Assembly (NCBI GenBank): GCA_025998755.1
Contig: AP024674.1
Location: forward strand, 1,788,162 to 1,852,161
Reading direction: 5' to 3'
DNA length: 64,000 nt
Source of the DNA: Armatimonadota bacterium
GTDB lineage: Bacteria; Armatimonadota; UBA5829; DSUL01
Position 1 is the first letter of the stretch, and each line of letters starts with the position of its first letter. Both the position numbers and the translations under genes were made by a program. Below the pieces are notes generated by a model that was not told where the DNA came from, did no database searches, and saw only the letters and a list, made by a program, of their open reading frames with translations. This document shows, one piece after another, positions 1 through 64,000 of the stretch.

Positions 1-2
1 AG

Positions 3-794
3 CCAACCGCCGGTTTGACGGATTTCCAGTCGATTGTGGGCCAGGTGGCGGAGCAGAAAAGTCGCGGCATCACCCTGACCGCACTCGGCTTCGGGCAGGA
101 GTACAATGAGGAGCTGCTGGCCGGGATGGCCAAGCGCTCCGGAGGCAACTACTACTATATTCCCCGCCCCGAGATGCTGCCCGAGGTGTTCCGCCGGGAG
201 ATGGACGCGCTGATGTCCGTGGTGGCCCGGAACCTGCGACTGACATTCCGGCTTCCCCGATGGACGCAGGTACGGCAGGTCTACGGCAAACTGCCAGTAT
301 GGGGGGACCGTCGAGTGGATGTGACCTTGGCGGACCTGGAGCGCGGAGCGGCCGTCTCCGCGCTGGCGGAGCTGGAGCTGGGGAACCGTCCTGCGGGCAC
401 GTACCGTGTGGCGCAGGTGGAGCTCGTGTATGACGACGTCGTCAGCGGCCGCGAGGAGCGCCGCAGCGCGGATGTGGTGCTTGAGTTCACCGCGGACGAG
501 GGTCTGGTGAAGGCGGGACGCAACCCGATGGTGGACCAGGAGCTGGAAGTGGCGCTGGCGTCGCGCAACCTGGAGCAGACCGTAATGGGGATGCGCACCC
601 AGGCCATTAGCGCGACGGCGGCTGTGGCGGAACTCGAAAAGACCCAGGCGCTGCTGGCGGCGCAGGGGAGGACTCTGGAGGCGGCCCAACTGCAGGAAGC
701 GATAAACGCAGCCAGGGCCGGCGAAGACCTGCAAAAGACCCTAGTGGGCACCATCCTGAATCTGGACCAGGGAAAGACGCGATCGGGAGACTAG
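3..794 (+). CDS. VWA-domain protein, C-terminal part (5' end outside window)
   Basis: The reading frame is open to the left edge, so the real start lies before the window. The first residues fit the end of a von Willebrand factor A domain (a strand ending ALGFG, then a helix and YYYIPRPEML). About 170 residues of beta-rich and then helical C-terminal region follow, as in bacterial VWA proteins with a trailing TPR-like or coiled tail. The C-terminal 60 residues are rich in Ala, Glu and Leu. It is followed after 12 bp by an FHA protein, a PP2C phosphatase and a Ser/Thr kinase, so it is probably a partner or substrate in that phospho-signalling set. The MIDAS metal-site residues would lie upstream and cannot be checked. 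Confidence 0.75.
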   Translation, partial: PTAGLTDFQSIVGQVAEQKSRGITLTALGFGQEYNEELLAGMAKRSGGNYYYIPRPEMLPEVFRREMDALMSVVARNLRLTFRLPRWTQVRQVYGKLPVWGDRRVDVTLADLERGAAVSALAELELGNRPAGTYRVAQVELVYDDVVSGREERRSADVVLEFTADEGLVKAGRNPMVDQELEVALASRNLEQTVMGMRTQAISATAAVAELEKTQALLAAQGRTLEAAQLQEAINAARAGEDLQKTLVGTILNLDQGKTRSGD

Positions 795-806
795 AGGGAG
801 GACGCA

Positions 807-1766
807 ATGCAGGACCAGGAACGTACGATGCTGGCGGGCGGAGCGCCCGACGCGGGACGGACCCAAGCGCTTCCTCAGGCGGAGGCCACGCAGATGGGCG
901 CATCGGTGGAATGCCCGGTCTGCCGCTCCCGCAACATTCCAGGGGATCTTTTCTGCTGGGACTGCGGATTCCTGCTGACGGGCACTCCCGGTGAGGCTCC
1001 GGAGGCTCCTCGCGGACCTACCGCGAAGCTTGTTGACCCACGAAGCGGACGCAGCTTCGCGCTGCAGAAGGGCCTGAACACCGTGGGACGGCAGGACACG
1101 GACGTGCTGCTGAGCGACCCGAGCGTCAGCCGCCGTCACGCAACCATTGAGGTTCGCGAGTCGGATGCCGTGGTCACAGACACCGGCAGCACCAATGGAA
1201 CCCTCGTGGCGGGAACCCGTCTGGGAGAGGGTGAGCAGGCCGTCATCAGCGCAGGGCAGGAGGTTCGCTTCGGCAATTGTGCGCTGATCTTCGAAATGGA
1301 AGCCGTGCAGGAATCATCAACTGGTGATGAACCGCCCGACGCCGAAGCTCAGTCCCCGGGGGAAGCTGTTGCGGAGGTAACGCCGGAACCGGAGCCGGAG
1401 GGCGAAGAAAGGTTGGAGGAAGCCGGGCCGTCCGGAGCCGCAGAGGCTGAGGAACTCTCCGGTCAAGCCGTTGGGGTTCTGACAGTGAGGGAGACAGGGG
1501 AGCGATTCACTGTGGGGCCTGACGGAGCGAGCATTGGAAGGCGGTCCAGCAACGACATCGTGCTGTCCGATGCCTATGTCTCGGGCCAGCACGCCATTAT
1601 TGCATTCCGGGACGGCGCGTTCCACCTGACTGACATCGGAAGCACGAACGGAACACTTTTGAACGGCAACCGTCTTGAGCCGAACGTGCCGGCAGAGCTT
1701 TCCGCCGGCGATGAGATCCGGATGGGTCAGCTGACCCTTGAGTTCTCCCTGGAGGAGGCGGGGTGA
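807..1766 (+). CDS. zinc-ribbon protein with two FHA domains
   Basis: The 319-residue product begins with a low-complexity stretch, then a zinc ribbon with Cys36, Cys39, Cys50 and Cys53 (CPVC and CWDC). Two forkhead-associated domains follow at about 74-163 and 223-317. Each has the classic phosphothreonine-binding signature: GR, then SRRH or SGQH, then a D.GSTNGT loop. An acidic Glu/Pro/Ala linker joins them. FHA domains bind phosphothreonine, so this is likely the adaptor that reads the output of the kinase encoded at 2827-4512. A ribosome-binding site (GAGGGAGG) precedes the ATG. The stop overlaps the start of the phosphatase gene, indicating translational coupling. Confidence 0.9.
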   Translation: MQDQERTMLAGGAPDAGRTQALPQAEATQMGASVECPVCRSRNIPGDLFCWDCGFLLTGTPGEAPEAPRGPTAKLVDPRSGRSFALQKGLNTVGRQDTDVLLSDPSVSRRHATIEVRESDAVVTDTGSTNGTLVAGTRLGEGEQAVISAGQEVRFGNCALIFEMEAVQESSTGDEPPDAEAQSPGEAVAEVTPEPEPEGEERLEEAGPSGAAEAEELSGQAVGVLTVRETGERFTVGPDGASIGRRSSNDIVLSDAYVSGQHAIIAFRDGAFHLTDIGSTNGTLLNGNRLEPNVPAELSAGDEIRMGQLTLEFSLEEAG

Positions 1767-2743
1767 TGGCCGAGGAGACGGAGATCACGGCCCGCTTCGC
1801 CCGGGAGGAGCTGCAGGCTGGCTGGAACGAGCGCGGCACTCCGGCGCGGCGCTTCGCCCGTCTGCTGCTGGGAGCGAAGACCGACCTTGGCTGCGTGCGG
1901 GAAAACAACGAGGATAAGTTCGAATTCTATATCCCCTCGGACGCTCGCGTGCTGGCATGGAGGGGGATCGCGCTTGCCGTCTCGGACGGTATGGGCGGGC
2001 ATGCGGCCGGTCAGATCGCAAGTGAGTTGGCGCTGAAGACATTCATCGAAAGCTATTATGCCGGTCTGACTGCGCCGGTGGAGACGGCCTTTCGGGACGC
2101 GGTGGCCGCCGCGAACCAGGCGGTCCACACGGCGGCATCCGTGGCGGGACGCGAGGGGATGGGCTGCACGCTGACGGCGGCAGCGGTCCGGGGCGACGAA
2201 CTGTTCATCGCCCACGTGGGTGACTCACGCATGTATCTGCTGCGTGACGGGCACCTTCGTCTCCTCACGGATGATCATTCCTGGGTGGGCGAACAGGTCC
2301 GGCGGGGTGCGCTGACGGAGGAGGAGGCGGAGCTGTCGCCTTTCCGAAACGTCATCACTCGCGCCATCGGCACCGCCCCCTCAGTGGAACCGGACATTCT
2401 CCGGGAGGAGCTGCAGACCGGCGACACACTGCTGCTATGCTCTGATGGTCTGAGCGGTGTGGTACGCAGCGAGCAGATTGAGGCGGTATTGAACCAGTCC
2501 GGTCCTTCGGAGGCGTGCGCGCGGCTTATCAGGATGGCGCTGGAAGCCGGCGGTCCGGACAACGTGACGGCGCTCGTGGCGCGGGTGGAGAGCATCGAGC
2601 CTTTGCCTGAGGAGGCGTTGGAGGAAGCGGAAGAAGGCTCCGCGGCGCCGGAGACTACCTCCGACGAGCCTGCGGGAGAGGAGGAGCCGGAGGCTCCGAA
2701 GCGGCGAAAGGGGCTGCTTGGAAGCCTGCTCCACCGCGACTGA
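1763..2743 (+). CDS. PP2C-family Ser/Thr protein phosphatase
   Basis: This is a metal-dependent protein phosphatase of about 326 residues. The diagnostic PP2C motifs are all present: RENNEDKF near the start, SDGMGGHAAG, the HVGDSRMYLL strand, CSDGLSG and GGPDNVTALV, which supply the aspartates that bind Mn/Mg. The C-terminal 45 residues are an acidic Glu/Pro tail. There are no membrane segments. The start is GTG at 1763 or the adjacent ATG at 1766, overlapping the FHA gene stop. It presumably reverses phosphorylation by the Ser/Thr kinase encoded 83 bp downstream. Confidence 0.93.
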   Translation: MMAEETEITARFAREELQAGWNERGTPARRFARLLLGAKTDLGCVRENNEDKFEFYIPSDARVLAWRGIALAVSDGMGGHAAGQIASELALKTFIESYYAGLTAPVETAFRDAVAAANQAVHTAASVAGREGMGCTLTAAAVRGDELFIAHVGDSRMYLLRDGHLRLLTDDHSWVGEQVRRGALTEEEAELSPFRNVITRAIGTAPSVEPDILREELQTGDTLLLCSDGLSGVVRSEQIEAVLNQSGPSEACARLIRMALEAGGPDNVTALVARVESIEPLPEEALEEAEEGSAAPETTSDEPAGEEEPEAPKRRKGLLGSLLHRD

Positions 2744-2826
2744 GCGCGTCCGGAAACAAAGCGGGACCCTTTGCGTGTCTTTTGTGATGACGGAGGCGTA
2801 TTCCGGACGGAACTGGCGGCAAAGCA

Positions 2827-4512
2827 TTGTCTTACTCCACCAACACGCTGGGCAGATACCAGATTATCCGCGAGATCGCGCGGTCGAATGACATCGTCTA
2901 TGAGGCCATAGACCCTTCCATCGGTCGCCGCGTGGCGCTCAAGGAACTGCAGCTTCCCCCGAACCTGGTGGGGGGCGCGCGAAGGGAGCGGGTGGAGCGG
3001 TTCTATCGAGAGGCCAAGGCCGCAGGTTCCCTCACCCACCCCAACATCGTCACAATTTACGAAGTGGGCGAGGAGGCGGGACGACACTTCATCGCGATGG
3101 AGTTCCTGGAGGGACAGAACCTTCAGGAGACCCTCGAAATCCGGGGCGCCCTGCCGTGTAAAGAGGCGGTGGACATAGCCCGGCAAGTGCTGGAGGCGCT
3201 GGACTACGCGCACGCGAAAGGCATCATTCACCGGGACATCAAACCCGCCAACATACAGCTTCTCCCAGGAGGGCGGGTGAAGCTGACAGACTTCGGCATC
3301 GCGCGGATCATGCACGAGCCATCCATCACCGCAAGCGGCCAGATCTTCGGAACCCCTTCCTATATGTCCCCGGAGCAGATCGCGGGGAAAGAGATTGATC
3401 CGCGTTCGGACCTGTTCTCCATGGGGGTGGTGCTTTACGAGGCGCTCACTGGGCACAAGCCGTTCACCGGCGACAGCGTGGTGACCATCACCTACAACAT
3501 TATGAACACCCCTGCGCCCGAGCCCCGCGGCGTGCCGGAAGGACTGGCGGCGATCATCCGCAAGGCGCTGGAGAAAGACCCCGCTCATCGTTTCCAGAGT
3601 GCGAAAGAGTTCCTGGAGGCGCTTTCCGGAGACTGGACAGCGCCGCAGAACGCCGCAGGAACCCTCTCACCGCCGCCCGTGTTCTTTCCGCCAGGCGGAG
3701 GGACCGGGCCGCTTCCCTCGCCCACCCCGGTGCCCCCCGGGACGCCGCCTCAGACGACGCTGCCGCCAGCGGGTCCTGCCCCCGGTCCTGGCTCGGGCGT
3801 TCCCCCTCTGCCCTCGCTCCCACCGCTGCCCCAGCAGCCGCGGGAGCCGCTCCTGACGCCCGCCCAGAAGTCCGCACTCCTCACGTTGTTGCTGGCACTG
3901 GTGGTGGGAGCGGCTCTGCTTGCGGCGGTCATGGGCGTCAACGCGGCGTGGCACAGCTATCAGCAGCGGCAGAACGACGCCCGGGCCAAGTCTATGATCA
4001 GTGACGGCTTTGAGCATCTGAAGTCTGGAAACTACGCCGCAGCTATTCCTTTGCTGGAACAGGCCATGCAACTGGACCTGTCCCCGACTGCGCAGTCCAC
4101 TGTGAAGCAGGGCCTGGCTGCGGCGCATCGGGGGCTGGGGATCTCTCTGTTGAACAGCCAACGGCTCCGGGAGGCGGAGCGTGAGTTGATCACTTCACTC
4201 AACTACGATCCGGACTCCGGCGATACGCTTTATGCGCTGGGAGAGACGCACTGGCGGCTGGGAGATACGGCTGCAGCGGCCAGAGACTGGGAGGAAGCCG
4301 TCAGCCGGGACCGCAAATCCAAGGGCGGACAGCTTTCGCTGAACCGGCTCCAGGGACTTTACTGGGAGCTGGGAATGAGGAGCTTCCTCCAGGGCGACAC
4401 TGGGGAGGCCGTCCAACTGTGGCGGGAAGTGGTCAGACTGGATCCGGAGTCTTCTTTGGGTCAGCGGGCGCAGGAGGCGATCACGACGGCCCTGATGACG
4501 CAAGGCCGATAG
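2827..4512 (+). CDS. membrane-anchored Hanks-type Ser/Thr kinase with TPR sensor
   Basis: The 561-residue product starts at a TTG. The kinase domain spans about 8-270 with Lys39 (VALKE), the catalytic HRDIKPAN loop at 135-142, DFG at 155-157 and an activation segment ending GTPSYMSPEQ. A Pro-rich linker (272-341), one membrane helix (about 350-374) and an extracytoplasmic TPR-like domain (about 395-555) follow. The nucleotide-binding loop is unusual: where GxGxxG is expected it reads EIARSNDIVYEA, without the glycines, although all other catalytic residues are kept. Together with the FHA and PP2C genes it makes a complete writer, reader and eraser set. Confidence 0.93.
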   Translation: MSYSTNTLGRYQIIREIARSNDIVYEAIDPSIGRRVALKELQLPPNLVGGARRERVERFYREAKAAGSLTHPNIVTIYEVGEEAGRHFIAMEFLEGQNLQETLEIRGALPCKEAVDIARQVLEALDYAHAKGIIHRDIKPANIQLLPGGRVKLTDFGIARIMHEPSITASGQIFGTPSYMSPEQIAGKEIDPRSDLFSMGVVLYEALTGHKPFTGDSVVTITYNIMNTPAPEPRGVPEGLAAIIRKALEKDPAHRFQSAKEFLEALSGDWTAPQNAAGTLSPPPVFFPPGGGTGPLPSPTPVPPGTPPQTTLPPAGPAPGPGSGVPPLPSLPPLPQQPREPLLTPAQKSALLTLLLALVVGAALLAAVMGVNAAWHSYQQRQNDARAKSMISDGFEHLKSGNYAAAIPLLEQAMQLDLSPTAQSTVKQGLAAAHRGLGISLLNSQRLREAERELITSLNYDPDSGDTLYALGETHWRLGDTAAAARDWEEAVSRDRKSKGGQLSLNRLQGLYWELGMRSFLQGDTGEAVQLWREVVRLDPESSLGQRAQEAITTALMTQGR

Positions 4513-4520
4513 TGCACATA

Positions 4521-4536
4521 CAGGTATTTATACCTG
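4521..4536. promoter_or_regulatory. perfect inverted repeat, possible operator
   Basis: CAGGTAT and ATACCTG are separated by TT. The core has the form GGTA-N4-TACC. It sits 27 bp before a promoter-like sequence serving the PEP-CTERM gene at 4690. A similar palindrome precedes the PEP-CTERM gene at 63087. It could instead be part of the kinase gene 3' end. Confidence 0.35.
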
Positions 4537-4562
4537 AATTTCGTGGAATCCCCGCTGCTGCC

Positions 4563-4591
4563 TTGCCCTGACAGTACCAAAGTGCTACCCT
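4563..4591 (+). promoter_or_regulatory. candidate sigma70-type promoter of PEP-CTERM gene
   Basis: TTGCCC and TACCCT are separated by 17 bp, about 100 bp before the ATG at 4690. The -10 box is weak. The gene itself has a strong ribosome-binding site (AAAGGAGA). Confidence 0.35.
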
Positions 4592-4689
4592 GTGACCGCG
4601 AAAGGCGGTTGTCTGTCGCCAACAAGTGACAGCGAAGATAGAGGTGGGGGGGAGGTGTGACGTCCTCCCCGGAAAGGAGATAGGAGTTC

Positions 4690-5364
4690 ATGAAGCTGAT
4701 GCGACTCGCCTTCGTGTGCGCGGCGGCGGCGCTTCTCGTGGTGTCCGCCTCGCATGCGCAGATCATCTTCGGTCCGAACCTTCTGCAGAACAACTCGTTC
4801 GAGGAAGACACATTCGGCATCCCCAACTATGTTCCCGGCTGGGATCTGGTACCAGTGCCCTTTGGCGGCGCGGACTTCCCGGGCGGCGGTGAGCAGAAGG
4901 ACGGAGCGAAGGCCTTCCGGTTCATCACGGGGTTCTTCTCGGACGATCGGCCCGACGGGTCTCTCTCGCAGACCATCTCCCTGGCGCCGGACTTCTACTA
5001 CTTCAACTTCTCCGGCTGGGTGAAGCGCTACGTTCTGGGTGACGGCTTCGTGCTGAAGCCGGACGCGGGCTTCGTGACGGTGCAGTTGAAGGCCGACGGG
5101 AATAACGTGATGTCGTGGACTTATAAGTCGGACGACAAGTGGAACTTCTTCTGGTTCGTCACCCCTCAGCAGGTTCAGGTGCAGAACAATGTCTCAGTGC
5201 ATATCCTCTGGGGAACGAAGCCAGGAGAGGGATTGAAGACCTTCGACGTGGTCTTGGCGGATGGCTTTGGTCTGCAGGCCGCCAAGGTGGTGCCCGAGCC
5301 TGCATCTCTGCTTGCGCTGGGAGTTGGGGTTCTGACACTGGCGGCTCGACGCCGCAGGTTCTGA
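4690..5364 (+). CDS. PEP-CTERM sorting-domain secreted protein
   Basis: The 224-residue product has an N-terminal signal peptide (MKLMRLAF, hydrophobic core, cleavage near SHAQ). The middle is a beta-sandwich-like domain beginning NLLQNNSFEEDTF and resembling DUF642 or carbohydrate-binding modules. The C-terminus (about 201-224) is a classic PEP-CTERM tail: VPEP, a hydrophobic helix, then RRRR. Such tails are recognised by exosortase, which is encoded at 12986. By family knowledge the protein is exported, cut at the PEP site and attached to surface or extracellular polymer. Start choice is supported by AAAGGAGA 8 bp upstream. Confidence 0.9.
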   Translation: MKLMRLAFVCAAAALLVVSASHAQIIFGPNLLQNNSFEEDTFGIPNYVPGWDLVPVPFGGADFPGGGEQKDGAKAFRFITGFFSDDRPDGSLSQTISLAPDFYYFNFSGWVKRYVLGDGFVLKPDAGFVTVQLKADGNNVMSWTYKSDDKWNFFWFVTPQQVQVQNNVSVHILWGTKPGEGLKTFDVVLADGFGLQAAKVVPEPASLLALGVGVLTLAARRRRF

Positions 5365-5420
5365 AGGTGTGACGGCCCTGGAAGGGGAGTATCACCGCGG
5401 TATCTCAGACTGATTTTTGA

Positions 5421-5449
5421 GGAGCGCCCTGAGGGACGCTCCTTTTTTT
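5421..5449 (+). terminator. Rho-independent terminator
   Basis: GGAGCG pairs with CGCTCC, extended inward by CCC/GGG with one bulged A, and is followed by a run of seven T. It closes the PEP-CTERM transcription unit. Confidence 0.85.
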
Positions 5450-5602
5450 CTACAGGCGCTCCGGGAGAGCGCTGTGGGAAGAATCACAGCAAAAGAGGCC
5501 GTCCGGCTGCCTGCGCAATTCGCCGACGGTCGGCCGTGAGCAGTTCTCGCCGCCTGCGCGGGAACCTGCCACGAGCAAAACGAAGAAAGGAAGGCAGAAC
5601 AG

Positions 5603-7864
5603 ATGAAGCTGCTGAAGCTGGCTTTTCTGGTCATTCTGGCGGCGGCCGCGACATCCGTCGCCGCCCAGAACCTGGTGACGAACGGAGACTTCGAGGGCGG
5701 TTGGGGGCCGCCCCAAGCTTCCTGCGAGGGTCTGGTCGGCAATACGACTTATAGCTGCTGCGTGGCCAGCGGATGGAAGGCGTGGTCGGTCCAGCTGGAC
5801 CCGATGGGAGGATCCCCCATCCCCGGACATCCCACCTTCACGGAGATGCCGGGCGGGAACTGCACGCCGGATTCGGGGAACAATTATCAGCGGATAGCTG
5901 GTGGAGAAAAATGCCCGGGAGGACAGTGCGGAGGCTACAACTGCCGGGGCGGGATCGTTCAGGCCATTCCCACCCAGCCGGGTGTGGAATATGATCTGGA
6001 CCTGATCGTCAAGTTCCTCAGCACCCGCGGCGACAACCCGTTCCCGAAGCAGTCCTACTGGTACATCGGGATTGACACCAGCGGCCAGACGGATAATCCG
6101 CTGGCGTCCACCGTGTCCTGGACTCCGGATTATCCGGTGCCTCAGGGCGGGTATGCAACCCTGCTGCCATGGGAAGGCGTATGGAACAAACACCATCGCC
6201 GTTTCACGGCGACGGGAACACAGACCAGCATATGGTTCATGCTGCTGGTCCCCGAGGACGGCCGGGGGTACCTGGACCTGGACAACATCACGGTCACGCC
6301 TGCGACCCTGCCTTTGATCAATATTACCGCCGGGCCAACCTTCACCCGCTTGGGCGATCGCAGCTACCGGATCGAGTGGACCACCGACGTGGCGTCTGAT
6401 TCCCGCGTGGAGTACGGAAAGGCGGCGCCCAACTCGGACGAGGGCCTGTTCTACGAGTCCAGCAAATACGACGGCACGCTGACAACCACCCACAGTGTGG
6501 TGGTGAACGGGCTGGACATCGATTCGAAGTATCACTTCAGGGTTGTCAGCGCCGCACCGGGATACAAGACCGCCTATTCGTTCGATGACACCTTCGTGAC
6601 TCCCGGCCCCGCACAGCCGCTCTTCAAGAACGGCGGGTTCGAGGACGTGGACGCCTCGGGCAATCACACGCTGTATCCCTGGGTCACGTTCGGCAACATA
6701 GGACAGGGGCTGGTGGGCCCTTATCCCAAGACAGGTCCCACCGGGTGGTTCTTCGACTTTCGGGCGAACGAGGGGAGCTACTTCTTCGGCTTCGGGACCA
6801 ACTACGGCCTGGTGGACGGAGGGGCGTATCAGCGCCTGCAGGCGGTTCCCGGCGGGAACTACACGGTGGATTTCGACTACCGCACGCAGAACTGGGACTT
6901 CGATGTGATGACCCCGCCCATCGGACGGGCTGCATATGACGACGTTCAGGTGTGGGTGGGCATTGATCCCACCGGCGGCGTGGACTGGCGCTCGCCCGAC
7001 GTGGTGTGGGCCCAGCGATGGACGGCGGGTTACGACTTCATCAGCCGTCCGCCCGTGCCGGGGCAGTGGTCTCCGCCCGCGCTTCCACTGGGAACTGTCT
7101 CAGCGACAGCGCAGGGCGACCGCATCACCATCTTCATCCGTTACTTCAACAAGTGGCCGTGGGTCTGGAGCATCGCCGCCGTGGATAACCTGCGCCTGAG
7201 CGGCCCGCCGCTCCCGCCAACCCAGGTCCAGACTATCGGCCAGGCGAGGGAACTGGGCCAGTTTGCCTACGTGGAGACGGTCAACCCGTGCGTCGTCACG
7301 CTGGTTCCCATCGAGGAGACCGGGTTCTTCTATATGCAGGACCTGGACGGAACCGCGGGCATCCGCGTGAACGCCAATGACCCTGTGACGGTGGGAGACC
7401 TGGTGAAGGTCCGCGGGACCGTGGACGTGAACGCCAAGGGCGAACTGGTTATCCGAGACGCGACCGTGATGCTGGTGAGCGGCTCGGCGCAGCCGAAAGT
7501 GCGCTCCGTGAAGAACCGTGACGTCGGAGGCAAAGGCTACGCGGGCCAGCCGAACGGTCTCACCAACCAGGGATTGCTGATGAGGGTCTTCGGCAAGGTC
7601 ACATACGTCAACTACTTCGACGGCTACTTCCTGCTGGACGACGGCTCCGGAGTGGAATCCGGCGAAACCGAGGTTGACCCGAACACCGGGCAACCGTACC
7701 GAGGCATTCGCGTGACGAACATCGGCGGGGCATTCCCAGTGCCCGGTGGTTATTATGCCGCGCGGGGCGTTGTGACCTCGGACATCGTAAACGGGAAGAA
7801 AATCCGGGTATTGCGCAGCCGGGACGGGTCCTTCGGGGACGATATCGTGCCGCTGGCTCCGTGA
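5603..7864 (+). CDS. large secreted protein with CBM-like, FN3 and OB-fold-like domains
   Basis: The 753-residue product has a signal peptide ending ATSVAAQ. The first beta-sandwich (about 22-236) begins NLVTNGDFEGG, the style of DUF642 or CBM domains. A fibronectin type III-like domain follows (about 238-338, with the strand SRVEYG), then a second NGGFED-type sandwich (about 342-535). The C-terminal region (about 540-745) looks like repeated OB-fold strands (LVKVRGTVDVNAKGELVI). It ends at PLAP without a PEP-CTERM tail, so it is probably secreted freely or associates by its sugar-binding domains. AAAGGAAGG precedes the ATG. No catalytic motif was recognised. Confidence 0.8.
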   Translation: MKLLKLAFLVILAAAATSVAAQNLVTNGDFEGGWGPPQASCEGLVGNTTYSCCVASGWKAWSVQLDPMGGSPIPGHPTFTEMPGGNCTPDSGNNYQRIAGGEKCPGGQCGGYNCRGGIVQAIPTQPGVEYDLDLIVKFLSTRGDNPFPKQSYWYIGIDTSGQTDNPLASTVSWTPDYPVPQGGYATLLPWEGVWNKHHRRFTATGTQTSIWFMLLVPEDGRGYLDLDNITVTPATLPLINITAGPTFTRLGDRSYRIEWTTDVASDSRVEYGKAAPNSDEGLFYESSKYDGTLTTTHSVVVNGLDIDSKYHFRVVSAAPGYKTAYSFDDTFVTPGPAQPLFKNGGFEDVDASGNHTLYPWVTFGNIGQGLVGPYPKTGPTGWFFDFRANEGSYFFGFGTNYGLVDGGAYQRLQAVPGGNYTVDFDYRTQNWDFDVMTPPIGRAAYDDVQVWVGIDPTGGVDWRSPDVVWAQRWTAGYDFISRPPVPGQWSPPALPLGTVSATAQGDRITIFIRYFNKWPWVWSIAAVDNLRLSGPPLPPTQVQTIGQARELGQFAYVETVNPCVVTLVPIEETGFFYMQDLDGTAGIRVNANDPVTVGDLVKVRGTVDVNAKGELVIRDATVMLVSGSAQPKVRSVKNRDVGGKGYAGQPNGLTNQGLLMRVFGKVTYVNYFDGYFLLDDGSGVESGETEVDPNTGQPYRGIRVTNIGGAFPVPGGYYAARGVVTSDIVNGKKIRVLRSRDGSFGDDIVPLAP

Positions 7865-7900
7865 CCTTCTGAGGCACAACCTGTCTTCGGGACATTACAG

Positions 7901-7936
7901 TCCGGGCCGGGGCGATCGTCCCGGCCCGGAGTTTTT
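7901..7936 (+). terminator. Rho-independent terminator
   Basis: A GC-only stem (CCGGGCCGGG with CCCGGCCCGG) is followed by GTTTTT. It ends the unit of the 753-residue secreted protein. Confidence 0.85.
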
Positions 7937-7968
7937 GAGGAAAAACTTTGGCGAAGGGCGGAAAACCG

Positions 7969-7997
7969 TTTACAGGCGCTGGCCTTTATGGTATAAG
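7969..7997 (+). promoter_or_regulatory. sigma70-type promoter of the RRM gene
   Basis: TTTACA and TATAAG are separated by exactly 17 bp. Transcription would start near 8004 and give a leader of about 230 nt before the TTG at 8235. Confidence 0.55.
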
Positions 7998-8003
7998 CAG
8001 GGT

Positions 8004-8234
8004 AATCACAGAACCTACAGCGCACGACGGCCTCCCGTTTCTGTCCGTAGATTGCTCATCCTTCTGCGTAACGATCGGAATCCCGTTTCAGCTTCAGTGA
8101 GTATTCCTGCAGCTCAGTGCGCTTGAGAGGGCCCTGTGAGGGAGTAGAGATCGCGCAGACGTCAGCCTGATAGGCGGCGGCTGCGCCAGGTGCGGGACCG
8201 GTGATTCCCGATACGATCGAAGAAGGACAGGCAA
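8004..8234 (+). other. long structured 5' leader of RRM gene
   Basis: No ORF with a good start is seen in these 231 bases. Two hairpins can be drawn near the gene. GCGCAG (8153-8158) pairs with CTGCGC (8181-8186) around an inner GCC/GGC stem. CGGGA (8193-8197) pairs with TCCCG (8206-8210). The ribosome-binding site AGAAGGA (8221-8227) follows directly. Long leaders on RNA-binding-protein genes often mediate autoregulation or cold response. That role is inferred here. Confidence 0.4.
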
Positions 8235-8561
8235 TTGGCGATCAAGTCTCTGTACGTGGGCAATATGCCCTACAACACAACCGAGGGCGAGCTGCGCGAG
8301 CTGTTTGAGCCCCACGGGCCGATTGAGAGCATCCGCGTCATCCAGGACAAGGGTTTCGCCTTCGTGGACCTGCCGGCGGAGAACGCCGCGGCGGCCATCG
8401 AGGCGACCAATGGTGTGGAGCTGGGCGGACGCCCGCTTACCGTGAACGAGGCGCGCCCTCGTCCGCCGAGGACCGGCGGGGGCGGAGGCGGAGGCCGCGG
8501 CTTTGGCGGCGGTGGCGGATATGGCGGCGGACGCGGCGGTGGCGGCCGCAACCGCTGGTAA
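8235..8561 (+). CDS. RRM-family RNA-binding protein with glycine-rich tail
   Basis: The 108-residue product is one RNA recognition motif followed by a Gly/Arg-rich tail (about 77-108). RNP2 reads SLYVGNMPY near the N-terminus and RNP1 reads KGFAFVDL near residue 40, with the aromatic residues that stack on RNA bases. The architecture matches the small bacterial and cyanobacterial glycine-rich RRM proteins, some of which are cold-inducible. Start is TTG at 8235, fixed by AGAAGGA 7 bp upstream. It forms a single-gene unit with its own promoter, leader and terminator. Confidence 0.93.
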   Translation: MAIKSLYVGNMPYNTTEGELRELFEPHGPIESIRVIQDKGFAFVDLPAENAAAAIEATNGVELGGRPLTVNEARPRPPRTGGGGGGGRGFGGGGGYGGGRGGGGRNRW

Positions 8562-8588
8562 TGCCGTAGAGGGCCAGAATGAACTGAG

Positions 8589-8622
8589 AAGGGTCCGGAA
8601 GACCGAGGGCTTCCGGACCCTT
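8589..8622 (+). terminator. strong hairpin terminator
   Basis: AAGGGTCCGGAAG pairs perfectly with CTTCCGGACCCTT around an 8-base loop. It is followed by a short pyrimidine stretch. It ends the RRM transcript. Confidence 0.75.
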
Positions 8623-8711
8623 CCGCTTTCGGGGCGGCCGCCCTCACTCGCCAGTCCAGGATTGATTCGCGCCCTGATTCCAGCCCCAGCCTTACGAGAC
8701 CATCCCCCCTT

Positions 8712-9060
8712 GCCTGTGTCCTGAAGTTTTGCTCCGTCATCACGCGGAACGCCCCGCGGGAGACGCTCCGGGACGACCACCTCCCTGATCACGGGATCGG
8801 ATGCCTCCTGCAAGAGGACTGCCCGCTTTATTCTTTCTGCCGAGACCTCGGACTGCATCAGCGCCGGACCGGCCGCAACCAGTTGGAGGCAGATACAGCG
8901 GCCCATCCATCCGAAGCTTTGGCAGCCATATGCGCGTCTGGGGACCGATCCGCCATCTGTATGGCTCCGGTAACTCCTGGCAGTGGGCTCCGGTCTCATC
9001 CAACAGCATCTTGAGGTCGCCGTTCCCTGCGACACGACGCACATAGTCCGCAGGCGGCAA
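8712..9060 (-). pseudogene. possible degenerate minus-strand gene
   Basis: Read on the minus strand, one frame starting at TTG 9060 gives a protein-like stretch (about 55 residues, with LPEPYRWRIGPQT and KLRMDGPLYLPP). Near 8885 the plausible coding sense moves to another frame (LVAAGPALMQSEVSAERIKRA, then REVVVPERLPRG). A single frameshift would join them into about 110 residues. I do not recognise the family. There is no good ribosome-binding site, and an in-frame stop lies just upstream of the TTG. It may be a gene remnant or chance. Confidence 0.25.
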
Positions 9061-9614
9061 GCCGGCGGATTAGACGGTGTGCAGCATTCCTGTTAGCCTC
9101 CGCGGGCCGCCTGTGGCAGAATAACCGTGGTCCGGTGGCTACGCCTGCTTCGAACGGGCTTGAGCCTTTCCCTGCCGGCCGAACTCAAGGGGCGGCAGAC
9201 AGGACCCGAAGATGCACATGGGAACCGCCGGAAGAGCAGGTCACGTAGATTCTTCCGGACTGCAGGCGTCCGTCCAGAGAAGCCTGTGGCTGGCTTTCCG
9301 CAGTCAGCCCGCGGATGACCCTGCCATTGACAGGAGGAGAGGCATCTGTTAGGTTTGAGAAAGAGACGTGAGCTGCCCCCCGCGGGTCTTATTTTCAGCC
9401 TGAGTAGGCCGGTCCCGCGGAGGGTGATTTGCGTCTGGAGGACGGTTGGAGGTGGTTTCGTCTGGACCCCGCGCGCGAGTGAGATGCTCCCGGTGCCCCC
9501 GCTTTGCCCGGCAGCCCGGTAACAGCAAACGCGAACCCTTCCTTGGGTCTGGCGCCGGCCGTTATTGATCCGCTGTGACCCGTTCTGGATGCGAATGGAA
9601 GACGATAAGGCGTA
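9061..9614. other. intergenic region before polysaccharide operon
   Basis: I see no convincing gene, transposon end or recognisable riboswitch here. It presumably carries the promoter of the polysaccharide operon, but no clear sigma70 or sigma54 box pair was found. Confidence 0.4.
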
Positions 9615-11816
9615 ATGGAGCCCGGTCTATACTCAGCAGTTGATACTCCCGTCACGGTCCGTGACGTTCTCGGTGTGGTCTGGCGGCGGTTGTGGGTGAT
9701 CCTGGCGGTCACGGGTGCCGCGCTGGGCACTGCGGCGTACGTCTCGTTCACCACACCACCCCAGTGGCGAGCCGAGGCTCAGGTCATCCTGGTGCAGCGG
9801 ACCCCAGCCGTGTTGCCGGACCAGACCAGCGGGCGCGATCTGCGCGAGACCATCAGCACTCAGGTGGCCATGCTGCGCAGCTACGCCATGGCCATCCGTA
9901 CCATCAACTACCTGAAGAACAAAGCCCTGGAAGGTGCCATCTCAGAGGACGTCCTGCGCGATCTGGATCCTGAGAAGCTGGTCAAGAACCTTGAAGTGGG
10001 CTCGCCCGAAGGCACGGATATCGTGCAGATCCGGGTAGTGGCGGACTCCAGGGCCAAGGCGGAGACGCTGGCCAACGCCATCTGCGAGGCTTTCGTGGAG
10101 TGGAAGCGGGAAGTGGCGCAACAGAGCGCGGCGGATACCGTGAACACTCTGGAAGAAAGGGTGGCCACGGCCCGTGCCAGACTGGCCGAGGCTGAGCAGA
10201 AGGAGCAGGATTTCAAGCGCACCCATCGGATGGTGGACGTCAGCGCGGAGACGCAGGCGGCCGTGGAGCAGTATCTGAAGCACGATGCCGAAGTGGTGCA
10301 GGCGCAGCAGGAGGTCTCCGTTCAGGAGGCGCGTGTGGCGGAGCTGACACGCCGCCTCCAAGCCGCCAATCGCTCCATCGAACAGGGCACGGGGGTGCGG
10401 GACGATTCGCTGGTGCTTTCCCTGCAGCAAAGGTTAAACGCTCTTGAAATGGAGCGGGCGAACGCTGCGTTGCGGATCCGGCCCGGCTATCCCGGAGCGG
10501 GAAGCCTGGAAGAGATCGATGCGCAGATAGCCGATGTGAAGAAGCGCCTGGCAGCAGCGCTGCAGGGCACGCTGGACAACAAGAGGCCTTCTCTGGAAGG
10601 CCAGGCCAGCCTGACCCAGGCACTGACGGCGGCGCAGTTGGATCTGCGCAACGCCCGCGCCCGTCTGGCGGCCGCTACGGCCGCCCGGAACCGGGCCCGC
10701 GCAAAGACCGCAGATGTTCCGAACACCAGTCTGGAATATGCCCGTCTCGCCCGCGAGACGGAGCTGGCCAAGACGCTCTACACCACCCTGCAGCGCAACC
10801 TGAGCGCCGCCCGGCTTGACAAGGACTCCGCCAGCGGCAACGTGCAGATCTCGCAGTATGCCTTCGTTCCGGAAAAGCCGTTCGAGCCGAACCACCCCCG
10901 CAACCTGCTCTTCGGACTGGCGGTGGGGCTGGCGCTGTCGTTCGCGGTGGTGCTGATTCTGGAGCAGGCGGACACCCGGGTGAGGTCTGTGGACGATGTG
11001 CGCGAGCTGGTACCCGGTCCGGTAGTCGGAGCGCTTCCGCGATGGTCGCAGTCCGAGTTGAAGGAGTTGATGTCCGGCTCCAGCACGGCGCCTGTGGAAG
11101 AAGCTTACAGTCTGGCCCGCGTGAATCTATCGCTTGCCCTGCGCCAGGCCGCCAACGGCGACGACAAAATGCCGCAGGTGGTGCTGGTGACAAGCGCGAT
11201 GCCGGGCGAGGGCAAGTCGCTGACGGCGGCTCAGATGGCCCGGTCGCTGGCCAGGGCCGGGAACCGGGTGATCCTGGTGGATGCCGACCTCCGGCGGCCG
11301 ACGCAGAACGAACTGTTCGGGACGGCGGAGCCCGTGGGACTGGCCGACGTGATAACGGGCAGACTGACGCTGGACGAGGCGCTGGTGGCCGGAGACACCG
11401 AGAACCTGACGCTGCTTCACAGCGGCACTCCGGACCGCAACCCCACTGACCTGTTCTCAATGCCGTCCGTCCCTCGCATACTGGAAGAGTTGCGAAAGAT
11501 CTCGGATATCGTCATCGTGGACGCTCCGGCCTGCGCCGTGGTGGCGGACGCCCTGCTTCTGGCTCCTCACGTGGACTGCATCATGCACGTCGTGAGCGCG
11601 GGTTCGGTGGAACGCCCGGTGGTGCGGGAGGCTGCGGAGACCCTGGCGGCCGCAGGGCCGAAACTGATGGTGTTCTTTGTGAACCGGGCGCCGAAGGATC
11701 GCTCGGCCGCCTACCATCGCTACTATTATTACGGGGACGGGAGGAGAAAGCGCGTGGAAGACCGTGCGCTTGTGGCAGCGGATGACGCTGCCGTGGTCGA
11801 AAAGGAGGAAGCGTAA
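9615..11816 (+). CDS. polysaccharide co-polymerase / tyrosine autokinase (Wzz + BY-kinase)
   Basis: The 733-residue inner-membrane protein has a Wzz domain with a first transmembrane helix near 26-47 and a long periplasmic coiled coil. A second helix (about 431-453) follows a Pro-rich FEPNHPRN motif. The cytoplasmic BY-kinase domain has Walker A (MPGEGKS, about 528-534), A-prime VDADLRRP and Walker B IVIVDAPA. A tyrosine cluster (YHRYYYY, about 699-705) near the C-terminus is the expected autophosphorylation site. Such proteins set chain length and gate export of exopolysaccharide, with the Wza-like partner encoded immediately downstream. It is the first gene of the locus. Confidence 0.95.
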   Translation: MEPGLYSAVDTPVTVRDVLGVVWRRLWVILAVTGAALGTAAYVSFTTPPQWRAEAQVILVQRTPAVLPDQTSGRDLRETISTQVAMLRSYAMAIRTINYLKNKALEGAISEDVLRDLDPEKLVKNLEVGSPEGTDIVQIRVVADSRAKAETLANAICEAFVEWKREVAQQSAADTVNTLEERVATARARLAEAEQKEQDFKRTHRMVDVSAETQAAVEQYLKHDAEVVQAQQEVSVQEARVAELTRRLQAANRSIEQGTGVRDDSLVLSLQQRLNALEMERANAALRIRPGYPGAGSLEEIDAQIADVKKRLAAALQGTLDNKRPSLEGQASLTQALTAAQLDLRNARARLAAATAARNRARAKTADVPNTSLEYARLARETELAKTLYTTLQRNLSAARLDKDSASGNVQISQYAFVPEKPFEPNHPRNLLFGLAVGLALSFAVVLILEQADTRVRSVDDVRELVPGPVVGALPRWSQSELKELMSGSSTAPVEEAYSLARVNLSLALRQAANGDDKMPQVVLVTSAMPGEGKSLTAAQMARSLARAGNRVILVDADLRRPTQNELFGTAEPVGLADVITGRLTLDEALVAGDTENLTLLHSGTPDRNPTDLFSMPSVPRILEELRKISDIVIVDAPACAVVADALLLAPHVDCIMHVVSAGSVERPVVREAAETLAAAGPKLMVFFVNRAPKDRSAAYHRYYYYGDGRRKRVEDRALVAADDAAVVEKEEA

Positions 11817-12986
11817 ATGAGAAGGTTCGCCTGCTATGCGCTTGCTCTTTTGATGGTGCTCCAGACGCCGGGGGTCGTGCTCTCGGATGAGACGGCTGCT
11901 CCGGCTTACGTGCTGGCGCCGGATGACGTTGTCTCGGTGATGGTGGTCAACTTCCCCAACCTGTCCACCCAGGCCACCGTTCTCCCGGACGGGACCATTT
12001 CGGTACCCATTCTGGGAAGCGTGAAGGCCAGCGGAAAGACCACGGAGGAGCTGGCGCAGTATCTGGCGCGGGAGTGGGATCGCTTTGTGGTGCGGCCATC
12101 CGTGACGGTCTCCGTGACTCAGAAGCGCAAGGCGGCAATCGTGGTGAACGGTTTTGCGGCCCGGCTGGGAGCCATCGAGTATCGCCCGGGAATGCGGCTT
12201 TCGGACGCGCTGGCCGAGGTGGGTGGAGCCTCACCTGCGGGGGACATCACCAAGGTACGTGTGACCCGGCGCTCAGGCGAGTCGCAGACCTATGACATGA
12301 CAGACTTCCCCCGCCTGGCCGGGACGGAGCGGGACGTGCTTCTGCAGGAGGGGGACATCATCTTCATCCCGGAACGCCGGACGCAGGTGAGCGTCATCGG
12401 TGAGGTGATCCGCCCTGGAAGCTTCGACTATCGCGACGAGATGACCGTGCTGGACGCACTGGGGCTGGCCGGCGGCGTGCGCGAGAGCGCAGACCTCCAC
12501 GCGGCTACCATCGAAGAGGACGGCGTTGAGCGCAAGCTGGACCTGGATGCCCTGCTACGCAAGGGCGATATGTCCGTCAACGCCAAGCTCAAGCCCGGGG
12601 CGCGCATCATGGTGCCCGAGTGGCAGAACCGCACCTATGTGTTCGGAGCCGTGGCCCGGCCCGGGTTCTACCCTTACAAGGAAGGGGACAGGATCCTGGA
12701 CGCCCTGAACGCGAGCGGACTGGCTCAGAATGCCGAGATGCGGGAGGTCCGCGTCATCCGCGTGGACAAGACCAAAGGCGAGGCGGTGGTGACCCGCTAC
12801 AATCTGGAGGAGTTCCTGAAGGACGGCAAAATGGAAGCCAACGCCATGCTCTCCGCCGGAGATGTGGTGTTCATTCCGGATAAGAAGCGGGGCTTCCAGT
12901 GGCAGGATGCGTTTGCGGTCATGTCCGGAATCGGCCTGATAGATCAGACCATCCGCATTCTGACGGGAAACAGGTACAGATACTGA
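11817..12986 (+). CDS. Wza-like polysaccharide export protein (Poly_export + SLBB)
   Basis: The 389-residue product has a signal peptide (MRRFACYALALLMVLQ). A Poly_export domain follows (about 30-105: YVLAPDDVVSVMV, then PDGTISVPILG). Three SLBB-type beta-grasp repeats come next, each containing a PG.Y/F.Y and a D.L..AGG-like segment (about 110, 195 and 280). By family it forms the outer-membrane or periplasmic export channel for the polymer. No lipobox cysteine is evident at the signal cleavage site, unlike E. coli Wza. It starts directly after the autokinase stop and overlaps the exosortase gene by ATGA-type coupling. Confidence 0.93.
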   Translation: MRRFACYALALLMVLQTPGVVLSDETAAPAYVLAPDDVVSVMVVNFPNLSTQATVLPDGTISVPILGSVKASGKTTEELAQYLAREWDRFVVRPSVTVSVTQKRKAAIVVNGFAARLGAIEYRPGMRLSDALAEVGGASPAGDITKVRVTRRSGESQTYDMTDFPRLAGTERDVLLQEGDIIFIPERRTQVSVIGEVIRPGSFDYRDEMTVLDALGLAGGVRESADLHAATIEEDGVERKLDLDALLRKGDMSVNAKLKPGARIMVPEWQNRTYVFGAVARPGFYPYKEGDRILDALNASGLAQNAEMREVRVIRVDKTKGEAVVTRYNLEEFLKDGKMEANAMLSAGDVVFIPDKKRGFQWQDAFAVMSGIGLIDQTIRILTGNRYRY

Positions 12987-13894
12987 TGATGGAGTCGCGA
13001 GAAGGAGGGGTGTCGCCGGAGGCGGCACGCGGTTTTGCTCAGGAACTGGCCGAAGGGTGGGAGGCGCTGAAGCGGGCGCCGCGCGGCGTATTGTTACTGG
13101 TGGCACTACTGGTGGCGCTGTATGCCCCGGTGGTAGCGGAAGCGGCGAAGATCTGGGTGAAGGATGAGAACCAGGCGCACGGGGTCTTCATCTTTCCCAT
13201 TTCCCTGTTCTTGCTCTGGATGCTGCGCAGGGAGATCCGCGCGGCCAAGCCGCAGCCCACAGCACTCGGCGTTTGGCTCCTGGGCTTCGGCCTTCTGATC
13301 CAGACGGCGTCCTGGGTTCTGGGCATCAAATGGTTCCCGATGCTTTCGCTGATCCCCGTGATCGCAGGAACGGTGCTGGCGCTGCACGGGAAGAATCTGT
13401 GGAAGGTGGTAGCGTTCCCCGTCTGCTTCCTGTTCTTCGCCGCGCCGATGCCGGACATCATCATACTGCCGCTCAGCACGGAGGTTCAGAACCAGAGCAC
13501 CACCGGATCGGTCATCCTGATGAGCAGTCTGGGATATCCGCTGATTCAGACGGGCAACCGGATTGACACCCCCACCATCTCCGTGGAGGTGGCGGAAGTA
13601 TGCAGCGGATTCAAGAAGCTGACAGCGCTGGTGGCTTTCGCCTTCCTGTACGGCTACGTCTTCAATGTCAGCCTCTGGAGGCGCGCGGTGCTGGTGCTGG
13701 CGGCCTATCCCATTGCGCTTCTGGCGAATATCATCCGCATCTGCGCACTGATCTTCATCGGATCGGCGTGGGGCCAGCACGCTCTGGAGGGAGCGCACGA
13801 CTGGGCGGAGCTCTCGGTGCTGGTCATCTCGTTCGGACTGTTCGTTCTGCTGGGGAGGATCCTTGGATGCAGGGAACTCAGATTCGCCTTGTAG
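12986..13894 (+). CDS. exosortase (PEP-CTERM sorting transpeptidase)
   Basis: The 302-residue protein has about eight membrane helices. The active-site triad of the family is visible: Cys206 in EVCSGFKKL, Arg251 in NIIRIC and His271 in GAHDWAE. Exosortases cut C-terminal PEP motifs of exported proteins and are thought to join them to a surface glycan or lipid. Three PEP-CTERM substrates are encoded in this window (4690, 46900 minus, 63087). The start is ATG 12986, overlapping the preceding TGA; the frame is open further upstream but inside the Wza gene. Its position inside the polysaccharide operon follows the usual link between exosortase and exopolysaccharide. Confidence 0.95.
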   Translation: MMESREGGVSPEAARGFAQELAEGWEALKRAPRGVLLLVALLVALYAPVVAEAAKIWVKDENQAHGVFIFPISLFLLWMLRREIRAAKPQPTALGVWLLGFGLLIQTASWVLGIKWFPMLSLIPVIAGTVLALHGKNLWKVVAFPVCFLFFAAPMPDIIILPLSTEVQNQSTTGSVILMSSLGYPLIQTGNRIDTPTISVEVAEVCSGFKKLTALVAFAFLYGYVFNVSLWRRAVLVLAAYPIALLANIIRICALIFIGSAWGQHALEGAHDWAELSVLVISFGLFVLLGRILGCRELRFAL

Positions 13895-14493
13895 TCTGTA
13901 TTGTGCTGGCGCTGGCGGCTCTGGTTGTGAACCGGGCCGTCGGGCGTTTGACGTATGACAAGATGGAGGTGCTTCCCGTTCACACTTTCCCGAAACAGGT
14001 GGGCGAGTGGAAGTTCGTGCGCGAACTGGAGCAGGATCCACAGGTGATGAAACACCTCCCCAGCGCGGTCATAACGGACCGCATCTACGAGCGCAAAGAC
14101 GGGCGGACGGTCAACCTGACGCTGCTGAGTGCGAGGGAGTATGTGGACTTCCATGATCCCTGGTTCTGCTTTCGCGGTCAGGGATTCGAGATGAGCCCCA
14201 AGCAGCGGGCGACGCTGGCCGGGCAGCCTCTGGATGAGATCGTGGCGGAGAAAGACGGCTACCGGCTACGGGCGGTCTACTGGTGGAAAGGGCGCGCCGC
14301 GGAGCGGCCGAAATACGCCCCCGAGCAGTGGAACCGCATTCTGGCGCTGAAAGCCAGGCTGCAGGGCAGGCAGGAGGCGGCGCTTCAGATACGCATCCTG
14401 ACGGTGGATGAGCCGGATGCGCGCGGAGTGCTGGAGGATTTCATCGCGGCCGCGCAGCCGGAGCTGAAGAAGCTGGAGCCGAAGGATCAGTGA
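13867..14493 (+). CDS. exosortase-associated EpsI family protein
   Basis: The 208-residue product has an N-terminal hydrophobic helix (about 7-24) and then an EpsI-type periplasmic domain with YVDFHDPWFCFRGQGFE. EpsI is found fused to, or just after, exosortases in many genomes; its biochemical role is not settled. The start is ATG 13867, preceded by GGGGAGG, inside the exosortase gene (28-bp overlap), which implies coupled translation. The C-terminal 30 residues are rich in Glu and Lys. Confidence 0.88.
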   Translation: MQGTQIRLVVCIVLALAALVVNRAVGRLTYDKMEVLPVHTFPKQVGEWKFVRELEQDPQVMKHLPSAVITDRIYERKDGRTVNLTLLSAREYVDFHDPWFCFRGQGFEMSPKQRATLAGQPLDEIVAEKDGYRLRAVYWWKGRAAERPKYAPEQWNRILALKARLQGRQEAALQIRILTVDEPDARGVLEDFIAAAQPELKKLEPKDQ

Positions 14494-14526
14494 CGCGCGG
14501 GGATATCACGCTGGAGGTGACAGAGA

Positions 14527-15390
14527 TTGGGGGTTGACGCGAAGGCAGCTCACGCGGCTACGCCGCATCTGAGGATCCGTCCGCCGGGCCGGTGGGCAGC
14601 TCTGAACCTGCGGGAGGTCTGGAACTACCGGGACCTGCTGATGACACTCGCCTGGCGGGACGTGAAGCTGCGCTACCGGCAGACGGCGCTGGGAGCGCTG
14701 TGGGTGGTGTTCCAGCCCCTGATGGCCGCCGGGATCTTCACCGTCATCTTCGGGCGCGTTGCACAGCTGGGCGGCGGACCCATTCCGTATTTTGTGCTGT
14801 CGTTCGCCGGAATGATGGCGTGGGGGCTTTTCAGCGGGACGGTGACGAAGAGCAGCACCTGTCTCATTGGAAACGCTCATCTGGTCAGCAAGATCTACTT
14901 CCCCAGGCTGGTGCTCCCGCTGTCCACGGTGTTCGGGGTGCTGATAGACTTCGCCGTTTCCTTCGGATTGATGGCGTTCCTGATGGCCTCCTTCCGGCTT
15001 GTGCCGCCCATAGAGATCCTGCTGCTGCCGGTATGGATGCTGCTTCTGCTGATGATCGCGCTTGGCATCGGCTTTTTCGCCGCTGCTCTCACGGTGAGCT
15101 ATCGTGATGTCCAGTACGTTCTGCCGGTGATCGTGCAGTTCCTGCTGTATGCCTCGCCGGTGGGATACTCGCTTGAGAAGGCGATGGAGAAGCTGCCCGC
15201 CAGCTTCCACTGGTTCTTCCTGGCAAATCCGCTTTCCGGTTTGCTGGAGGCGTTCCGGTGGTCGTTGCTGGGAATGGCCCCACCCCCTCCGGGCCTGCTG
15301 GCCTATTCTGCAGGGTTCGCATTCGTGGTGTTCATTCTGGGCGCGTTCTCGTTCCGGCGGATGGAGCGCAACTTCGCAGACGTGATCTGA
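14527..15390 (+). CDS. ABC-2 type polysaccharide export permease (Wzm-like)
   Basis: The 287-residue membrane protein has about six helices. The N-terminal amphipathic segment WRDVKLRYRQTALGALWVVFQP is cut short here as WRDVKLRYRQT, the hallmark of Wzm/TagG permeases. It pairs with the Wzt ATPase at 16070 to export polymer across the inner membrane. The start is TTG 14527, fixed by GGAGGTGA 6 bp upstream. Between it and its ATPase lies an inserted toxin-antitoxin pair, an unusual interruption of a normally tight gene pair. Confidence 0.93.
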   Translation: MGVDAKAAHAATPHLRIRPPGRWAALNLREVWNYRDLLMTLAWRDVKLRYRQTALGALWVVFQPLMAAGIFTVIFGRVAQLGGGPIPYFVLSFAGMMAWGLFSGTVTKSSTCLIGNAHLVSKIYFPRLVLPLSTVFGVLIDFAVSFGLMAFLMASFRLVPPIEILLLPVWMLLLLMIALGIGFFAAALTVSYRDVQYVLPVIVQFLLYASPVGYSLEKAMEKLPASFHWFFLANPLSGLLEAFRWSLLGMAPPPPGLLAYSAGFAFVVFILGAFSFRRMERNFADVI

Positions 15391-15455
15391 TGATGGTACA
15401 AGCGCTTCTGGCAAGCACGAAAGTGTCAGGCGCGACAAGGGAAGTGAAGTTGAGA

Positions 15456-15671
15456 ATGAAGAAAACCAGCCGCCTGGATTCTGTTCTCGAAGCTGTGGAG
15501 ATGTTGCAGCCAGATGAGCAGGAATACGTTGCAGAAGTCCTGGCGAAACGTCTCGTCGAACGGCGCCGGGAAGAGCTTGCCCGGGACGTTCGTGCCTCCC
15601 GGCGGGACTATGCTGCGGGCAACGTACGGCGCGGAACAGCTGAGGATGTAATGCGGGACCTCCTGGATTGA
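15456..15671 (+). CDS. type II antitoxin (RelB-like)
   Basis: The 71-residue, charged, helical product begins MKKTSRLDSVLEAVEML and ends RGTAEDVMRDLLD, the layout of small antitoxins that pair with RelE-type toxins. The basic-acidic C-terminal helix would wrap the toxin. The frame is open upstream to ATG 15390, overlapping the permease stop, which is an alternative start. The stop overlaps the toxin start (TTGA). It lies between the Wzm and Wzt genes and looks like an insertion in the operon. Confidence 0.7.
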   Translation: MKKTSRLDSVLEAVEMLQPDEQEYVAEVLAKRLVERRREELARDVRASRRDYAAGNVRRGTAEDVMRDLLD

Positions 15672-15951
15672 GAGTCCTCGTCTGGAGTCCCCGCTTCAAG
15701 CGAGCTTTCCGCAGACTGGCAGCGCGCCGGCCGGATGCCGTCCGCAACCTGGGAAAAACTCTACGGCTTCTGGCCGAAGACCCGTTTCAACCTGGCCTGC
15801 GAAGTCATCGTCTGCGGGGAAAACTGGCGGGGGCTGGTCCTGCTCCGCTGGATCCGAACTGCGCATCCTTTTTGACGTGGTGGCTAACCCGGAGACAGGC
15901 GAAGAGGAGATCTTGTTGCTGACTCTGGGAACGCACGAAGAGGGCTACTGA
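15668..15951 (+). pseudogene. RelE-type toxin gene with a frameshift
   Basis: The frame from TTG 15668 gives a RelE-like N-terminal half (MRVLVWSPRFKRAFRRLA to RLRGKLAG). Near 15825-15835, in a GGGGG run, the frame breaks. The correct continuation lies in another frame, with WSCSAGSELRILFDVV, NPETGEEEILLLTLGTH and stop at 15951. One missing base would restore a full toxin of about 94 residues with the usual ELRI and LLTLGTH strands. As it stands the product lacks the C-terminal catalytic half. Either the toxin is inactivated or there is a sequencing error in the homopolymer. Confidence 0.75.
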
Positions 15952-15970
15952 GGACGAAGCGGCTTTGAAA

Positions 15971-16723
15971 TCGCCCTCGCCTCTGCCACCTGCTGTTCTC
16001 GTGGAGAGGCGGATGGGTTATTCCTTCCTGCGAGGGGCGGGGGAAAGTGGCAATAATCGGTAGAGGAGTATGGGAGCAGAGTCGGACATCGCAATACGCA
16101 TAAGAGGGCTCGGGAAGGCGTACCGCATCGTCCACGGGCAGGAGAAGCACACCACCCTGGGCGAGGCCATTATGCACCGCGTCCGCCACCCCTTCCAGAG
16201 GCTGGAGCGCGAGACCTTCTGGGCCCTCCGGGACGTGGACCTAGACATCAGGCGTGGCGATGTCGTCGGCATCATCGGCAGAAACGGAGCCGGCAAGAGC
16301 ACCCTGCTGAAGATCCTCTCCCGCATCACGGAGCCCACCACCGGGGAGGTGGACATTTACGGGCGCGTGGGCAGTCTGCTGGAGGTGGGCACCGGGTTTC
16401 ATCCCGAGCTTACCGGCAGGGAGAACATCTTCCTGAACGGGGCCATTCTGGGGATGAAGCGGCGGGAGATTCTGCGCCACTTCGATGCCATTGTGGAGTT
16501 TGCTGGGGTGGAGAAGTTTCTGGACACTCCGGTGAAGCGCTACTCCAGCGGGATGTATGTGCGTCTTGCGTTTGCGGTGGCGGCGCATCTGAACCCGGAG
16601 ATCCTGCTGGTGGACGAGGTTCTGGCGGTGGGGGATGCGGAGTTCCAGAAGAAGTGCCTGGGCAAGATGAAGGAGGTCAGCACCCAGGAGGGACGCACTG
16701 TCCTGTTCGTCAGCCACAACATG
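15971..16723 (+). repeat. 753-bp direct repeat, copy 1
   Basis: Matches 20077-20829 with 7 mismatches (about 99.1% identity) at a distance of 4106 bp. It covers 99 bp of non-coding DNA with the ribosome-binding site and the first 218 codons of the Wzt ATPase. All six differences inside the coding part are synonymous third-position changes. Confidence 0.97.
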
Positions 16724-17338
16724 GCGGCGGTGGAGGGTCTGTGTGGCGTGACCATTCATCTTCAGTCCGGGCGAGTGATGAATACCGGGCCCAGCAAAGA
16801 CGTCATTGAAGCGTATCTGGGGTCCACGCCACGAGCAGGCTCCGACGTGGATCTTGATTCGCATCCGTCCAGAGGACGCGGGAGCGTCAGTATTCTGAAG
16901 CGAGTCAGGCTGGTGGATGCGGAAGGAAATCCGACCAGCGTCGCCGTAATGGGGCGTCCCGTAATCTTCGAGCTATTGGTGGACCCGCCCCACCCAATCC
17001 GGTCGCCCCAGATGGGGATCGGCCTAGACACGCTCTACGGGCAGCGCATCTGTACGGTGCATACGCGCCTGACGGGAGAAGTCTTACCGGCAATCGAGGG
17101 GCCCACTCTGGTGCGGTGCACCATCCCATTCTGGCGATTGATGCCCGGGCGATATGTCGTCAAATTCGCTGTCGGCACGCTGGCCGAGGATCTGGACGTG
17201 CTGGAACGCGCTCTCACGCTGGATGTGGAGCCTGCAGACGTTTTCGGATCTGGTCAGTTGCCAAGCGCCACGCAAGGTGTGGTGCTGCAGGAGGCCGAAT
17301 GGTCCGTGGAATCCTGTCTGGGAGCAGCCATCCAGTGA
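16070..17338 (+). CDS. polysaccharide ABC exporter ATPase (Wzt-like), intact copy
   Basis: The 422-residue product has an ABC ATPase domain (1-245) with Walker A GRNGAGKST (70-78), the signature YSSGMYVRLAF, Walker B ILLVDEVLAVGD and the H-loop FVSHNM. A beta-sandwich C-terminal domain (about 265-415) follows. In Wzt proteins this second domain binds the specific end of the glycan to be exported. The first 218 residues are identical to those of the second copy at 20176, while the C-terminal domains are unrelated at the level I can see. The ATG is preceded by GAGGAG. Confidence 0.95.
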   Translation: MGAESDIAIRIRGLGKAYRIVHGQEKHTTLGEAIMHRVRHPFQRLERETFWALRDVDLDIRRGDVVGIIGRNGAGKSTLLKILSRITEPTTGEVDIYGRVGSLLEVGTGFHPELTGRENIFLNGAILGMKRREILRHFDAIVEFAGVEKFLDTPVKRYSSGMYVRLAFAVAAHLNPEILLVDEVLAVGDAEFQKKCLGKMKEVSTQEGRTVLFVSHNMAAVEGLCGVTIHLQSGRVMNTGPSKDVIEAYLGSTPRAGSDVDLDSHPSRGRGSVSILKRVRLVDAEGNPTSVAVMGRPVIFELLVDPPHPIRSPQMGIGLDTLYGQRICTVHTRLTGEVLPAIEGPTLVRCTIPFWRLMPGRYVVKFAVGTLAEDLDVLERALTLDVEPADVFGSGQLPSATQGVVLQEAEWSVESCLGAAIQ

Positions 17339-18012
17339 TCGCTAACGGACAGACCACCTCCCAGCCTTCCAAACCGTCTCCAGGCTTCCCGCAGACGGAT
17401 GCAGGACATTACGGCCATTCTTATAACACAAAGCTGCGCCTGGCCAGCTACTGGCATCAGATTGACGAGGTCCTGTCCCTTGCTCCTCATACCGTTCTCG
17501 AGGTGGGGATGGGCAATGGTTTTGTAACAGCCTCGCTACGGCGGGAAGGCATCAAGGTCAAGACGATGGACGTGGCTCCGGACCTGGGTCCCGACATCGT
17601 GGCGAGCGTCACCGACATCCCCCTGGCGGACGGAAGCGTTGATGTCGCCCTTTGCTGCCAGGTGCTGGAACATCTCCCTTTCGAAGAGTTCCCGACCGGT
17701 GTGCGCGAGCTGGCCCGCGTGGCCCGCAAGGGCATGGTCATTTCGCTCCCGGATCAGCAGCGCTACATCCGGGTGCTGGTGCAGACGCGTTTGTTCAAAA
17801 TCGCCGACCGGCTTATCACCCTGCCAGCCGGATTGCAGAAGAAGCCGGTCCCGCTTGATCCTCAGCATTTCTGGGAGATCGGCTGTGGTGAGGTCGCCCT
17901 AGGCGATGTTGTGCGCGTGCTCCGAGAAGTGACTGGGCAGGAACCGTTGAGCTACCGTGTTCCGGAAAACCCCTATCATCGTTTCTTCATCTGCAGATTC
18001 GAGGGCCGATGA
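17335..18012 (+). CDS. SAM-dependent methyltransferase
   Basis: The product of about 225 residues has a class I methyltransferase core: VLEVGMGNGFVTASL as the SAM-binding loop, the acidic strand end KTMDVAPD, and CCQVLEHLPFEEF as motif III. The start is GTG 17335, overlapping the Wzt stop. It lies between Wzt and two glycosyltransferases, so it probably methylates a sugar of the chain or caps it. A terminal methyl group recognised by the Wzt C-terminal domain is known in some ABC-exported O antigens. The assignment to that role is inferred. Confidence 0.82.
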   Translation: MIANGQTTSQPSKPSPGFPQTDAGHYGHSYNTKLRLASYWHQIDEVLSLAPHTVLEVGMGNGFVTASLRREGIKVKTMDVAPDLGPDIVASVTDIPLADGSVDVALCCQVLEHLPFEEFPTGVRELARVARKGMVISLPDQQRYIRVLVQTRLFKIADRLITLPAGLQKKPVPLDPQHFWEIGCGEVALGDVVRVLREVTGQEPLSYRVPENPYHRFFICRFEGR

Positions 18013-19079
18013 CGCCGCGTGTTTCCGTCATCATGGCCGCACACAATGCGGGCCGCTTTGTGGCTGAGGCCGTTGAGAGTATCCTGCGGCAGACGACGCC
18101 GGACTGGGAACTGATTGTTGTTGACGATGCATCCACAGACGATACTCCCGAGGTCCTCCGGCGGTTCGATGACCCAAGGATCAGCATTCTGCGAAACGAC
18201 GAGAACAGCGGTCCCGCCGTTTCGCGGAACCGTGCATTGCAGGCAGCGCAGGGGGAATATGTCGCCATCCTGGATGCCGACGACGTGGCCCTGCCGCAAC
18301 GGCTGGAAAAACAGGTGCGGTTCCTGGACGGGCACGGGGAGGTCAGCGCGGTAGGATCGTGGGCCGAAAAGATAGACGAGACTGGCCGGGTCCTGGAACA
18401 TTGGAAGACACCCATCCATCCGGCGCAACTCGACTTCGTGATGACCCACACCTGCCCCCTGCTTCACCCGTCGGCCACGGCGCGGACTGATGCGGTCCGC
18501 AGCATTGGGGGATACGATCCGGCCTATCCTTGCGCTCAGGACTACGACCTTTGGGTCAGGCTTGCCCTGCAGGGACATGGCTTCGCCTGTGTGCCGGAGA
18601 TCCTCATCCGGTACCGCTCCAGCCCCGGCCAGATCAGTACCGCAAGGAGAGCGGAGCAGGCACGGTATGCGACGCGGGCCGCCGAGCGCTATGTGGAGGC
18701 GAAACTGGGATGGGCCCCCGGAGCGCCCCAGATGGCGGCTTACCGGGCAATACTGGATGGCGCGTCGCCGTTCCCGCCGGACCTGGACCTGGACGAGGGC
18801 CTTGCGACTCTGCGGAAGATTTTCCGCGGCTTTTCCGAGCACCTGCCGGCCGATGCTCGCGCTGCGGTGCGAGCCTACATCCGGGACCGGGCCCTGGTAA
18901 CTGCGGCACTGTCGAGGCGTAGCTCCCCAGCGACGTGCATGCGACTGGCCAGGGCGATGATGGGCCCGCTTCTGGGCGGAACGCTGGACTGGAGAGTCTG
19001 GATGCTGCTTGTAAGCGCCGCCCGCCACGGCACGCTGCAACGTGTGCGTGGCAAAGCCATCCTCGGAGACGGGGAGTGA
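18009..19079 (+). CDS. family 2 glycosyltransferase
   Basis: The 356-residue GT-A enzyme has the N-terminal VSVIMAAHNAGRF strand, VVDDASTDDT for nucleotide binding, LDADDVA as the metal-binding DxD and CAQDYDLWVRL for the catalytic base region. The C-terminal 110 residues are helical and less conserved. It overlaps the methyltransferase stop by ATGA and the next glycosyltransferase start in the same way, so the three genes are translated together. The acceptor and donor sugars cannot be read from sequence. Confidence 0.9.
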   Translation: MTPRVSVIMAAHNAGRFVAEAVESILRQTTPDWELIVVDDASTDDTPEVLRRFDDPRISILRNDENSGPAVSRNRALQAAQGEYVAILDADDVALPQRLEKQVRFLDGHGEVSAVGSWAEKIDETGRVLEHWKTPIHPAQLDFVMTHTCPLLHPSATARTDAVRSIGGYDPAYPCAQDYDLWVRLALQGHGFACVPEILIRYRSSPGQISTARRAEQARYATRAAERYVEAKLGWAPGAPQMAAYRAILDGASPFPPDLDLDEGLATLRKIFRGFSEHLPADARAAVRAYIRDRALVTAALSRRSSPATCMRLARAMMGPLLGGTLDWRVWMLLVSAARHGTLQRVRGKAILGDGE

Positions 19080-20062
19080 TGGAAAAAACCGCCGAGCCTC
19101 TGGTCAGCGTCATCATCCCCTGCTACAACCAGGGACGCTTTCTGTCCGAGGCCGTCGAGAGCGTGCTGACACAAGACTATCCCGCCGTAGAAGTGATCGT
19201 GGTCAATGACGGCTCCAGCGACAACACGGCTGAGGTGGCTGCGGCGCTTGGGCCGCGCATCCGATACATCGAACAGGAAAACCGCGGCGTCTGCGTTGCC
19301 CGTAACGCCGGCCTGCTGGCTTCCCGGGGACAATGGCTGCTGTTTCTGGACGCGGACGACTTCCTGGTTACGGGCGTGCTTAGGAAGATCATAACAGCCG
19401 CGCTTCAGGAGCCGGACCGGGATGTATTCCTGGGACAATGGCACTATGCCAACGAAGCGGGGGAAATAGTGGACGGCGACCGTCCCTACCCCGACGAGGA
19501 GGATCCTTTTCACTCCTTGCTGGGAGGGAACTGGGCGCCGGTGTTCGCTTTTTTCCTGCGTCGTGACTGCTTCGCCCGTGCGGGAATCTGGCCCGCCGGG
19601 CTGACGCACATGGAGGAGTGGGACCTGTGGCTTCGCATCGCGGCGGCAGGTTGCAAGTTTCGGTATCTGGAATTCCCGTTTGCTGCCTACCGGCGGCACG
19701 GGGGCTCTGCCACAGCGCACTTCGACAGGCTGGTACGTGGCGGCAGGGTTGTTCTGCGGCGCGCCTCGCTCCATCCACGATGCGGCGCCTGCCGGTCGCG
19801 GGTGCGCAAGGGGCGATGGCATATCGCCGACTACAGCGCAGTCACGGCGCTCTGGCCGCGCCTGAAGGGCCTGTGGAGTGAGGGCAAATATGGTGCCACG
19901 GCGACTACCGCCGTCAGGGCCGCTCTTCTGGAACCGAGGATCATTGTGCGGGGAGCCTTTTATTTTCTGAGGTGGGGCAAGCGAAGATTGGTGGGTTTGC
20001 GGGCCCAGGATGGCTCCGGCGAGCGCAAGTCAGCGGGCACCGGAACGAGAGAAAAAACGTAA
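19079..20062 (+). CDS. family 2 glycosyltransferase
   Basis: The 327-residue GT-A product starts at ATG 19079, overlapping the preceding TGA. Motifs are VSVIIPCYNQGRF, VVNDGSSDNT, FLDADD and HMEEWDLWLRIA. The C-terminal part is basic (Arg-rich around the helix CGACRSRVRKGRW). It is the last gene of the module enclosed by the 753-bp repeats. Function is presumed to be addition of one residue of the surface glycan. Confidence 0.88.
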   Translation: MEKTAEPLVSVIIPCYNQGRFLSEAVESVLTQDYPAVEVIVVNDGSSDNTAEVAAALGPRIRYIEQENRGVCVARNAGLLASRGQWLLFLDADDFLVTGVLRKIITAALQEPDRDVFLGQWHYANEAGEIVDGDRPYPDEEDPFHSLLGGNWAPVFAFFLRRDCFARAGIWPAGLTHMEEWDLWLRIAAAGCKFRYLEFPFAAYRRHGGSATAHFDRLVRGGRVVLRRASLHPRCGACRSRVRKGRWHIADYSAVTALWPRLKGLWSEGKYGATATTAVRAALLEPRIIVRGAFYFLRWGKRRLVGLRAQDGSGERKSAGTGTREKT

Positions 20063-20076
20063 TATGGCATCGGTCT

Positions 20077-20829
20077 TCGCCCTCGCCTCTGCCACCTGCT
20101 GTTCTCGTGGAGAGGCGGATGGGTTATTCCTTCCTGCAAGGGGCGGGGGAAAGTGGCAATAATCGGTAGAGGAGTATGGGAGCAGAGTCGGACATCGCAA
20201 TACGCATAAGAGGGCTCGGGAAGGCGTACCGCATCGTCCACGGGCAGGAGAAGCATACCACCCTGGGCGAGGCCATTATGCACCGCGTCCGCCACCCCTT
20301 CCAGAGGCTGGAGCGCGAGACCTTCTGGGCCCTCCGGGACGTGGACCTAGACATCAGGCGTGGCGATGTCGTCGGCATCATCGGCAGAAACGGAGCCGGC
20401 AAGAGCACCCTGCTGAAGATCCTCTCCCGCATCACGGAGCCCACCACCGGGGAGGTGGACATTTACGGGCGCGTGGGCAGTCTGCTGGAGGTGGGCACCG
20501 GGTTTCATCCCGAGCTTACCGGCAGGGAGAACATCTTCCTGAACGGGGCCATTCTGGGGATGAAGCGGCGGGAGATTCTGCGCCACTTCGATGCCATTGT
20601 GGAGTTTGCGGGGGTGGAGAAGTTTCTGGACACTCCGGTGAAGCGTTACTCCAGCGGGATGTATGTGCGTCTTGCGTTTGCGGTGGCGGCGCATCTGAAC
20701 CCTGAGATCCTGCTGGTGGACGAGGTTCTGGCGGTGGGGGATGCGGAGTTCCAGAAGAAGTGCCTGGGCAAGATGAAGGAGGTCAGCACCCAAGAGGGAC
20801 GCACCGTCCTGTTCGTCAGCCACAACATG
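20077..20829 (+). repeat. 753-bp direct repeat, copy 2
   Basis: Second copy of 15971-16723 in the same orientation. Recombination between the two would remove 4106 bp and leave a single Wzt with the ATPase half of copy 1 and the C-terminal part of copy 2. Confidence 0.97.
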
Positions 20830-21431
20830 CGGGCATTAGAGGCGATATGCAGGTCGGGCGTATGGCTTGACGCAGGAACTCGCCGAGCAGAAGGACCCGT
20901 CCTTGACGTGACCAAGGCTTACACCGACAGCGGCGGAACACCGGGCGAAGTCTATAAAGTCCAGACTCCCCTTCTTCGATGGCGCAGGCTGGCTAACCGT
21001 CCCGAACTCGATGGAGTTACACCGGCCGATGACCTCCATCTCCACCTCGAGTTTGAAAACCGGTCCCCGGGAGCTCCGAGACGTAGTTATTGACTGCGAA
21101 CTGTTTAATGAGGACCACACCTGTGTCCTGCACCTTAAGACAAAGCACGTGGCACAACCATTAAATCTGCCGCCCAACGCCACGGTAAGAGTCGACTTCT
21201 GCGTGAAATCGCCCCACCTTGCACCCGGCCCGATATTTCCTTCTGGTATGGGCCGCACACCCTCACGGCGAGCTCTTATGGACGGAAAACATTGATGCTT
21301 GCACCGTCGTGGGACTTTGGCCTTTTGGGATAATAAACTATCTCGATACAGTCAACTCGTGCGTTGTTCCTGCCTTCGACATCAAAGTATCGACACCCGC
21401 TGTTATTCGGACGCATGAATACACAAACTAG
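20176..21431 (+). pseudogene. second Wzt-like ATPase gene, C-terminal domain frameshifted
   Basis: The first 218 codons encode the same complete ATPase domain as the gene at 16070. The open frame ends at 21093 (305 residues). The expected Wzt C-terminal domain continues in two other frames: first with RDVVIDCELFNEDHTC (from about 21075), then with YFLLVWAAHPHGELLW and GLWPFGIINYL, to a stop at 21431. Each change equals one extra base, in CCCC near 21066 and in CCC near 21230. A truncated ATPase could still be made, but the glycan-binding domain is lost unless these are sequencing errors. The C-terminal part is markedly AT-richer than the repeat. Confidence 0.8.
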
Positions 21432-22383
21432 AAAAGACAGTCCACTCGTCAGCATAGTCCTCCCAACTTACAACGGCGAGCGATTCATTACGCAGTCTAT
21501 TGACAGCATATTGCAACAAGAGTACCAGAATTGGGAGCTTATCATATTGGATGACGCTTCCACTGACAGAACTCCGGAATTAATTGCCGAGTATGTCAGA
21601 CGAGACCCGCGCATTATTTCAGTCAGGAACCCCCAAAACATGAGGTTACCAGCGTCATTGAACCTGGGCTTCCGCCGTTCTAAAGGGACGTATCTTACGT
21701 GGACATCGGATGACAATATTATGCGGCCGCAGATGCTTTCGGAATTAGTAGCTTTTTGTGAGGCGAATCCACAATACGGCTTTGTATGTTCGGATTGGAC
21801 GGTGATGGATGAGGAAGGCAAGACAATTACGCAACACAAGGCAGGACCACAGGAAGGCCTAATTTACTGGAACAATATTGGTCCGTGTTTCCTGTATCGG
21901 AGGTGGGTATATGACAAGGTGGGAGAATATGAAGATGCCCTTTTCTGCGCGGAGGACTATGACTACTTTCTTCGAATACTCGCCGTTACAGAGATGGCAT
22001 TCATTCAACGCGATCTATATATGTACCGCGTACATTCGGGATCTCTGTCGGCCACGTGTTCCCAGCAAGCGCGGCTTGCAGCCTTGGAAGCAAGGCGAAG
22101 AGCTGTTCACTTCCTGCGTGCTGGAGGAAAGAAGGATCTTGCTGCACGGTGTGCCTTGGGAGTTGCTGAAGAGGCTGCGGAAGTCTACGGGCGTGCAGAG
22201 CTCTGGAAAGCGTTACGGGTTGCCATTATCTGTGCGCCCGGTCTTGTTTTGCGCAGCGGTATAGGACGGCACGTCTTGGCGGCCTGCTTTCTGGGCAGAG
22301 GTCTTCGCCGCAAGCTCCACACGACCTATCTGCGCGTGTTGAAACCTGATTACTGGCAAAATACACGGGCGCGTCAGGAGTAG
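21415..22383 (+). CDS. family 2 glycosyltransferase
   Basis: The 322-residue product has VSIVLPTYNGERF, ILDDASTDRT, WTSDDN in the DxD position and CAEDYDYFLRIL. ATG 21415 is the most likely start because the frame upstream runs through the broken Wzt tail. The gene and the segment before it are AT-richer than the rest of the locus, with more A/T at third positions, which suggests import from another genome. No strong ribosome-binding site is seen. Confidence 0.87.
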   Translation: MNTQTRKDSPLVSIVLPTYNGERFITQSIDSILQQEYQNWELIILDDASTDRTPELIAEYVRRDPRIISVRNPQNMRLPASLNLGFRRSKGTYLTWTSDDNIMRPQMLSELVAFCEANPQYGFVCSDWTVMDEEGKTITQHKAGPQEGLIYWNNIGPCFLYRRWVYDKVGEYEDALFCAEDYDYFLRILAVTEMAFIQRDLYMYRVHSGSLSATCSQQARLAALEARRRAVHFLRAGGKKDLAARCALGVAEEAAEVYGRAELWKALRVAIICAPGLVLRSGIGRHVLAACFLGRGLRRKLHTTYLRVLKPDYWQNTRARQE

Positions 22384-22387
22384 ACCT

Positions 22388-23125
22388 ATGCCCGCACCCG
22401 TGGTCAACCGCATCATTCCCACGCACAACCGCATGGACTACGTGCTGGAGGCGGTCCGAAGCGTGGTGGAGCAAACGTACCCCGCGTACGAGATCACCGT
22501 GGTCTCGGATGGGTGCACGGACGGCACCGAGGAGGCGCTTCGTGAGAGATTCCCGAGCGCGCAGGTTTTTGCGACCGCGAGCTGTGGCGAGACCGCAGCG
22601 CGCAAGCGGGGCGTTGCTGAAGCCACAGGGGAGTGGCTAGCGCTGCTGAATTCTGACGATCTTTGGCACTCGGCAAAGTTGGAACGCATTGCACATTTCC
22701 TGGACAATAAGCCGGACGTCGAAGCCGTCTGCCACCCGAACTTCTATTTCTCGGAGCCCGGCGGACCTGCCGATCACGGCTGCATAAGGCGGCACTTTGA
22801 GGCAGTAACCCTTGAAGAATGCGTATACGCGGCCCAGGAACGAAACCTTGAGGTAGAGCAGGCCGGTACGCCGCGCCTGGGGGCGGCTCATTCGGAGATG
22901 CTCCTCTTCAGCGCAGTAGGAAACAGGAGCAGCGCCGGAATCCTGGACAACTTCCATGAGGCATGCGTCTTTGAAGTGCTGCCAGTCCTGCCATACCCAT
23001 CACCGGGTATCCCGGAAGCCACAGCCTTGGGAGCAGTTTTCGGCGACTTCGCTTACCGCGCCATCGCGCCTTCTCCGGTGGGCGCCACAGGCACACAGGT
23101 TGAAAGGAACGAACATTGCGCCTGA
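22388..23125 (+). pseudogene. truncated or degenerate family 2 glycosyltransferase
   Basis: The first 115 residues are a good GT-A start (IIPTHNRMDYVLEAV, VVSDGCTDGT, LLNSDDLWH). After about residue 120 the expected acceptor-binding motifs (an E/D-DYDLW type helix) are missing and the rest to residue 245 does not resemble the family. The total is shorter than the usual 300 or more. GGAG 7 bp before ATG 22388 supports the start. It may be a gene whose 3' half was replaced or scrambled, or a divergent enzyme. Confidence 0.55.
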
Positions 23126-23198
23126 AGGCTTACGTGCTGGCCGGCGAACCGGCAGGCACGGCACAAAATGCAACAAAGGGGCGGGCACCTGGCGGATA
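23115..23198 (+). other. possible 5' remnant of another glycosyltransferase gene
   Basis: A TTG at 23115, preceded by GAAAGGAACG, opens a 27-codon frame beginning LRLKAYVLAGEPAG and ending at a stop. That opening resembles the start of a family of GT-A-like proteins, but the rest is absent. It could be a leftover of a deletion in the cluster or chance. Confidence 0.22.
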
Positions 23199-23254
23199 AC
23201 TTGACTGTTGATGATCCAGCCGCGGCGATGGACGCCGAATTCGCTGAAGAGAGT

Positions 23255-24214
23255 ATGAAGATGCCTGTCGTCTCCTTCATCATCTGCACCAGGAACCGGG
23301 CGGACAGCCTGCGGGAAACGCTGGCGTCCGTGGGGCGCCTGCGCGTGCCGCAGGGCTTGGCGGCCGAACTGCTGGTGGTGGACAACGGCAGCTCGGACCA
23401 CACCCGTGAGGTGGTGGAGCAGGCCGGGCTGGCCAATGTGCCGGTCCGGTATGTCTTCGAACCGCAGAAGGGCCTTTCAAACGCCCGGAACCGCGCCATC
23501 GCGGAAAGCACAGGTGACATCCTGCTCTGGACGGATGACGATGTTCGCGTGCCGGAGGACTGGATCGAGGGCATGTGCCGACCCATCCTTAACGGCGAAG
23601 CGGACGCGGTGGCGGGCGGCGTGCGCCTTGCGCCGGAGCTGGAAAGAGGCTGGATGACGCCCTTTCACAAGGCATGGTTGGCGTGCACTGACGGCCAAGA
23701 CCAACACGAGCCGCAGGGCTTGACAGGGGCAAATATGGCCTTCAGCCGCGCCGTGCTGGACCGCGTTCCGGGCTTCGACCCTTCCCTGGGCGCTGGCGGT
23801 CTGGGCTATGGCGAGGACACACTCTTCTCTTGGCAACTCGAACGTGCCGGCTTCCGCGTCGCAGCCAGACTTACATCCCCCTCCTGCGTCGTGGAGCATC
23901 ATTTCGATGCATCGCGGCTGGCCAGGCGCTGCTGGTTGCAGGATGCAGTCAAGAGAGGCAGATCAGCAGCATACATTTTTTACCATTGGGAACACAAAGA
24001 CAGCCCGAACGCCGCAAGGAATCTTCCACGTGCTACAGCGCGCCTCTGGTTGGGGCGACTACGTAATCTGCCTGTCCTGCTGGAACGAGAGGGCGCACCC
24101 GAATGGGAGATTCTCCGCTTGCAAGAGATAGCTTTCTACCGCCAATTTCTTCAGGAAAGCAAAAAAATGCGGCTGTACGAGCCTTTCGGCCTGGTGAAGC
24201 AATGTGCTATGTGA
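23255..24214 (+). CDS. family 2 glycosyltransferase
   Basis: The product of about 319 residues has VVSFIICTRNRADSL, VVDNGSSDHT, LWTDDDVRVP and GEDTLFSWQLERAG, the pattern of GT2 enzymes with a DDD metal motif. ATG 23255 lies just before the first beta strand; an in-frame ATG at 23168 would add 29 unconvincing residues. It is followed by 245 bp of AT-rich non-coding sequence, the largest gap inside the glycosyltransferase series. Confidence 0.87.
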   Translation: MKMPVVSFIICTRNRADSLRETLASVGRLRVPQGLAAELLVVDNGSSDHTREVVEQAGLANVPVRYVFEPQKGLSNARNRAIAESTGDILLWTDDDVRVPEDWIEGMCRPILNGEADAVAGGVRLAPELERGWMTPFHKAWLACTDGQDQHEPQGLTGANMAFSRAVLDRVPGFDPSLGAGGLGYGEDTLFSWQLERAGFRVAARLTSPSCVVEHHFDASRLARRCWLQDAVKRGRSAAYIFYHWEHKDSPNAARNLPRATARLWLGRLRNLPVLLEREGAPEWEILRLQEIAFYRQFLQESKKMRLYEPFGLVKQCAM

Positions 24215-24459
24215 TCCGGATTGTTGTATCATTACACCAACCCAGAACTAGCTCCGGTCGCTTATCCACGTTCATGAGAGAGTACTGCGGTTAGCTATGC
24301 CTATCGTTTGAGTGTGGCATTTCAACATCAGCCACATGTAAATGGTTTTAGCAAGACACTTGATTGAGATCAACAAATGAAAGATCGTGCTAAATGCAGG
24401 ATAAGTTGAGATGGGTTGAATAGAACTTCATCGAGGCAACACCTTTTTAGGGTAGTCTT
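24215..24459. other. AT-rich intergenic gap inside the glycosyltransferase cluster
   Basis: This gap is distinctly AT-richer than its surroundings. It contains an inverted repeat TTGAT-TGAG-ATCAA at 24360-24373 but no clear promoter pair and no mobile-element gene. It may be a junction between cassettes of different origin or carry an internal promoter. Confidence 0.4.
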
Positions 24460-25653
24460 TTGAGGATCGTTCAGGTCAATCTAGCCACAGAGTTCTATTC
24501 GCCTTTCGACGGCGGAGCAGTTGCGCGGGTGATCCGCGAACAGGCCGCGATAATACAATCCAAAGGTCACTTTGTGACAGTTGTGACCGTGCCTTCTCCT
24601 TCAGGAAACTATGACACTGGTCATGTTCTGCCTGTCCGCAACGCATATCGAGACGAGTTGTCTTTCGCAAAGCGCGCAATTTTCAAGCTGAAAGGCTGGT
24701 GGTTAAAATGGGACATACCGTATTATGACGTTTTTATCAGATCCGTTATCGCGCGCATAGAAAGCCTGACCCACCCGCCTGACGTGATCATCACGCACAA
24801 TGACCTCGTGGCGCCGCGCTATCTCAAGGCTCGCTTCCCGTCCTCAACGATTGCTGCGATGCTCCATAACATCCAGAATCCGTCCCTGAAGGATGCCAAA
24901 GCGCTTGCCGCGCCCGTGGACATGTTTCTTACGGTGAGCGATTATCTGAAAGACTGGGTGTTAACACACCTTGGTTTGCCACGGGAGAAGGTGGCAACTG
25001 TGAGTCATGGGGTAAACCTTCAAGACTTCTATCCGCGACCGGATTGGGCCAGCAGGCATGCCGGACCGCTGCGCGTTCTGGTGGTGGCAAGGATCGAGCC
25101 AAACAAAGGCCAAGATCTCGTAGCGCGAGCAGTAGCGCGCTTGGCGAAGGAAGGGATACCGGTGAAGTTGACACTGGCTGGTCCAGTATGGATGTTTGGC
25201 TCCCAGGCACGTGAAACCAGTTCATACCTGGAGGAGGTTCTCGCGGCCGCGCATCCTGCACAGTGCGAACACCTCGGCCACGTACCACACCCGCAAATGC
25301 GGTCCCTCTATCAACAGCACGATGTTGTTTGCCTCATTTCACGGCTTGAGGAGGGCTTTGGTCTGGCCATTCTCGAGGCGATGGCCTGCGGATGCGCGGC
25401 GGTCTCCTCGGACCGAGGAGGCCTGAAAGAGGCAACTCGTGGCGCAGCACTGGTCGTTGAGCCGGACGACCCGGATACGATCTTTCGCGCATTGCGACGC
25501 CTGGCTACAGACGAGCAAGAGCTTCGCAGGTGGAAGGAAAAATCGCTGGAGCGCGCCAAAGAGGCAAGCTGGGAAGTCTCCGTAGATCGAATGTTGCGTT
25601 TGTTCCGCGAACTTCGCTCGGGCAAGCCCACGCCGCAGGAATGCATTGCCTAA
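24460..25653 (+). CDS. family 4 glycosyltransferase
   Basis: The 397-residue GT-B enzyme has an N-terminal Rossmann half starting RIVQVNLATEFYSPFDGG and a C-terminal half with VVARIEPNKGQDL. The donor-binding loop reads SRLEEGFGLAILEAMACG, giving the E-x7-E motif of GT4 retaining enzymes. The start is a TTG. The first third is AT-rich relative to later genes. The donor sugar cannot be predicted. Confidence 0.88.
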   Translation: MRIVQVNLATEFYSPFDGGAVARVIREQAAIIQSKGHFVTVVTVPSPSGNYDTGHVLPVRNAYRDELSFAKRAIFKLKGWWLKWDIPYYDVFIRSVIARIESLTHPPDVIITHNDLVAPRYLKARFPSSTIAAMLHNIQNPSLKDAKALAAPVDMFLTVSDYLKDWVLTHLGLPREKVATVSHGVNLQDFYPRPDWASRHAGPLRVLVVARIEPNKGQDLVARAVARLAKEGIPVKLTLAGPVWMFGSQARETSSYLEEVLAAAHPAQCEHLGHVPHPQMRSLYQQHDVVCLISRLEEGFGLAILEAMACGCAAVSSDRGGLKEATRGAALVVEPDDPDTIFRALRRLATDEQELRRWKEKSLERAKEASWEVSVDRMLRLFRELRSGKPTPQECIA

Positions 25654-25654
25654 A

Positions 25655-26416
25655 ATGCACACATCATTGAAGCGAATGCTGCCCCGCAGCCTGGTTCGGA
25701 AGCTGCTGTTGGTGAAATATCGAGGCTCCGCCTATGCCTGTCCATGCTGCCATTACCAGGCGCGGCAGTTCTGGCCATCCGGGGTCAACCAGAAGCCGAA
25801 CACGCTTTGTCCATCCTGCGGTTCCCTTGAGCGGCACAGATTGCTCTGGCTTTTTTTCCAGCGGCACCCGGAGCTGCTTCGCCGCAGTCAGAGGATCCTC
25901 CATGTGGCGCCTGAACGGCAAATCGAGCAGCTGCTCAGGAGCATCCCCGAAGTAAAGTATCTCAGTGCGGGTTTGGAGTCGCCCCCGGCTGAGGTTTGTA
26001 TGGACTTGACGAATACAGGCATGCAAGACAAGTCTTTCGATGGCATTGTCTGTTGCCACGTGCTGGAGCATATCCCAAATGACGGCGCCGCACTGCGGGA
26101 ACTCTATAGGATCCTGGCGCCGGGTGGCTGGGCAATCCTGCAGGTGCCTGTTGATTATGCCAGGCAGACGACTTACGAAGACCCTAATATTATTTCACCG
26201 GGAGACAGGCTACGGGAGTTCGGACAGGAAGATCACGTCCGCGTGTATGGACGTGACTATGAAGATAGATTGAGGAATGCAGGTTTTCGGGTGGATGTTC
26301 ACTGGCTCCAGGAAACACTTGGAGCGGACCAGATAGACTACTACCGGCTTGATCCCGAGGAGCGCATCTTCCTATGCTGGAAGACTGCCGAAGGCGAACG
26401 GCTCAATAGGCCGTGA
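25655..26416 (+). CDS. SAM-dependent methyltransferase with N-terminal zinc-binding motif
   Basis: The product of about 253 residues starts with a basic segment and then two CxxC pairs (CPCCHY, CPSCGS), a likely zinc knuckle. A short class I methyltransferase core follows: ILHVAPERQ, CMDLTN, GIVCCHVLEHI, then ILAPGGWAILQVP. Such proteins occur in polysaccharide clusters. ATG 25655 is preferred; a TTG at 25646 in frame overlaps the previous gene. The substrate is unknown. Confidence 0.8.
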   Translation: MHTSLKRMLPRSLVRKLLLVKYRGSAYACPCCHYQARQFWPSGVNQKPNTLCPSCGSLERHRLLWLFFQRHPELLRRSQRILHVAPERQIEQLLRSIPEVKYLSAGLESPPAEVCMDLTNTGMQDKSFDGIVCCHVLEHIPNDGAALRELYRILAPGGWAILQVPVDYARQTTYEDPNIISPGDRLREFGQEDHVRVYGRDYEDRLRNAGFRVDVHWLQETLGADQIDYYRLDPEERIFLCWKTAEGERLNRP

Positions 26417-26422
26417 GAAAGA

Positions 26423-26536
26423 AGAACCAAGGTCTGCAAACTGGCGGCCGCGCGGGGTCTGGAACGGGCCCGGGAGTTCAGCTGGGAACGGGTGTGCCAG
26501 CAGTATGAGGAAACGTACGCGGGAGGGGTGAGATGA
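26423..26536 (+). pseudogene. C-terminal remnant of a GT4 glycosyltransferase
   Basis: An open stretch reads AAARGLERAREFSWERVCQQ followed by YEETYAGG and a stop at 26534-26536. This is the usual last helix of GT4 enzymes (compare RERAELFSWDAVTEKYL at the end of the next gene). The rest of the gene is absent, so it is a scar of a deletion or replacement. Confidence 0.6.
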
Positions 26537-26665
26537 GCCGGCAAAGGTGCGAAACCCTGTGGAACCGATTTTGTCGAACCAGGAGCGCAGCTCCATCTCT
26601 CCCGGACGGACGGCCCGAATCCTGCGGCGGGCAGGCATCACTTTGAAGGTGCGGGAGGCCACCCT

Positions 26666-27829
26666 GTGAACATCGCCATTTTCGCGAGCGCCTTCTATCC
26701 GCACGTGGGAGGAGTGGAAGAGCTCTGCCGTCAGTTGGCGCTGGAGTCGATGCGCAAGGGGCACCGGGTCATCATCCTGACAAACCGCTGGCCCCGCAGC
26801 CTGCCGGAGCATGAGGAGCTGGAAGGCATCCCCGTTTACAGGCTGCCCTTCCGGGTGCCGGACGGCTCCCTGAAGGCGCACGTTAGCTACCACCTGACGC
26901 ACCGTCAGATTGTCCGGCGGATGCTGGGCATCCTTCGGAAGCACGCCGTGGATGTGCTGCACGTCCAATGCATCAGCAGCAATGGTTACTACGCAATGGT
27001 GGCAAAACAGGCTATGGGACTTCCGCTGGTCGTGACGGCCCAAGGCGAGTTGACGATGGATGCGAGCGGGATTTATCAGCGATCCGGCTATATGCGCCGC
27101 ACGCTGAGGCGGATTTTGAACGTGGCCGACGCCATCACCGCTTGCTCGCGAGCCACCCTGCAGGAGCTGGAGGAATGGTATGCCACGCCTTTCGGCGAGA
27201 GAGCAGAGGTAATCCACAACGGCATCAGACTGGCGGATTTCCAGGATGAGCGGCCCCTCCCGGAGAGGCCACCGTTCATCCTGGGTATCGGCCGGATGGT
27301 TCCGCAAAAGGGATTTGACCTGCTGATCGAAGCTTTCAGACGTGCGGGCACAGCAGATATGGATCTGCTGGTGGCAGGCGATGGACCAGAGCTGGCCGCG
27401 CTGAAGGAGCTGGCTGCCGCGTCAGGGCTGGACGGACGAGTTCTCTTTCCGGGCAAAGCAGACCGGCAGACGGCAGCGGCGCTTTTCCGCGAGTGCGCGT
27501 TCTTCGTCCTTCCGTCGCGGCATGAGCCGTTCGGGATCGTGAATTTGGAAGCCATGGCTGCGGGCAAGGCGGTGCTGGCGACGCGCGTGGGCGGAGTGCC
27601 GGAGGTTGTGCTGGACGGCGAAACCGGGATCCTGGTGCCGCCGGAAGACGTGGACGCTCTGGCGGAGGGCATCCGACGCCTGGCGGGCGACCCCTCTTTG
27701 CGGGAGCGGTTGGGTGCGGCCGGGCGTGAGCGGGCGGAACTGTTCAGCTGGGACGCGGTGACGGAGAAGTATCTGATGGTTTACCGTAAAGTGTGCGCGG
27801 GGGGAAAGGGCGCTCCGGCCGATGGGTGA
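26666..27829 (+). CDS. family 4 glycosyltransferase
   Basis: The 387-residue GT-B protein has IAIFASAFYPHVGGVEEL at the N-terminus, IGRMVPQKGFDLLIEAF at the domain boundary and SRHEPFGIVNLEAMAAGKAV as the E-x7-E loop. It ends with the FSWDAVTEKYL helix. The start is GTG 26666 with GGGAGG upstream. It overlaps the next glycosyltransferase gene by 8 bp. Confidence 0.92.
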   Translation: MNIAIFASAFYPHVGGVEELCRQLALESMRKGHRVIILTNRWPRSLPEHEELEGIPVYRLPFRVPDGSLKAHVSYHLTHRQIVRRMLGILRKHAVDVLHVQCISSNGYYAMVAKQAMGLPLVVTAQGELTMDASGIYQRSGYMRRTLRRILNVADAITACSRATLQELEEWYATPFGERAEVIHNGIRLADFQDERPLPERPPFILGIGRMVPQKGFDLLIEAFRRAGTADMDLLVAGDGPELAALKELAAASGLDGRVLFPGKADRQTAAALFRECAFFVLPSRHEPFGIVNLEAMAAGKAVLATRVGGVPEVVLDGETGILVPPEDVDALAEGIRRLAGDPSLRERLGAAGRERAELFSWDAVTEKYLMVYRKVCAGGKGAPADG

Positions 27830-28982
27830 GCACTTCGTCCACATTCCGGTGCCGGGGGATCATTATTCTCCCGTCACGGGCAGTTCGCTGATCACGGTCA
27901 TCTATGAGCTGACCCGCCAGCACCAGGCGGCAGGGGGCGAAACGACGATTGTTGTGTCCCGAGGGAGCCAGGAGGGTTTTCCGCCCTACCCCGTCGGCAG
28001 GGTGGCGGAAGTGGCCTTCGGCACTTTCCCGAACAAGCGCCGGAGGATACTGGACATCCTGGCCGGCCGGCTGGGCCTGGGAAGGCCGTTCATGACAGCG
28101 GCATACAAAGCGGGGCTCGACGCGATTCCCACTGACTTCGACGGGTGTGTGTTCTTTCATAATGCGCCGGCACCCATCCCCTACTACCGGCGCCGCCTTC
28201 CCCGGGCCAGGCTGGCGCTTTACTTGCACAACATTCTGCTGAATTCCTTTACACGACGCGAGCTGTTGCAGATCGTGGAAAGCTGCGATGCCGTGATCTG
28301 CGTTAGCCGGTTCGTGACCGAATACCTGGCTCGGCGGCTGGGACGGGAGTGTCCGCGCACGCACGTCATTCTTAACGGGGTGGACCCGACGGAATTCAGC
28401 CCGGTGCTCCCGAGGCCGGAAAAGGACGAGCCTGTCATTATGTACCTTGGCCGCCTCTCGCCAGACAAAGGGCCGGAGATATTGCTGGAAGCCGCGCTGG
28501 AGCTGGCTCGAAGGGAGGTGCCCTTCCGTCTGCGCGTGGTGGGGGGATTCGACAGTGCGATGGAGTCCTCGGACTATGCGCGTCGGTTCAGGGAACTGGC
28601 CGGCAGGCTGGACGAGCGGCTGGATCTGCGACCCTTCCAGGTGCGAACAGACGTTCCTGCCCTGTACCAGGCGGCGGACATTTTCTGTGCGCCGTCCAAC
28701 TGCGACGACGCCTGCCCGCTGACTCTGGGGGAAGCCATGGCTTCGGCCCTGCCGTGCGTGGTGGCCAGGCGCGGGGGAATCCCTGAAGTGGGCGGCGACG
28801 CAGTTTTGTACTTCACGCCGCCGGACCATTTGGAGCTTGCCGATCGATTGGAGGAGCTCCTGCGAGACGCGGCGATGCGGGAGGAATACGGCAAAAGGGC
28901 TCGCGCGAGGGCGGAGCAATTGACCTGGGAGAACAGTTACCAGAGGCTGCGGGAGGCGGTCTCAGCGCCTCCAGGGGACTAA
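27822..28982 (+). CDS. family 4 glycosyltransferase
   Basis: The 386-residue GT-B product starts with HIPVPGDHYSPVTGSS, has the inter-domain segment YLGRLSPDKGPEILLEAAL and the donor loop APSNCDDACPLTLGEAMASA. The loop has Asp and Glu rather than the usual two Glu, so the exact donor geometry may differ. It is translationally coupled to the previous gene and ends 6 bp before the next start. Confidence 0.9.
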   Translation: MGEHFVHIPVPGDHYSPVTGSSLITVIYELTRQHQAAGGETTIVVSRGSQEGFPPYPVGRVAEVAFGTFPNKRRRILDILAGRLGLGRPFMTAAYKAGLDAIPTDFDGCVFFHNAPAPIPYYRRRLPRARLALYLHNILLNSFTRRELLQIVESCDAVICVSRFVTEYLARRLGRECPRTHVILNGVDPTEFSPVLPRPEKDEPVIMYLGRLSPDKGPEILLEAALELARREVPFRLRVVGGFDSAMESSDYARRFRELAGRLDERLDLRPFQVRTDVPALYQAADIFCAPSNCDDACPLTLGEAMASALPCVVARRGGIPEVGGDAVLYFTPPDHLELADRLEELLRDAAMREEYGKRARARAEQLTWENSYQRLREAVSAPPGD

Positions 28983-28988
28983 TCGATC

Positions 28989-30164
28989 TTGGTGCCTGAC
29001 CTGATCTTTGTCTCTATCGAGGACTGGGACGAGGTGTGGCGCAGGAACCAGTTCCTGTGTGCGGGACTGGCCCGGCGGCATCCGGAGATGAAGATCCTGT
29101 TCGTGGGGCAGCCGCGGGACGTCTCCCGCTACCTGCGCACCCGGGAGGGCCTGAGGGGGAGAAAGGCCCTGACGCAGGCACCGGGATTCCCGAACATCAC
29201 GCTCTTTCACCCGCTGAAGCTGCTTCCGAACTCGCTGACAGCGGGCCGTCTGGTGAACGAGGCCTGCCAGCGCGCGCAGGTCCGGCGGGCGGCCCGCAAG
29301 GTGGGCCTGGCAGACCCCATACTGTGGCTCAACCCGCACTCCGCTGTCCATATGGCGGGCAGGATGGGCGAGCGCGCAGTCATCTATGACATCACGGACG
29401 ACTGGACGAGCTTCGAACAGCCCGAATGGCTCCGCCGGCTCACCATCCGGCAGGATGCGGACCTCTGCCGTAAGGCGGACGCGGTGATTGTGTGCTCGCA
29501 GAGGCTGCATGAGATGAAGCAACCCCTGGCGAAGCGGCTGGAGCTGATTCCAAACGGTGTGGACGCAGAGCACTACGCAAAAGTACTGAACGGCGATGGG
29601 CCCCTGCCGGAGGCTTGCCGGGACTGGGAGCGGCCGGTGTTCGGCTATGTGGGCACCATTCATCCCGACCGCGTGGACGCGCAACTTGTGGAGCAGATCG
29701 CCCGTAAGATGGAAAGGGGAACCATTGCTCTGGTGGGGCCGGAGATGCTGGGAGAGGAGGATAAACGCAGGTTGATCCGGACCGGCCGCGTGCGCCTGAC
29801 GGGACGTGTTCCCTATTGGGAAGTGCCCGAATACATGCGCGCGTTCGATGTCTGCATCACCCCTCACCGGATGACTGCCTTCACGGAGAGCCTGAATCCC
29901 ATCAAGCTGTGGGAATACCTGGCTGCGGGCAAGCCGATCGTCTCGACGGACGTGGCTGGCTTCCGCGACTATCCGGAGCTGGTGAGGATCGCTCGGTCCG
30001 CCGATGAATTCCTGAGGGCATCGCTGGAATCTCTCGAGGAGGGAGACGAACCAAAGCGCAGGCGCCAGGAGGAAGCAGCCAGGCACTCCTGGGAGGCACG
30101 GCTGGACGCCGTGGAGGCTGTGACAGCTGGCTTGAGCAAGTGTAGGGATCGGGTTGAGCGTTAG
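28989..30164 (+). CDS. glycosyltransferase (GT1/GT4-like, TuaH-type)
   Basis: The 391-residue GT-B fold begins LIFVSIEDWDEVWRRNQFL. It has YDITDDWTSF before the first-domain end, IPNGVDAEHY, FGYVGTIHPDRVD and LNPIKLWEYLAAGKPIV in the donor site. The overall pattern resembles the TuaH-type glycosyltransferases rather than classical GT4. TTG 28989 or GTG 28992 may be the start. It overlaps the next gene by 11 bp. Confidence 0.82.
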   Translation: MVPDLIFVSIEDWDEVWRRNQFLCAGLARRHPEMKILFVGQPRDVSRYLRTREGLRGRKALTQAPGFPNITLFHPLKLLPNSLTAGRLVNEACQRAQVRRAARKVGLADPILWLNPHSAVHMAGRMGERAVIYDITDDWTSFEQPEWLRRLTIRQDADLCRKADAVIVCSQRLHEMKQPLAKRLELIPNGVDAEHYAKVLNGDGPLPEACRDWERPVFGYVGTIHPDRVDAQLVEQIARKMERGTIALVGPEMLGEEDKRRLIRTGRVRLTGRVPYWEVPEYMRAFDVCITPHRMTAFTESLNPIKLWEYLAAGKPIVSTDVAGFRDYPELVRIARSADEFLRASLESLEEGDEPKRRRQEEAARHSWEARLDAVEAVTAGLSKCRDRVER

Positions 30165-31104
30165 TCCGCTGGTTTCGGCCATTGTGGTGAGCTACAACAC
30201 GCGGGACATGACTCTGGAGTGTCTTCGCGCGCTGAAGGCTGACCTCGCCGGGATGCCGTCGGAGACATGGGTGGTGGACAACGCCTCCAGCGACGGAAGC
30301 GCGGAGGCGGTGGAGAAGCACTTTCCGGAGGTCCACGTTCTGCAAAGCGGGCGCAACGCCGGATTCGGAGCCGCGAACAACATGGCGATGGAGCGGGCAC
30401 GAGGGGATCTTTTTTTGCTGGTCAACAGCGACGCGTTCCTTCGTCCGGGATGCGCCCGGGGGCTGGCGGACTGCCTGGAGCGTCATCCCGATGCGGCCGT
30501 TGCGGGGCCGAGGATCGTCCGCCCGGATGGAAGCCTGCAGATCTCCTGCTTCCGCTTTCCATCGCCGGGACGGTCCGTACTGGAAAACCTGTTCGTGGCT
30601 TCGCTTTTCCCGAACCATCCCGCGCTGGGTGATTACCGGCGCTGGGCACACGACATCGAACGGGAGGTGGACTGGGTGATCGGCGCGTGCATGCTGGTGC
30701 GCCGGAAGGCATACGAACAGGTGGGGGGGTTCGACGAGCGGTTTTTCATGTACGCCGAGGAGACGGACTGGCAGAAGCGCATGAGGGCTGCGGGCTGGAA
30801 GGTGTGGTTTACCCCTGCAGGCGAGACGGTCCATGTGGGAGGGGGGAGTGGCCAGAAAAGTAAGACCGCAATCACTGCGTTCCACCGCTCCAAGGAGGAT
30901 TTCTTCTTCAAGCACTACGGCCTGGCGGGTGTTCTGACCAACCGTCTCACCAGCATTGCCGGTGCACTCTGCCGGGTTCCTGTTTACGCGTGCCTTAGCC
31001 TGCTGAAACGCGACGACCGGTTGGCTTCCATCCGGCGCCGCGAATGGCAGGAGGTGCTGTGGTGGAACCTTACGGCCAGCCGGAGGGCGGGGCGGTGTCC
31101 TTAG
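30154..31104 (+). CDS. family 2 glycosyltransferase (rhamnosyltransferase-like)
   Basis: The 316-residue product has VSAIVVSYNTRDMT, VVDNASSDGS, NAGFGAANNMAME, LLVNSDAF and FFMYAEETDWQKRM. This is the pattern of the WbbL/rhamnosyltransferase type of GT2. It has no membrane helix. The start is TTG 30154, inside the previous gene. Its 3' end overlaps the start of the ligase gene in another frame. Confidence 0.9.
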   Translation: MSVSPLVSAIVVSYNTRDMTLECLRALKADLAGMPSETWVVDNASSDGSAEAVEKHFPEVHVLQSGRNAGFGAANNMAMERARGDLFLLVNSDAFLRPGCARGLADCLERHPDAAVAGPRIVRPDGSLQISCFRFPSPGRSVLENLFVASLFPNHPALGDYRRWAHDIEREVDWVIGACMLVRRKAYEQVGGFDERFFMYAEETDWQKRMRAAGWKVWFTPAGETVHVGGGSGQKSKTAITAFHRSKEDFFFKHYGLAGVLTNRLTSIAGALCRVPVYACLSLLKRDDRLASIRRREWQEVLWWNLTASRRAGRCP

Positions 31105-32474
31105 GAGAAGCCTCCCTGCGGACACGGGCAACACGTCGGGAAACGCACATTGGACGGCTGCGGCGTTGGCCCATTGGAGCCGCCGCGTGGTCGCTTTTAT
31201 GGATCGTCGCAACCCTGGCTGTGTTCCGATACTCGGCCATAGCGGCAGCGTCGATGGCCGGCCTGTTTTTCGCGCTGCAAGCGGCTTCGCTTTGGCCCAC
31301 CTTATTTATGATCGCCATTTTCGCGGCGATGCCCTACCAGCAGTCTGTGGTGGGCGGCTTTGCGAATGTGAACGTCAGCGTGTCGGATCTTGTCGCGGGG
31401 GTGCTGGCGCTCGCGCTCCCGTCCATCACAATGCGGAAGGGGCGATTCCTCGCCGGACCGGCTTTGATGCCGTTGCTTTTCTTTCTCCTGATCGCAACGA
31501 TTGGCACGCTTGTGAATTGGCAGGGCTGGTCTTCCCTGGTATCCCTCAGCCGGATGGCCGTGGTCACACTTGGAGCATTGCTGATCTTCGCCAACGCCGA
31601 AACGCGGCTGAAAACGCTGTACCGTTGCGTGGATGCCTATCTGCTTGCCGCATCGATCCTGGCAGTGATCGCGTTATTCACCTTTCTTGGATCCGGAATC
31701 AAGGCCAGCATGTACACGCTGGGACTTCACAAGAACCACCTGGGGCCGGTATTCGGATGCGGCATCGTGATGAGCCTGGGGATTATCTTGACGAGCCATC
31801 ATTCCCGCGCGAGACGTATCTGGTTGCTCGGCAACTGCGCTTTGAGCGCCCTGGGGATTCTGTTGAGTCTTTCCCGTGGAGGATGGTTTGCCACCTCCGC
31901 AGGAGTCCTACTGCTGCTTTACCTGACGCGCAACATCCGCGCCTTTGCCGCAGTTCTAGCAGTTTCCGTGCCCGTGCTTGCCATCCTCTGGATGACCCTT
32001 CCGGAGGAGAGTCGCGAATACGCCACGGAAGTTACGGGACGAGCAAAGACTGTGCAGACGCGAATTGCTTCCATTGAAGAGGTGCTCGAAATCTATCGCC
32101 AGAGTCCGCTGATCGGCAGCGGAGTGGGTCTGCGGAAATCAATCGAGCCGCATAACGTGCTGGTGCTCACGTTGGGCGAAAGCGGGCTTCTGGGCCTGGG
32201 AGGGTTCCTGGCGATGGTGTGGGGAGGCATTACCACATTCCGCCGGGCTCTGCGGCGATGCGTTGATGAACAGCGGAAGACCCTTTTGATCGTGGGGCTT
32301 GCCGTATTTGTGCTGACACTCTGTCACGGCTTGATGGATGTGTATTGGCGGCGCGGAGTGGGCTTCCTGGGCTGGGCGTTCGTAGGGATGGCGGCGGCTT
32401 TCCTGCACCAATCCCGGAGCAGGCCGGTGGGCCGTGACATCTCGGGCAAACTGGCACCGCAGGTGGGTCCATGA
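31062..32474 (+). CDS. O-antigen ligase / polymerase-like membrane protein
   Basis: The product of about 470 residues has 11-12 hydrophobic helices and one large loop near the C-terminal third. That loop ends EPHNVLVLTLGESGLLGLGG, the HN..L....E.G..GL signature of WaaL/Wzy_C proteins. A second helical motif SLSRGGW is also typical. Such proteins polymerise or ligate lipid-linked glycan in the periplasm. The start is GTG 31062, with AGGAGGT 6 bp upstream, inside the preceding gene. Its presence next to an ABC exporter suggests ligation of the exported chain to a lipid, or polymerisation of a second glycan. Confidence 0.88.
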   Translation: MEPYGQPEGGAVSLGEASLRTRATRRETHIGRLRRWPIGAAAWSLLWIVATLAVFRYSAIAAASMAGLFFALQAASLWPTLFMIAIFAAMPYQQSVVGGFANVNVSVSDLVAGVLALALPSITMRKGRFLAGPALMPLLFFLLIATIGTLVNWQGWSSLVSLSRMAVVTLGALLIFANAETRLKTLYRCVDAYLLAASILAVIALFTFLGSGIKASMYTLGLHKNHLGPVFGCGIVMSLGIILTSHHSRARRIWLLGNCALSALGILLSLSRGGWFATSAGVLLLLYLTRNIRAFAAVLAVSVPVLAILWMTLPEESREYATEVTGRAKTVQTRIASIEEVLEIYRQSPLIGSGVGLRKSIEPHNVLVLTLGESGLLGLGGFLAMVWGGITTFRRALRRCVDEQRKTLLIVGLAVFVLTLCHGLMDVYWRRGVGFLGWAFVGMAAAFLHQSRSRPVGRDISGKLAPQVGP

Positions 32475-33586
32475 GAGTTCTTCACCTGCTGGATACACCC
32501 CACGTCGCCGGCACAGAGAAACATGTCCTGACGCTGGCTGAGGCATCGGTGAAGCTCTGCGGAACACAAACAGGCATCGTATGCCTGAAGGGAAGCCCTC
32601 TGGAACGCGCAGCTCTGGCGCTCGGCATTGAGACCTTGCCGTTATTCAAAGGCAAGAACATCCTGTCTCAAGTTGCGAGCCTCACGGCACAGGGCGTCCG
32701 GAATGCCGATATTCTGCATTGCCACAACGGCCGGACACTGCTCGGTGCCAGCATCGTTTCACGAAACTGCCGTCCGCGCGTCGTTTACACTCAACACTTC
32801 CTCGATCCGGGGTTTCAAAAGCACTGGGGACCCATCCGGGCGGTTTATCGATGGGGCCACCAGGCCGTTAACTCCCGCGTTGCCCATTTCATTGCCGTCT
32901 CGGAAGAAGCGAAGAGAAGGATGGTTGAGCGGGAGGGCGTTTCGGCGGATCGGATCACGGTTATCCCGAACGGCATCGCGCCCGACCTGAGCCGCGTGAG
33001 GAGCCGCGTAGATGTACGTCGGGAATTAGGCATTGGCGAGCAGACTCCGATGGCAGTCTGCGTGAGCCGCCTTGAGCAGGAGAAAGACGTCGGCACACTG
33101 GTCAGGGCTATGGTGGAGGTGCGACGGGAACTGCCGGACGCGATGTGCGTGATCGTGGGAGATGGAAGCCAACGGGCGGCGCTGGAGTCGCTTGCGCACC
33201 AGCAGGGGCTTTCGGAGGCAGTGCTCTTCGCCGGCCATTTGGGAGATGCTTTGAGCGTGATCGGGGCGGGGGACTTGCTGGTGCTTTCAAGCATCGCAGA
33301 GCCATTCGGCCTAGTCCTTTTAGAAGCAATGGCCCTAAGCAAGGCCGTGGTCGCCACGGACGCTGGAGGACCGCGCGAGATAGTCCTGAACGGCAAGACA
33401 GGCCTGCTTGCTCCACCCAGGGACCCTGTGGCCTTGGCCGGTGCGATGACCAGGCTGCTGAGTGATCGCACTGAAGCCCAGGCACTGGGTGAAAGGGGGC
33501 GGTGCCGCTTCCTGGAACGGTATACGGCGGATCGGATGGCTCGCGACACCTTGCAGGTCTATCGGCGTGTGCTGGATGGGAGCTGA
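32471..33586 (+). CDS. family 4 glycosyltransferase
   Basis: The 371-residue GT-B enzyme begins RVLHLLDTPHVAGTEKHVL. It has HFIAVSEEAKRRM, IPNGIAPDL, CVSRLEQEKDVGTLV and SSIAEPFGLVLLEAMALSKAV with the E-x7-E pair. It overlaps the ligase stop by 4 bp and the next gene by 11 bp. Confidence 0.92.
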   Translation: MRVLHLLDTPHVAGTEKHVLTLAEASVKLCGTQTGIVCLKGSPLERAALALGIETLPLFKGKNILSQVASLTAQGVRNADILHCHNGRTLLGASIVSRNCRPRVVYTQHFLDPGFQKHWGPIRAVYRWGHQAVNSRVAHFIAVSEEAKRRMVEREGVSADRITVIPNGIAPDLSRVRSRVDVRRELGIGEQTPMAVCVSRLEQEKDVGTLVRAMVEVRRELPDAMCVIVGDGSQRAALESLAHQQGLSEAVLFAGHLGDALSVIGAGDLLVLSSIAEPFGLVLLEAMALSKAVVATDAGGPREIVLNGKTGLLAPPRDPVALAGAMTRLLSDRTEAQALGERGRCRFLERYTADRMARDTLQVYRRVLDGS

Positions 33587-34742
33587 AGGCTTGCGGGTGT
33601 TGCTGATCTCTCACACGTGCCAGTCCGCGACCGCCGGCCAGCCGAAAGCCGTGGAGCTTGCGCGCCTGGGCGTGGAACTCTGCGTGCTGGTGCCGGATCG
33701 CTGGCGGGACTACGGGCGCTGGCGGACTCCCGACGAGCCGGCCTCCCCACCCTACCGGTTCGTAAAAGGACGCGTGATGTGGCCCTGGGCCGGTCCCGCA
33801 CAGTTCTATCTCCACTGGTATCCCGGACTGGGACGGCTGTTGCGGGACTTCCGGCCTGATATTCTGGATCTGTGGGAGGAGCCGTGGGGACTGGTGAGCG
33901 CCCACGCCTGCCGGCTGCGCGGGCGCATTGCTCCGTGGTGCAAGATTGTATCGGAAACTGAGCAGAACATAGACAAGACTCTTCCGCCACCGTTCGAGGG
34001 CTTCCGCAGTTACACTCTCAAGAGCGCCGACTTCGTGATTGGCAGAAACCGGGAGGCTATCGAGATCGTGCGGCGAAAGGGGTACAGAGGGCCGGCTCAA
34101 GTGGTGCCGAATGCCGTCGACCCGGAGCTTTTCCGGCCGATGGACCGCGCCGCGTGTCGGGAGCAGTTCGGCATCCACGGTTTCACTGCCGGGTATGCCG
34201 GCCGGCTGGTGGAAGAGAAGGGGCTTGATGATTTTCTGGAAGCCCTTGCCCTGTGTCGTGGTGAGCTGAATGCCGTGATCGTCGGCGACGGCCCGCATCG
34301 GGATCACCTGGTTCGGCGAGCGCAGGAACTGGGACTGGACAGCCGTGCACGATTCCTGCCCGCAGTCCCCTTCACGGACCTTCCCGCGTTCATGAACGCA
34401 ATCGATGTCTTCGTGCTGCCTTCCCGGACCACAAGGCGATGGAAGGAGCAGTTCGGAAGGGTTATCATTGAAGCGCACGCCTGCGGAACGCCGGTCATCG
34501 GGTCGGACTCGGGTGCCATCCCAGAAGTGTTGGGCGACGGGGGATGGATCATCCCGGAGCGCAACCCCTCCGCACTGGCGCTGGCTCTGGAGGAGGCAAG
34601 AGCATCCGGCCTGCCCCAGGTGCGGCGTGAGGAGATCACCCATCGCGCCCGTGAACATTTTTCCTGGAAGGCAGTGGCGAGAAAGTACGCAGGGATTTAC
34701 AGCGGCCTGACCAACGGAAGATCGGACCACCACAATGCCTGA
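33576..34742 (+). CDS. family 4 glycosyltransferase
   Basis: The product of about 388 residues has VLLISHTCQSATAGQPKAVE, VPNAVDPELF, GYAGRLVEEKGLDDFLEAL and the donor loop KEQFGRVIIEAHACGTPVI. ATG 33576 precedes the first beta strand by seven residues; the frame is open upstream into the preceding gene. It overlaps the next gene by 8 bp. Confidence 0.9.
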   Translation: MGAEGLRVLLISHTCQSATAGQPKAVELARLGVELCVLVPDRWRDYGRWRTPDEPASPPYRFVKGRVMWPWAGPAQFYLHWYPGLGRLLRDFRPDILDLWEEPWGLVSAHACRLRGRIAPWCKIVSETEQNIDKTLPPPFEGFRSYTLKSADFVIGRNREAIEIVRRKGYRGPAQVVPNAVDPELFRPMDRAACREQFGIHGFTAGYAGRLVEEKGLDDFLEALALCRGELNAVIVGDGPHRDHLVRRAQELGLDSRARFLPAVPFTDLPAFMNAIDVFVLPSRTTRRWKEQFGRVIIEAHACGTPVIGSDSGAIPEVLGDGGWIIPERNPSALALALEEARASGLPQVRREEITHRAREHFSWKAVARKYAGIYSGLTNGRSDHHNA

Positions 34743-36045
34743 TCCGATCCGCGTGCTCTACCTCGATCATACGGCGAAGCTGAGCGGGGGTGAGATTGCC
34801 CTCCTGCGGCTCTTGCAAGCGCTGGACCGTTCGGTTGTGGAACCGGTCGTCGTGCTGGGCGAAAACGGGCCTCTTGAGCCCAAGATGCGCGAGGCGGGGA
34901 TAGAAGTACACGTATTGGAGCTGGACGCGGAGGTCCGGGAGATTCGCAAGGGGACACTGGGAGCGGCTGGAATCCGGCATCTGGTTCGCGTCCCGCGCCT
35001 GCTCGGCTACGCCCGTCGCATCGCCCGATTCGCTTCGGACCGGCAGGTGAACGTCATTCACACTAACTCCCTGAAATCGGACATCTACGGAGCCTTTGCC
35101 GCCAAGATGGCAGGACTGCCGGTGGTGTGGCACATCCGTGATGGAATCCACTCCGGCTACCTGCCAAAGCCCGCGGTCTTCGTTTTTCGCTGGCTGGCTC
35201 GAACGCTTCCGGACTACGTGGTAGCAAACTCGTCGGCCACCCTCGAGAGCCTGCGACTTGGAGCAAAGGCGCGGAAAGACGTCATCTTCAGCGGAGGTCC
35301 GGTCAGGACGGGGAAAAACACTCTCCCGACCATGGTGCTCTACGATGGCGTCCATACAAAGACATTCGGGAGACGAACCATCGAGACCCAGCGGACCCTC
35401 AACCCAGTCGGGGCAATTTCGGAGCGCCCCATTATTGGAATCGTCGGCCGCATTGCTCCCTGGAAGGGCCAGGATGTTTTTCTCCAGGCGGCGGAGACGG
35501 TGCTGCAAAGAGGATACGCAGGTCTGTTCTGGATTGTCGGCTCGGCTTTGTTCGGAGAGGCGGACTTCGAACAGCAGCTTCGCCGCAGGGCGGGAAGCGG
35601 AATACTGCAGGGTAAGGTGCAGTTCCTGGGTTTCCGCGAAGATATGGAGGATATCCTGGGAGAGCTGGACATTCTTGTTCACGCGAGCACCGTGCCGGAA
35701 CCGTTCGGGCAGGTGATCATCGAGGGTATGGCCGCAGGGCTGCCGGTCATCGCCTCGGATGCCGGAGGTCCTCGCGAGATCATCACTCACGGCGTGAGCG
35801 GGCTCCTTTCGCCGCCGGGCGACGCTGTGGCCCTGGCTGAAGCCATCATCGAACTGCTGGAAAACCCGGGGCAGGCGCGCGCCATCGCCCAGGCGGGGAG
35901 GCGTCACGTGGAACAACACTTTTCCGTCCGCTCTTCGGCCGAGAAAGTGGAACGGATATACCGGGAGATCGCCACTAACCGTATTCATCAGAGGGAGAGC
36001 AGAGCAAGACGGTCTGAACGCAGTGGTTCGGATCGTCTGAAGTAA
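34735..36045 (+). CDS. family 4 glycosyltransferase
   Basis: The 436-residue GT-B product begins VLYLDHTAKLSGGEIALL. It has VVWHIRDGIHSG, IVGRIAPWKGQDVFL and EPFGQVIIEGMAAGLPVI, and ends in a basic tail with Arg and Ser. It is the last glycosyltransferase of the series and lies 27 bp before the gene for a large secreted glycosidase-like protein. Confidence 0.92.
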   Translation: MPDPIRVLYLDHTAKLSGGEIALLRLLQALDRSVVEPVVVLGENGPLEPKMREAGIEVHVLELDAEVREIRKGTLGAAGIRHLVRVPRLLGYARRIARFASDRQVNVIHTNSLKSDIYGAFAAKMAGLPVVWHIRDGIHSGYLPKPAVFVFRWLARTLPDYVVANSSATLESLRLGAKARKDVIFSGGPVRTGKNTLPTMVLYDGVHTKTFGRRTIETQRTLNPVGAISERPIIGIVGRIAPWKGQDVFLQAAETVLQRGYAGLFWIVGSALFGEADFEQQLRRRAGSGILQGKVQFLGFREDMEDILGELDILVHASTVPEPFGQVIIEGMAAGLPVIASDAGGPREIITHGVSGLLSPPGDAVALAEAIIELLENPGQARAIAQAGRRHVEQHFSVRSSAEKVERIYREIATNRIHQRESRARRSERSGSDRLK

Positions 36046-36072
36046 CGTACCCCCTTGTGAGGCAGTCAGCCG

Positions 36073-39000
36073 ATGATACCCTTGAAGTCGATGCTTCAGG
36101 CCAGTTTTTTGCCGGCAGGGGCAACATTCATACTTTGCGCAGGAATGGCACCGCTCGCTGCCCAGGACACGGAGCCCCCAACGCCTCCGCCGAATTTCAA
36201 CGCCGTGGCCTATGCGCGGTCCGTGCGCCTGACCTGGCAGGCATCCAGCGACAACGTGGGAGTGACGGGCTACGAGGTGTACCGGAATGGGACCCCGATC
36301 GCTACGGTGAATGGCCTGGAGTATCTTGACGCGCCCGCGCCTTGGAGTTCCCTCCAATACTGGGTCCGTGCCGTTGACGCGGCGGGAAACCGATCCGCTC
36401 CAACGGAAACGAAGACCGTCAACTCGCAGTGCTGGCTCTGGGCCCGCCCTCCCAACTGGACCTACGCGCACTCGGGCAAGAGATACCACATCTTTTACGT
36501 GGGGGACTCAGTGCGGTTTGAGCTGGAGACAGCCCCAGGGGCCTGCTTTCCGTTCAAGCCCAATCAGTCCGTACGCTATGAAGTCCGGGACTACTGGGGC
36601 AACCTGCTGGATGAAGGTCCCATCCAGCCATCAGGGGCTGGTCTGCCGGATGTCATCACCCCGCGGGTGAGTAAACCTGGCTGGTACAGGTTATACCTTT
36701 ACGGTTCTCAGGAGCAGTGGCCGTGGGGGACAGTTCTGGCAGTGACCAACTTTGTCATCTTCAGAGACACTCCCGGTTTCCCAAAGCTTCCTCCCCCACC
36801 TCCGGCCAGGCCGTGCGGAGAAGCAGACCGCGACCGGCTATACACAGGCTCCAATCCCTCGCAGAATGCACCTCTGAGAGGACTGCTGGGACTCGGCCCT
36901 TGTCGGCTCTGTGTCGAGAACGCCGGCAACTGGGAGGCTGAGATTGCAAGGCTGGAAGCGGATGTTGCGGCTGACGAGCAATGGTATCTGCCCTACGATC
37001 CTTATCGCAGGCGCGAGCTGATGATAGCCTTCCCCAATGGAACCTCCGACCTGGATGGCGTCCGCAGGATTGTGGAGCACTTCAAGGACCGTGTGAAGTA
37101 CTGGGAACCGCGGAACGAGCCGAACTTCGGCGCATCAGGCTCCGAGTTTGCTAACAACGAGATGCGGCCGTTCTGCGAGACGGTCAAGAGCGTCAGTCCG
37201 GACCTGAAGGTGATGGGGCCGGGCACTGTTTCCGTCACGCAGGGGCTTCAGAACTGGCTACGCGACTTCTTCAACGCAGGTGGGGGCAACTACATCGATG
37301 TTTTCTCCTTCCACGCCTACAACGCGGTGGAAGGCGATCTCTTCCTGGCTCGTTACACATTTGACGCTCTGAAGCAGTTACTGGCGGAGTACGGCCAGCA
37401 GGACAAAGAAATCTGGCAGACGGAGCAGGGCTACTTTGCTCCCGTGTACGGCTCGTACGAGCCGCGAAGGCAGGCGCGCTGGCTGATGCTCCAGACGATG
37501 ATATTTGAACAGTACGGGATCCCGAAAGAGCGAAACTACTACTGGTACGAGCGTAGTCATGGATTCTGGGATTTCCCAACCTGGTTGGTGAACGACGACG
37601 GTAGCTTGAACCCGGGCGCGGTGGTGATGCGCGTCTGGTCCGAGGAGGTGTACGGCACCCGGTTCTCCCGGAGGTTCGATTTCGGCGAGACCGGCAACAG
37701 GCTCTACATCGGCAATCTGTTTGAAGGTCCGGGCAAGAAGGTGGCGGCTTTCATGAGTGCCGGCTCCACCGATGGAAAGATAACCCTGTTGTTGCCGGGC
37801 GCGACTTCTGTGACTGTGGTGTCCGCCCTGGGAGAAGAGCGGAATGTGAGCGTGACGGACGGGCGGCTGGTATTGGACGTGCCGGAGTTGCCCGTTTACG
37901 TGCGATTGTCGCCAGCGCAGGAGATCGAGGTGGAGCCTGTGGACTGGGGTCCCAATCTGGCGAGGCTGCCGGGGGTGCAGGTGCGCGCATCGGGCACGGG
38001 TGTGCATCCGGTAAACCCTTCCATTTCCAACAGCATCCTGAAACTGGTCAACGGCGTAATGGAGACCTCCCGCTGGCCTCTGCCAGAGTCCGGTCGGCCG
38101 TGGATGGACAACACCGAGGGCCTCCCCGCCTGGGTGGAGCTCACACTGCCCTCCGAGCGGACCATTGACCGCGTTGTGATCTACTCCTTTCCCTTGTGGC
38201 AATGGGAAGGCACATTGCTGGACTACGAGCTGCAGTATGAGAAGAACGGCCAGTGGGTGACCATTGAGCGCGTCACGGAGCCGACGAAGACGTTCAAGAT
38301 CGCCAGTCCGCATGTGGCCTGCACGGTGGACGGCTTCTTCAGCGAGCGATGGGTGTTCCAGCACTCTTTTGCTCCTGTGACCACCCGTAAGATCCGCATC
38401 CTGGTGCACGACTGCACGTGGGGCGGGGGAGCGACAAAGGACGTTGTGGATGCCGGCGGTCAGACCGGGCCGCGCAAGGTTGTGCTGCGGGAGATCGAGG
38501 TCTACAACTCGCAGTGGCAACCCGGATCCCACCGGATCACCGGGTATGTCAGAACCCAGGCCGGAAATCCGGTCGCGGGTGTCCCCATCGTGCTGACCGG
38601 CTGGACGACCGAGGCCACAACGACCACGGACGCGAACGGGGCCTACGAGTTCACCGGTCTCCAGGCAGAGATGCCCTATACCGTGCAGCCCGTTCTGGTG
38701 GCCAGCGACTACCTGTTCACCCCTCCAAGATATGAGGTGGCTGCTCTGTTGAGAGATGGACGGGCCGATTTTACAGCGATTCCCGTACCCCAGAATCAGG
38801 GAACAGGGCTGCTGGGCCGTTACTACACGGGGAACTTCACCGGAGATGCCCTCCTCACACGCGTGGACCCGGTCATCGGGTTCAACTGGGAAAGCGGCTC
38901 CCCTGCCCCTCAGGTGCCGGGTGATAACTTCGCGGTCCGGTGGACCGGCTTTCTTCAGCCTCCCCAGACAGGGACATACACCATTAAGACATCTCACGAT

Positions 39001-39792
39001 GACGCCGGGCGAGTGTGGATCGGGAACCAGCTGGTTGTGGACGCCTGGAGTTCCTTCAACGGAGAAGGCCAGATCTCGCTCATCGGTGGAAAGCTCTACT
39101 CCATCCGGATGGACTACCGGGAGTATGGAGGAGTCGCCCGGGTGTCCCTGCAGTGGATGCTGCCGGGAGACTGGCGGACCTACCACATTCCCACCTCTCA
39201 GCTCTATCCGGAGGACCGGGCGTCGGAAGGGCTCAACTACGCCCCTGTGGCCCTGCCCGTATCCCTCACCACGGCCCACGCCACCCCGGTATCCCTGACG
39301 TTGCAGGGCTCCGACTCCGAAGGACAGAGCCTGAGTTTCGCGCTAGTCAGCCAGCCCGCCCACGGGACCGTTACCGGCAGCCCGCCGGCCATCACCTACA
39401 CTCCCGCTCCCGGATTCCTGGGTTCGGACAGCTTTCTGTTCAAGGTCAACGACGGACAACTGGACTCCGCGCCTGCTGCGGTCTCCATCACTGTAGAGGC
39501 GGATGGAAGAGTCACTAACTTCCTGCCCTTGACGGTGGAGGTTCGGGGAATGGCTCAAGATCCGAAACCGGGGGATCGCATCCGCCTGACCCTGCACTAC
39601 GCCAATGAAGGGGATCAGCCGGCAGCGAACATCACCGTGTCGTTTCCGATCCCGGAACACCTGGACTACGTCTCTGGCAGTGCGGATTCTGGCGGAGTAT
39701 ACGATTCGCAGCAGCGGGTACTGCGCTGGACCATCCCGGCCGTTGCCGCGGGAGCATCCGGGGATCTGGGGTTCGACGTTGTGGTGAAGTAG
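36073..39792 (+). CDS. secreted multidomain glycosidase-like protein (FN3, GH-like, PA14, Big, DUF11-like)
   Basis: The 1239-residue product has a signal peptide (cleavage near PLAAQ). An FN3 domain (about 37-116) is followed by a beta domain. A TIM-barrel-like region (about 285-560) carries KYWEPRNEPNFG, with the Asn-Glu pair of clan A acid/base, and EIWQTEQGYF with a candidate nucleophile Glu. Then come a discoidin-like domain (about 640-815), a CarboxypepD_reg-like domain (about 825-890), a PA14 domain (about 910-1050), a cadherin-like Big domain (about 1055-1140) and a DUF11-like C-terminus. There is no PEP-CTERM tail. Its place directly after the glycosyltransferases suggests it trims or binds the polymer made by the cluster. 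Confidence 0.85.
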   Translation: MIPLKSMLQASFLPAGATFILCAGMAPLAAQDTEPPTPPPNFNAVAYARSVRLTWQASSDNVGVTGYEVYRNGTPIATVNGLEYLDAPAPWSSLQYWVRAVDAAGNRSAPTETKTVNSQCWLWARPPNWTYAHSGKRYHIFYVGDSVRFELETAPGACFPFKPNQSVRYEVRDYWGNLLDEGPIQPSGAGLPDVITPRVSKPGWYRLYLYGSQEQWPWGTVLAVTNFVIFRDTPGFPKLPPPPPARPCGEADRDRLYTGSNPSQNAPLRGLLGLGPCRLCVENAGNWEAEIARLEADVAADEQWYLPYDPYRRRELMIAFPNGTSDLDGVRRIVEHFKDRVKYWEPRNEPNFGASGSEFANNEMRPFCETVKSVSPDLKVMGPGTVSVTQGLQNWLRDFFNAGGGNYIDVFSFHAYNAVEGDLFLARYTFDALKQLLAEYGQQDKEIWQTEQGYFAPVYGSYEPRRQARWLMLQTMIFEQYGIPKERNYYWYERSHGFWDFPTWLVNDDGSLNPGAVVMRVWSEEVYGTRFSRRFDFGETGNRLYIGNLFEGPGKKVAAFMSAGSTDGKITLLLPGATSVTVVSALGEERNVSVTDGRLVLDVPELPVYVRLSPAQEIEVEPVDWGPNLARLPGVQVRASGTGVHPVNPSISNSILKLVNGVMETSRWPLPESGRPWMDNTEGLPAWVELTLPSERTIDRVVIYSFPLWQWEGTLLDYELQYEKNGQWVTIERVTEPTKTFKIASPHVACTVDGFFSERWVFQHSFAPVTTRKIRILVHDCTWGGGATKDVVDAGGQTGPRKVVLREIEVYNSQWQPGSHRITGYVRTQAGNPVAGVPIVLTGWTTEATTTTDANGAYEFTGLQAEMPYTVQPVLVASDYLFTPPRYEVAALLRDGRADFTAIPVPQNQGTGLLGRYYTGNFTGDALLTRVDPVIGFNWESGSPAPQVPGDNFAVRWTGFLQPPQTGTYTIKTSHDDAGRVWIGNQLVVDAWSSFNGEGQISLIGGKLYSIRMDYREYGGVARVSLQWMLPGDWRTYHIPTSQLYPEDRASEGLNYAPVALPVSLTTAHATPVSLTLQGSDSEGQSLSFALVSQPAHGTVTGSPPAITYTPAPGFLGSDSFLFKVNDGQLDSAPAAVSITVEADGRVTNFLPLTVEVRGMAQDPKPGDRIRLTLHYANEGDQPAANITVSFPIPEHLDYVSGSADSGGVYDSQQRVLRWTIPAVAAGASGDLGFDVVVK

Positions 39793-40103
39793 CGTTCTGT
39801 CCTGCGAATAGCTCTGGGCCGGGAGGGCGGATGCCCTCCCGGCTATCTTGCGAGGCGGAAGGAGGCACGCCTGCCATTAAGCGTGACAGCGGGGAACAAT
39901 GTGGGTAAACTCCAGTTTGCACCGCAGACGCTTGCCCGGTGAGGGCTTGCCTCCGGACGGTTCCGGCGGAGGAGCCTTCAATTCGGCACGGGCGATCTCC
40001 CCCACCGCCCGCTACAGGTTAACCGGGTGGACGCTGCGGGAGCGGCAAGCCCGGTCAACACGGCAAGGCTGTCCTGCGTCCTGCATACTCTGGGAGCGAT
40101 CCG
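39793..40103. other. intergenic region with GC-rich hairpin
   Basis: A perfect hairpin at 39818-39843 (GCCGGGAGGGC with its complement, loop GGAT) follows the glycosidase gene but has no T-run, so it may be a weak terminator. The remaining 260 bp hold no gene that I can support. The promoter of the kinase/phosphatase unit downstream probably lies here but was not resolved. Confidence 0.5.
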
Positions 40104-40796
40104 ATGTACAAGCACGATTATCCCGGACGGCTCATCATCGTGGAGGGGATTGACGGTTCCGGGAAGAGCACTCAGCTTCAACTTCTTTATAAATACCTGG
40201 CAGCCCGCAACTACACCGTCTCTCTGAGCGAGTGGAACTCGTCTCCGCTGGTGAAGAGCACAACAAGTCTGGGGAAAAAGAAGAAGTTCCTGACGCCCAC
40301 CACGTTCAGCCTGATCCACGCGACCGACTTCGCGGACCGGCTGGTGAACCATATCATCCCCCTTCTGAAGGCCGGAGTAATCGTTCTGGCCGACCGCTAC
40401 GCCTTCACGGCCTTTGCGCGCGACACGGCCCGAGGGGTACATCCTCAGTGGGTGCGCAACCTCTATTCTTTCGCGCCGATGCCGGATATCGCGTTTTACT
40501 TCCGCGTCCCGCTGGAAGTCTCCATAGACCGCATCCTGACCGGCCGTACGAAGCTCAAATATTACGAAGCCGGTATGGACCTGGGTCTGTCACGGGACCC
40601 GGAGGAGAGCTTCAAACTCTTCCAGGAGCGCATCCTGCGGGCGTATGACGACATGACCGAGGAGTTCGGATTCACAGTGATGGATGGCACGCTGCCCATC
40701 GAAGAGCAGCAGGAGAGGATGCGTGAGATCGTGGACCGCGCGCTGGAGGGCTTCAGTGGACTCCGGCGTGCGGTCAGAGAGGCGGTGGCGAGGTGA
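40104..40796 (+). CDS. thymidylate-kinase-like P-loop protein 1
   Basis: The 230-residue product has an intact P-loop (VEGIDGSGKSTQ, about 11-22), the nucleoside-binding ATDFADRL helix, the LADRYAFTAFARD motif and a lid-like KYYEAGMDLGLSRD. These are thymidylate kinase hallmarks, but the YQG part of the usual DRY..S..AYQG motif is replaced by ARD. It is followed by a second homologue and three Ppx/GppA/HD genes rather than DNA-replication genes. It may be a true dTMP kinase, or act on another phosphate acceptor. The polyphosphate kinase 2 family belongs to the same structural superfamily. Confidence 0.82.
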   Translation: MYKHDYPGRLIIVEGIDGSGKSTQLQLLYKYLAARNYTVSLSEWNSSPLVKSTTSLGKKKKFLTPTTFSLIHATDFADRLVNHIIPLLKAGVIVLADRYAFTAFARDTARGVHPQWVRNLYSFAPMPDIAFYFRVPLEVSIDRILTGRTKLKYYEAGMDLGLSRDPEESFKLFQERILRAYDDMTEEFGFTVMDGTLPIEEQQERMREIVDRALEGFSGLRRAVREAVAR

Positions 40797-41473
40797 AGCA
40801 GCCTGCCTTCTACGGAGTTGGTTTGCCTTACCGCTCCATCGGGGAGCTGAACGGCAAGCTGTTCGTGGTGGAGGGGCCGGACCGCGTAGGCCGTTCCACC
40901 CAGATGAACCTGCTGGCGGACTGGCTGGAGAGCAAGGGCCACGCCACTTCCAATACTGGCTTCCGGCGTTCCCAGCTCACGCAGGACGGGCTGGATCAGG
41001 CCAAACAGGGTCACACCCTGGCAAAGAACACCCTGAGCCTCTTCTACGCGACGGACTTCGCAGACCGTCTTGAGAACCAGATCATCCCGGCGCTGCGGGC
41101 CGGGTTTTATGTCCTGAGCGACCGCTATATGTACAGCATCTTCGCACGGGACCGCGTCCGCGGCATCGATCCCGAATGGCTGAGACAGGTGTACGGATTC
41201 GCGCTGGTCCCGGATCTGGTGCTGTATCTGCGCGTCGAGGTGGAGGACCTGGTCCCACGGGTCATATCGGGCGGAGGGTTCGATTACTGGGAGTCCGGGA
41301 TGGACCTGCACCTGGCGGACAACCTGTTCGATAGCTTCTGCATTTACCAGAGGCGCATCATCCGCGAGCTGGATCAGATGGCGGAGGAGTACGGCTTTGT
41401 CACGGTGGATGCCTCCCGCTCCATCCAGGCAGTCTTCGAGGACCTGAAGAAGGAGATCCTGAAGGTCATCTGA
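40793..41473 (+). CDS. thymidylate-kinase-like protein 2 with altered P-loop
   Basis: The 226-residue paralogue of the preceding gene overlaps it by GTGA. It keeps FYATDFADRLENQI, LSDRYMYSIFARDRVRG and WESGMDLHLADN, so the fold is the same. The P-loop reads VEGPDRVGRSTQM: the invariant Lys of GxxxxGK[ST] is Arg. In P-loop kinases that Lys contacts the beta and gamma phosphates, so activity could be weak or absent. A regulatory partner in a heterodimer, or an unusual phosphate donor, are possibilities. Both are inferences. Confidence 0.8.
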   Translation: MKQPAFYGVGLPYRSIGELNGKLFVVEGPDRVGRSTQMNLLADWLESKGHATSNTGFRRSQLTQDGLDQAKQGHTLAKNTLSLFYATDFADRLENQIIPALRAGFYVLSDRYMYSIFARDRVRGIDPEWLRQVYGFALVPDLVLYLRVEVEDLVPRVISGGGFDYWESGMDLHLADNLFDSFCIYQRRIIRELDQMAEEYGFVTVDASRSIQAVFEDLKKEILKVI

Positions 41474-41497
41474 GACTGAGCAGCGAGGAGAGAGGGG

Positions 41498-42427
41498 ATG
41501 CCCGTCATTGCCGCCATCGACATCGGAACAAACTCCGTGCTGCTCTTGGTGGCGGAGCTGCTCCCTGACGGAACCCTGAAGCCGCTGCTCGACGTCTCCG
41601 AGATCACGCGCCTTGGCCAGGGGGTGGACCGGACGCGCCGGCTGGACCCCCAGGCGGCCGATCGCACTCTGCAGGTTCTGGAATGCTATGCCGCGAAGGC
41701 GCGCGAGGCCGGGGCGGAAAGGCTGACGGCGATCGGCACAAGCGTTCTGCGCGACGCAAGCGACTCGGAGTTATTCCTGGATGGCGCGAGGGAGATCCTG
41801 CGAGCGCCTGTGCGCATCCTCTCCGGCGATGAGGAAGCTGAACTGTCGTGGCTGTCCGTGGTCACTGATCCTTCTCTCTCCCTGCATCACCCTGTGGCGG
41901 TGGCAGACGTGGGCGGCGGAAGCACGGAGCTGATCACGGGCACGGCGGAAGGAGCGATCCGCAGCGCAGTCAGCGTGGATGTGGGAGCGGTGCGCATGAC
42001 GGAGCGTTTCCTACACTCCGACCCGCCCGGGCACGATGAACTGCAGGCAGCACGGAGGCAGACGCTTGACCTGCTTCATGGAGTCGCGGCCGGTAGCGAG
42101 TGCCGCTCGCTGGCAGGCGTGGGTGGAACGGCGGTGAATCTGGCCCGGATGAGCAGACCGGACGCCGCACTGCCGGACATCCACGGGCAGTCCCTCAGCA
42201 AAGAGACCCTGGCGGATCTGACCCGAAGGCTGGCGGCGATCCCCCTTGAGGAGCGCCGCCGAACCCCCGGTCTGGAGCCGAAAAGGGCCGATGTCATTGT
42301 GGCGGGAGCGCTGATCTTCGATGCGCTGCTGGAGGTCTTGCAGTTGGAATCGCTCACCGTCAGCACGCGCGGAGCGCGGTTTGGTGCGGCCATCAAACTT
42401 GCGCGAGGGGAATGGGACGATGCTTGA
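41498..42427 (+). CDS. Ppx/GppA-family phosphatase, short form
   Basis: The 309-residue actin-fold protein has AAIDIGTNSVLLLVAE (phosphate-binding 1), the Glu-rich turn ILSGDEEAELSW, ADVGGGSTELI (phosphate-binding 2) and AGVGGTAVNLA. This is the exopolyphosphatase / pppGpp phosphohydrolase N-terminal region only; its usual C-terminal HD domain is supplied by the next gene. Gene pair and overlap suggest the two products act as a complex. GAGGAGAGAGG precedes the ATG. Confidence 0.92.
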   Translation: MPVIAAIDIGTNSVLLLVAELLPDGTLKPLLDVSEITRLGQGVDRTRRLDPQAADRTLQVLECYAAKAREAGAERLTAIGTSVLRDASDSELFLDGAREILRAPVRILSGDEEAELSWLSVVTDPSLSLHHPVAVADVGGGSTELITGTAEGAIRSAVSVDVGAVRMTERFLHSDPPGHDELQAARRQTLDLLHGVAAGSECRSLAGVGGTAVNLARMSRPDAALPDIHGQSLSKETLADLTRRLAAIPLEERRRTPGLEPKRADVIVAGALIFDALLEVLQLESLTVSTRGARFGAAIKLARGEWDDA

Positions 42428-43019
42428 TGTCCGGGACGCACCGGCCGGGGTGATGCGTCTTGCGGAGGAGTGCGGATTCGAGCGCGGGCACACGTTGCAG
42501 GTCACCCGGCTTGCTTTGTTGATCTTCGACCACCTTGCGCCCCTGCACCGGCTTCCCCCATCGGCCCGCCGGCTGCTGCTGTGCGCCGCTTTGCTTCATG
42601 ACATCGGCTGGTGCCGCGGGGCAAAAGGACACCACAAATCAGCATACGAGATCATCACCGACCAGCCGCCGGAGGGACTCGCCCCGGACGAAGTGCAGAT
42701 GGTGGCGCTCATCGCCCGTTACCATCGAAAAAAGGGGCCGTCCCTTGACCACGCCCCCTTCGCGCGTCTGAGCCCCCCGGAGCGGGAGACCGTCCGCGTC
42801 CTTTCCGCCATCCTTCGCGTTGCCGACGGACTGGACCGTGGCCACCGCGATGCTGTGCGAAATCTTTCAGCAGTCATCGAGCCGGGAAGAGTTCGCCTGA
42901 TGCTGGATGCTTCGGGAGGAGCGGAACTCGAGATCTGGGGAGCTCTGCGCAAGGCGGACGTCTTCGAGAAAGTCTTCGGCGTTTCACTGGACATCGGCGC
43001 CTCCCCGGAGTCACACTGA
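42420..43019 (+). CDS. HD-domain protein, split Ppx/GppA C-terminal domain
   Basis: The 199-residue helical protein has the HD motif in ALLHDIGWCRGAKGHHKSAY and VADGLDRGH, the same pattern as the C-terminal domain of long Ppx proteins (compare the fused gene at 43054). It starts at ATG 42420, 8 bp inside the preceding Ppx/GppA gene. Conserved His and Asp residues suggest metal-dependent phosphohydrolase activity or a dimer-forming role. Confidence 0.85.
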   Translation: MLDVRDAPAGVMRLAEECGFERGHTLQVTRLALLIFDHLAPLHRLPPSARRLLLCAALLHDIGWCRGAKGHHKSAYEIITDQPPEGLAPDEVQMVALIARYHRKKGPSLDHAPFARLSPPERETVRVLSAILRVADGLDRGHRDAVRNLSAVIEPGRVRLMLDASGGAELEIWGALRKADVFEKVFGVSLDIGASPESH

Positions 43020-43053
43020 GCAGTGGAACCGCAAGCTTCTCCGGAGCCAGTTG

Positions 43054-44760
43054 ATGAACAAGGCTAGCCGGCCCGGACAACCCACGATCCCTGCGGACAC
43101 CCTCCGGCACGCGCCAGACGGGGAGCGTTCCACGCCTACGGCATCTGCGACCGCCGCGTTCTCGGCCCGCAGGCGACGCTGTCTGGCGGCGCTGGATGTG
43201 GGGACAAACTCCATCCGCCTGCTGGTGGTCTCGGTGCGACCCGATGATCACTCGTTCTCCGTGGTCAGCGACCGCAAGGAGGTGGTGCGTCTGGGAGAAG
43301 GCGAATATGCGCACAATCTGATGACACCGGAGGCCATGGACCGGGCCGCTACGGTCATCACGCGCTTCGCCGAGGTGGCGCGCGGGTTCGGAGCGCAGGA
43401 GATTCTGGCGGTGGCCACATCCGCCGTGCGCGAGGCAGAAAACCGAGACATCTTTCTGGAGCGGGTGCGCAGGGAGAGCGGGCTGGAGGTGCGGATCATA
43501 TCCGGACTGGAGGAAGCTCGCCTTGTGTATCTGGGGGTTGTGGCGGGACTCAATCTGCAGGGGAAGAAGGCTCTCTTCATGGACGTGGGAGGAGGCTCCA
43601 CGGAACTGGCGGTGGGCGACCGTCACAAGCATTACCTCCTGGAGAGCCTAAAGCTGGGCACCATCCGCCTGACCAACCGTTTCCTGGGAGACGGCAGCCG
43701 GCCCGTCAGCAGGAAGAAATACTCCGCCCTGCAGGAGTATGTGCGGGCGGTGGCCGTCCATGCGGTACGCAAGGTCGGCGCTGCCGGATTCGATCTGATG
43801 GTGGGCAGCTCCGGCACCGCCGTCAACCTGGGGGAGATGGTGGCCGCGCTCCGGGGGGAGCGCCCGGCCACCATGCGCCACTACACCATCACTCTCCGCG
43901 AGATTCAGCGCATCCGCGAGACCCTCTGCCGCCTTCCGCTGGAGGAGCGCCGAAAGGTGCCGGGCATAAAACCGGAGCGCGCCGACATCATCGTTGCAGG
44001 GGTTGCGGTCATCGAGACCCTGATGCAGGAAACTGGAGCGGCGGACCTGCAGATCTCGGAGCAGGGTCTGCGGGACGGTCTGGTCATAGACCGGCTCCTG
44101 CGGGAGGATGGCGCTCGTGAGGTTTACCTGCAGACGCCTCCCAGGCGGAGGAGCGTACTGAAACTGGCACGCGCCTGCGGATACGAGGCTGAACACTGCG
44201 AGCAGGTGCGGCGGCTTTGCGTCCAGCTCTTTGACCAGATGCGCGCCCTAGGGTTGCATAGCATGGACGGCGAAGCGCGGGAGCTGCTGGAGTACGCGGC
44301 CTATCTGCACGACACCGGTTTCTTTCTGTCGCATACAGACCATCATCAGCACGCCTATTACATCATCCGCAATAGCGAGCTCTTGGGGTTCAACGACCGG
44401 GAACAGGCGATTCTGGCCAACCTTGCCCTGTATCACCGCAAGGCTCCGCCGCGCAAGAAGCACCCTAACTTCGCGGCTCTGGACCCGGAGGCGCGATCTC
44501 TTGTGGAGCAGCTTTCCACCATACTGCGCCTGGCCGAGGGGCTGGACCGGAGCCACCTTTCCCTGGTCCGAGGGATCCGCCTGGAGCAGGAGGGACCGGG
44601 CGCGCTGCGCATTGTCATCCTGAGCCCCGCCGACTGTCAGCTGGAGCTGTGGGGGGTGGAGAACCAGCTGGGCATCTTCCGTTCCGTCTTCAAGCGCCGG
44701 GTCACCGTTCGGGTGGAGCGCCTGGCGGGCGGAAACGGCTCGCGGGATTCGGTCAGTTGA
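43054..44760 (+). CDS. Ppx/GppA phosphatase with fused HD domain
   Basis: The product of about 568 residues has a polar N-terminal extension of about 42 residues. The actin-fold phosphatase domain follows (LAALDVGTNSIRLLVVSV, ISGLEEARLVYLGV, MDVGGGSTELAVG, GSSGTAVNLGEM), then a C-terminal HD domain (YLHDTGFFLSHTDHHQHAYY, LAEGLDRSHL). It likely degrades polyphosphate or pppGpp. It is a full-length paralogue of the two preceding genes. ATG 43054 is chosen because the upstream frame lies in the HD gene; GGAG sits 9 bp before it. Confidence 0.92.
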   Translation: MNKASRPGQPTIPADTLRHAPDGERSTPTASATAAFSARRRRCLAALDVGTNSIRLLVVSVRPDDHSFSVVSDRKEVVRLGEGEYAHNLMTPEAMDRAATVITRFAEVARGFGAQEILAVATSAVREAENRDIFLERVRRESGLEVRIISGLEEARLVYLGVVAGLNLQGKKALFMDVGGGSTELAVGDRHKHYLLESLKLGTIRLTNRFLGDGSRPVSRKKYSALQEYVRAVAVHAVRKVGAAGFDLMVGSSGTAVNLGEMVAALRGERPATMRHYTITLREIQRIRETLCRLPLEERRKVPGIKPERADIIVAGVAVIETLMQETGAADLQISEQGLRDGLVIDRLLREDGAREVYLQTPPRRRSVLKLARACGYEAEHCEQVRRLCVQLFDQMRALGLHSMDGEARELLEYAAYLHDTGFFLSHTDHHQHAYYIIRNSELLGFNDREQAILANLALYHRKAPPRKKHPNFAALDPEARSLVEQLSTILRLAEGLDRSHLSLVRGIRLEQEGPGALRIVILSPADCQLELWGVENQLGIFRSVFKRRVTVRVERLAGGNGSRDSVS

Positions 44761-44819
44761 TCCGGGCGCCTGCGCGGTCTGCGTCGGCCCTGCGGCGGAG
44801 CCTCGGGGAGCGTTTTCCT

Positions 44820-45719
44820 GTGCTGCGCCGGGCTCGCGGCCCCGCAGCGCTGATGCTGGGAGCAGTCCTCTTCGCGGCGATGGCCATCTGCGTGAAGTAC
44901 GCGGCCAGGAGGATACCCTCCGGCGAGCTGGTGATGTTCCGTTTCCTTTTCGGACTGGTGACGGTACGCGCGATGTGCCGGCTGGGTCTGGCGAAGGTGC
45001 GCCACGACCGGCCGGCGCTTCTGATGGCGCGTGGCTTCACTGGAGCGATGGCTATCTTGTTGTACTTTGCCAGCATCCAACACACCACCCTGGTAAAAGC
45101 ATCGCTGCTGAGCAACTCCTATCCCGTGTACGCGGCACTGTTTGCATCGCTGCTGTTGCGGGAACGCCTGACTGCGTCCACACTCGCGGCGTTTGCGGTG
45201 TCCGCGGCCGGGATCTGGATGGTGGTGGACCCGGATTTCTCCAGTGTGAATCGCGGGGATCTCTTCGGCGTGCTGTCGGGCGCTGTCGCGGGGCTGGCGA
45301 TCGTTACCATTCGGGAGCTGCGCCGCACCGAGTCTGCCTTTACAGTGTTCTGGTATCTTTGCGTCTTCGGAACCACGATGGGCGCTGTGAGCTGCTTCTG
45401 GAGCTTCGCGTGGCCGGCGCCTCGGGACTGGGGATGGATCCTGGGAACGGGAGCGGCCAGCACGGCGGGACAGCTTTTGATCACATACGGGCTTCGATAC
45501 ACGCCGGCGGCGGAGGGGTCCCTCATCTCCATGTCCACGGTGGGCTATAGCGGACTGTTCGGTTGGGTGGTGATGGGAGAGCGGCTGAGCGCCAGAGGAC
45601 TGATCGGCGCGGCGCTCCTGCTGGGAGGAGCCGCCTTCACCGCCATCCGGCAGGCGCAGCAATCTCCTGCTCTACCCCCATCCGCAACGACACAGGGCTC
45701 GGAAAAGAGAACCGGCTGA
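44820..45719 (+). CDS. EamA/DMT-family transporter
   Basis: The product of about 299 residues has ten hydrophobic helices arranged as two EamA repeats (AVLFAAMAICVKYAAR and GLAIVTIRELRR at the repeat starts). Members export or import small metabolites; the substrate cannot be predicted. The start is GTG 44820, supported by GGGGAG 9 bp upstream. A TTG at 44757 overlapping the Ppx stop is an alternative that adds 21 basic residues. Confidence 0.85.
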   Translation: MLRRARGPAALMLGAVLFAAMAICVKYAARRIPSGELVMFRFLFGLVTVRAMCRLGLAKVRHDRPALLMARGFTGAMAILLYFASIQHTTLVKASLLSNSYPVYAALFASLLLRERLTASTLAAFAVSAAGIWMVVDPDFSSVNRGDLFGVLSGAVAGLAIVTIRELRRTESAFTVFWYLCVFGTTMGAVSCFWSFAWPAPRDWGWILGTGAASTAGQLLITYGLRYTPAAEGSLISMSTVGYSGLFGWVVMGERLSARGLIGAALLLGGAAFTAIRQAQQSPALPPSATTQGSEKRTG

Positions 45720-45757
45720 CCAGACGGAACCAGTGAGGGTAATGGGGAAACCCCGCA

Positions 45758-45893
45758 TAAAGAAACGGCGGGCAGGGAAAGGAGAATGGAAAGCCTGCCC
45801 GCGAAGCCATGCAACCGACCGCCACGCGACCCTGGGACCCATCACGAGACGGCCGACCTTTTGGCACGCCCGCGTGAGCGTTTTGCACGGCTC
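45758..45893 (-). ncRNA. candidate small RNA
   Basis: A strong minus-strand promoter (45900-45928) points into DNA without a convincing gene. About 90 nt downstream is a 9-bp GC-rich stem (45794-45802 with 45768-45776, 17-nt loop), followed on the minus strand by CGTTTCTTTA, a weak terminator-like tail. The implied transcript is about 135 nt. An 83-codon frame starting at GTG 45888 runs through it into the EamA gene but looks non-coding. I do not recognise a known RNA family. Confidence 0.4.
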
Positions 45894-45899
45894 GCGTCT

Positions 45900-45928
45900 A
45901 TTATGCGCACGACGCAGACGCGTGTCAA
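45900..45928 (-). promoter_or_regulatory. sigma70-type promoter, minus strand
   Basis: Consensus TTGACA (complement of 45923-45928) and CATAAT (complement of 45900-45905) with a 17-bp spacer. There is no annotated gene directly downstream on this strand. Confidence 0.55.
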
Positions 45929-45986
45929 TAGGAATTGATGCCCCGTTTTCGCGGTCACGCCTTCAGGTGCCCTGCAAGACAACAGC

Positions 45987-46025
45987 AAAAAAGTGCGGCC
46001 CCCACATTGAGAAGGCGGGGGCCGC
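45987..46025 (-). terminator. Rho-independent terminator of minus-strand PEP-CTERM gene
   Basis: GCGGCCCCC pairs with GGGGGCCGC, followed on the minus strand by six T. It lies 42 bp after the PEP-CTERM stop. Confidence 0.88.
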
Positions 46026-46066
46026 GAAGGCGCTTTCCGAAGATGCTTGCGCCAGCGGCGCCAGGG

Positions 46067-46900
46067 TCACGACTTCTTCCTGGACCTCAGCAGACCGAGT
46101 CCGCCCAAGCCGAGCAGAGCACCCATCTGGAAGAAGACCGGCTCGGGAATCGGGGGAGCGGCCGTAAGGGTCAACACCCCTTCCCACCGGTTCTGGATGG
46201 CCGGCGGCGGGCTGTTGTAGTTGAACGCATCAAGCGATCCGAACCAGATGCGGTACTGTTTACCAAGCACCGCCCCAGGATCGGAAGGATCATAGCCATT
46301 TGCGTTCAGGTCTTCGTAGAGATCAGCCTCAAACCAGAACGCAGCCAGATCTACTCCGCCTTTCCAGGTGGGGCGCAGGTAGAGATTTGGATCCTCCGTC
46401 CACCACTGGACGATGTACCCGTTCATGCCCCAGTTGTAGGGGGTGATGTCCACGATTTCCCAGTTCCAGCCGCTGTGGGAGCTTCCTGCAAGGATGTCCG
46501 AGCTGTTGGGATTTTGGACGAGAATCTCGCCCCACGTAGGAGCAGCAGCCTTGTTCAGCAGCCAGATATTGAAGGATGCTATGCCTTCACCCGGCTGATC
46601 CAAATTCTTCAGCCAGTCAACATAGGCATCCCCTTCGGCGGGCTGATTGGCTCCTCCACCAGACGGATCCTGGACACCTTGCTTGTAATACCAGGTGCGG
46701 CTCCAGTTGTTATTCGGGTCAATGCGAAGCCGGGGATTGCCCTGGGTCTCCTTGTGTGACTTGATCCAAGCGGTGCTGTCGCCGTAGAGATCCATCAGGT
46801 CGTTCGGATCGAACTCGAAGCGGACCCTCGCCGCATCTGCAGCTGCCGTCAAGGACAGCATTACGACAGATGTCAGCAGTAGAAGCACTAACCGGTTCAT
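46067..46900 (-). CDS. PEP-CTERM sorting-domain secreted protein
   Basis: The 277-residue product has a signal peptide (MNRLVLLLLTSVVML, cleavage near ADA). The extracellular domain is rich in Trp, Asn and Asp (WNWEIVDITPYNWG), of unknown fold. The C-terminal PEP-CTERM tail is PIPEP, a Gly/Leu-rich helix, then RSRKKS. It is a predicted exosortase substrate. The ATG at 46900 is preceded by AAAGGAGAGA; a longer upstream frame has no support. It has its own promoter and terminator. Confidence 0.9.
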   Translation of the reverse strand: MNRLVLLLLTSVVMLSLTAAADAARVRFEFDPNDLMDLYGDSTAWIKSHKETQGNPRLRIDPNNNWSRTWYYKQGVQDPSGGGANQPAEGDAYVDWLKNLDQPGEGIASFNIWLLNKAAAPTWGEILVQNPNSSDILAGSSHSGWNWEIVDITPYNWGMNGYIVQWWTEDPNLYLRPTWKGGVDLAAFWFEADLYEDLNANGYDPSDPGAVLGKQYRIWFGSLDAFNYNSPPPAIQNRWEGVLTLTAAPPIPEPVFFQMGALLGLGGLGLLRSRKKS

Positions 46901-47097
46901 TCTTGTTTCGTCTCTCCTTTCTGCGTTTCCGGTCTGCTCCAACACGGACCCAAAGCCAATGAAAAGCCTGGCCCGCGCCTTCAGACCTAAGTGCCATTGG
47001 CATGGATTTCTGCGGTGGAATACGCCGAAGAGGGAAAGCGAAGTGGAAACTCGGGTTGTGTAAGTGCTAGCCCGTGTCTCCGGCGTAACCCAAGTTA
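46901..47097 (-). other. 5' leader of minus-strand PEP-CTERM gene
   Basis: About 190 nt separate the predicted transcription start from the ATG. I see no ORF with good signals and no known riboswitch in it. It may only hold the ribosome-binding site. Confidence 0.4.
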
Positions 47098-47126
47098 AGT
47101 ATAGCACAAGTCTCCCGCCGACGCAA
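47098..47126 (-). promoter_or_regulatory. sigma70-type promoter of minus-strand PEP-CTERM gene
   Basis: TTGCGT (complement of 47121-47126) and TATACT (complement of 47098-47103) with a 17-bp spacer. The -35 box is the same as in the second small-RNA unit at 50777. Confidence 0.6.
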
Positions 47127-47225
47127 GAGACATTTTGATGCATTGATTCAAATAGTTGTTTGTTGCTGTCCGTGTCCGTTTGCGAGAGCGTCTAAGGACC
47201 AGCACTTGGGGAGAGCTACTGCGGA

Positions 47226-47624
47226 TCAGTTGGCCTGGGAGTGTGGATGGCTGGCCGCGCGCTCCGCAGCGCGCCGGAGAATGGACTTGAGCTCGTCGAG
47301 CTTGAACGGCTTATACAGATAGGTGTCCACGCCCTGCTCCACCGCCGCCTTCTCGGTCTCCTCGGTGGGATAAGCGGTCATCAGCACCACTTCTGCGTCC
47401 GGGGAGAACAAACGGGCGGCGCGCAGGAACTGCAGACCGTCCATCCGGGGCATCCGCAGATCGGCCAGGATGAGATCGAACGGCTGCTGACGCACCATGC
47501 CCATGGCCACAAACGGGGAGTCCGCAGCCTCCACATGGCAGTTTTCGATCTCAAGGAGCGTCAGGAGCACCTGGAGCAGACTGCGGTCGTCGTCCACCAC
47601 AAGCACTCGCAAAGGTCCTGCCAT
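47226..47624 (-). CDS. receiver-only response regulator
   Basis: The 132-residue CheY-like protein has the acidic pocket VVDDD near the N-terminus, the phospho-acceptor Asp in LILADLRMP, the switch Thr in LMTAYP and Lys in YLYKPF. No output domain is present. The start is ATG 47624, with GGAAGAG upstream; the frame extends 23 codons further without a start site of quality. No histidine kinase is encoded nearby, so its partner lies elsewhere. Confidence 0.9.
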   Translation of the reverse strand: MAGPLRVLVVDDDRSLLQVLLTLLEIENCHVEAADSPFVAMGMVRQQPFDLILADLRMPRMDGLQFLRAARLFSPDAEVVLMTAYPTEETEKAAVEQGVDTYLYKPFKLDELKSILRRAAERAASHPHSQAN

Positions 47625-47860
47625 TGCTCTTCCATTCCCTCCGTTCACTGACACAAAGCGAAGCGCCGATGCGACCAGTATACCACCGGACACTACGGGG
47701 CGTCATATTGGCGGCCGCGCATCTCGGCCGGCATACGTGCCACCCTGTCTCAATTCCACACGGCCAGCGCAAAGTGCCTGCTCGCAGGAGTCCGTAACTA
47801 CCGCAGATAACAGTATCTTGACAGGGAACGTGGACGTCTTGCGGGACTGGTTGCCAAAAA

Positions 47861-50371
47861 ATGATGCGTCACCTAGATCTTGTCTCCATTTTCACGATGG
47901 CGCTGCTCTGCGCGGCGGTCTGCGCCGCAGCGTGGCCCACGAACTATCTCTCCGCAAAACTGGGAGCGTCTGTTTCCACGGACGCGCAGCTAGAGAAGGG
48001 CTCAGATCCGGGTGCTTTGCTCAGCGACGGACCCATAAGCAAGGGCGGGTTTCATTTCGCTCAGGTGGATCAGGAACAGGTCTTCCTGGTGGATCTGGGG
48101 CAGGAGCGCGTCTTCGATCGGGTGGAGTTCGGCTCGGTCGGGTACAACGAACCCCGCAACGCAAAACAGCTTGTCATCAGCATCTCCAATACGGGCCCGG
48201 AGGGACCGTTTCAGACGGTCTACGAGCGCCAGAAAGTGGGGCATTTCCAGGTCATCCGCCTGCCCGAGTGCCGGGCGCGGTGGATCAGATTCGACCTGGG
48301 AGCCGGCAGCGAAGGTGCGCAGGTTCACTCCGTGCGCATCTACAAAGGCCATACTGTGCCGCCCCTGCCAGAGGTGATGCAGCTTCTTTCGGAGCGCATC
48401 CAACCAGGACTGCCAGGTCTTGAGAATTATGACGCGGCGGTCCGGGCACAAGACTGGAGCAGGGCGGCAAGGGAGCTTCGTGCCTACTTTGCGAAGCGGC
48501 TGAAACCCGCCAACCCTCCCGACCCGAACGCGGACCTGAGCGCCGCGGAGGAGTACGCCAACGGTCCCCGGGGGGAGAAGATCCCCATAGACTGGAGCTA
48601 TCAGGAAACCCGCGACTGGTACGAGTACAAGAATTTCCTGAACAGGGGGCGGATGCTCGCATATCCGCTGATGGCGTTTTACAACACGGGGCAGCCGCGC
48701 TGGCGAGACCACTTCCGAGCCGTTTTCTATGACTGGCTGTCCGCCAATCCTTGCCCGCCCGAGACCATCTACGCCGATGCTCCGACCTGGCGGACGCTGG
48801 ATTCAGCGATGAGGCTGGGGTGGCTGCGCGAGGGCTTTCCGCTGATCACCGCCGCCACCGGGCTGGAAGATGAGGTCTGGGCGAACTATCTTTATGCCCT
48901 CTGGGAACACGGCAACTACCTCAGCCACGACACCATCAGCGGAGGAAACTGGCTGTCCACCATCACATCGCACGTTATGGATCTTGCTCTGGATATCCCG
49001 GAGTTCAAGGACCAGAAAGCGTGGCTTCAGTTCGGGAAAAACGGGTTTGAGAAGAATGTCTTGCGCGATGTTCACCCGGACGGCAAAGAGATGGAGGACG
49101 CACCGGGCTATATCTGCATGGCCTACGCCGGGATGCTTTCCACGCTGAAGGCGCTGGACGCGGCAGGCATCGCGGTGGAGGCCGAGGTTTTGCGCAGGAT
49201 GGACCGTGTGCAGGACTTCCTGGGAGCCATCACGCAGCCCAGCGGCATTATGCCCGCCATCGGGGACTGCCGCGGGACACATCCTTACATCCTGCCGGAG
49301 AGCATGGAATATTTCCGGCGTCAGGATATCCGCTATATCCTCAGCAAGGGCAGGGAGGGCAGTCGGCCGGAGCGAGCATCCGTGTGTTTCCCGGACGGCG
49401 CCTGGGCCGTAATGCGGAGCCCTTACGATGCTCCAGGCGAGCCGTTCGAAGATGCCCGCCATCTGGTGTTCAAGGCCAGCCACGCCAGCCATGGCCATCG
49501 CGACTACCTGAGCTTCACCCTCTACGCGTACGGGCGGCCTCTGCTGATTGATCCCGGAATCAAAAGCTACGAGCGTGGGGATGGCGCGCGGTATGTCCAG
49601 ACTGCGTATCACAACACGGTCTGCGTGGACGGTCAGAACCAGCCGCCCCGCTGGGGCAGCATTGATCGCTGGGTATCCAGCGACGGTATGGACTTCCTGG
49701 TGTCCACTTACAAGGGCTACGAGAGCGTGGATCACCGCAGGAGCATCGTCTTTGTCAAGCCGGATTACTGGGTGGTCAACGACACCCTCACCGGACCCGG
49801 CAACCACACCTGCGATCAGAACTGGCACTTCAATGAGGACGCTGGGCTGGAGGAAGACCCGGCGACAAAGTTGGTGCGCACCACCTATGCAGAGGGCGGC
49901 AATCTGATGATGATTCCGGCTTCACCCAGCGGCCTTGTCTCTCGACCGAAGAAGTTCTTCATCGCGAGGGGCGGAGGAGCCGTGGCGGCGGGCACGGGGG
50001 AGGTGGAGTCCACAGGCTGGTGCTACTCGCGGTTCGGCAGTCTTCCCACGGTGTTCGACCTGGTGTTGTATCCCTTCAGAGGCCGGACTGCTCCGAAGGT
50101 GGAGGTACGGCCGCTGGTGTCTACGCCGGAAGTGACGGCCCTTGCTGTTTCGGCTGGTCCGGCGACGGACTATGTGATCATCAGCCGCGCCGGGCGGAAA
50201 GAGGTCCAGGCCGGGGACATCACCGTGGAGGGCGAGACGGCAGTATTGCGAACCCGGGAAGGCATTCCGGTCCGGCTCTCCGGCGCGAACCTCAAGCGCC
50301 TTGTCTACGTGGGCAAGACCGTCTTCGAAAGCGAAACTCCCGAAGACCAGGTGGACCGCGTTCTCAGGTAA
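47861..50371 (+). CDS. heparinase II/III-family polysaccharide lyase, secreted
   Basis: The 836-residue product has a signal peptide (ALLCAAVCAAAW). A discoidin/F5-8C-like domain (about 45-165) is followed by an alpha/alpha toroid (about 190-480, with GGNWLSTITSHVMDLAL). The C-terminal beta-sandwich has the family hallmark HGHRDYLSFTLYAYG, LLIDPGIKSY and TAYHNTVCVDGQNQ, which supplies catalytic Tyr/His residues. Lyases of this group cut uronic-acid polymers by beta-elimination. The gene stands alone and divergent to the response regulator. No PEP-CTERM tail is present. Confidence 0.9.
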   Translation: MMRHLDLVSIFTMALLCAAVCAAAWPTNYLSAKLGASVSTDAQLEKGSDPGALLSDGPISKGGFHFAQVDQEQVFLVDLGQERVFDRVEFGSVGYNEPRNAKQLVISISNTGPEGPFQTVYERQKVGHFQVIRLPECRARWIRFDLGAGSEGAQVHSVRIYKGHTVPPLPEVMQLLSERIQPGLPGLENYDAAVRAQDWSRAARELRAYFAKRLKPANPPDPNADLSAAEEYANGPRGEKIPIDWSYQETRDWYEYKNFLNRGRMLAYPLMAFYNTGQPRWRDHFRAVFYDWLSANPCPPETIYADAPTWRTLDSAMRLGWLREGFPLITAATGLEDEVWANYLYALWEHGNYLSHDTISGGNWLSTITSHVMDLALDIPEFKDQKAWLQFGKNGFEKNVLRDVHPDGKEMEDAPGYICMAYAGMLSTLKALDAAGIAVEAEVLRRMDRVQDFLGAITQPSGIMPAIGDCRGTHPYILPESMEYFRRQDIRYILSKGREGSRPERASVCFPDGAWAVMRSPYDAPGEPFEDARHLVFKASHASHGHRDYLSFTLYAYGRPLLIDPGIKSYERGDGARYVQTAYHNTVCVDGQNQPPRWGSIDRWVSSDGMDFLVSTYKGYESVDHRRSIVFVKPDYWVVNDTLTGPGNHTCDQNWHFNEDAGLEEDPATKLVRTTYAEGGNLMMIPASPSGLVSRPKKFFIARGGGAVAAGTGEVESTGWCYSRFGSLPTVFDLVLYPFRGRTAPKVEVRPLVSTPEVTALAVSAGPATDYVIISRAGRKEVQAGDITVEGETAVLRTREGIPVRLSGANLKRLVYVGKTVFESETPEDQVDRVLR

Positions 50372-50411
50372 CACCCAACCGGGCCCCGCGCCCTGTTTTG
50401 CGTCACGTGTA

Positions 50412-50434
50412 CCGAACGCGCCTTCGGCGTTCGG
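50412..50434 (+). terminator. hairpin after lyase gene
   Basis: CCGAACGC pairs with GCGTTCGG, loop of seven bases, 40 bp after the stop. There is no T-run, so it is only a possible terminator or mRNA-stabilising stem. Confidence 0.45.
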
Positions 50435-50568
50435 ATAACGCGCCGCCTGCCACTTGCAAGCGCCTATAGGCCTCCGGTCTCTTCCAACTAACTGTGAGGC
50501 TGCCGGGCCATTCCATCAATGCATCGCGGCCGGGGCCCTCCTGGATGGCCACCGATACGGGAAGCATA

Positions 50569-50579
50569 GTGAAAAAAGT
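50569..50579 (+). promoter_or_regulatory. conserved upstream element of small RNA 1
   Basis: GTGAAAAAAGT ends 21 bp before the -35 box. The same 11 bases occur at the same distance before the second unit (50745-50755). It could be an activator site or a displaced A-tract UP-like element. Confidence 0.6.
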
Positions 50580-50600
50580 GCAAAAAGTTTCGGCACCCTC

Positions 50601-50629
50601 TTGCGCAACCGGCCGGCGTCCGATATTAT
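50601..50629 (+). promoter_or_regulatory. promoter of small RNA 1
   Basis: TTGCGC and TATTAT with a 17-bp spacer. Initiation is expected near 50635-50637, directly at the conserved hairpin. Confidence 0.65.
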
Positions 50630-50634
50630 GACTG

Positions 50635-50706
50635 GTGAAAGCTTCCCACCCTCCTTTCACCTCCCCGGTGGACCCTGAAAGTTCACCGGGGGGTTTCTTT
50701 TTCTGG
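50635..50706 (+). ncRNA. tandem small RNA 1 with anti-Shine-Dalgarno-like hairpin
   Basis: The predicted transcript of about 70 nt starts with a hairpin: GTGAAAG (50635-50641), loop CTTCCCACCCTC, CTTTCAC (50654-50660). The segment CCTCCTTTC equals nine bases of the conserved 3' tail of bacterial 16S rRNA, so it could pair with ribosome-binding sites. A terminator (stem CCCCGGTG/CACCGGGG, 50663-50691, then a T-rich tail) closes it. The hairpin is identical in unit 2 while promoter and terminator sequences differ. No ORF fits. I do not recognise a described family. Confidence 0.65.
50663..50706 (+). terminator. terminator of small RNA 1
   Basis: CCCCGGTG (50663-50670) pairs with CACCGGGG (50684-50691) and is extended inward by GA/TT pairs. 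It is followed by GGTTTCTTTTTC. Confidence 0.8.
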
Positions 50707-50744
50707 CTTCTTGCGTCCGCCCGGCTGGCGGGACGAAAGCTGAT

Positions 50745-50755
50745 GTGAAAAAAGT
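50745..50755 (+). promoter_or_regulatory. conserved upstream element of small RNA 2
   Basis: GTGAAAAAAGT, 176 bp after the first copy and again exactly 21 bp before a -35 box. Confidence 0.6.
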
Positions 50756-50776
50756 TAAATATTCCGGTTGAGAGTG

Positions 50777-50805
50777 TTGCGTGCAGATTGGCTGAGAAGT
50801 ATAAT
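50777..50805 (+). promoter_or_regulatory. promoter of small RNA 2
   Basis: TTGCGT and a perfect TATAAT with a 17-bp spacer. Initiation is expected near 50810-50812. Confidence 0.75.
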
Positions 50806-50809
50806 AGTT

Positions 50810-50877
50810 GTGAAAGCTTCCCACCCTCCTTTCAGAGAAGCCCGGCGGACCACGCGGTTCGCCGGGCTTTTTCTTTG
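50810..50877 (+). ncRNA. tandem small RNA 2 with anti-Shine-Dalgarno-like hairpin
   Basis: The same hairpin as unit 1: TGAAAG (50811-50816), identical 12-base C-rich loop, CTTTCA (50829-50834). A different but stronger terminator follows (AAGCCCGGCG with CGCCGGGCTT, then TTTTCTTT). The transcript would be about 65 nt. Its terminator ends 120 bp before the ABC transporter ATG, so an alternative reading is a leader attenuator of that operon. The independent promoter and the upstream duplicate argue for a free small RNA. Confidence 0.68.
50838..50877 (+). terminator. terminator of small RNA 2
   Basis: A ten-pair stem (50838-50847 with 50860-50869) is followed by TTTTCTTT. Confidence 0.85.
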
Positions 50878-50997
50878 TGCACCTTGCCAACCCTGAAATC
50901 TCCGGGTGACGCCCGCGTGCGTGACGCCGTTCACCATTTGGGGCACACTCATCCCGGCTCGTCCCACCCAATCCTGAAAAGGAGATCACAGAAAAGG

Positions 50998-51684
50998 ATG
51001 CCAGCCATCGAGGCCAGACAGCTCGTCAAACACTACCCGTGCGACGCCGGACCGGTCGCGGCGTTGAACGGAGTGGATGTCAGCATCGCACAGGGAGAGT
51101 TCGTCGCCGTCATGGGACCCAGCGGGTGCGGCAAGAGCACGCTGCTGAACCTGATCGCGGGACTGGACTCCCCAACCTCCGGCACGTTGCAGGTCAACGG
51201 CACGGATCTCACACGGCTTCCAGACGGGCGCCTGACGGAGTACCGCCGTCGAGTGGTGGGCGTGGTCTTCCAGTTCTTCAACCTGCTGCCCACGCTGACT
51301 GTGGAGGAGAACATCAGCCTTCCCGCGCTCCTGGCGGGCACTCCAGAGGCAAGCGCTCTACGGAAGGCGGCGGATCTGGCCGAAAAGGTGGGGCTGGCGC
51401 ACAGGTTGCGCCACCGCAGCTTCCAGCTCTCGGGCGGAGAGATGCAGCGGGCCGCCATCGCCCGCGCGCTGGTGAACGATCCGGCTGTGCTTCTGGCGGA
51501 TGAGCCCACCGGCAATCTGGACTCCAGGTCGGCCTCGGAGGTGCTCGCGCTCCTGAAGGGCCTCCGCCGTGAGACCGGGGCCACCATCCTGCTGGTAACC
51601 CACAGCCCCGAGGCGGCCGCGGTGGCGGACCGCATCATCCGGATGGTGGACGGAAAGGTGGACGGGGGTGCGGAGGCTTCTTAG
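50998..51684 (+). CDS. ABC transporter ATPase (LolD/MacB type)
   Basis: The 228-residue ATPase has Walker A GPSGCGKST, Q-loop VFQFFNLLPTLT, signature LSGGEMQRAAIARAL, Walker B VLLADEPTGNLDS and the H-loop VTHS. The LDSRSA segment and small size place it with LolD/MacB/FtsE-type mechanotransmission ABC proteins. ATG 50998 is used; the frame is open into the small-RNA region upstream. It overlaps the permease gene by 17 bp. Confidence 0.93.
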   Translation: MPAIEARQLVKHYPCDAGPVAALNGVDVSIAQGEFVAVMGPSGCGKSTLLNLIAGLDSPTSGTLQVNGTDLTRLPDGRLTEYRRRVVGVVFQFFNLLPTLTVEENISLPALLAGTPEASALRKAADLAEKVGLAHRLRHRSFQLSGGEMQRAAIARALVNDPAVLLADEPTGNLDSRSASEVLALLKGLRRETGATILLVTHSPEAAAVADRIIRMVDGKVDGGAEAS

Positions 51685-54223
51685 CTGGATCTCCCTGAGG
51701 CATCTGGCTCAGCATCCGCTCCGTACGGCCGTCAGCGTGCTGGGGGTTGCGCTCGGAGTGGCGATGTTCGTGGCCATCCGTCTGGCAGGCGCAAGCGCGG
51801 TGGCCGCCTTCAATGACAGCGTCGATGCGCTGGCCGGACGCGCGAACCTGCAGGTGACAGGCGGCTCCGCGGGGGTGGATGAGACCCGACTGGCGGCCGT
51901 TCTGCAGGATCCGGAGGTCCGGGAGGCATGGCCTGCAATCGAGCGGCTTGTGGCGCTTCCTGCAGACGAGGGGGCCTCTCTTCTGTTGGTGGGGATGGAC
52001 TTCTACTCCGACCCTCGCATTGCGGAGCTGGCAAGTCCGGCGTCCGGTGTCACACGCGATGCCCTCCTCGAGTTCCTTGTCGAGCCGGCTTGCGTTGCCG
52101 TCTCGGCCACGGCCGCCGCGCGCTTCGGATGGAAACCGGGGGATCGTGTCCACATATCCATCGGTGGGCGCGCACGCACGCTTACCGTGAAGTTTCTTTT
52201 TCAGGGGGACTCCCTTGCTCGCGCCTACGGAGGGGATGTGGCCGTAATGGACATCGCCGCCGCGCAGGAGGTTCTGGGCGCGCCGGGACGGGTGGACCGC
52301 TTCGACATCGTCCTGCGCGAGGGAGCCTCCTCGGAATCTGCCGGGCGGCGGATCTCCCGCCTGGTGCCCGGAGCCGATGTGGCCCCTCCGGCTGCACGCG
52401 GAAAGCGGGTTGAGGCCATGACAGCCAGCTTCCGGATGAATCTGCTCGCTTTGGCGCTGGTGGCGCTGTTCGTGGGGTCGTTCCTCATCTTCAACAGCGT
52501 CTCTCTTTCCGTCATCCAGAGACGGCGGGAGACCGGCATCCTGCGGTCGATAGGAGTCTCGCGCGCTCAGGTGGCCGGGATGTTTCTGGCCGAGTCCGCG
52601 GCGTACGGTCTTGCGGGCTCGTTCGTGGGCGTAGTTCTGGGAGTGGCGGTCTCCTCCACCGCGCTGGAAAGCGTGGGCCAGACGGTCAGCTCGCTGTACG
52701 CATCGGTTCGAGCCACCCGGATCGTGCTGGATCCGGCCACGCTGGCTGCCGGTTTCCTGCTGGGTGTGGCCGCGTCGCTGGTGAGTGGCCTGGCGCCCGC
52801 CCTAGAGGCTGCCTGCGCGAAGCCTGGCATCACAGCGCGGGAAGGTTCCCTGATGCAGGGACGCAGGCGGCGTCTGGTAGCCGTCACCCTGGCCGCCTTC
52901 GTGGCGGCGGCACTGGGCGCAGCAGCGTCAGCGTGGTCGCTGCGGGCAGGCAGCGGGGCGCTCGGCTTTGCCTCTGCCGGGCTGGTTCTCCTGGCGGCAG
53001 CCCTTGTGTCACCGGCGGTTACGGTTCTGCTTGCCAGAATCGTCTGCCTTCCGGCGCGTGCGCTCTGGGGAGTGGAGGGTCTGGTATCCTCCCGTTGGCT
53101 GACTCAATCTCTGGAGCGCACGGCGGTGGTCATCGCGGCGCTGGGAGCGGCCGTCACCATGCTGATTGCCCTGAATATGATGGTGGGGAGCTTCCGCCGC
53201 ACCGTACAGGTGTGGATGGATCAGAGCGTGCGGGCGGATGTCTTCGTGGAGCCCGCTTCACGGATGCAGACCGGTTCCTACTCAGACCTGCCGCCCGCGG
53301 TGGTGGACATCCTGAGGCGGCAGGAAGGTGTTGAGGCGGTGGATGCCCTCCGGTGGAATAACGCCCGAGTGGCGGGCCGTCCCGTGGACATTTTCGCTTT
53401 CAGCCTGGAGACTCAGCGGGACCACAGCGCGCTCGTCTTCCTGCGGGGAAAGTCGCGAGAGGTATTGGATAGGGCCGTCCGCAACGGCCACGTCCTGGTC
53501 AGCGAGACCTTCCAGAACCGTTTCGGCAAAGGGACGGGAGACTCGTTCGAGGTCGAAACACCCCTGGGAGTCAGACGCCTGATCATCGGGGGCGTATTTT
53601 ACGACTACACCAGCGAGCAGGGACTCATCGTCATCCACCGTCCTCTGTATGCCCGCCTGTGGGGTGACACGGCAGTGAACAGCGCCGCGGCCTATCTGGC
53701 TCCAGGTGTGGACGCCGGGGAGTTCCGCCGGAAGCTCCAAAGACAGCTCTCGGGCTTCGATCTGACCATCACGCTGAACCGGGAGCTGAAAGAGCGCGCG
53801 CTCGGCATCTTCGACCGGACTTTCGCCATCACCAATGCGCTGAAGATCGTCGCGGTAGCCATAGCCGTGATGGGTGTCCTGACCACGCTTGCCGCGCTTA
53901 TCATCCAGAGGCAACGGGAGATCGGAGTGCTGCGGGCGGTGGGGGCGTCGCGAGCCCAGGTGGCCCGGATGGCGCTCATTGAAAGTGGACTCATCGGTTT
54001 GTTCGGCTCCGCCATCGGCGCGCTTTGCGGTCCGGTGCTGGCCCTGGTGCTCATCGGCGTAATCAACCGGCTGTTTTTCGGTTGGACCATCATCCCCACC
54101 GTGGAGCCGGTCTGGTTTCTGGAGGCCGCCGGCTGGGTGGTCGGTGCCAGCCTCATCGCCGGGATCGGACCGGCCCGGTTCGCATCCCGGCTGAGTCCCG
54201 CCGAAGCCGTCCGTCAGGAGTGA
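51668..54223 (+). CDS. FtsX-like ABC transporter permease, double-domain
   Basis: The 851-residue product has two FtsX cores. An N-terminal helix (VSVLGVALGVAMFVAIRL) and a periplasmic MacB_PCD-like domain lead to a first set of helices (about 255-385). A second set (about 395-510), another periplasmic domain and C-terminal helices (about 715-845) follow. The RRRETGILRSIG and RQREIGVLRAVG coupling helices mark each core. It works with the preceding ATPase, probably moving lipoprotein, lipid or an antimicrobial compound out of the inner membrane. The start is GTG 51668. No membrane-fusion protein gene is adjacent. Confidence 0.92.
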   Translation: MRRLLSWISLRHLAQHPLRTAVSVLGVALGVAMFVAIRLAGASAVAAFNDSVDALAGRANLQVTGGSAGVDETRLAAVLQDPEVREAWPAIERLVALPADEGASLLLVGMDFYSDPRIAELASPASGVTRDALLEFLVEPACVAVSATAAARFGWKPGDRVHISIGGRARTLTVKFLFQGDSLARAYGGDVAVMDIAAAQEVLGAPGRVDRFDIVLREGASSESAGRRISRLVPGADVAPPAARGKRVEAMTASFRMNLLALALVALFVGSFLIFNSVSLSVIQRRRETGILRSIGVSRAQVAGMFLAESAAYGLAGSFVGVVLGVAVSSTALESVGQTVSSLYASVRATRIVLDPATLAAGFLLGVAASLVSGLAPALEAACAKPGITAREGSLMQGRRRRLVAVTLAAFVAAALGAAASAWSLRAGSGALGFASAGLVLLAAALVSPAVTVLLARIVCLPARALWGVEGLVSSRWLTQSLERTAVVIAALGAAVTMLIALNMMVGSFRRTVQVWMDQSVRADVFVEPASRMQTGSYSDLPPAVVDILRRQEGVEAVDALRWNNARVAGRPVDIFAFSLETQRDHSALVFLRGKSREVLDRAVRNGHVLVSETFQNRFGKGTGDSFEVETPLGVRRLIIGGVFYDYTSEQGLIVIHRPLYARLWGDTAVNSAAAYLAPGVDAGEFRRKLQRQLSGFDLTITLNRELKERALGIFDRTFAITNALKIVAVAIAVMGVLTTLAALIIQRQREIGVLRAVGASRAQVARMALIESGLIGLFGSAIGALCGPVLALVLIGVINRLFFGWTIIPTVEPVWFLEAAGWVVGASLIAGIGPARFASRLSPAEAVRQE

Positions 54224-54332
54224 AAAGCCGGGCGTGCTTGATACCGGCGGGGGTATAATGGGAATGCCTGCCAGGATGCCGCTGCTTCCCCCTCAGCAGC
54301 CGTGACAATCCGCAGACACGTACAGTCCTTAG

Positions 54333-55532
54333 ATGATAGCGGAAAGACAAGGGGGCACTGCTTTGCTTCGAAACCGTCCACTGCGATTCTCAGTCCTCGC
54401 GCTTGCGATTGTCTTTTTCGGACTTCAGATCTGCTGTGTCTCGTGCGCGGCTGCACAGACCCCGTGCAATGTCATCCTCCTGATCGGGGACGGTATGGGC
54501 ACGGGTCAGGTTCTGGCCGCACAACTGACCCGCCACGGAGACGCGGAGAAGCTGCATATGCAGCAGATGCCGGTCAAGACGATGATCGGCACGGACAATG
54601 CCGAAGGCAAGACCACAGACTCCGCCGCCGCCTCCACCGCCCTTTCCACGGGTGTGAAGACCACCAACGGAGTGCTGGGGCTTGACCCGGAGGGTCGCCC
54701 TCTTCGGACTATTCTTCAGGCCCTGCGCGACGAAGGGATGCTGGTGGGTCTGGTGACCACCACGCCCATCACCCACGCAACGCCTGCCGGCTTCGCATCG
54801 CACGTCAAGAGCCGTAGCATGGAGCCGCGCATCGCCGAGCAGCTCATCTCCTCCGGCACGCACGTGATGATGGGCGGGGGACTGGAAAACTTTTTACCCA
54901 AGAGCAAAGAGGGCTCCAAGCGCTCCGATGAGCGCAACCTGCTGGATGAGGCCCGGGCCCGGGGTTATCAGGTGGCCCTTACGCCGCAGGAGTTTGCCTC
55001 CCTGAAGGACGGACGCATTCTGGCCCTGCTCCAGATGGGCGGCCTGTCCACCAACCCGCCGGAGCCGTCGCTTGCCGAGATGACCGAGCGCGCCATCCGC
55101 GCCCTGGATGCCACAGGAAAGGGTTTCTTCCTGATGGTGGAGGGCGGGCAGATAGACTGGGAATGCCACGCCAACCGCCTGGACGGGGCCATAGACCAGA
55201 CCCTGAAGTTCGATGACGCTGTCGGTAAGGCCGTGGAGTTCGCGCGGCGGGACGGCAAGACCCTGGTCATAGTCACCGCGGACCACGAGACCGGCGGACT
55301 GACCATCACCCCTAGAGGCGGCAAGCAGTTCGACGCGAAGTGGAGCACCGGGTCGCATACCTCCGCGAAGGTGCCCCTCTACGCATACGGCCCCGGCGCC
55401 GAGGCTCTGGCGCGGGCTGCGGACAATGTGGACGTTCCGCAGACCCTGGCGCGCCTCTACGGCGTAAAGATCGGCCATACCACCGGCCTGGCGCGGCTCT
55501 CTCCGTCCGTGGCCGCCGGGGGAGGAGAGTGA
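54333..55532 (+). CDS. alkaline phosphatase, secreted
   Basis: The 399-residue product has an N-terminal signal peptide (hydrophobic core then SCAAAQ). Alkaline phosphatase superfamily motifs follow: LIGDGMGTGQ (metal Asp), TTDSAAASTALSTG with the nucleophilic Ser, EGGQIDWECHAN, VTADHETGG and TGSHTSAKVPLYAYG. It hydrolyses phosphate monoesters outside the cytoplasm. The start is ATG 54333, or TTG 54363, which gives a tighter signal peptide. A -10-like TATAAT at 54256 with a weak -35 may be its promoter. It stands as a single gene convergent with pnp. Confidence 0.93.
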   Translation: MIAERQGGTALLRNRPLRFSVLALAIVFFGLQICCVSCAAAQTPCNVILLIGDGMGTGQVLAAQLTRHGDAEKLHMQQMPVKTMIGTDNAEGKTTDSAAASTALSTGVKTTNGVLGLDPEGRPLRTILQALRDEGMLVGLVTTTPITHATPAGFASHVKSRSMEPRIAEQLISSGTHVMMGGGLENFLPKSKEGSKRSDERNLLDEARARGYQVALTPQEFASLKDGRILALLQMGGLSTNPPEPSLAEMTERAIRALDATGKGFFLMVEGGQIDWECHANRLDGAIDQTLKFDDAVGKAVEFARRDGKTLVIVTADHETGGLTITPRGGKQFDAKWSTGSHTSAKVPLYAYGPGAEALARAADNVDVPQTLARLYGVKIGHTTGLARLSPSVAAGGGE

Positions 55533-55581
55533 GGCGAGTCTGATCGGCTAAACAAGCTTCTGTCATTTTCCCCTGACGGGA

Positions 55582-55611
55582 AAGGCCGCGGCTTCATCAA
55601 GCCGCGGCCTT
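55582..55611. terminator. bidirectional terminator between phosphatase and pnp
   Basis: A perfect 13-pair stem (AAGGCCGCGGCTT with its complement, loop CATC) lies between the two convergent genes. Pyrimidine-rich stretches flank it on both sides. Confidence 0.8.
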
Positions 55612-55633
55612 GCATTTCTGGCTATCTTCCGGA

Positions 55634-57994
55634 TTACTGCTTGGGACGGAACCGCGCCTGAGGCGGGCGAGGCTCTTCCGGCAAGGAAGTGACATTGTGA
55701 TCCGGGCGGGGACGCTGCTGCTGTTGCTGAGCGCGTTCGTCCCTGCGATCCCTCCCGCCCCGGTTCTGCTGGCGGTCCTGCCGGTCCCGGCCTCCTCGGT
55801 CGCGGTCCCTGCCGCCGCCTCCGCCGCGGCCGCCCCGATCGTGCCCGCCGCCACGGCGCTCATCCTGCGACGGCGGGGCGCTGCCCGGTTTCACAGTCAG
55901 CGGCTCGGCCAGCCCCTGCGCCACCAGCCCGCGGCGTGAGAGATTGATGCGGCCCATATCGTCAATCTCTTCGACCTTGACCATCACCTCATCGCCCACG
56001 TTCAGGACGTCCTCGGTGCGGCCGATGCGCTGGTCCGACATCTCCTGAATGCGCAGCAGGCCGTCCTTGCCGGGCAACAACTCCACAAAGGCGCCGAACG
56101 TGGCCGTGCGCACCACCGTGCCCAGGAACGTCTCCCCCACACGCACCTCGCGCGTCAGGTCTTGAACGATCTTCGCCGCGCGCTCTCCGCCTTCGGCATC
56201 CGTGCAGGTGATGAATACCCTGCCGTCCTGCTCTATGGACAGTTTGGCGCCGGTGTCCGCCTCGATCTTCTTGATGATCTTGCCACCGGGGCCGATGACA
56301 TCGCCGATCTTGTCCGGATGGATCTCGATCATGATGACGCGCGGCGCGTAGCGGCTGAGCTCCGGGCGTGGCCTGTCAATGCACGCATCCATCACGTCCA
56401 GCACTGTCATTCTGGCCGCAGTTGCTTTCTCGATGGTCTCCCGCACCTGCTGGATGGTCAATCCGCGGATCTTGGTGTCCAGCTGAATGGCGGTCACGCC
56501 GGTGCGTGTGCCGGCGACTTTGAAGTCCATGTCGCCGGAGAAGTCTTCCATCCCCTGGATGTCCGTCAGGATGGTGTAGCGCTCGCCGTCCGAGATCATT
56601 CCCATCGCGATGCCGCCCACAGCGGCTTTGATGGGCACACCGGCGTCCATCAGCGCAAGCGACGATGCGCAGGTGCTGGCCATGGAGGTGGACCCGTTGG
56701 ATTCCAGCACCTCGCTGGTCAACAGGATGGCGTAAGGGAATTCTGATTCGTCCGGCACCACGGGCCGGAGGGCTTTCTCAGCAAGCGCGCCGTGGCCGAT
56801 CTCGCGCCGACCCGGTCCCCGCAGGGGGCGCACCTCGCCCACCGAGAACGGCGGGAAGTTATAGTAGTGCATGTAGCGCTTGACCGTGTCTTCCTCGATG
56901 CCATCCACGATCTGCGCTTCGTCCACTGCTCCCAGCGTCAGCGTAGTCAGGACTTGCGTCTGGCCTCGCGTGAACAGGCCTGAACCGTGCACCCGCGGCA
57001 GGATGCCCACCTCGGCGCTCAGAGGGCGCACGGTGTCCGCGTCCCGCCCGTCCGGCCGCTTGCCCTCGTCCAGGATCAGACGCCGCACCTCGGCCTTGAT
57101 GACCTTGTCTGCCGCCTGCGCGATGTCAGCCTCGCGCTCGGGATAGGCCTCTGCCAGCTTCTGGGTGATATCCTGAACCAGGTCATCCAGCGCCGATTCC
57201 CGTGCAGCCTTGTCCGGGTCACAGATGGCGGCGGTGATATCGGACAGGAACTCCGAACGGATCCGCTCCACAATCTCCGGATCCGGCAGCTTGATGATGG
57301 GCTCCGCTTTCGCCTTGCCCACCTTCTCCGCCAGCGCCACCTGGGCGTCGCAGAGCACCTTGATATGTTCGTGCGCAAGAGCAATGGCGGAGACGATGTC
57401 TTCGTTCGAGACCTGCGAGGCCTCACATTCGATCATGTTCACCAGGTCCGGCGTGCCGGCGACGATGAGGTCGATATCGGCCTTCCGGGTCTCCTCGAAT
57501 GTGGGGTTGACGATCATCTGACCGTCCACGCGCGCCACCCGGACCGCCGCCACCGGCCCATTGAACGGAATGTCCGACACAGCCAGCGCAAACGCGGCCG
57601 CATTGACGGCCATCACGTCCGGCACTGCTTCCAGGTCCACGGACAGGGGCATCACGATGATCTGGACTTCGTTCCGCATTCCGTCGGGGAACAGGGGGCG
57701 CAGGGGGCGGTCAATGAGGCGGGAGGTGAGGATGGCTCGTTCGGAGGGCCGCCCGCCTCGTTTGACGAACCCTCCTGGAATCTTTCCGACGCAGTATTTG
57801 CGTTCTTCGTAGTCGCAGATAAGCGGGAAAAAGTCTATTCCTTCCCGCGCGGCCTTCGTCATGGTGGCGGTGGCCAGCATGACTGTGTCGGCCGTGTACA
57901 GCAGAACAGCCCCGTTCGCCTGATTGGCGACGCGGCCTGTTTCTACCCGGAGCTGCTTGCCGCCGAGCTCCAGCGCGATCTCATGTTTTTCCAT
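55634..57994 (-). CDS. pnp: polyribonucleotide nucleotidyltransferase (PNPase)
   Basis: The 786-residue product has the two RNase PH domains, the first opening with EIALELGGKQLRVETGRVA and the catalytic second with VHGSGLFTRGQTQVLT, GTRTGVTAIQLD and the intervening helical domain. A KH domain (GPGGKIIKKIEADTGAKLSIEQ region, about 560-615) and an S1 domain (about 625-695) follow. The C-terminal 80 residues are an unusually long Arg/Gly/Asp-rich tail ending in QQQQQRP, likely an RNA-binding disordered extension. PNPase degrades RNA from the 3' end. It lies 20 bp downstream of rpsO, the conserved order. Confidence 0.98.
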   Translation of the reverse strand: MEKHEIALELGGKQLRVETGRVANQANGAVLLYTADTVMLATATMTKAAREGIDFFPLICDYEERKYCVGKIPGGFVKRGGRPSERAILTSRLIDRPLRPLFPDGMRNEVQIIVMPLSVDLEAVPDVMAVNAAAFALAVSDIPFNGPVAAVRVARVDGQMIVNPTFEETRKADIDLIVAGTPDLVNMIECEASQVSNEDIVSAIALAHEHIKVLCDAQVALAEKVGKAKAEPIIKLPDPEIVERIRSEFLSDITAAICDPDKAARESALDDLVQDITQKLAEAYPEREADIAQAADKVIKAEVRRLILDEGKRPDGRDADTVRPLSAEVGILPRVHGSGLFTRGQTQVLTTLTLGAVDEAQIVDGIEEDTVKRYMHYYNFPPFSVGEVRPLRGPGRREIGHGALAEKALRPVVPDESEFPYAILLTSEVLESNGSTSMASTCASSLALMDAGVPIKAAVGGIAMGMISDGERYTILTDIQGMEDFSGDMDFKVAGTRTGVTAIQLDTKIRGLTIQQVRETIEKATAARMTVLDVMDACIDRPRPELSRYAPRVIMIEIHPDKIGDVIGPGGKIIKKIEADTGAKLSIEQDGRVFITCTDAEGGERAAKIVQDLTREVRVGETFLGTVVRTATFGAFVELLPGKDGLLRIQEMSDQRIGRTEDVLNVGDEVMVKVEEIDDMGRINLSRRGLVAQGLAEPLTVKPGSAPPSQDERRGGGHDRGGRGGGGGRDRDRGGRDRQDRQQNRGGRDRRDERAQQQQQRPRPDHNVTSLPEEPRPPQARFRPKQ

Positions 57995-58014
57995 ACGTGC
58001 TCTGGTTCTTTCCC

Positions 58015-58284
58015 CTATCTGCGCAGCCCGAGCCTGGCGATAAGCTGACGATAGCGGTCAATGTCCTTCTTGCTCAGATAGTTGAGCAGACGGCGCCGCT
58101 TGCCCACCAGCATCAGGAGCCCGCGCCTGGAGTGATGGTCTTTCTTGTGCTCCTTGAGGTGCTCGGTCAACTGAGCGATCCGCGCGGAAAGGAGAGCAAC
58201 CTGCACTTCCGGAGAACCGGTATCCGCTTCGTGGGTCCTGTGGTCGCCGATGATCTCGGTCTTCTTTTCCTTAGGGAGAGGCAT
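58015..58284 (-). CDS. rpsO: 30S ribosomal protein S15
   Basis: The 89-residue product has the S15 signature [19 protein letters not shown] and [16 protein letters not shown] and ends RLGLRR. ATG 58284 gives the normal length; the frame is open further upstream without support. It is co-transcribed with pnp. By analogy with other bacteria, S15 and PNPase can regulate this operon, but no specific leader structure was identified. Confidence 0.98.
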
Positions 58285-58370
58285 TACTGCCGTTTCCTCC
58301 TGCGCAAATAAGGCCGGCCCCTTCACCAGCCGGCTGGGTGTGTGTATTCTCCACTGTGTGAGTCTCTTAG

Positions 58371-58399
58371 ATGTTAGCACCCGCCCATCAGAGTGTCAA
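58371..58399 (-). promoter_or_regulatory. sigma70-type promoter of rpsO-pnp
   Basis: TTGACA (complement of 58394-58399) and TAACAT (complement of 58371-58376) with a 17-bp spacer, about 85 bp before the rpsO ATG. Confidence 0.62.
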
Positions 58400-58492
58400 A
58401 TAACAGGACAGATGATACGGCGTCCTCTCCCGCAGTGCGTCCGTGTGGCGGAAGACCGCGGCCGAGTAGCGCGGCGTTAAAGGCGCGTATCA

Positions 58493-58544
58493 GTCCACGG
58501 ACGGCCGGGTGATCCCGGTTTCGTCCCGTCCGGCTTCACTGGAC
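58493..58544. other. nested hairpin structure
   Basis: Three coaxial stems can be drawn: GTCCA/TGGAC, CGGACGG/CCGTCCG and CCGGG/CCCGG with loop TGAT, separated on one side only by 7-base bulges. It lies 160 bp after the GNAT stop and upstream of the rpsO promoter. No T-run follows. The rest of 58400-58705 holds nothing I can identify. Confidence 0.4.
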
Positions 58545-58705
58545 GGCTCAACCACCATCGTTTGGGTCTGCGCATGAAGTTCCCGGAACCCCAAACACCG
58601 CCGGCTGGCATAGGAGATCTGACGGGTCCCGAGCGGCGCAGAAAGACAGGCCGCGTGCGGGAGCACTCGGGGGGATAAGAGATGGTTGGAAGAATAGAGT
58701 TGTCC

Positions 58706-59629
58706 TCAAGAGTCTGACAGGGCAAGCTGCTTTGACATCCGCCAGAACACGCGGCTCACCACAGCACCGGACACCCGTGAATAGAACGGAAGCGGGCCGA
58801 CCGCGTTGATGACTGCCACCTGGTAACCCATGCACTTCATATCTTGCAAGCAGCGTAGATACACCAAGGTGCCGATCCCTCCTCCCCGCAATGCGGTGGA
58901 CGTCGCCATCGGTCCGAACCAGCCCGGTCTCACGGCGTCGAAGGCCGCAAACGCGACAACCTCCCCATCCCGCTCCGCGATTAACACCCGTGGAGGCTCA
59001 AGGGAGGCAGCACGCAGTATCTGATACCGCCATCCTGCCGACGTGCCCTCGCGGTCGAAACACTTCTCCAACGCTCCTCGGTCTTCCGGGCCCAGCCTGC
59101 GGCAGAAGATACCCTGCCTGCCAAGCTTCTCCTCCAGCTCTGGCGCCTGCCAATCCGAGGCGGACAGGGCCACATCCATATTGAAGGTCTCGCCCGTGCG
59201 CTGATAGCCCCGTCGCATCAGGAAAGCAACCGCCGGAGTATAGCGGGGATCTATCCCGGCCGTCAGGTAGTTCGGGCGGGTGAATCCTATATCCAGGGAA
59301 AGCGCCCCCCGGCCCAGGCATCCTGTCTCCACTTGGCGCAACAGCCGGTCTGCCAGCCCCATTCCCCGCCGATCCGTAGCCACTCCGAACATCTTGATGC
59401 CGGCCCGCATCCGGTCTTCCTCCTGGCGGCAGACCGCCATCATCCATGCCACCGGCCGTTCGTCTTCCAGAAGAACCGGCGCGAGCGCGGGATCGAAATC
59501 CGGATCCTCCAGCGTCTTGTGGCGGAAGGTCTCGCAATCGAGCGGGTCATAGACGCAGGTCTCATTGTGAAGTCTTCGGACGCGCTCCAGCAGATCTTCG
59601 CTCAGCGCTCGGCAGACAGGTTCCGTCAC
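58706..59629 (-). CDS. GNAT acetyltransferase, two-domain
   Basis: The product of about 307 residues contains two GNAT-like halves. The N-terminal one has FGVATDRRGMGLADRLLRQ, with the acetyl-CoA-binding R/Q-x-x-G-x-G/A pattern. The C-terminal one has IAERDGEVVAFAAF and STALRGGGIGTLVYLRCL. It probably acylates a small molecule or amine; the substrate is unknown. GTG 59629 overlaps the upstream URO-D-like stop by GTGA, so the two are co-translated. Confidence 0.85.
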   Translation of the reverse strand: MTEPVCRALSEDLLERVRRLHNETCVYDPLDCETFRHKTLEDPDFDPALAPVLLEDERPVAWMMAVCRQEEDRMRAGIKMFGVATDRRGMGLADRLLRQVETGCLGRGALSLDIGFTRPNYLTAGIDPRYTPAVAFLMRRGYQRTGETFNMDVALSASDWQAPELEEKLGRQGIFCRRLGPEDRGALEKCFDREGTSAGWRYQILRAASLEPPRVLIAERDGEVVAFAAFDAVRPGWFGPMATSTALRGGGIGTLVYLRCLQDMKCMGYQVAVINAVGPLPFYSRVSGAVVSRVFWRMSKQLALSDS

Positions 59630-60708
59630 TTCGTTCGCCTCCAGTTCAAGGCATCCCGTACCACTGTCTCCGCTATCTCCTGGCTTTCCACCCACAGCAG
59701 GATGTCCAAACCTTCCGGACCCAACTCCTCAACCAGCGCGCGCGCCTCCACCGGCGTTCCTCCGCGCACCATGACCGATTTCCCCGCCTGCCGAATGCGG
59801 CGATACATCGGGAGATAACCCGCCCAGCACGCCGATGGCTGACCGGCTCCGGGAGTCCACTGGATGGCGTGGAGTGTGGGGATCTCCAGAAGCAGGTCCA
59901 GGTGCTGAAGACAGCATGGACCGTCCAGATGATAGACCGCGTAGTCCAGTCGGGCGCACTGCTCCTCCAGATAAGGCACCACGAACTCCGCGAACATGGC
60001 CGGTGAGATCATCGCGCTGAAGTCGCACTGCACCTTGGCCATCGGCCCGGGCGCATACGTGTTGAACGCGGAGAAACAGCATCCCCCGTGCTCATCCCGG
60101 ATGATATTGTAGAGCGGGTCGTGGAAGTCGAAGTAGATGTCCGTTAGGGCGTCCTGAAACCGGTGAACGTGATCCGGGGCGTCCATCAGGGCGAAGAGCA
60201 GGGCATCATTTCCCAGCAGGCTGGAGAGCGTATCCAGCCCCTCGATGAGATCCGGAAAGCTGACGAGCGCCCTCCCCTTGAGACGTTCCACCCCAAGGCG
60301 AGCGAACTCCCTGCTGAACTGCCAATATCGGTTCTCTGGATCCGGTTCGGGAATCTCGGCCGTTCTGATATCACCGATACAGGGGTGGTACCAGACCGTG
60401 TTGTCGTCAAGCTCTGCACGAGCGCCTAGAAACAGCGACATGGTACCCGGCCCGATGTGCGTGTCCAGATAAGGAAAGGCATCACCACCATAATAGGTGC
60501 GGGCCATCTGCCATTCAAAACGGCGGATACGCCAGTCCGCGTCGAGCCAGCGCTGCTCCAGTGAAGCAGGCTCGGGCGCCGGGTCCGCAGGAGCATCGTT
60601 CGCGGGCGCGAGGACCTGCAACAGGACGCGGTCGACGGCCTGCTGCTCCCACCAGGCGGCGAACCGCTGGCGCGACTTCTCCCATTCGGGGCTTGAGATT
60701 AGCGGCAT
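59626..60708 (-). CDS. uroporphyrinogen decarboxylase-like protein (URO-D superfamily)
   Basis: The 360-residue TIM-barrel protein of the URO-D/MtaA-like superfamily has YHLDGPCCLQHLDLLLEIP, HAIQWTPGAGQP and MVRGGTPVEARALVEELG. The arginines of true heme-pathway HemE at the N-terminus are not evident, so it is unlikely to be a housekeeping decarboxylase. Distant members transfer methyl groups from methylated substrates or act in carbohydrate catabolism clusters. Neighbours are a GNAT, a broken NPCBM gene and a second URO-D-like gene. Confidence 0.8.
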   Translation of the reverse strand: MPLISSPEWEKSRQRFAAWWEQQAVDRVLLQVLAPANDAPADPAPEPASLEQRWLDADWRIRRFEWQMARTYYGGDAFPYLDTHIGPGTMSLFLGARAELDDNTVWYHPCIGDIRTAEIPEPDPENRYWQFSREFARLGVERLKGRALVSFPDLIEGLDTLSSLLGNDALLFALMDAPDHVHRFQDALTDIYFDFHDPLYNIIRDEHGGCCFSAFNTYAPGPMAKVQCDFSAMISPAMFAEFVVPYLEEQCARLDYAVYHLDGPCCLQHLDLLLEIPTLHAIQWTPGAGQPSACWAGYLPMYRRIRQAGKSVMVRGGTPVEARALVEELGPEGLDILLWVESQEIAETVVRDALNWRRTK

Positions 60709-60732
60709 TGGAGGAGCCTTTTTCCTATCTCA

Positions 60733-61754
60733 CTATTGAAAATAGACGTGAACGCTATGACGCTCCCGGCTTGCTGCCGGCAACAGGATCGTTCCCTTGC
60801 GGGCGTCGAAATCTTCCCAGTGTTCCCCATCCACCGTGACCCGCCGTACCGGCGCACCCTCTGGGTGGTGCACGCACAGGACAACGGCCCGCGGAGTCTG
60901 ACGCGTGGGCGGCGTTATCTCGGCCTGAACATACCCCTGCCCCAAGCGGGACTCAATGCGGAATCCGGCCGGTCCGAACGCGGGGGGGCTCTGTCCAGCA
61001 CAATGCGGCAACCATCACGGAACCGCTCCGAGGGAGCAAAAGGCGCAAGCCAGAGCTCGTCACCGTATTCATTCACCAGCATCATCCGCGTCTGCTGAAG
61101 GAAGTATCCCGTCTCGTGGGTCTTGTTGCAGGCGCCCACGTTGTTGAAGTGCTCCCAGAGGGAGAGATTCCCGGTATTCAACAGGGACGCCAGCATGTTG
61201 AAGCAGGAGCGCAGGAACGGCTTCCGATCCCCGCGCATGGCATAGATCTCGGGATACCGCCCGTAATCTGGCTGCACTTTCGCAAAGCCGCCAAGATCGA
61301 ACCACTCCCGCTCGTTGCGCTCGGCGGGATCGCCTTCACGTATCACTCCGCTTTCGAAGCGTGTCTGGCCATCCACAATGACGGAGAAGGTCACACTGCC
61401 CTGTGAGCCTCCGCCCTGATCCTGGACACCCACCTCGCAGAGAAACTCATCATACAGCCCGGCCCGGTCCAAAACCAGTTGTCCCGGAGCGTGATGTCCG
61501 ATGCCCTTCGCGTAAGTGTTTCCGCCGATGCTGAGGGGGGCTGCTTCCCGCTCCGGCCCGTGAGCTGCGGTGTCACAGCCGATGACGCCCCAAACGGTCG
61601 TCTCCGCGAGGAAAAGATGCCGCAGGCTGCTCAGGTACTCCGCAGACGCTGATGTCTCCTCAACCATGGTCCCTCCAGCCGGATAGACAAGCGCGAGGGC
61701 AGCAATCGCCCCCGCAAGCCAGAGCGCGAAAGAAATGCCGCGCGCTACCGCCAC
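60733..61754 (-). pseudogene. NPCBM-domain secreted protein, frameshifted
   Basis: From GTG 61754 the frame gives a signal peptide and then an NPCBM domain (about 45-135: LSIGGNTYAKGIGHHAPGQL, FSVIVDG), followed by a segment like the end of a large glycosidase-like protein (LSLWEHFNNVGACNKTHETG). Near 60990, at a run of seven G, the sense moves to another frame (FGPAGFRIESRLGQGYVQ, then VTVDGEHWEDF), which ends at 60733. One base change would restore about 340 residues. The gene lies between two URO-D-like genes. Confidence 0.65.
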
Positions 61755-62803
61755 CCGTATTCGTAACCGGTCTCATACATCGCCACAACGTTCTCAGCCG
61801 GGCCCACCGCCTGGATGTTGTGGCACGGCGCGAGGATGTAGCCTCCACCTTCGCCCAGGATGCGCAGATTGTCCAGCACCTCCTGACGCACATCCTCAAC
61901 GGTTCCGAAAGGCAGCGTCTGCTGATTGTCCACTCCTCCGTGAAAGATGAGACGGTCCCCGAAGTCGCGCTTCAGTCCTTCCCGGTCCATTCCCCGGCAA
62001 CGCCACTGCACAGGATTCAGGATCTGGATGCCGGCTTCGATGAGATCCGGAAGGATGTCCCGAATGGCCCCGTCGGAGTGGTGGAACACGAAGGAGCCGT
62101 GCTGCTTCGTAAGTTCGATCATGCGCTTCATGCGCGGAAGCAGGAACTCCCGGATCTGAGCAGGCGAATACATCAATCCTTCCTGCCCGCCCAGATCCTC
62201 CGCCACATAGGTGATCATTACGACCCCGGGGATAGTCTCGAAGATGCGCAGCGTGGTCTGGTAGGCCAGGTCGAAAAGACGATCCAGGCAGTAGTGGACG
62301 ATCTCCGGGTTCTCCACCAGATCCACGAACGCCTGCTCCTCGCCACGCAGAAGTTTGTATAGCAGGAACGGCTCCGAGCCGCCGCCCTGCACGGGCAGAT
62401 GCTCCTTGCCCTTCACCTGATCCGGCAGCACGGAGAAATCCCAGTCATCCACGCGGGGCCAGCGGTAGTTCGCCTCGATCTCCTCCGGCGACGAAAACCT
62501 GGCGAGCGGAGGTTCGCCCACCACCTCACTGTAGGCGCCGGTTCCGTAGTCCACCGTCCGGCGCCTCAATCCCCAGATGTCCGTCCCCTCCTCCGGTGGA
62601 GGACCGATATAGGACGGCCCCACGGATACGGGTCGGTCTATATGCAAGCGCTGGAGCATCTCATCGTATGTGCAGCCGAGATGCGCGCACAGCTTCTCAG
62701 TGGCCTCGCCGGTGGCCCAGTAATCCATCGGCACGCGGTCGGGTTTCTGGCGGGTCAGCACGGCGAGCCACCGCTCGCGGGGGGTCATTGTTTCCTTGGG
62801 CAT
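61745..62803 (-). CDS. uroporphyrinogen decarboxylase-like protein (URO-D superfamily)
   Basis: The 352-residue protein begins MTPRERWLAVLTRQKPDRVP, the standard opening of non-heme URO-D-like proteins. It contains EDLGGQEGLMYSPAQ, FVFHHSDGAIRDILPDLIEAG, GMDREGLKRDFGDRL and HGGVDNQQTLPFGT, ending with LAPCHNIQ. These motifs match the MtaA/CmuA-like methyl-transfer or unassigned catabolic branch. A purely heme role is unlikely given two copies near a carbohydrate-binding protein. It is divergent from the PEP-CTERM gene at 63087. Confidence 0.88.
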   Translation of the reverse strand: MPKETMTPRERWLAVLTRQKPDRVPMDYWATGEATEKLCAHLGCTYDEMLQRLHIDRPVSVGPSYIGPPPEEGTDIWGLRRRTVDYGTGAYSEVVGEPPLARFSSPEEIEANYRWPRVDDWDFSVLPDQVKGKEHLPVQGGGSEPFLLYKLLRGEEQAFVDLVENPEIVHYCLDRLFDLAYQTTLRIFETIPGVVMITYVAEDLGGQEGLMYSPAQIREFLLPRMKRMIELTKQHGSFVFHHSDGAIRDILPDLIEAGIQILNPVQWRCRGMDREGLKRDFGDRLIFHGGVDNQQTLPFGTVEDVRQEVLDNLRILGEGGGYILAPCHNIQAVGPAENVVAMYETGYEYGWR

Positions 62804-62916
62804 CGGTGTCCTCTATACCATCGGCCAGCACTGCGGCATTGGCAGAGTTCAGCGGACAGCAAGCGCAATTCCTCCGCCCGGGACGTCGGCTCCGATCGGG
62901 AGAGGCTTGAAGAACT

Positions 62917-62928
62917 GGTAAATTTACC
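62917..62928. promoter_or_regulatory. perfect 12-bp palindrome, possible operator
   Basis: GGTAAATTTACC lies two bases before the -35 box of the following promoter. Its form GGTA-N4-TACC is shared with the inverted repeat at 4521-4536 before the first PEP-CTERM gene. Confidence 0.45.
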
Positions 62929-62930
62929 GA

Positions 62931-62959
62931 TTGCTTTCTGTCTCAGCTGGTCGCATACT
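62931..62959 (+). promoter_or_regulatory. sigma70-type promoter of PEP-CTERM gene
   Basis: TTGCTT and CATACT with a 17-bp spacer, giving a leader of about 120 nt before ATG 63087. Confidence 0.5.
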
Positions 62960-63086
62960 TGGCGGAAGACAAGTTGGCGCCACCAATCCTGCCCCCCGGC
63001 GCGGTGAGGCAGGCGGCTGTTCCGTGTCAGGTCGGCTGCTTCAACGTGGAGAGGGTGGACGGTCACTGTCGAGGGAGGAGGTCACT

Positions 63087-63722
63087 ATGAAGTGTCTTAT
63101 TGCCGTGCTTCTTGCGCTTGCGGTGGTGCTGTGCGTCCCCGCACAGGCCGCTGACCCCATCAATGTGGGAGACATCATCAGTTTCGTCCGCGGCCCCGGA
63201 ACCGGATCCGGTGGGGAGTTCATTGTCCACAAGGGCGGAGCGCCCGTCTATTCCACATTCTGCGTGCAGATCGCTGAGTTGCTGTCGCTGTCACCGGCAG
63301 ACAATCCCACACGGTGGCTCTACAAGGTTGGTAACATCTCGGAGCAGATCGTGCTCGCCGGGTCCAAGCCGCTGGACCACAAAAGCGCCTGGCTGTACAC
63401 GCAGTTCCGGGCAGGAACGCTTCCGGGGTATGACGGATCGGACGCAGCCGCCAACGCTCTCCAGAACGCCATCTGGCACAGTGAGGGACTGGTGACGCTG
63501 CAGCCCGGTAATGCCACCACGTGGTACAACATGGCCGTCGCAGCCGGCTGGACGGACAACGGGCCGGTGCGCGTGATCAACCTGATGTATCCGGACGGCT
63601 ATGCGCACGCGCAGGATGTTCTGGTGCTGGTGCCGATCCCCGAGCCGCTCTCTATGACGCTGGCAGGACTGGGGCTGGCCGCTGTCGCGGGCCTGCGCGG
63701 CAGGGCGCGCCGCAAAACCTGA
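63087..63722 (+). CDS. PEP-CTERM sorting-domain secreted protein
   Basis: The 211-residue product has a signal peptide (LLALAVVLCVPAQA). The surface domain contains FCVQIAELLSL, NALQNAIWHSEG and HAQDVLVLVPIPEP, a thioester/TQXA-like pattern often seen in small PEP-CTERM proteins with a conserved Cys and Gln. The C-terminal tail is PEP, hydrophobic helix, RGRARRKT. It is a predicted substrate of the exosortase at 12986. ATG 63087 is fixed by AGGAGGT 4 bp upstream. Confidence 0.92.
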   Translation: MKCLIAVLLALAVVLCVPAQAADPINVGDIISFVRGPGTGSGGEFIVHKGGAPVYSTFCVQIAELLSLSPADNPTRWLYKVGNISEQIVLAGSKPLDHKSAWLYTQFRAGTLPGYDGSDAAANALQNAIWHSEGLVTLQPGNATTWYNMAVAAGWTDNGPVRVINLMYPDGYAHAQDVLVLVPIPEPLSMTLAGLGLAAVAGLRGRARRKT

Positions 63723-63755
63723 GAGCGCGCCGCCGCGCTCCTGAGTCGAAGCCAG

Positions 63756-63783
63756 AAGGCCCGCCGCATTGCGGCGGGCCTTT
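63756..63783 (+). terminator. Rho-independent terminator
   Basis: AAGGCCCGCCGC pairs with GCGGCGGGCCTT around a 3-base loop and is followed by TCCCC. It can serve both the PEP-CTERM gene and the convergent hydrolase gene. Confidence 0.8.
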
Positions 63784-63821
63784 CCCCTGCGAAACGGCTG
63801 CGAGAATTCCGCCCCCGCAGG

Positions 63822-64000
63822 TCAGTAGGAGGGCGCTCCTTCTTTTTCAGCCTTTGCGGCGAGATGACGCTGAAACCAGTCCGCCATCAGCACGATGTCG
63901 CGGTCCAGTGCCTCCCAACCGTGTCCTTTGCCCTCCCGCTCGATAAGCTCCACCGGCACACCGGAAGCGCGCAGAGCAACCTGCAGACGCCTTGACTGCT
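63822..64000 (-). CDS. alpha/beta hydrolase, C-terminal part (5' end outside window)
   Basis: The last 58 residues of a minus-strand frame read SRRLQVALRASGVPVELIE, then GKGHGW with the catalytic His, and ADWFQRHLAAK to the stop at 63822. This matches the end of alpha/beta-hydrolase esterases or S9-type peptidases, where a helix and the catalytic His close the domain. The nucleophile and acid residues lie beyond the window. The tail AEKEGAPSY follows the last helix. Confidence 0.8.
   Translation of the reverse strand, partial: QSRRLQVALRASGVPVELIEREGKGHGWEALDRDIVLMADWFQRHLAAKAEKEGAPSY

Follow-up and report, generated by a model that had tools for sequence, protein, structure and literature searches.

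A multi-copy family of predicted small RNAs with a conserved C-rich motif and mostly ECF-type promoters in one class of Armatimonadota

One class of Armatimonadota carries a previously undescribed family of small RNA genes, which falls outside every described RNA family it was compared with. That these genes are real and form a family is nearly certain; their products are probably trans-acting small RNAs of about 65 nt, encoded in multiple copies, driven mostly by an ECF sigma factor and pairing with other RNAs through a C-rich 5' seed. Each gene runs from its promoter through a leader of about 7 nt and the linear C-rich sequence CUUCCCACCCUC to a short pyrimidine tail, and ends in a Rho-independent terminator; the predicted RNA is about 65 nt long. 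The best reading of these RNAs is that they make up the noncoding part of a sigma-E-like (ECF) stress response, in the manner of FoxI/FoxJ, RybB/MicA and Yfr1.

The starting point was a pair of genes in the window, the stretch of 64,000 nucleotides that was analysed. The original prediction placed here two tandem small RNA genes, each with its own promoter and terminator, and rereading of the sequence agrees with it in location (both units lie within 50569-50877), in the shared 24-mer TGAAAGCTTCCCACCCTCCTTTCA, which starts at 50636 in unit 1 and at 50811 in unit 2, and in the terminator folds. The parts of the pair are as follows.

50570..50589, plus strand: unit 1, A-rich upstream (UP-like) element, TGAAAAAAGTGCAAAAAGTT, read from the sequence, function putative
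50601..50629, plus strand: unit 1, promoter TTGCGC - 17 bp - TATTAT, housekeeping-type, -35 element (50601-50606) only 3/6, -10 box at 50624-50629; kept in the same-genus genome
50636..50702, plus strand: predicted small RNA 1, about 67 nt, start placed from the -10 position and end from the T-run
50642..50653, plus strand: unit 1, class-conserved 12-mer CTTCCCACCCTC, predicted seed (alignments A1 and A3)
50661..50703, plus strand: unit 1, intrinsic terminator, 13-bp stem then TTTCTTTTTC (terminator scan and fold)
50744..50762, plus strand: unit 2, A-rich upstream element, TGTGAAAAAAGTTAAATAT, read from the sequence
50777..50805, plus strand: unit 2, promoter TTGCGT - 17 bp - TATAAT, -35 element at 50777-50782, -10 box at 50800-50805; kept in the same-genus genome
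50811..50876, plus strand: predicted small RNA 2, about 66 nt (sequence and fold)
50817..50828, plus strand: unit 2, class-conserved 12-mer CTTCCCACCCTC, predicted seed (alignments)
50835..50876, plus strand: unit 2, intrinsic terminator, 17-bp stem then T-rich tail (fold)

The 24-mer has exactly two matches in the 3.29-Mb genome, with none for a reversed-pattern control. Each transcript is predicted to fold into a weak 5' hairpin and a strong terminator; the whole units have folding z values of -3.1 and -5.6 relative to dinucleotide shuffles, and the 5' hairpin by itself has -2.7 to -4.6 kcal/mol with z near -1. The predicted promoters fared less evenly: the 17-bp spacers and the -10 boxes are present and the same-genus genome retains the two promoters, but just three of the six positions of each -35 box agree with TTGACA, and a sigma-70 consensus scan reports neither promoter. 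A-tracts comparable to those of the pair also lie 5' of other copies of the family. Elsewhere in the window, an apparent PNPase (polyribonucleotide nucleotidyltransferase) gene was noted by eye at 55634-57994 on the minus strand, about 5 kb from the pair, and the exported protein encoded at 46067-47143, also on the minus strand, has a C-terminus, IPEPVFFQMGALLGLGGLGLLRSRKKS, that by eye resembles a PEP-CTERM sorting signal.

The two predicted units are only part of the set in this genome. Its single contig of 3.29 Mb carries eight copies, namely the window pair, a four-copy array (2721232-2721927, minus strand) and two single copies (2369088 and 1708239), and two other genomes of the same family carry six (G001) and seven (G002). 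A covariance-model search of related genomes had been proposed as a check; such a search was run on 291 genomes of the phylum and followed by a pattern search. Diverged homologues, many of them in tandem, turned up in three further families of the same class, and outside this class there were no units. Units are present in 18 of the 28 class genomes and in four of its five families (f1, which is the window's own, f3, f4 and f5). They are absent from f2 (five genomes), where the matches to the model were rejected as coding-like sequence lacking a promoter or terminator, from four genomes of the f3 genera g8 and g16, and from one f3 genome that is 67% complete. The 12-mer CTTCCCACCCTC occurs at 52 sites in the 28 class genomes, 43 of them units and 9 not, as judged by position or inspection, and the class genomes without units have no such site except, by chance, a single one in G013. 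When 84,980 species were scanned with the f1 form of the pattern, which distant homologues in other phyla could escape, convincing matches came only from relatives in the window's family; those in Blastopirellula, Prevotella, Streptococcus, Lachnospiraceae and one viral contig lacked a promoter or terminator and were taken as chance. Relatives were also checked for hairpins that are single-copy or that lack a promoter and terminator, and the small RNA reading survives. The original view that no described family matches is upheld as well: no unit reached the gathering level in Rfam (the window pair and other units were scanned). The library of papers searched contained no small RNA of Armatimonadota.

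Two of the loci are syntenic between genera: the neighbours of the array are TilS and a large exported protein, and that of the single copy is a ferredoxin. The third array unit of G001 corresponds to the upstream part of unit 3 of G000 joined to the downstream part of unit 4 (L022:6601-6622 versus L020:9234-9462), which is what recombination across the identical seed region would leave after removing one copy, as would a collapse in the assembly.

Strong purifying selection on the units had been predicted and is borne out, although it falls on the linear 12-mer rather than on the hairpin to which it had been ascribed. The flanks of paralogous copies are 51-70% identical, which is near the alignment background, and their seeds are identical; orthologous flanks, compared between G000 and G001, are 68-98% identical. 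In the alignments, the f1 form is GAAAG-CTTCCCACCCTC-CTTTC, and in f3-f5 CTTCCCACCCTC-TTTTCTC/G is preceded by (A)GCAAAC or (T)GTAAAC. Covariation was sought among the stem pairs in f1 and none was found, the f1 variants GATAG/CTTTC and GAAAG/CATTC each break a stem pair, and the 5' arm is gone from one G001 copy. For f3-f5, folding predicts a fully unpaired 5' region, seed included, with the terminator as the sole folded part; the fold of L234, computed for the opposite strand, does not enter into this result. The hairpin was rejected as the selected structure on these grounds, since its stem never covaries, is broken in several f1 copies and is missing in three of the four families, and the selected element is therefore taken to be the linear 12-mer together with the pyrimidine tail. 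A short coding gene was likewise rejected, because the conserved stretch lacks a start codon in the majority of copies. The proposed match to the 3' tail of 16S rRNA holds in f1, where the exact match is CCTCCTTTCT and the genome's own 16S rRNA ends in GGATCACCTCCTTTCTAAG, but it does not extend further: the match CCUCCUUUC is confined to the window's family, with the f1-specific CCTCCTTTC replaced by CCCTCTTTTC in the others.

The best clue to function is the ECF-type promoter found on most members, a feature that is invisible from one window. A strict filter passes 36 distinct sites, or 35 after one chance match in f2 is dropped. In 28 units the promoter is GGAAC-N17-CGT(A/C), ending 14-16 nt before the 12-mer (exactly 15 nt in 20 of them), and a strong terminator follows the 12-mer at 30-45 nt; seven further real units, the window pair included, have sigma-70-like promoters 8-13 nt before it. 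The window pair itself, unlike most copies, is without an ECF-type promoter. The two promoter classes differ in the distance to the start site, and judged from promoter position the predicted start of transcription falls 5-9 nt 5' of the seed under either class, which suggests that the change of promoter class kept the 5' end of the RNA. The GGAAC-N17-CGT(A/C) promoter is probably the ancestral state, and ECF control of most copies appears likely.

This promoter type, shared by the 28 units, is also that of a putatively autoregulated ECF sigma gene. In two f3 genomes the motif directly precedes an ECF sigma gene; the best relative of that gene in each of the 28 class genomes has 43-99% identity, and GGAAC-N17/18-CGTA lies upstream of the orthologous gene in nearly all readable class genomes. 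The copy in this genome has the motif GGAACTCGAACGGGCTACTCCGGCGTA about 20 nt before the start. The protein contains Sigma70 regions 2 and 4, and its gene is followed by a zf-HC2 anti-sigma gene (L171, L196). The start region of the ECF gene (L176, L178, L180, L182) was also seen to contain, in many cases, a AGGUGGAGG-like sequence, whose complementarity to the seed exceeds the average in f3 and not in f1. To judge from its arrangement, this ECF sigma/zinc-finger anti-sigma operon is autoregulated and conserved across the class, including f2, which has no small RNA. Each genome has several ECF paralogues, and other paralogues could read the GGAAC promoters. The motif recurs before MurJ, polysaccharide-export and FtsE-like ABC genes in two f3 genomes (G005 and G007), but an envelope regulon of the ECF factor is only suggestive, because the raw count of the bare pattern GGAAC-N17-CGTAT (28 matches versus 21 in the control) is little above control. 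Among start regions, that of the ECF mRNA ranks within the top 2-7% for complementarity to the small RNA in six of the seven tested f3 genomes and in the one tested f5 genome, and is unremarkable in f1, f4 and the remaining f3 genome; feedback pairing with the ECF mRNA, mainly in f3, is a weak lead.

Genomic context supports action in trans and argues against leaders. Different copies have unrelated neighbours, and downstream of the four-copy array nothing is encoded on the array's own strand, a convergent gene coming next. Targets were sought in a 400-kb sample per genome, covering about 12-15% of each genome, with starts chosen by a simple script (358 start regions from G000 and 266 from G007). 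A C-rich motif able to pair with ribosome-binding sites had been proposed, and the C-rich motif stands, but its core is less selective for such sites than most of its own permutations: 57 of 60 and 59 of 60 permutations of the 12-mer were more selective for start sites in the G000 and G007 samples. The suggested target prediction at start regions thus gave no enrichment above permuted seeds in the sampled regions. Genes for secreted proteins were not preferred among the roughly 620 sampled start regions (about 12-15% of each genome), and no conserved full complement, which would be a perfect antisense partner, was found among those occurrences of the 12-mer complement in the class genomes that lie outside the units. 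Taken together, these results argue against a general anti-Shine-Dalgarno action and for either a limited set of specific targets or protein binding. Base-pairing regulation by the 5' seed is probable. One exact complement of the 12-mer was noted on contig 419 of G003 at 392-403 (L300), apparently intergenic, with a start codon about 75 nt downstream; it is a possible target or a chance occurrence.

The proposed model of the response starts from the RpoE-like ECF factor, which is probably autoregulated and probably reads the GGAAC-N17-CGT(A/C) promoters of the small RNAs. Stress would free this factor from its zinc-finger anti-sigma partner, and several small RNA copies would then be transcribed together. 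Probably with the help of Hfq, which the genome encodes, the RNAs would pair through the 5' seed with G-rich (GGGUGGG-like) stretches of particular mRNAs, and pairing would mostly lower the translation or stability of those targets. Some copies in f1, among them the window pair, seem to have moved to housekeeping-type promoters, which would probably supply a basal level of the small RNA.

This model has close parallels in known systems. RybB, MicA and MicL of the enterobacteria are sigma-E-dependent small RNAs with a GGAAC-type ECF promoter, a 5' seed and a terminator. The Armatimonadota units resemble them in ECF promoter, size, 5' seed, terminator and Hfq, and differ in being multi-copy. The best Rfam score of all was for RybB (RF00110), with unit 2 at 24.1 bits against a cut-off of 40, and RybB gave no match in an f3 unit or the other units scanned. 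FoxI and FoxJ of Fusobacterium likewise form a noncoding arm of a sigma-E ECF factor outside the Proteobacteria, comprise more than one small RNA with a C-stretch seed, and have a promoter in common with rpoE, as here; they differ in phylum and sequence, in the length of FoxJ (about 156 nt), in not being a multi-copy tandem family and in having known targets, FomA and others (PMC11005410). C-rich seeds have been reported for FoxI/FoxJ (PMC11005410), Yfr1 (PMC2190773) and LhrC (PMC4132741). Cyanobacterial Yfr1 is 54-69 nt long, combines a terminator with an ultraconserved C-rich 11-mer that is unpaired, and regulates envelope genes (PMC2190773, PMC6974561). The units here are like it in size, conserved unpaired C-rich motif and terminator, whereas the Yfr1 motif ACUCCUCACAC lies between two stem-loops, including a 5' stem-loop, and the f3-f5 units have one terminator hairpin; ACUCCUCACAC is absent from the units, and the Rfam scans gave no Yfr1 match. 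We know of no ECF control of Yfr1.

Other multi-copy RNAs are more distant. LhrC1-5 of Listeria are induced by cell-envelope stress and bind mRNAs near the translation start through UCCC motifs (PMC4132741); the multi-copy state, the C-rich motif and the putative link to envelope stress are alike, but LhrC RNAs are 111-114 nt long with several CU motifs under LisRK two-component control, and the present ones are about 65 nt with one C-rich stretch. NsiR1 of Nostoc, about 60 nt, comes in tandem copies that each have their own HetR-dependent DIF1 promoter (PMC9045159). It matches in size and in tandem own-promoter copies, and differs in being cyanobacterial and in its DIF1 promoters; unit 1 scores 21.5 bits for NsiR1 (RF02399) against a cut-off of 39. 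The CcsR/CuckooRNA and alpha-r14 RNAs share a C-rich pairing motif, repeated homologous units and, for CcsR, control by stress sigma factors; CcsR1-4 are processed from a single ccaF1 co-transcript, and SmelA075 (alpha-r14) has CCUCCUCCC loops in several hairpins (PMC3927594, PMC8307010). That CCUCCUCCC motif and its hairpins are absent here, where the core is CUUCCCACCCUC and is predicted to be unpaired in f3-f5, and there was no Rfam match.

Explanations that dispense with specific mRNA targets have also to be weighed. A general anti-Shine-Dalgarno decoy, in which a mimic of the 16S tail sequesters many ribosome-binding sites or competes with ribosomes, draws on the CCTCCTTTC(T) that f1 copies have in common with the 16S tail of the genome, and on the stronger pairing of the full f1 5' region at start regions (-14.3 kcal/mol) than internally (-12.2 kcal/mol). 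It appears improbable: CCTCC is lost in f3-f5 although the 12-mer is unchanged, the CTTTC part lies within the stem in most f1 copies, and the permutation test argues against such global action. Titration of an RNA-binding protein by the unpaired 12-mer, comparable to that of CsrA/RsmA by CsrB/RsmZ, is a rather unlikely reading that would account for a near-invariant unpaired linear motif, a high copy number, a stress promoter and the failure to detect a complementary target. Known titrators carry several protein sites per RNA, but there is one site per 65-nt RNA here, with no GGA repeats. C-rich seeds, furthermore, are typical of pairing small RNAs (PMC11005410, PMC4132741). If titration were true, the ECF stress response of Armatimonadota would act on a post-transcriptional regulator by way of a multi-copy decoy RNA, and the copies with housekeeping promoters would set its resting level.

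It is very unlikely that the units are cis-acting leaders or attenuators of their neighbours. The window pair does lie about 120 nt upstream of a MacB/LolD-type ABC transporter gene, both here and in the same-genus relative, but each unit is closed by its own strong terminator, and the copies adjoin unrelated genes, the array meeting a convergent one. Scarcely credible is a non-functional interspersed repeat, REP-like or a transposon remnant: the units are short, multi-copy and tandem, as such elements are, yet paralogues have only about 22-27 nt in common, their promoters and terminators differ in sequence while remaining of the same type, and the spacing from promoter to seed is fixed over several families.

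On the preferred reading, that of trans-acting RNAs under ECF control, an autoregulated ECF sigma/anti-sigma pair together with a multi-copy noncoding arm makes up a candidate regulon for Armatimonadota. The window pair would represent a small RNA gene that was re-wired from a stress promoter to a housekeeping-type promoter with its seed and its promoter-to-seed geometry unchanged. The family would also extend the C-rich or 5'-seed small RNAs of sigma-E-like responses, found in Proteobacteria and Fusobacteriota, to another distant phylum.

Follow-up and report, generated by a model that had tools for sequence, protein, structure and literature searches.

The window, by which we mean the whole 64,000-nucleotide stretch of Armatimonadota DNA analysed here, carries two adjoining predicted small-RNA genes that have an identical 25-mer, GTGAAAGCTTCCCACCCTCCTTTCA, in common. 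They are flanked on one side by an 836-codon reading frame and on the other by a frame that we take to encode an ABC-transporter ATPase, and each is preceded by promoter-like hexamers and by one copy of the 11-mer GTGAAAAAAGT. The features are given below, with conservation in the same-genus genome (G001).

50569-50579, + strand: A-tract element 1, GTGAAAAAAGT, identical in the same-genus genome; start of the A-run 29 bp ahead of the -35
50582-50586, + strand: second A-run, A5, starting 19 bp before the -35 of copy 1; A6 in G001
50601-50606, + strand: -35-like hexamer TTGCGC of copy 1; 6/6 kept in the same-genus genome
50624-50629, + strand: -10-like hexamer TATTAT of copy 1, after a 17-bp spacer; 6/6 kept in the same-genus genome
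50634-50703, + strand: small RNA copy 1, with predicted transcript ends; hairpin 50634-50661, loop CTTCCCACCCTC at 50642-50653, terminator stem 50662-50692 and T-rich tail
50745-50755, + strand: A-tract element 2, GTGAAAAAAGT, identical in the same-genus genome; start of the A-run 29 bp ahead of the -35
50777-50782, + strand: -35-like hexamer TTGCGT of copy 2; 5/6 kept in the same-genus genome
50800-50805, + strand: -10-like hexamer TATAAT of copy 2, after a 17-bp spacer; 6/6 kept in the same-genus genome
50810-50876, + strand: small RNA copy 2, with predicted transcript ends; hairpin 50811-50834, loop identical to that of copy 1 at 50817-50828, terminator-like stem 50835-50872

The window promoter calls rest on hexamers, spacing and conservation, and the second terminator on folding: a strict sigma70 consensus scan detected neither window promoter, and a terminator scan returned the terminator of copy 1 only (1 found versus 1.1 expected from shuffles), not that of copy 2. 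Folding gave z = -2.32 for copy 1 (5/200 shuffles equally good) and z = -5.05 for copy 2 (0/200).

Position, recurrence and conservation of the 11-mer

At both window promoters, 21 bp separate the end of GTGAAAAAAGT from the first base of the -35-like hexamer (50601 and 50777), and, as the original prediction had it, these two stretches are unrelated (5/21 identical in an ungapped comparison). The spacing was also taken to be fixed, which is not universally so: the same-genus genome has 22 and 21 bp, and an own-genome copy with an ECF-type promoter has 10 bp. The second A-run of copy 1 lies about one helical turn nearer the -35 than element 1. Allowing up to one mismatch, GTGAAAAAAGT occurs at 3 sites in the window, one of them overlapping the first element, where 0.29 would be expected (0/100 shuffled windows reached 3 such sites).

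The proposed genome-wide search found the exact 11-mer four times on both strands of the own genome (3.29 Mb, a single contig), and three of these four sites lie just upstream of small-RNA copies. Its 10-mer core, TGAAAAAAGT, has 6 sites in the own genome, 4 of them upstream of small-RNA copies; it is thus present, flanks included, at 4 of the 8 own-genome RNA copies, where it ends 10, 21, 21 and 31 bp before the -35 of promoters that are sigma70-like and ECF-like. At the remaining two TGAAAAAAGT sites, no promoter was found within 100 bp by the patterns tried. Since the tandem window genes may be duplicates, their common element need not be convergent.

We then compared the orthologous locus of the same-genus genome, in which both 11-mers are identical (22/22). 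The alignment also keeps the -10s (12/12) and the -35s (11/12), while drift is seen in four other parts, 72/134 identical taken together: the promoter spacers (19/34), the tail and intergenic stretch (28/51), the DNA flanking element 1 on its upstream side (21/39) and the discriminators (4/10). Against this drifting background, the 22/22 identity suggests that the element is probably under selection within the genus. With a broader background of 167/237, which takes in the element-to--35 stretches and a conserved downstream stretch, the chance of 22/22 is 0.0005. Between element and -35, 20/21 positions are kept at copy 1 and 16/21 at copy 2; conservation at copy 1 thus reaches past the 11-mer, which does not stand out there. 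Beyond the genus, TGAAAAAAGT in its exact form is hardly kept at the RNAs: it stands at an RNA copy in 1 of 9 sites in G002 (on the opposite strand) and in 0 of 3 in G003, genomes in which 7 and 3 RNA copies, respectively, were found.

Farther downstream, window positions 50880-50950, from the second terminator to the ABC-transporter frame, are 63/71 identical in the same-genus genome, above other intergenic DNA here, and may serve the transporter genes as a leader or promoter.

A multicopy small-RNA family with an exposed CU-rich seed

The own genome holds 8 copies of the RNA, which is about 70 nt long and has a terminator hairpin. The window pair accounts for two of them and a tandem array at 2721225-2721934 for four, and single copies lie at 2369081 and 1708228. 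A search of 101 genomes for the 25-mer with up to 3 mismatches found it in 4, all of family f1, and one further own copy came from the complement search described below. We built a covariance model from 19 copies (R1) and a sequence model from 30 copies of families f1, f3 and f5 (R2), and ran both on 291 genomes of the phylum. R1 matched 17/291 genomes at an E-value of 0.01 or better, 13 of them in the class, and R2 matched 21/291, 18 of them in the class. The RNA is present in 18 of the 28 class genomes (f1, 4/4; f3, 10/15; f4, 2/2; f5, 2/2; f2, 0/5).

Outside the class, the R1 matches in G040, G077, G138 and G273, and the R2 matches in G160, G172 and one of two in G100, were put down to chance, each wanting either a well-placed ECF-like promoter or a terminator-ended RNA. 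Weak R1 matches at L100 and L104 (G003) and L110 (G001) were dropped, G023:C32:111570 (E 0.008) and the second G100 match were left out of the reading, and the G022:C57 copy duplicates one on another contig. The viral contigs searched gave no match. Tandem copies also occur in family f3 (G005:C24, G007:C2, G015:C176, G022:C170 and G026:C61), where every copy has an ECF-like promoter and, judged by eye, a terminator to itself.

No Rfam family reached its gathering score in the window. RybB (E 0.014, 24.1 versus 40 bits) and NsiR1 (E 0.077, 21.5 versus 39 bits) fell below the cut-off and, in our reading of the alignments, matched largely through the terminator hairpin; LhrC, itself an Rfam family, is not among the 8 weak Rfam hits in the window, and with this search as proxy no sequence or structure relation to it was seen. 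Among the matches listed in a search of open-licence literature, none dealt with small RNAs of Armatimonadota, which is weak evidence given that scope. The RNAs thus appear to make up an undescribed family within one group of Armatimonadota.

In the f1 copies the seed CTTCCCACCCTC occupies a loop of 12 nt above a GAAAG/CTTTC stem, which leaves the CU-rich motif CUUCCCACCCUC exposed. The loop is exposed in 6 of 7 folded f1 RNAs (the exception, L008, has a broken stem), and the exact 12-mer is found in 20/24 f1 copies. One copy, G002_6, has a compensated stem, GAGAG/CUCUC, with the same fold, and in some copies the stem is broken and the loop kept. Over 19 copies, 77.8% of cells were paired versus 73.7% in shuffled alignments (11/500 as high), the covariation score was equalled by 20/500 shuffles, and the count of pairs altered in both partners by 338/500; formally, the pair count favours the stem only mildly. 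In the four f3 and f5 RNAs folded, the seed is unpaired without a closing hairpin. The conserved core is the unpaired seed rather than the stem.

The seed resembles a piece of the own 16S 3' region, GGATCACCTCCTTTCTAAGG: CCTCCTTTCT occurs in 13/24 f1 copies and CCTCCTTTC (as RNA, CCUCCUUUC) in 17/24, both window copies included, the match of the window pair being nine letters long. A search for the complement GGAGGGTGGGAAGCTT at up to 3 mismatches yielded 71 sites, 8 of which belong to the RNA copies, versus 50 in a reversed control. Among 22 of the 63 other sites examined, 5 had a start codon and an open frame just downstream, and no convincing extended mRNA target was found.

Promoter types and upstream A-runs

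Of 24 f1 copies, 14 are preceded by an ECF-like promoter (GGAAC-N17-CGT), 7 by a sigma70-like one, in which a TTG-type -35 and a TA...T -10 are 16-18 bp apart, and 3 by neither. In families f3 to f5, GGAAC-N17-CGT stands before 21/21 copies with readable upstream DNA; 22 were read, one G014 copy being left out as its contig ends before the promoter. The window pair has sigma70-like promoters and no ECF-like one, and the other such cases are G000_3, the same-genus counterparts of these three, and a weaker seventh, G002_4. The simplest history would be an ECF-read ancestor with a later change to sigma70-like promoters.

In the own genome, GGAAC-N17-CGTC occurs at 63 sites versus 38 in a reversed control, 5 of the 63 being RNA copies, and the stricter form GGAACYTT occurs at 3 sites, all RNA copies. 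Of 30 ECF-pattern sites read, only the one RNA copy included has more than half A+T in the 50 bp upstream; L116 and L121 have an A5 run amid GC-rich surroundings. None of the 19 Sigma70_r2 matches adjoins an RNA copy (nearest about 10 kb). Three ECF-pattern hits, G000:C1:2008472, 2188637 and 3245566, are alike, with the form GGAACATTTCCA...GTTCGTC and, in one, CACCCTCC inside; the trio looks like a dispersed repeat.

We then looked upstream of all 24 f1 copies. A+T content is 0.67-0.70 at -70 to -51 from the RNA core and 0.55 at -50 to -41, against 0.31-0.46 across the eight bins that span -150 to -71, and the ten bases directly before the core are likewise AT-rich (0.68). An A5 run lies in the -80 to -45 zone in 17/24 copies, versus 0/24 in the adjacent upstream zone and 0-4/24 in eight further control zones. 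Among the 21 f1 copies with an assigned promoter (3 of the 24 having none), 16 have an A5 or longer run starting 15-40 bp before the -35 and 5 do not (own genome, 7/8; G001, 5/6; G002, 3/6; G003, 1/1). These runs are often not the exact 11-mer and are found with sigma70-like and ECF-like promoters alike.

The A-runs of own-genome copies start at -18/-19, -29/-30 and -39 relative to the -35. Helical register was examined over three genomes, in 15 copies with an assigned promoter, G001 being omitted as a near-duplicate of G000 and three copies for want of a promoter. The A-run centres there are in phase at 10.5 bp (R 0.66), and a Rayleigh-type test with uniform placement as the null gave p = 0.004 for 14 A5+ runs and p = 0.003 for 17 A4+ runs, values that are optimistic because the set holds paralogues. 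In families f3 to f5, the 20 copies read have A or T runs upstream, in regions that look AT-rich, with no register visible by eye.

A generic pattern found no rRNA promoters, but two putative ones were picked out by eye. Both have an A-run whose start, 21 bp ahead of the -35, differs by about 2 bp from the register most common in the own copies (-19, -29), and one has a second at -8. A short terminator-ended gene of other sequence, L186 (G001:C326, ~1330-1510, minus strand), lies behind a frame that is presumably hemL; upstream it has TGAAAAAAGT 24 bp before TTGACA-17-TAACAT, plus a second A6 run. It gave no Rfam match at threshold and no tRNA, and is possibly a second, unrelated small RNA. 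With the L186 gene and the putative rRNA promoters, the A-tract arrangement is not private to the small-RNA family.

An A-tract reading of the element and its alternatives

Our preferred reading, to which we give a probability of roughly 0.6, is that GTGAAAAAAGT is a UP-element-like A-tract aiding two promoters of a multicopy, probably mRNA-pairing small RNA. The 11-mer would form the outer portion of an A-tract region by which each of two separate promoters is made more active, through the alpha C-terminal domains of RNA polymerase, through DNA curvature, or both. These promoters would drive two copies of the ~70-nt RNA, whose CU-rich seed probably pairs with G-rich ribosome-binding sites of mRNAs. 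The ancestral copies were probably read by an ECF sigma factor, and the sigma70-like promoters of the window copies would add a standing supply to the signal-induced one.

UP elements and upstream A-tracts of bacterial promoters were reportedly described by Ross in 1993 and Aiyar in 1998. The likeness lies in A-runs upstream of promoters, in roughly helical register and at the putative rRNA promoters too, and an A/T-rich tract upstream of the -35 was indeed found. The difference is one of position: with its start 29 bp from the -35 (~-64), the A-run of the 11-mer lies farther out than the classical UP region of about -40 to -60, so that the second run of copy 1 (~-55) falls inside that region and the A-runs of the 11-mers (~-65) just outside it. 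This distance from the -35 counts against the A-tract reading, as do the presence of TGAAAAAAGT with its flanks at half of the own copies, which make up 4 of its 6 genomic sites, the 5/21 copies that have no such A-run, and the wider conserved block at copy 1. According to the excerpted text of PMC4081817, an effect of UP elements farther upstream than -60 had yet to be demonstrated in E. coli, and A-boxes 10-11 nt apart are proposed as alpha-CTD contact sites; contacts of the alpha-CTD with UP sequences are named among possible helpers at ECF promoters in an extract of PMC5333181.

The original prediction had left open whether the 11-mer is a regulator-binding site or a stimulatory A-tract. 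Its identity within the genus supports a function, and the element is real and probably functional; the A-tract fits better, given similar runs at 16/21 copies, at both promoter types and at the putative rRNA promoters, and in all likelihood the element represents a known kind. The co-regulation of both window RNAs that was also foreseen is plausible, but with ECF-like promoters at 14/24 f1 copies the element does not define a single sigma-factor regulon.

The dedicated-regulator option fits less well, yet the recurrence of TGAAAAAAGT at 4/8 own copies exceeds what A-richness alone asks. Here GTGAAAAAAGT, with its core TGAAAAAAGT, would be the site of an activator or response regulator that co-controls several RNA copies whatever their sigma factor, as LisR does for LhrC. 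Four of the 6 own sites stand before RNA copies of both promoter types, about one helical turn apart, the 11-mers are kept 22/22 in the genus, and there is a precedent in that the LhrC promoter region upstream of -53 was important in the search for a LisR-responsive element (PMC4132741, in part). However, TGAAAAAAGT is absent from the other 4 own copies, it is at an RNA copy in only 1/9 G002 sites (opposite strand) and 0/3 G003 sites, and differently flanked A-runs occupy like places, putative rRNA promoters included. We regard such a regulator as rather unlikely.

For the RNA itself, a role in pairing with G-rich ribosome-binding sites is suggested by analogy with three published systems. LhrC1-5 of Listeria are likewise multicopy small RNAs with CU-rich/UCCC sites, reported in the excerpted PMC4132741 to block target translation at the Shine-Dalgarno sequence; several copies with an exposed CU-rich motif were found here too (8 own copies), but LhrC has three such motifs per RNA and is tied to LisRK, whereas the present RNAs have one seed and ECF-like or sigma70-like promoters (PMC4132741, same extract). 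The 'cuckoo' RNAs alpha-r14/NfeR1 also combine an invariant unpaired anti-Shine-Dalgarno motif with varying stems, though theirs are three hairpins with CCUCCUCCC and ours one hairpin with CUUCCCACCCUC, or none (PMC10746234, in extract). GsrN of Caulobacter is ECF-sigma-dependent and pairs a C-rich 5' loop with G-rich mRNA sites, and ECF-like promoters precede most copies here, though not the window pair; GsrN is alphaproteobacterial, with six tandem C in its loop and another sequence, whereas the loop here is CUUCCCACCCUC (PMC5869019, in extract). By analogy, then, the RNA family would be of a known kind, the CU-rich anti-Shine-Dalgarno small RNAs.

A further alternative concerns the RNA and not the element: the RNAs might chiefly bind a protein through the CU-rich loop, as sponges like CsrB/RsmX with another motif, rather than mRNAs. 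Many copies with one short exposed motif, and a search that found no mRNA with an extended complement, would suit such a sponge. Against it, CCUCCUUUC, carried by 17/24 f1 copies and by the window pair, is part of the 16S 3' region and can pair with Shine-Dalgarno sequences, and published CU-rich or C-rich small RNAs pair with mRNAs in the extracts cited above; we hold a protein sponge to be unlikely. Very unlikely in our estimate, one factor may read TGAAAAAAGT at several helical turns and with two sigma kinds, while the RNAs with the 16S-end copy (CCUCCUUUC) hit many ribosome-binding sites; if true, a single signal would set the output of a dispersed anti-Shine-Dalgarno RNA array. That the common 11-mer is mainly a relic of tandem duplication of an RNA gene with its promoter, with no role of its own, agrees with the adjacent genes, their identical 25-mer and their like promoter type and spacing, but is highly improbable given 22/22 identity in the 11-mers versus 19/34 in the promoter spacers between two genomes of the genus, and the occurrence of the element at other distances before ECF-like copies.

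The 11-mer marks putative promoters of an apparently undescribed small-RNA family in Armatimonadota. The family offers a natural experiment, in which closely related RNAs have ECF-like promoters in most of the class, whereas one genus combines sigma70-like promoters with conserved A-tracts. With it, A-tract action could be tested directly with two kinds of sigma factor, as could an independent origin of CU-rich anti-Shine-Dalgarno RNAs in Armatimonadota.
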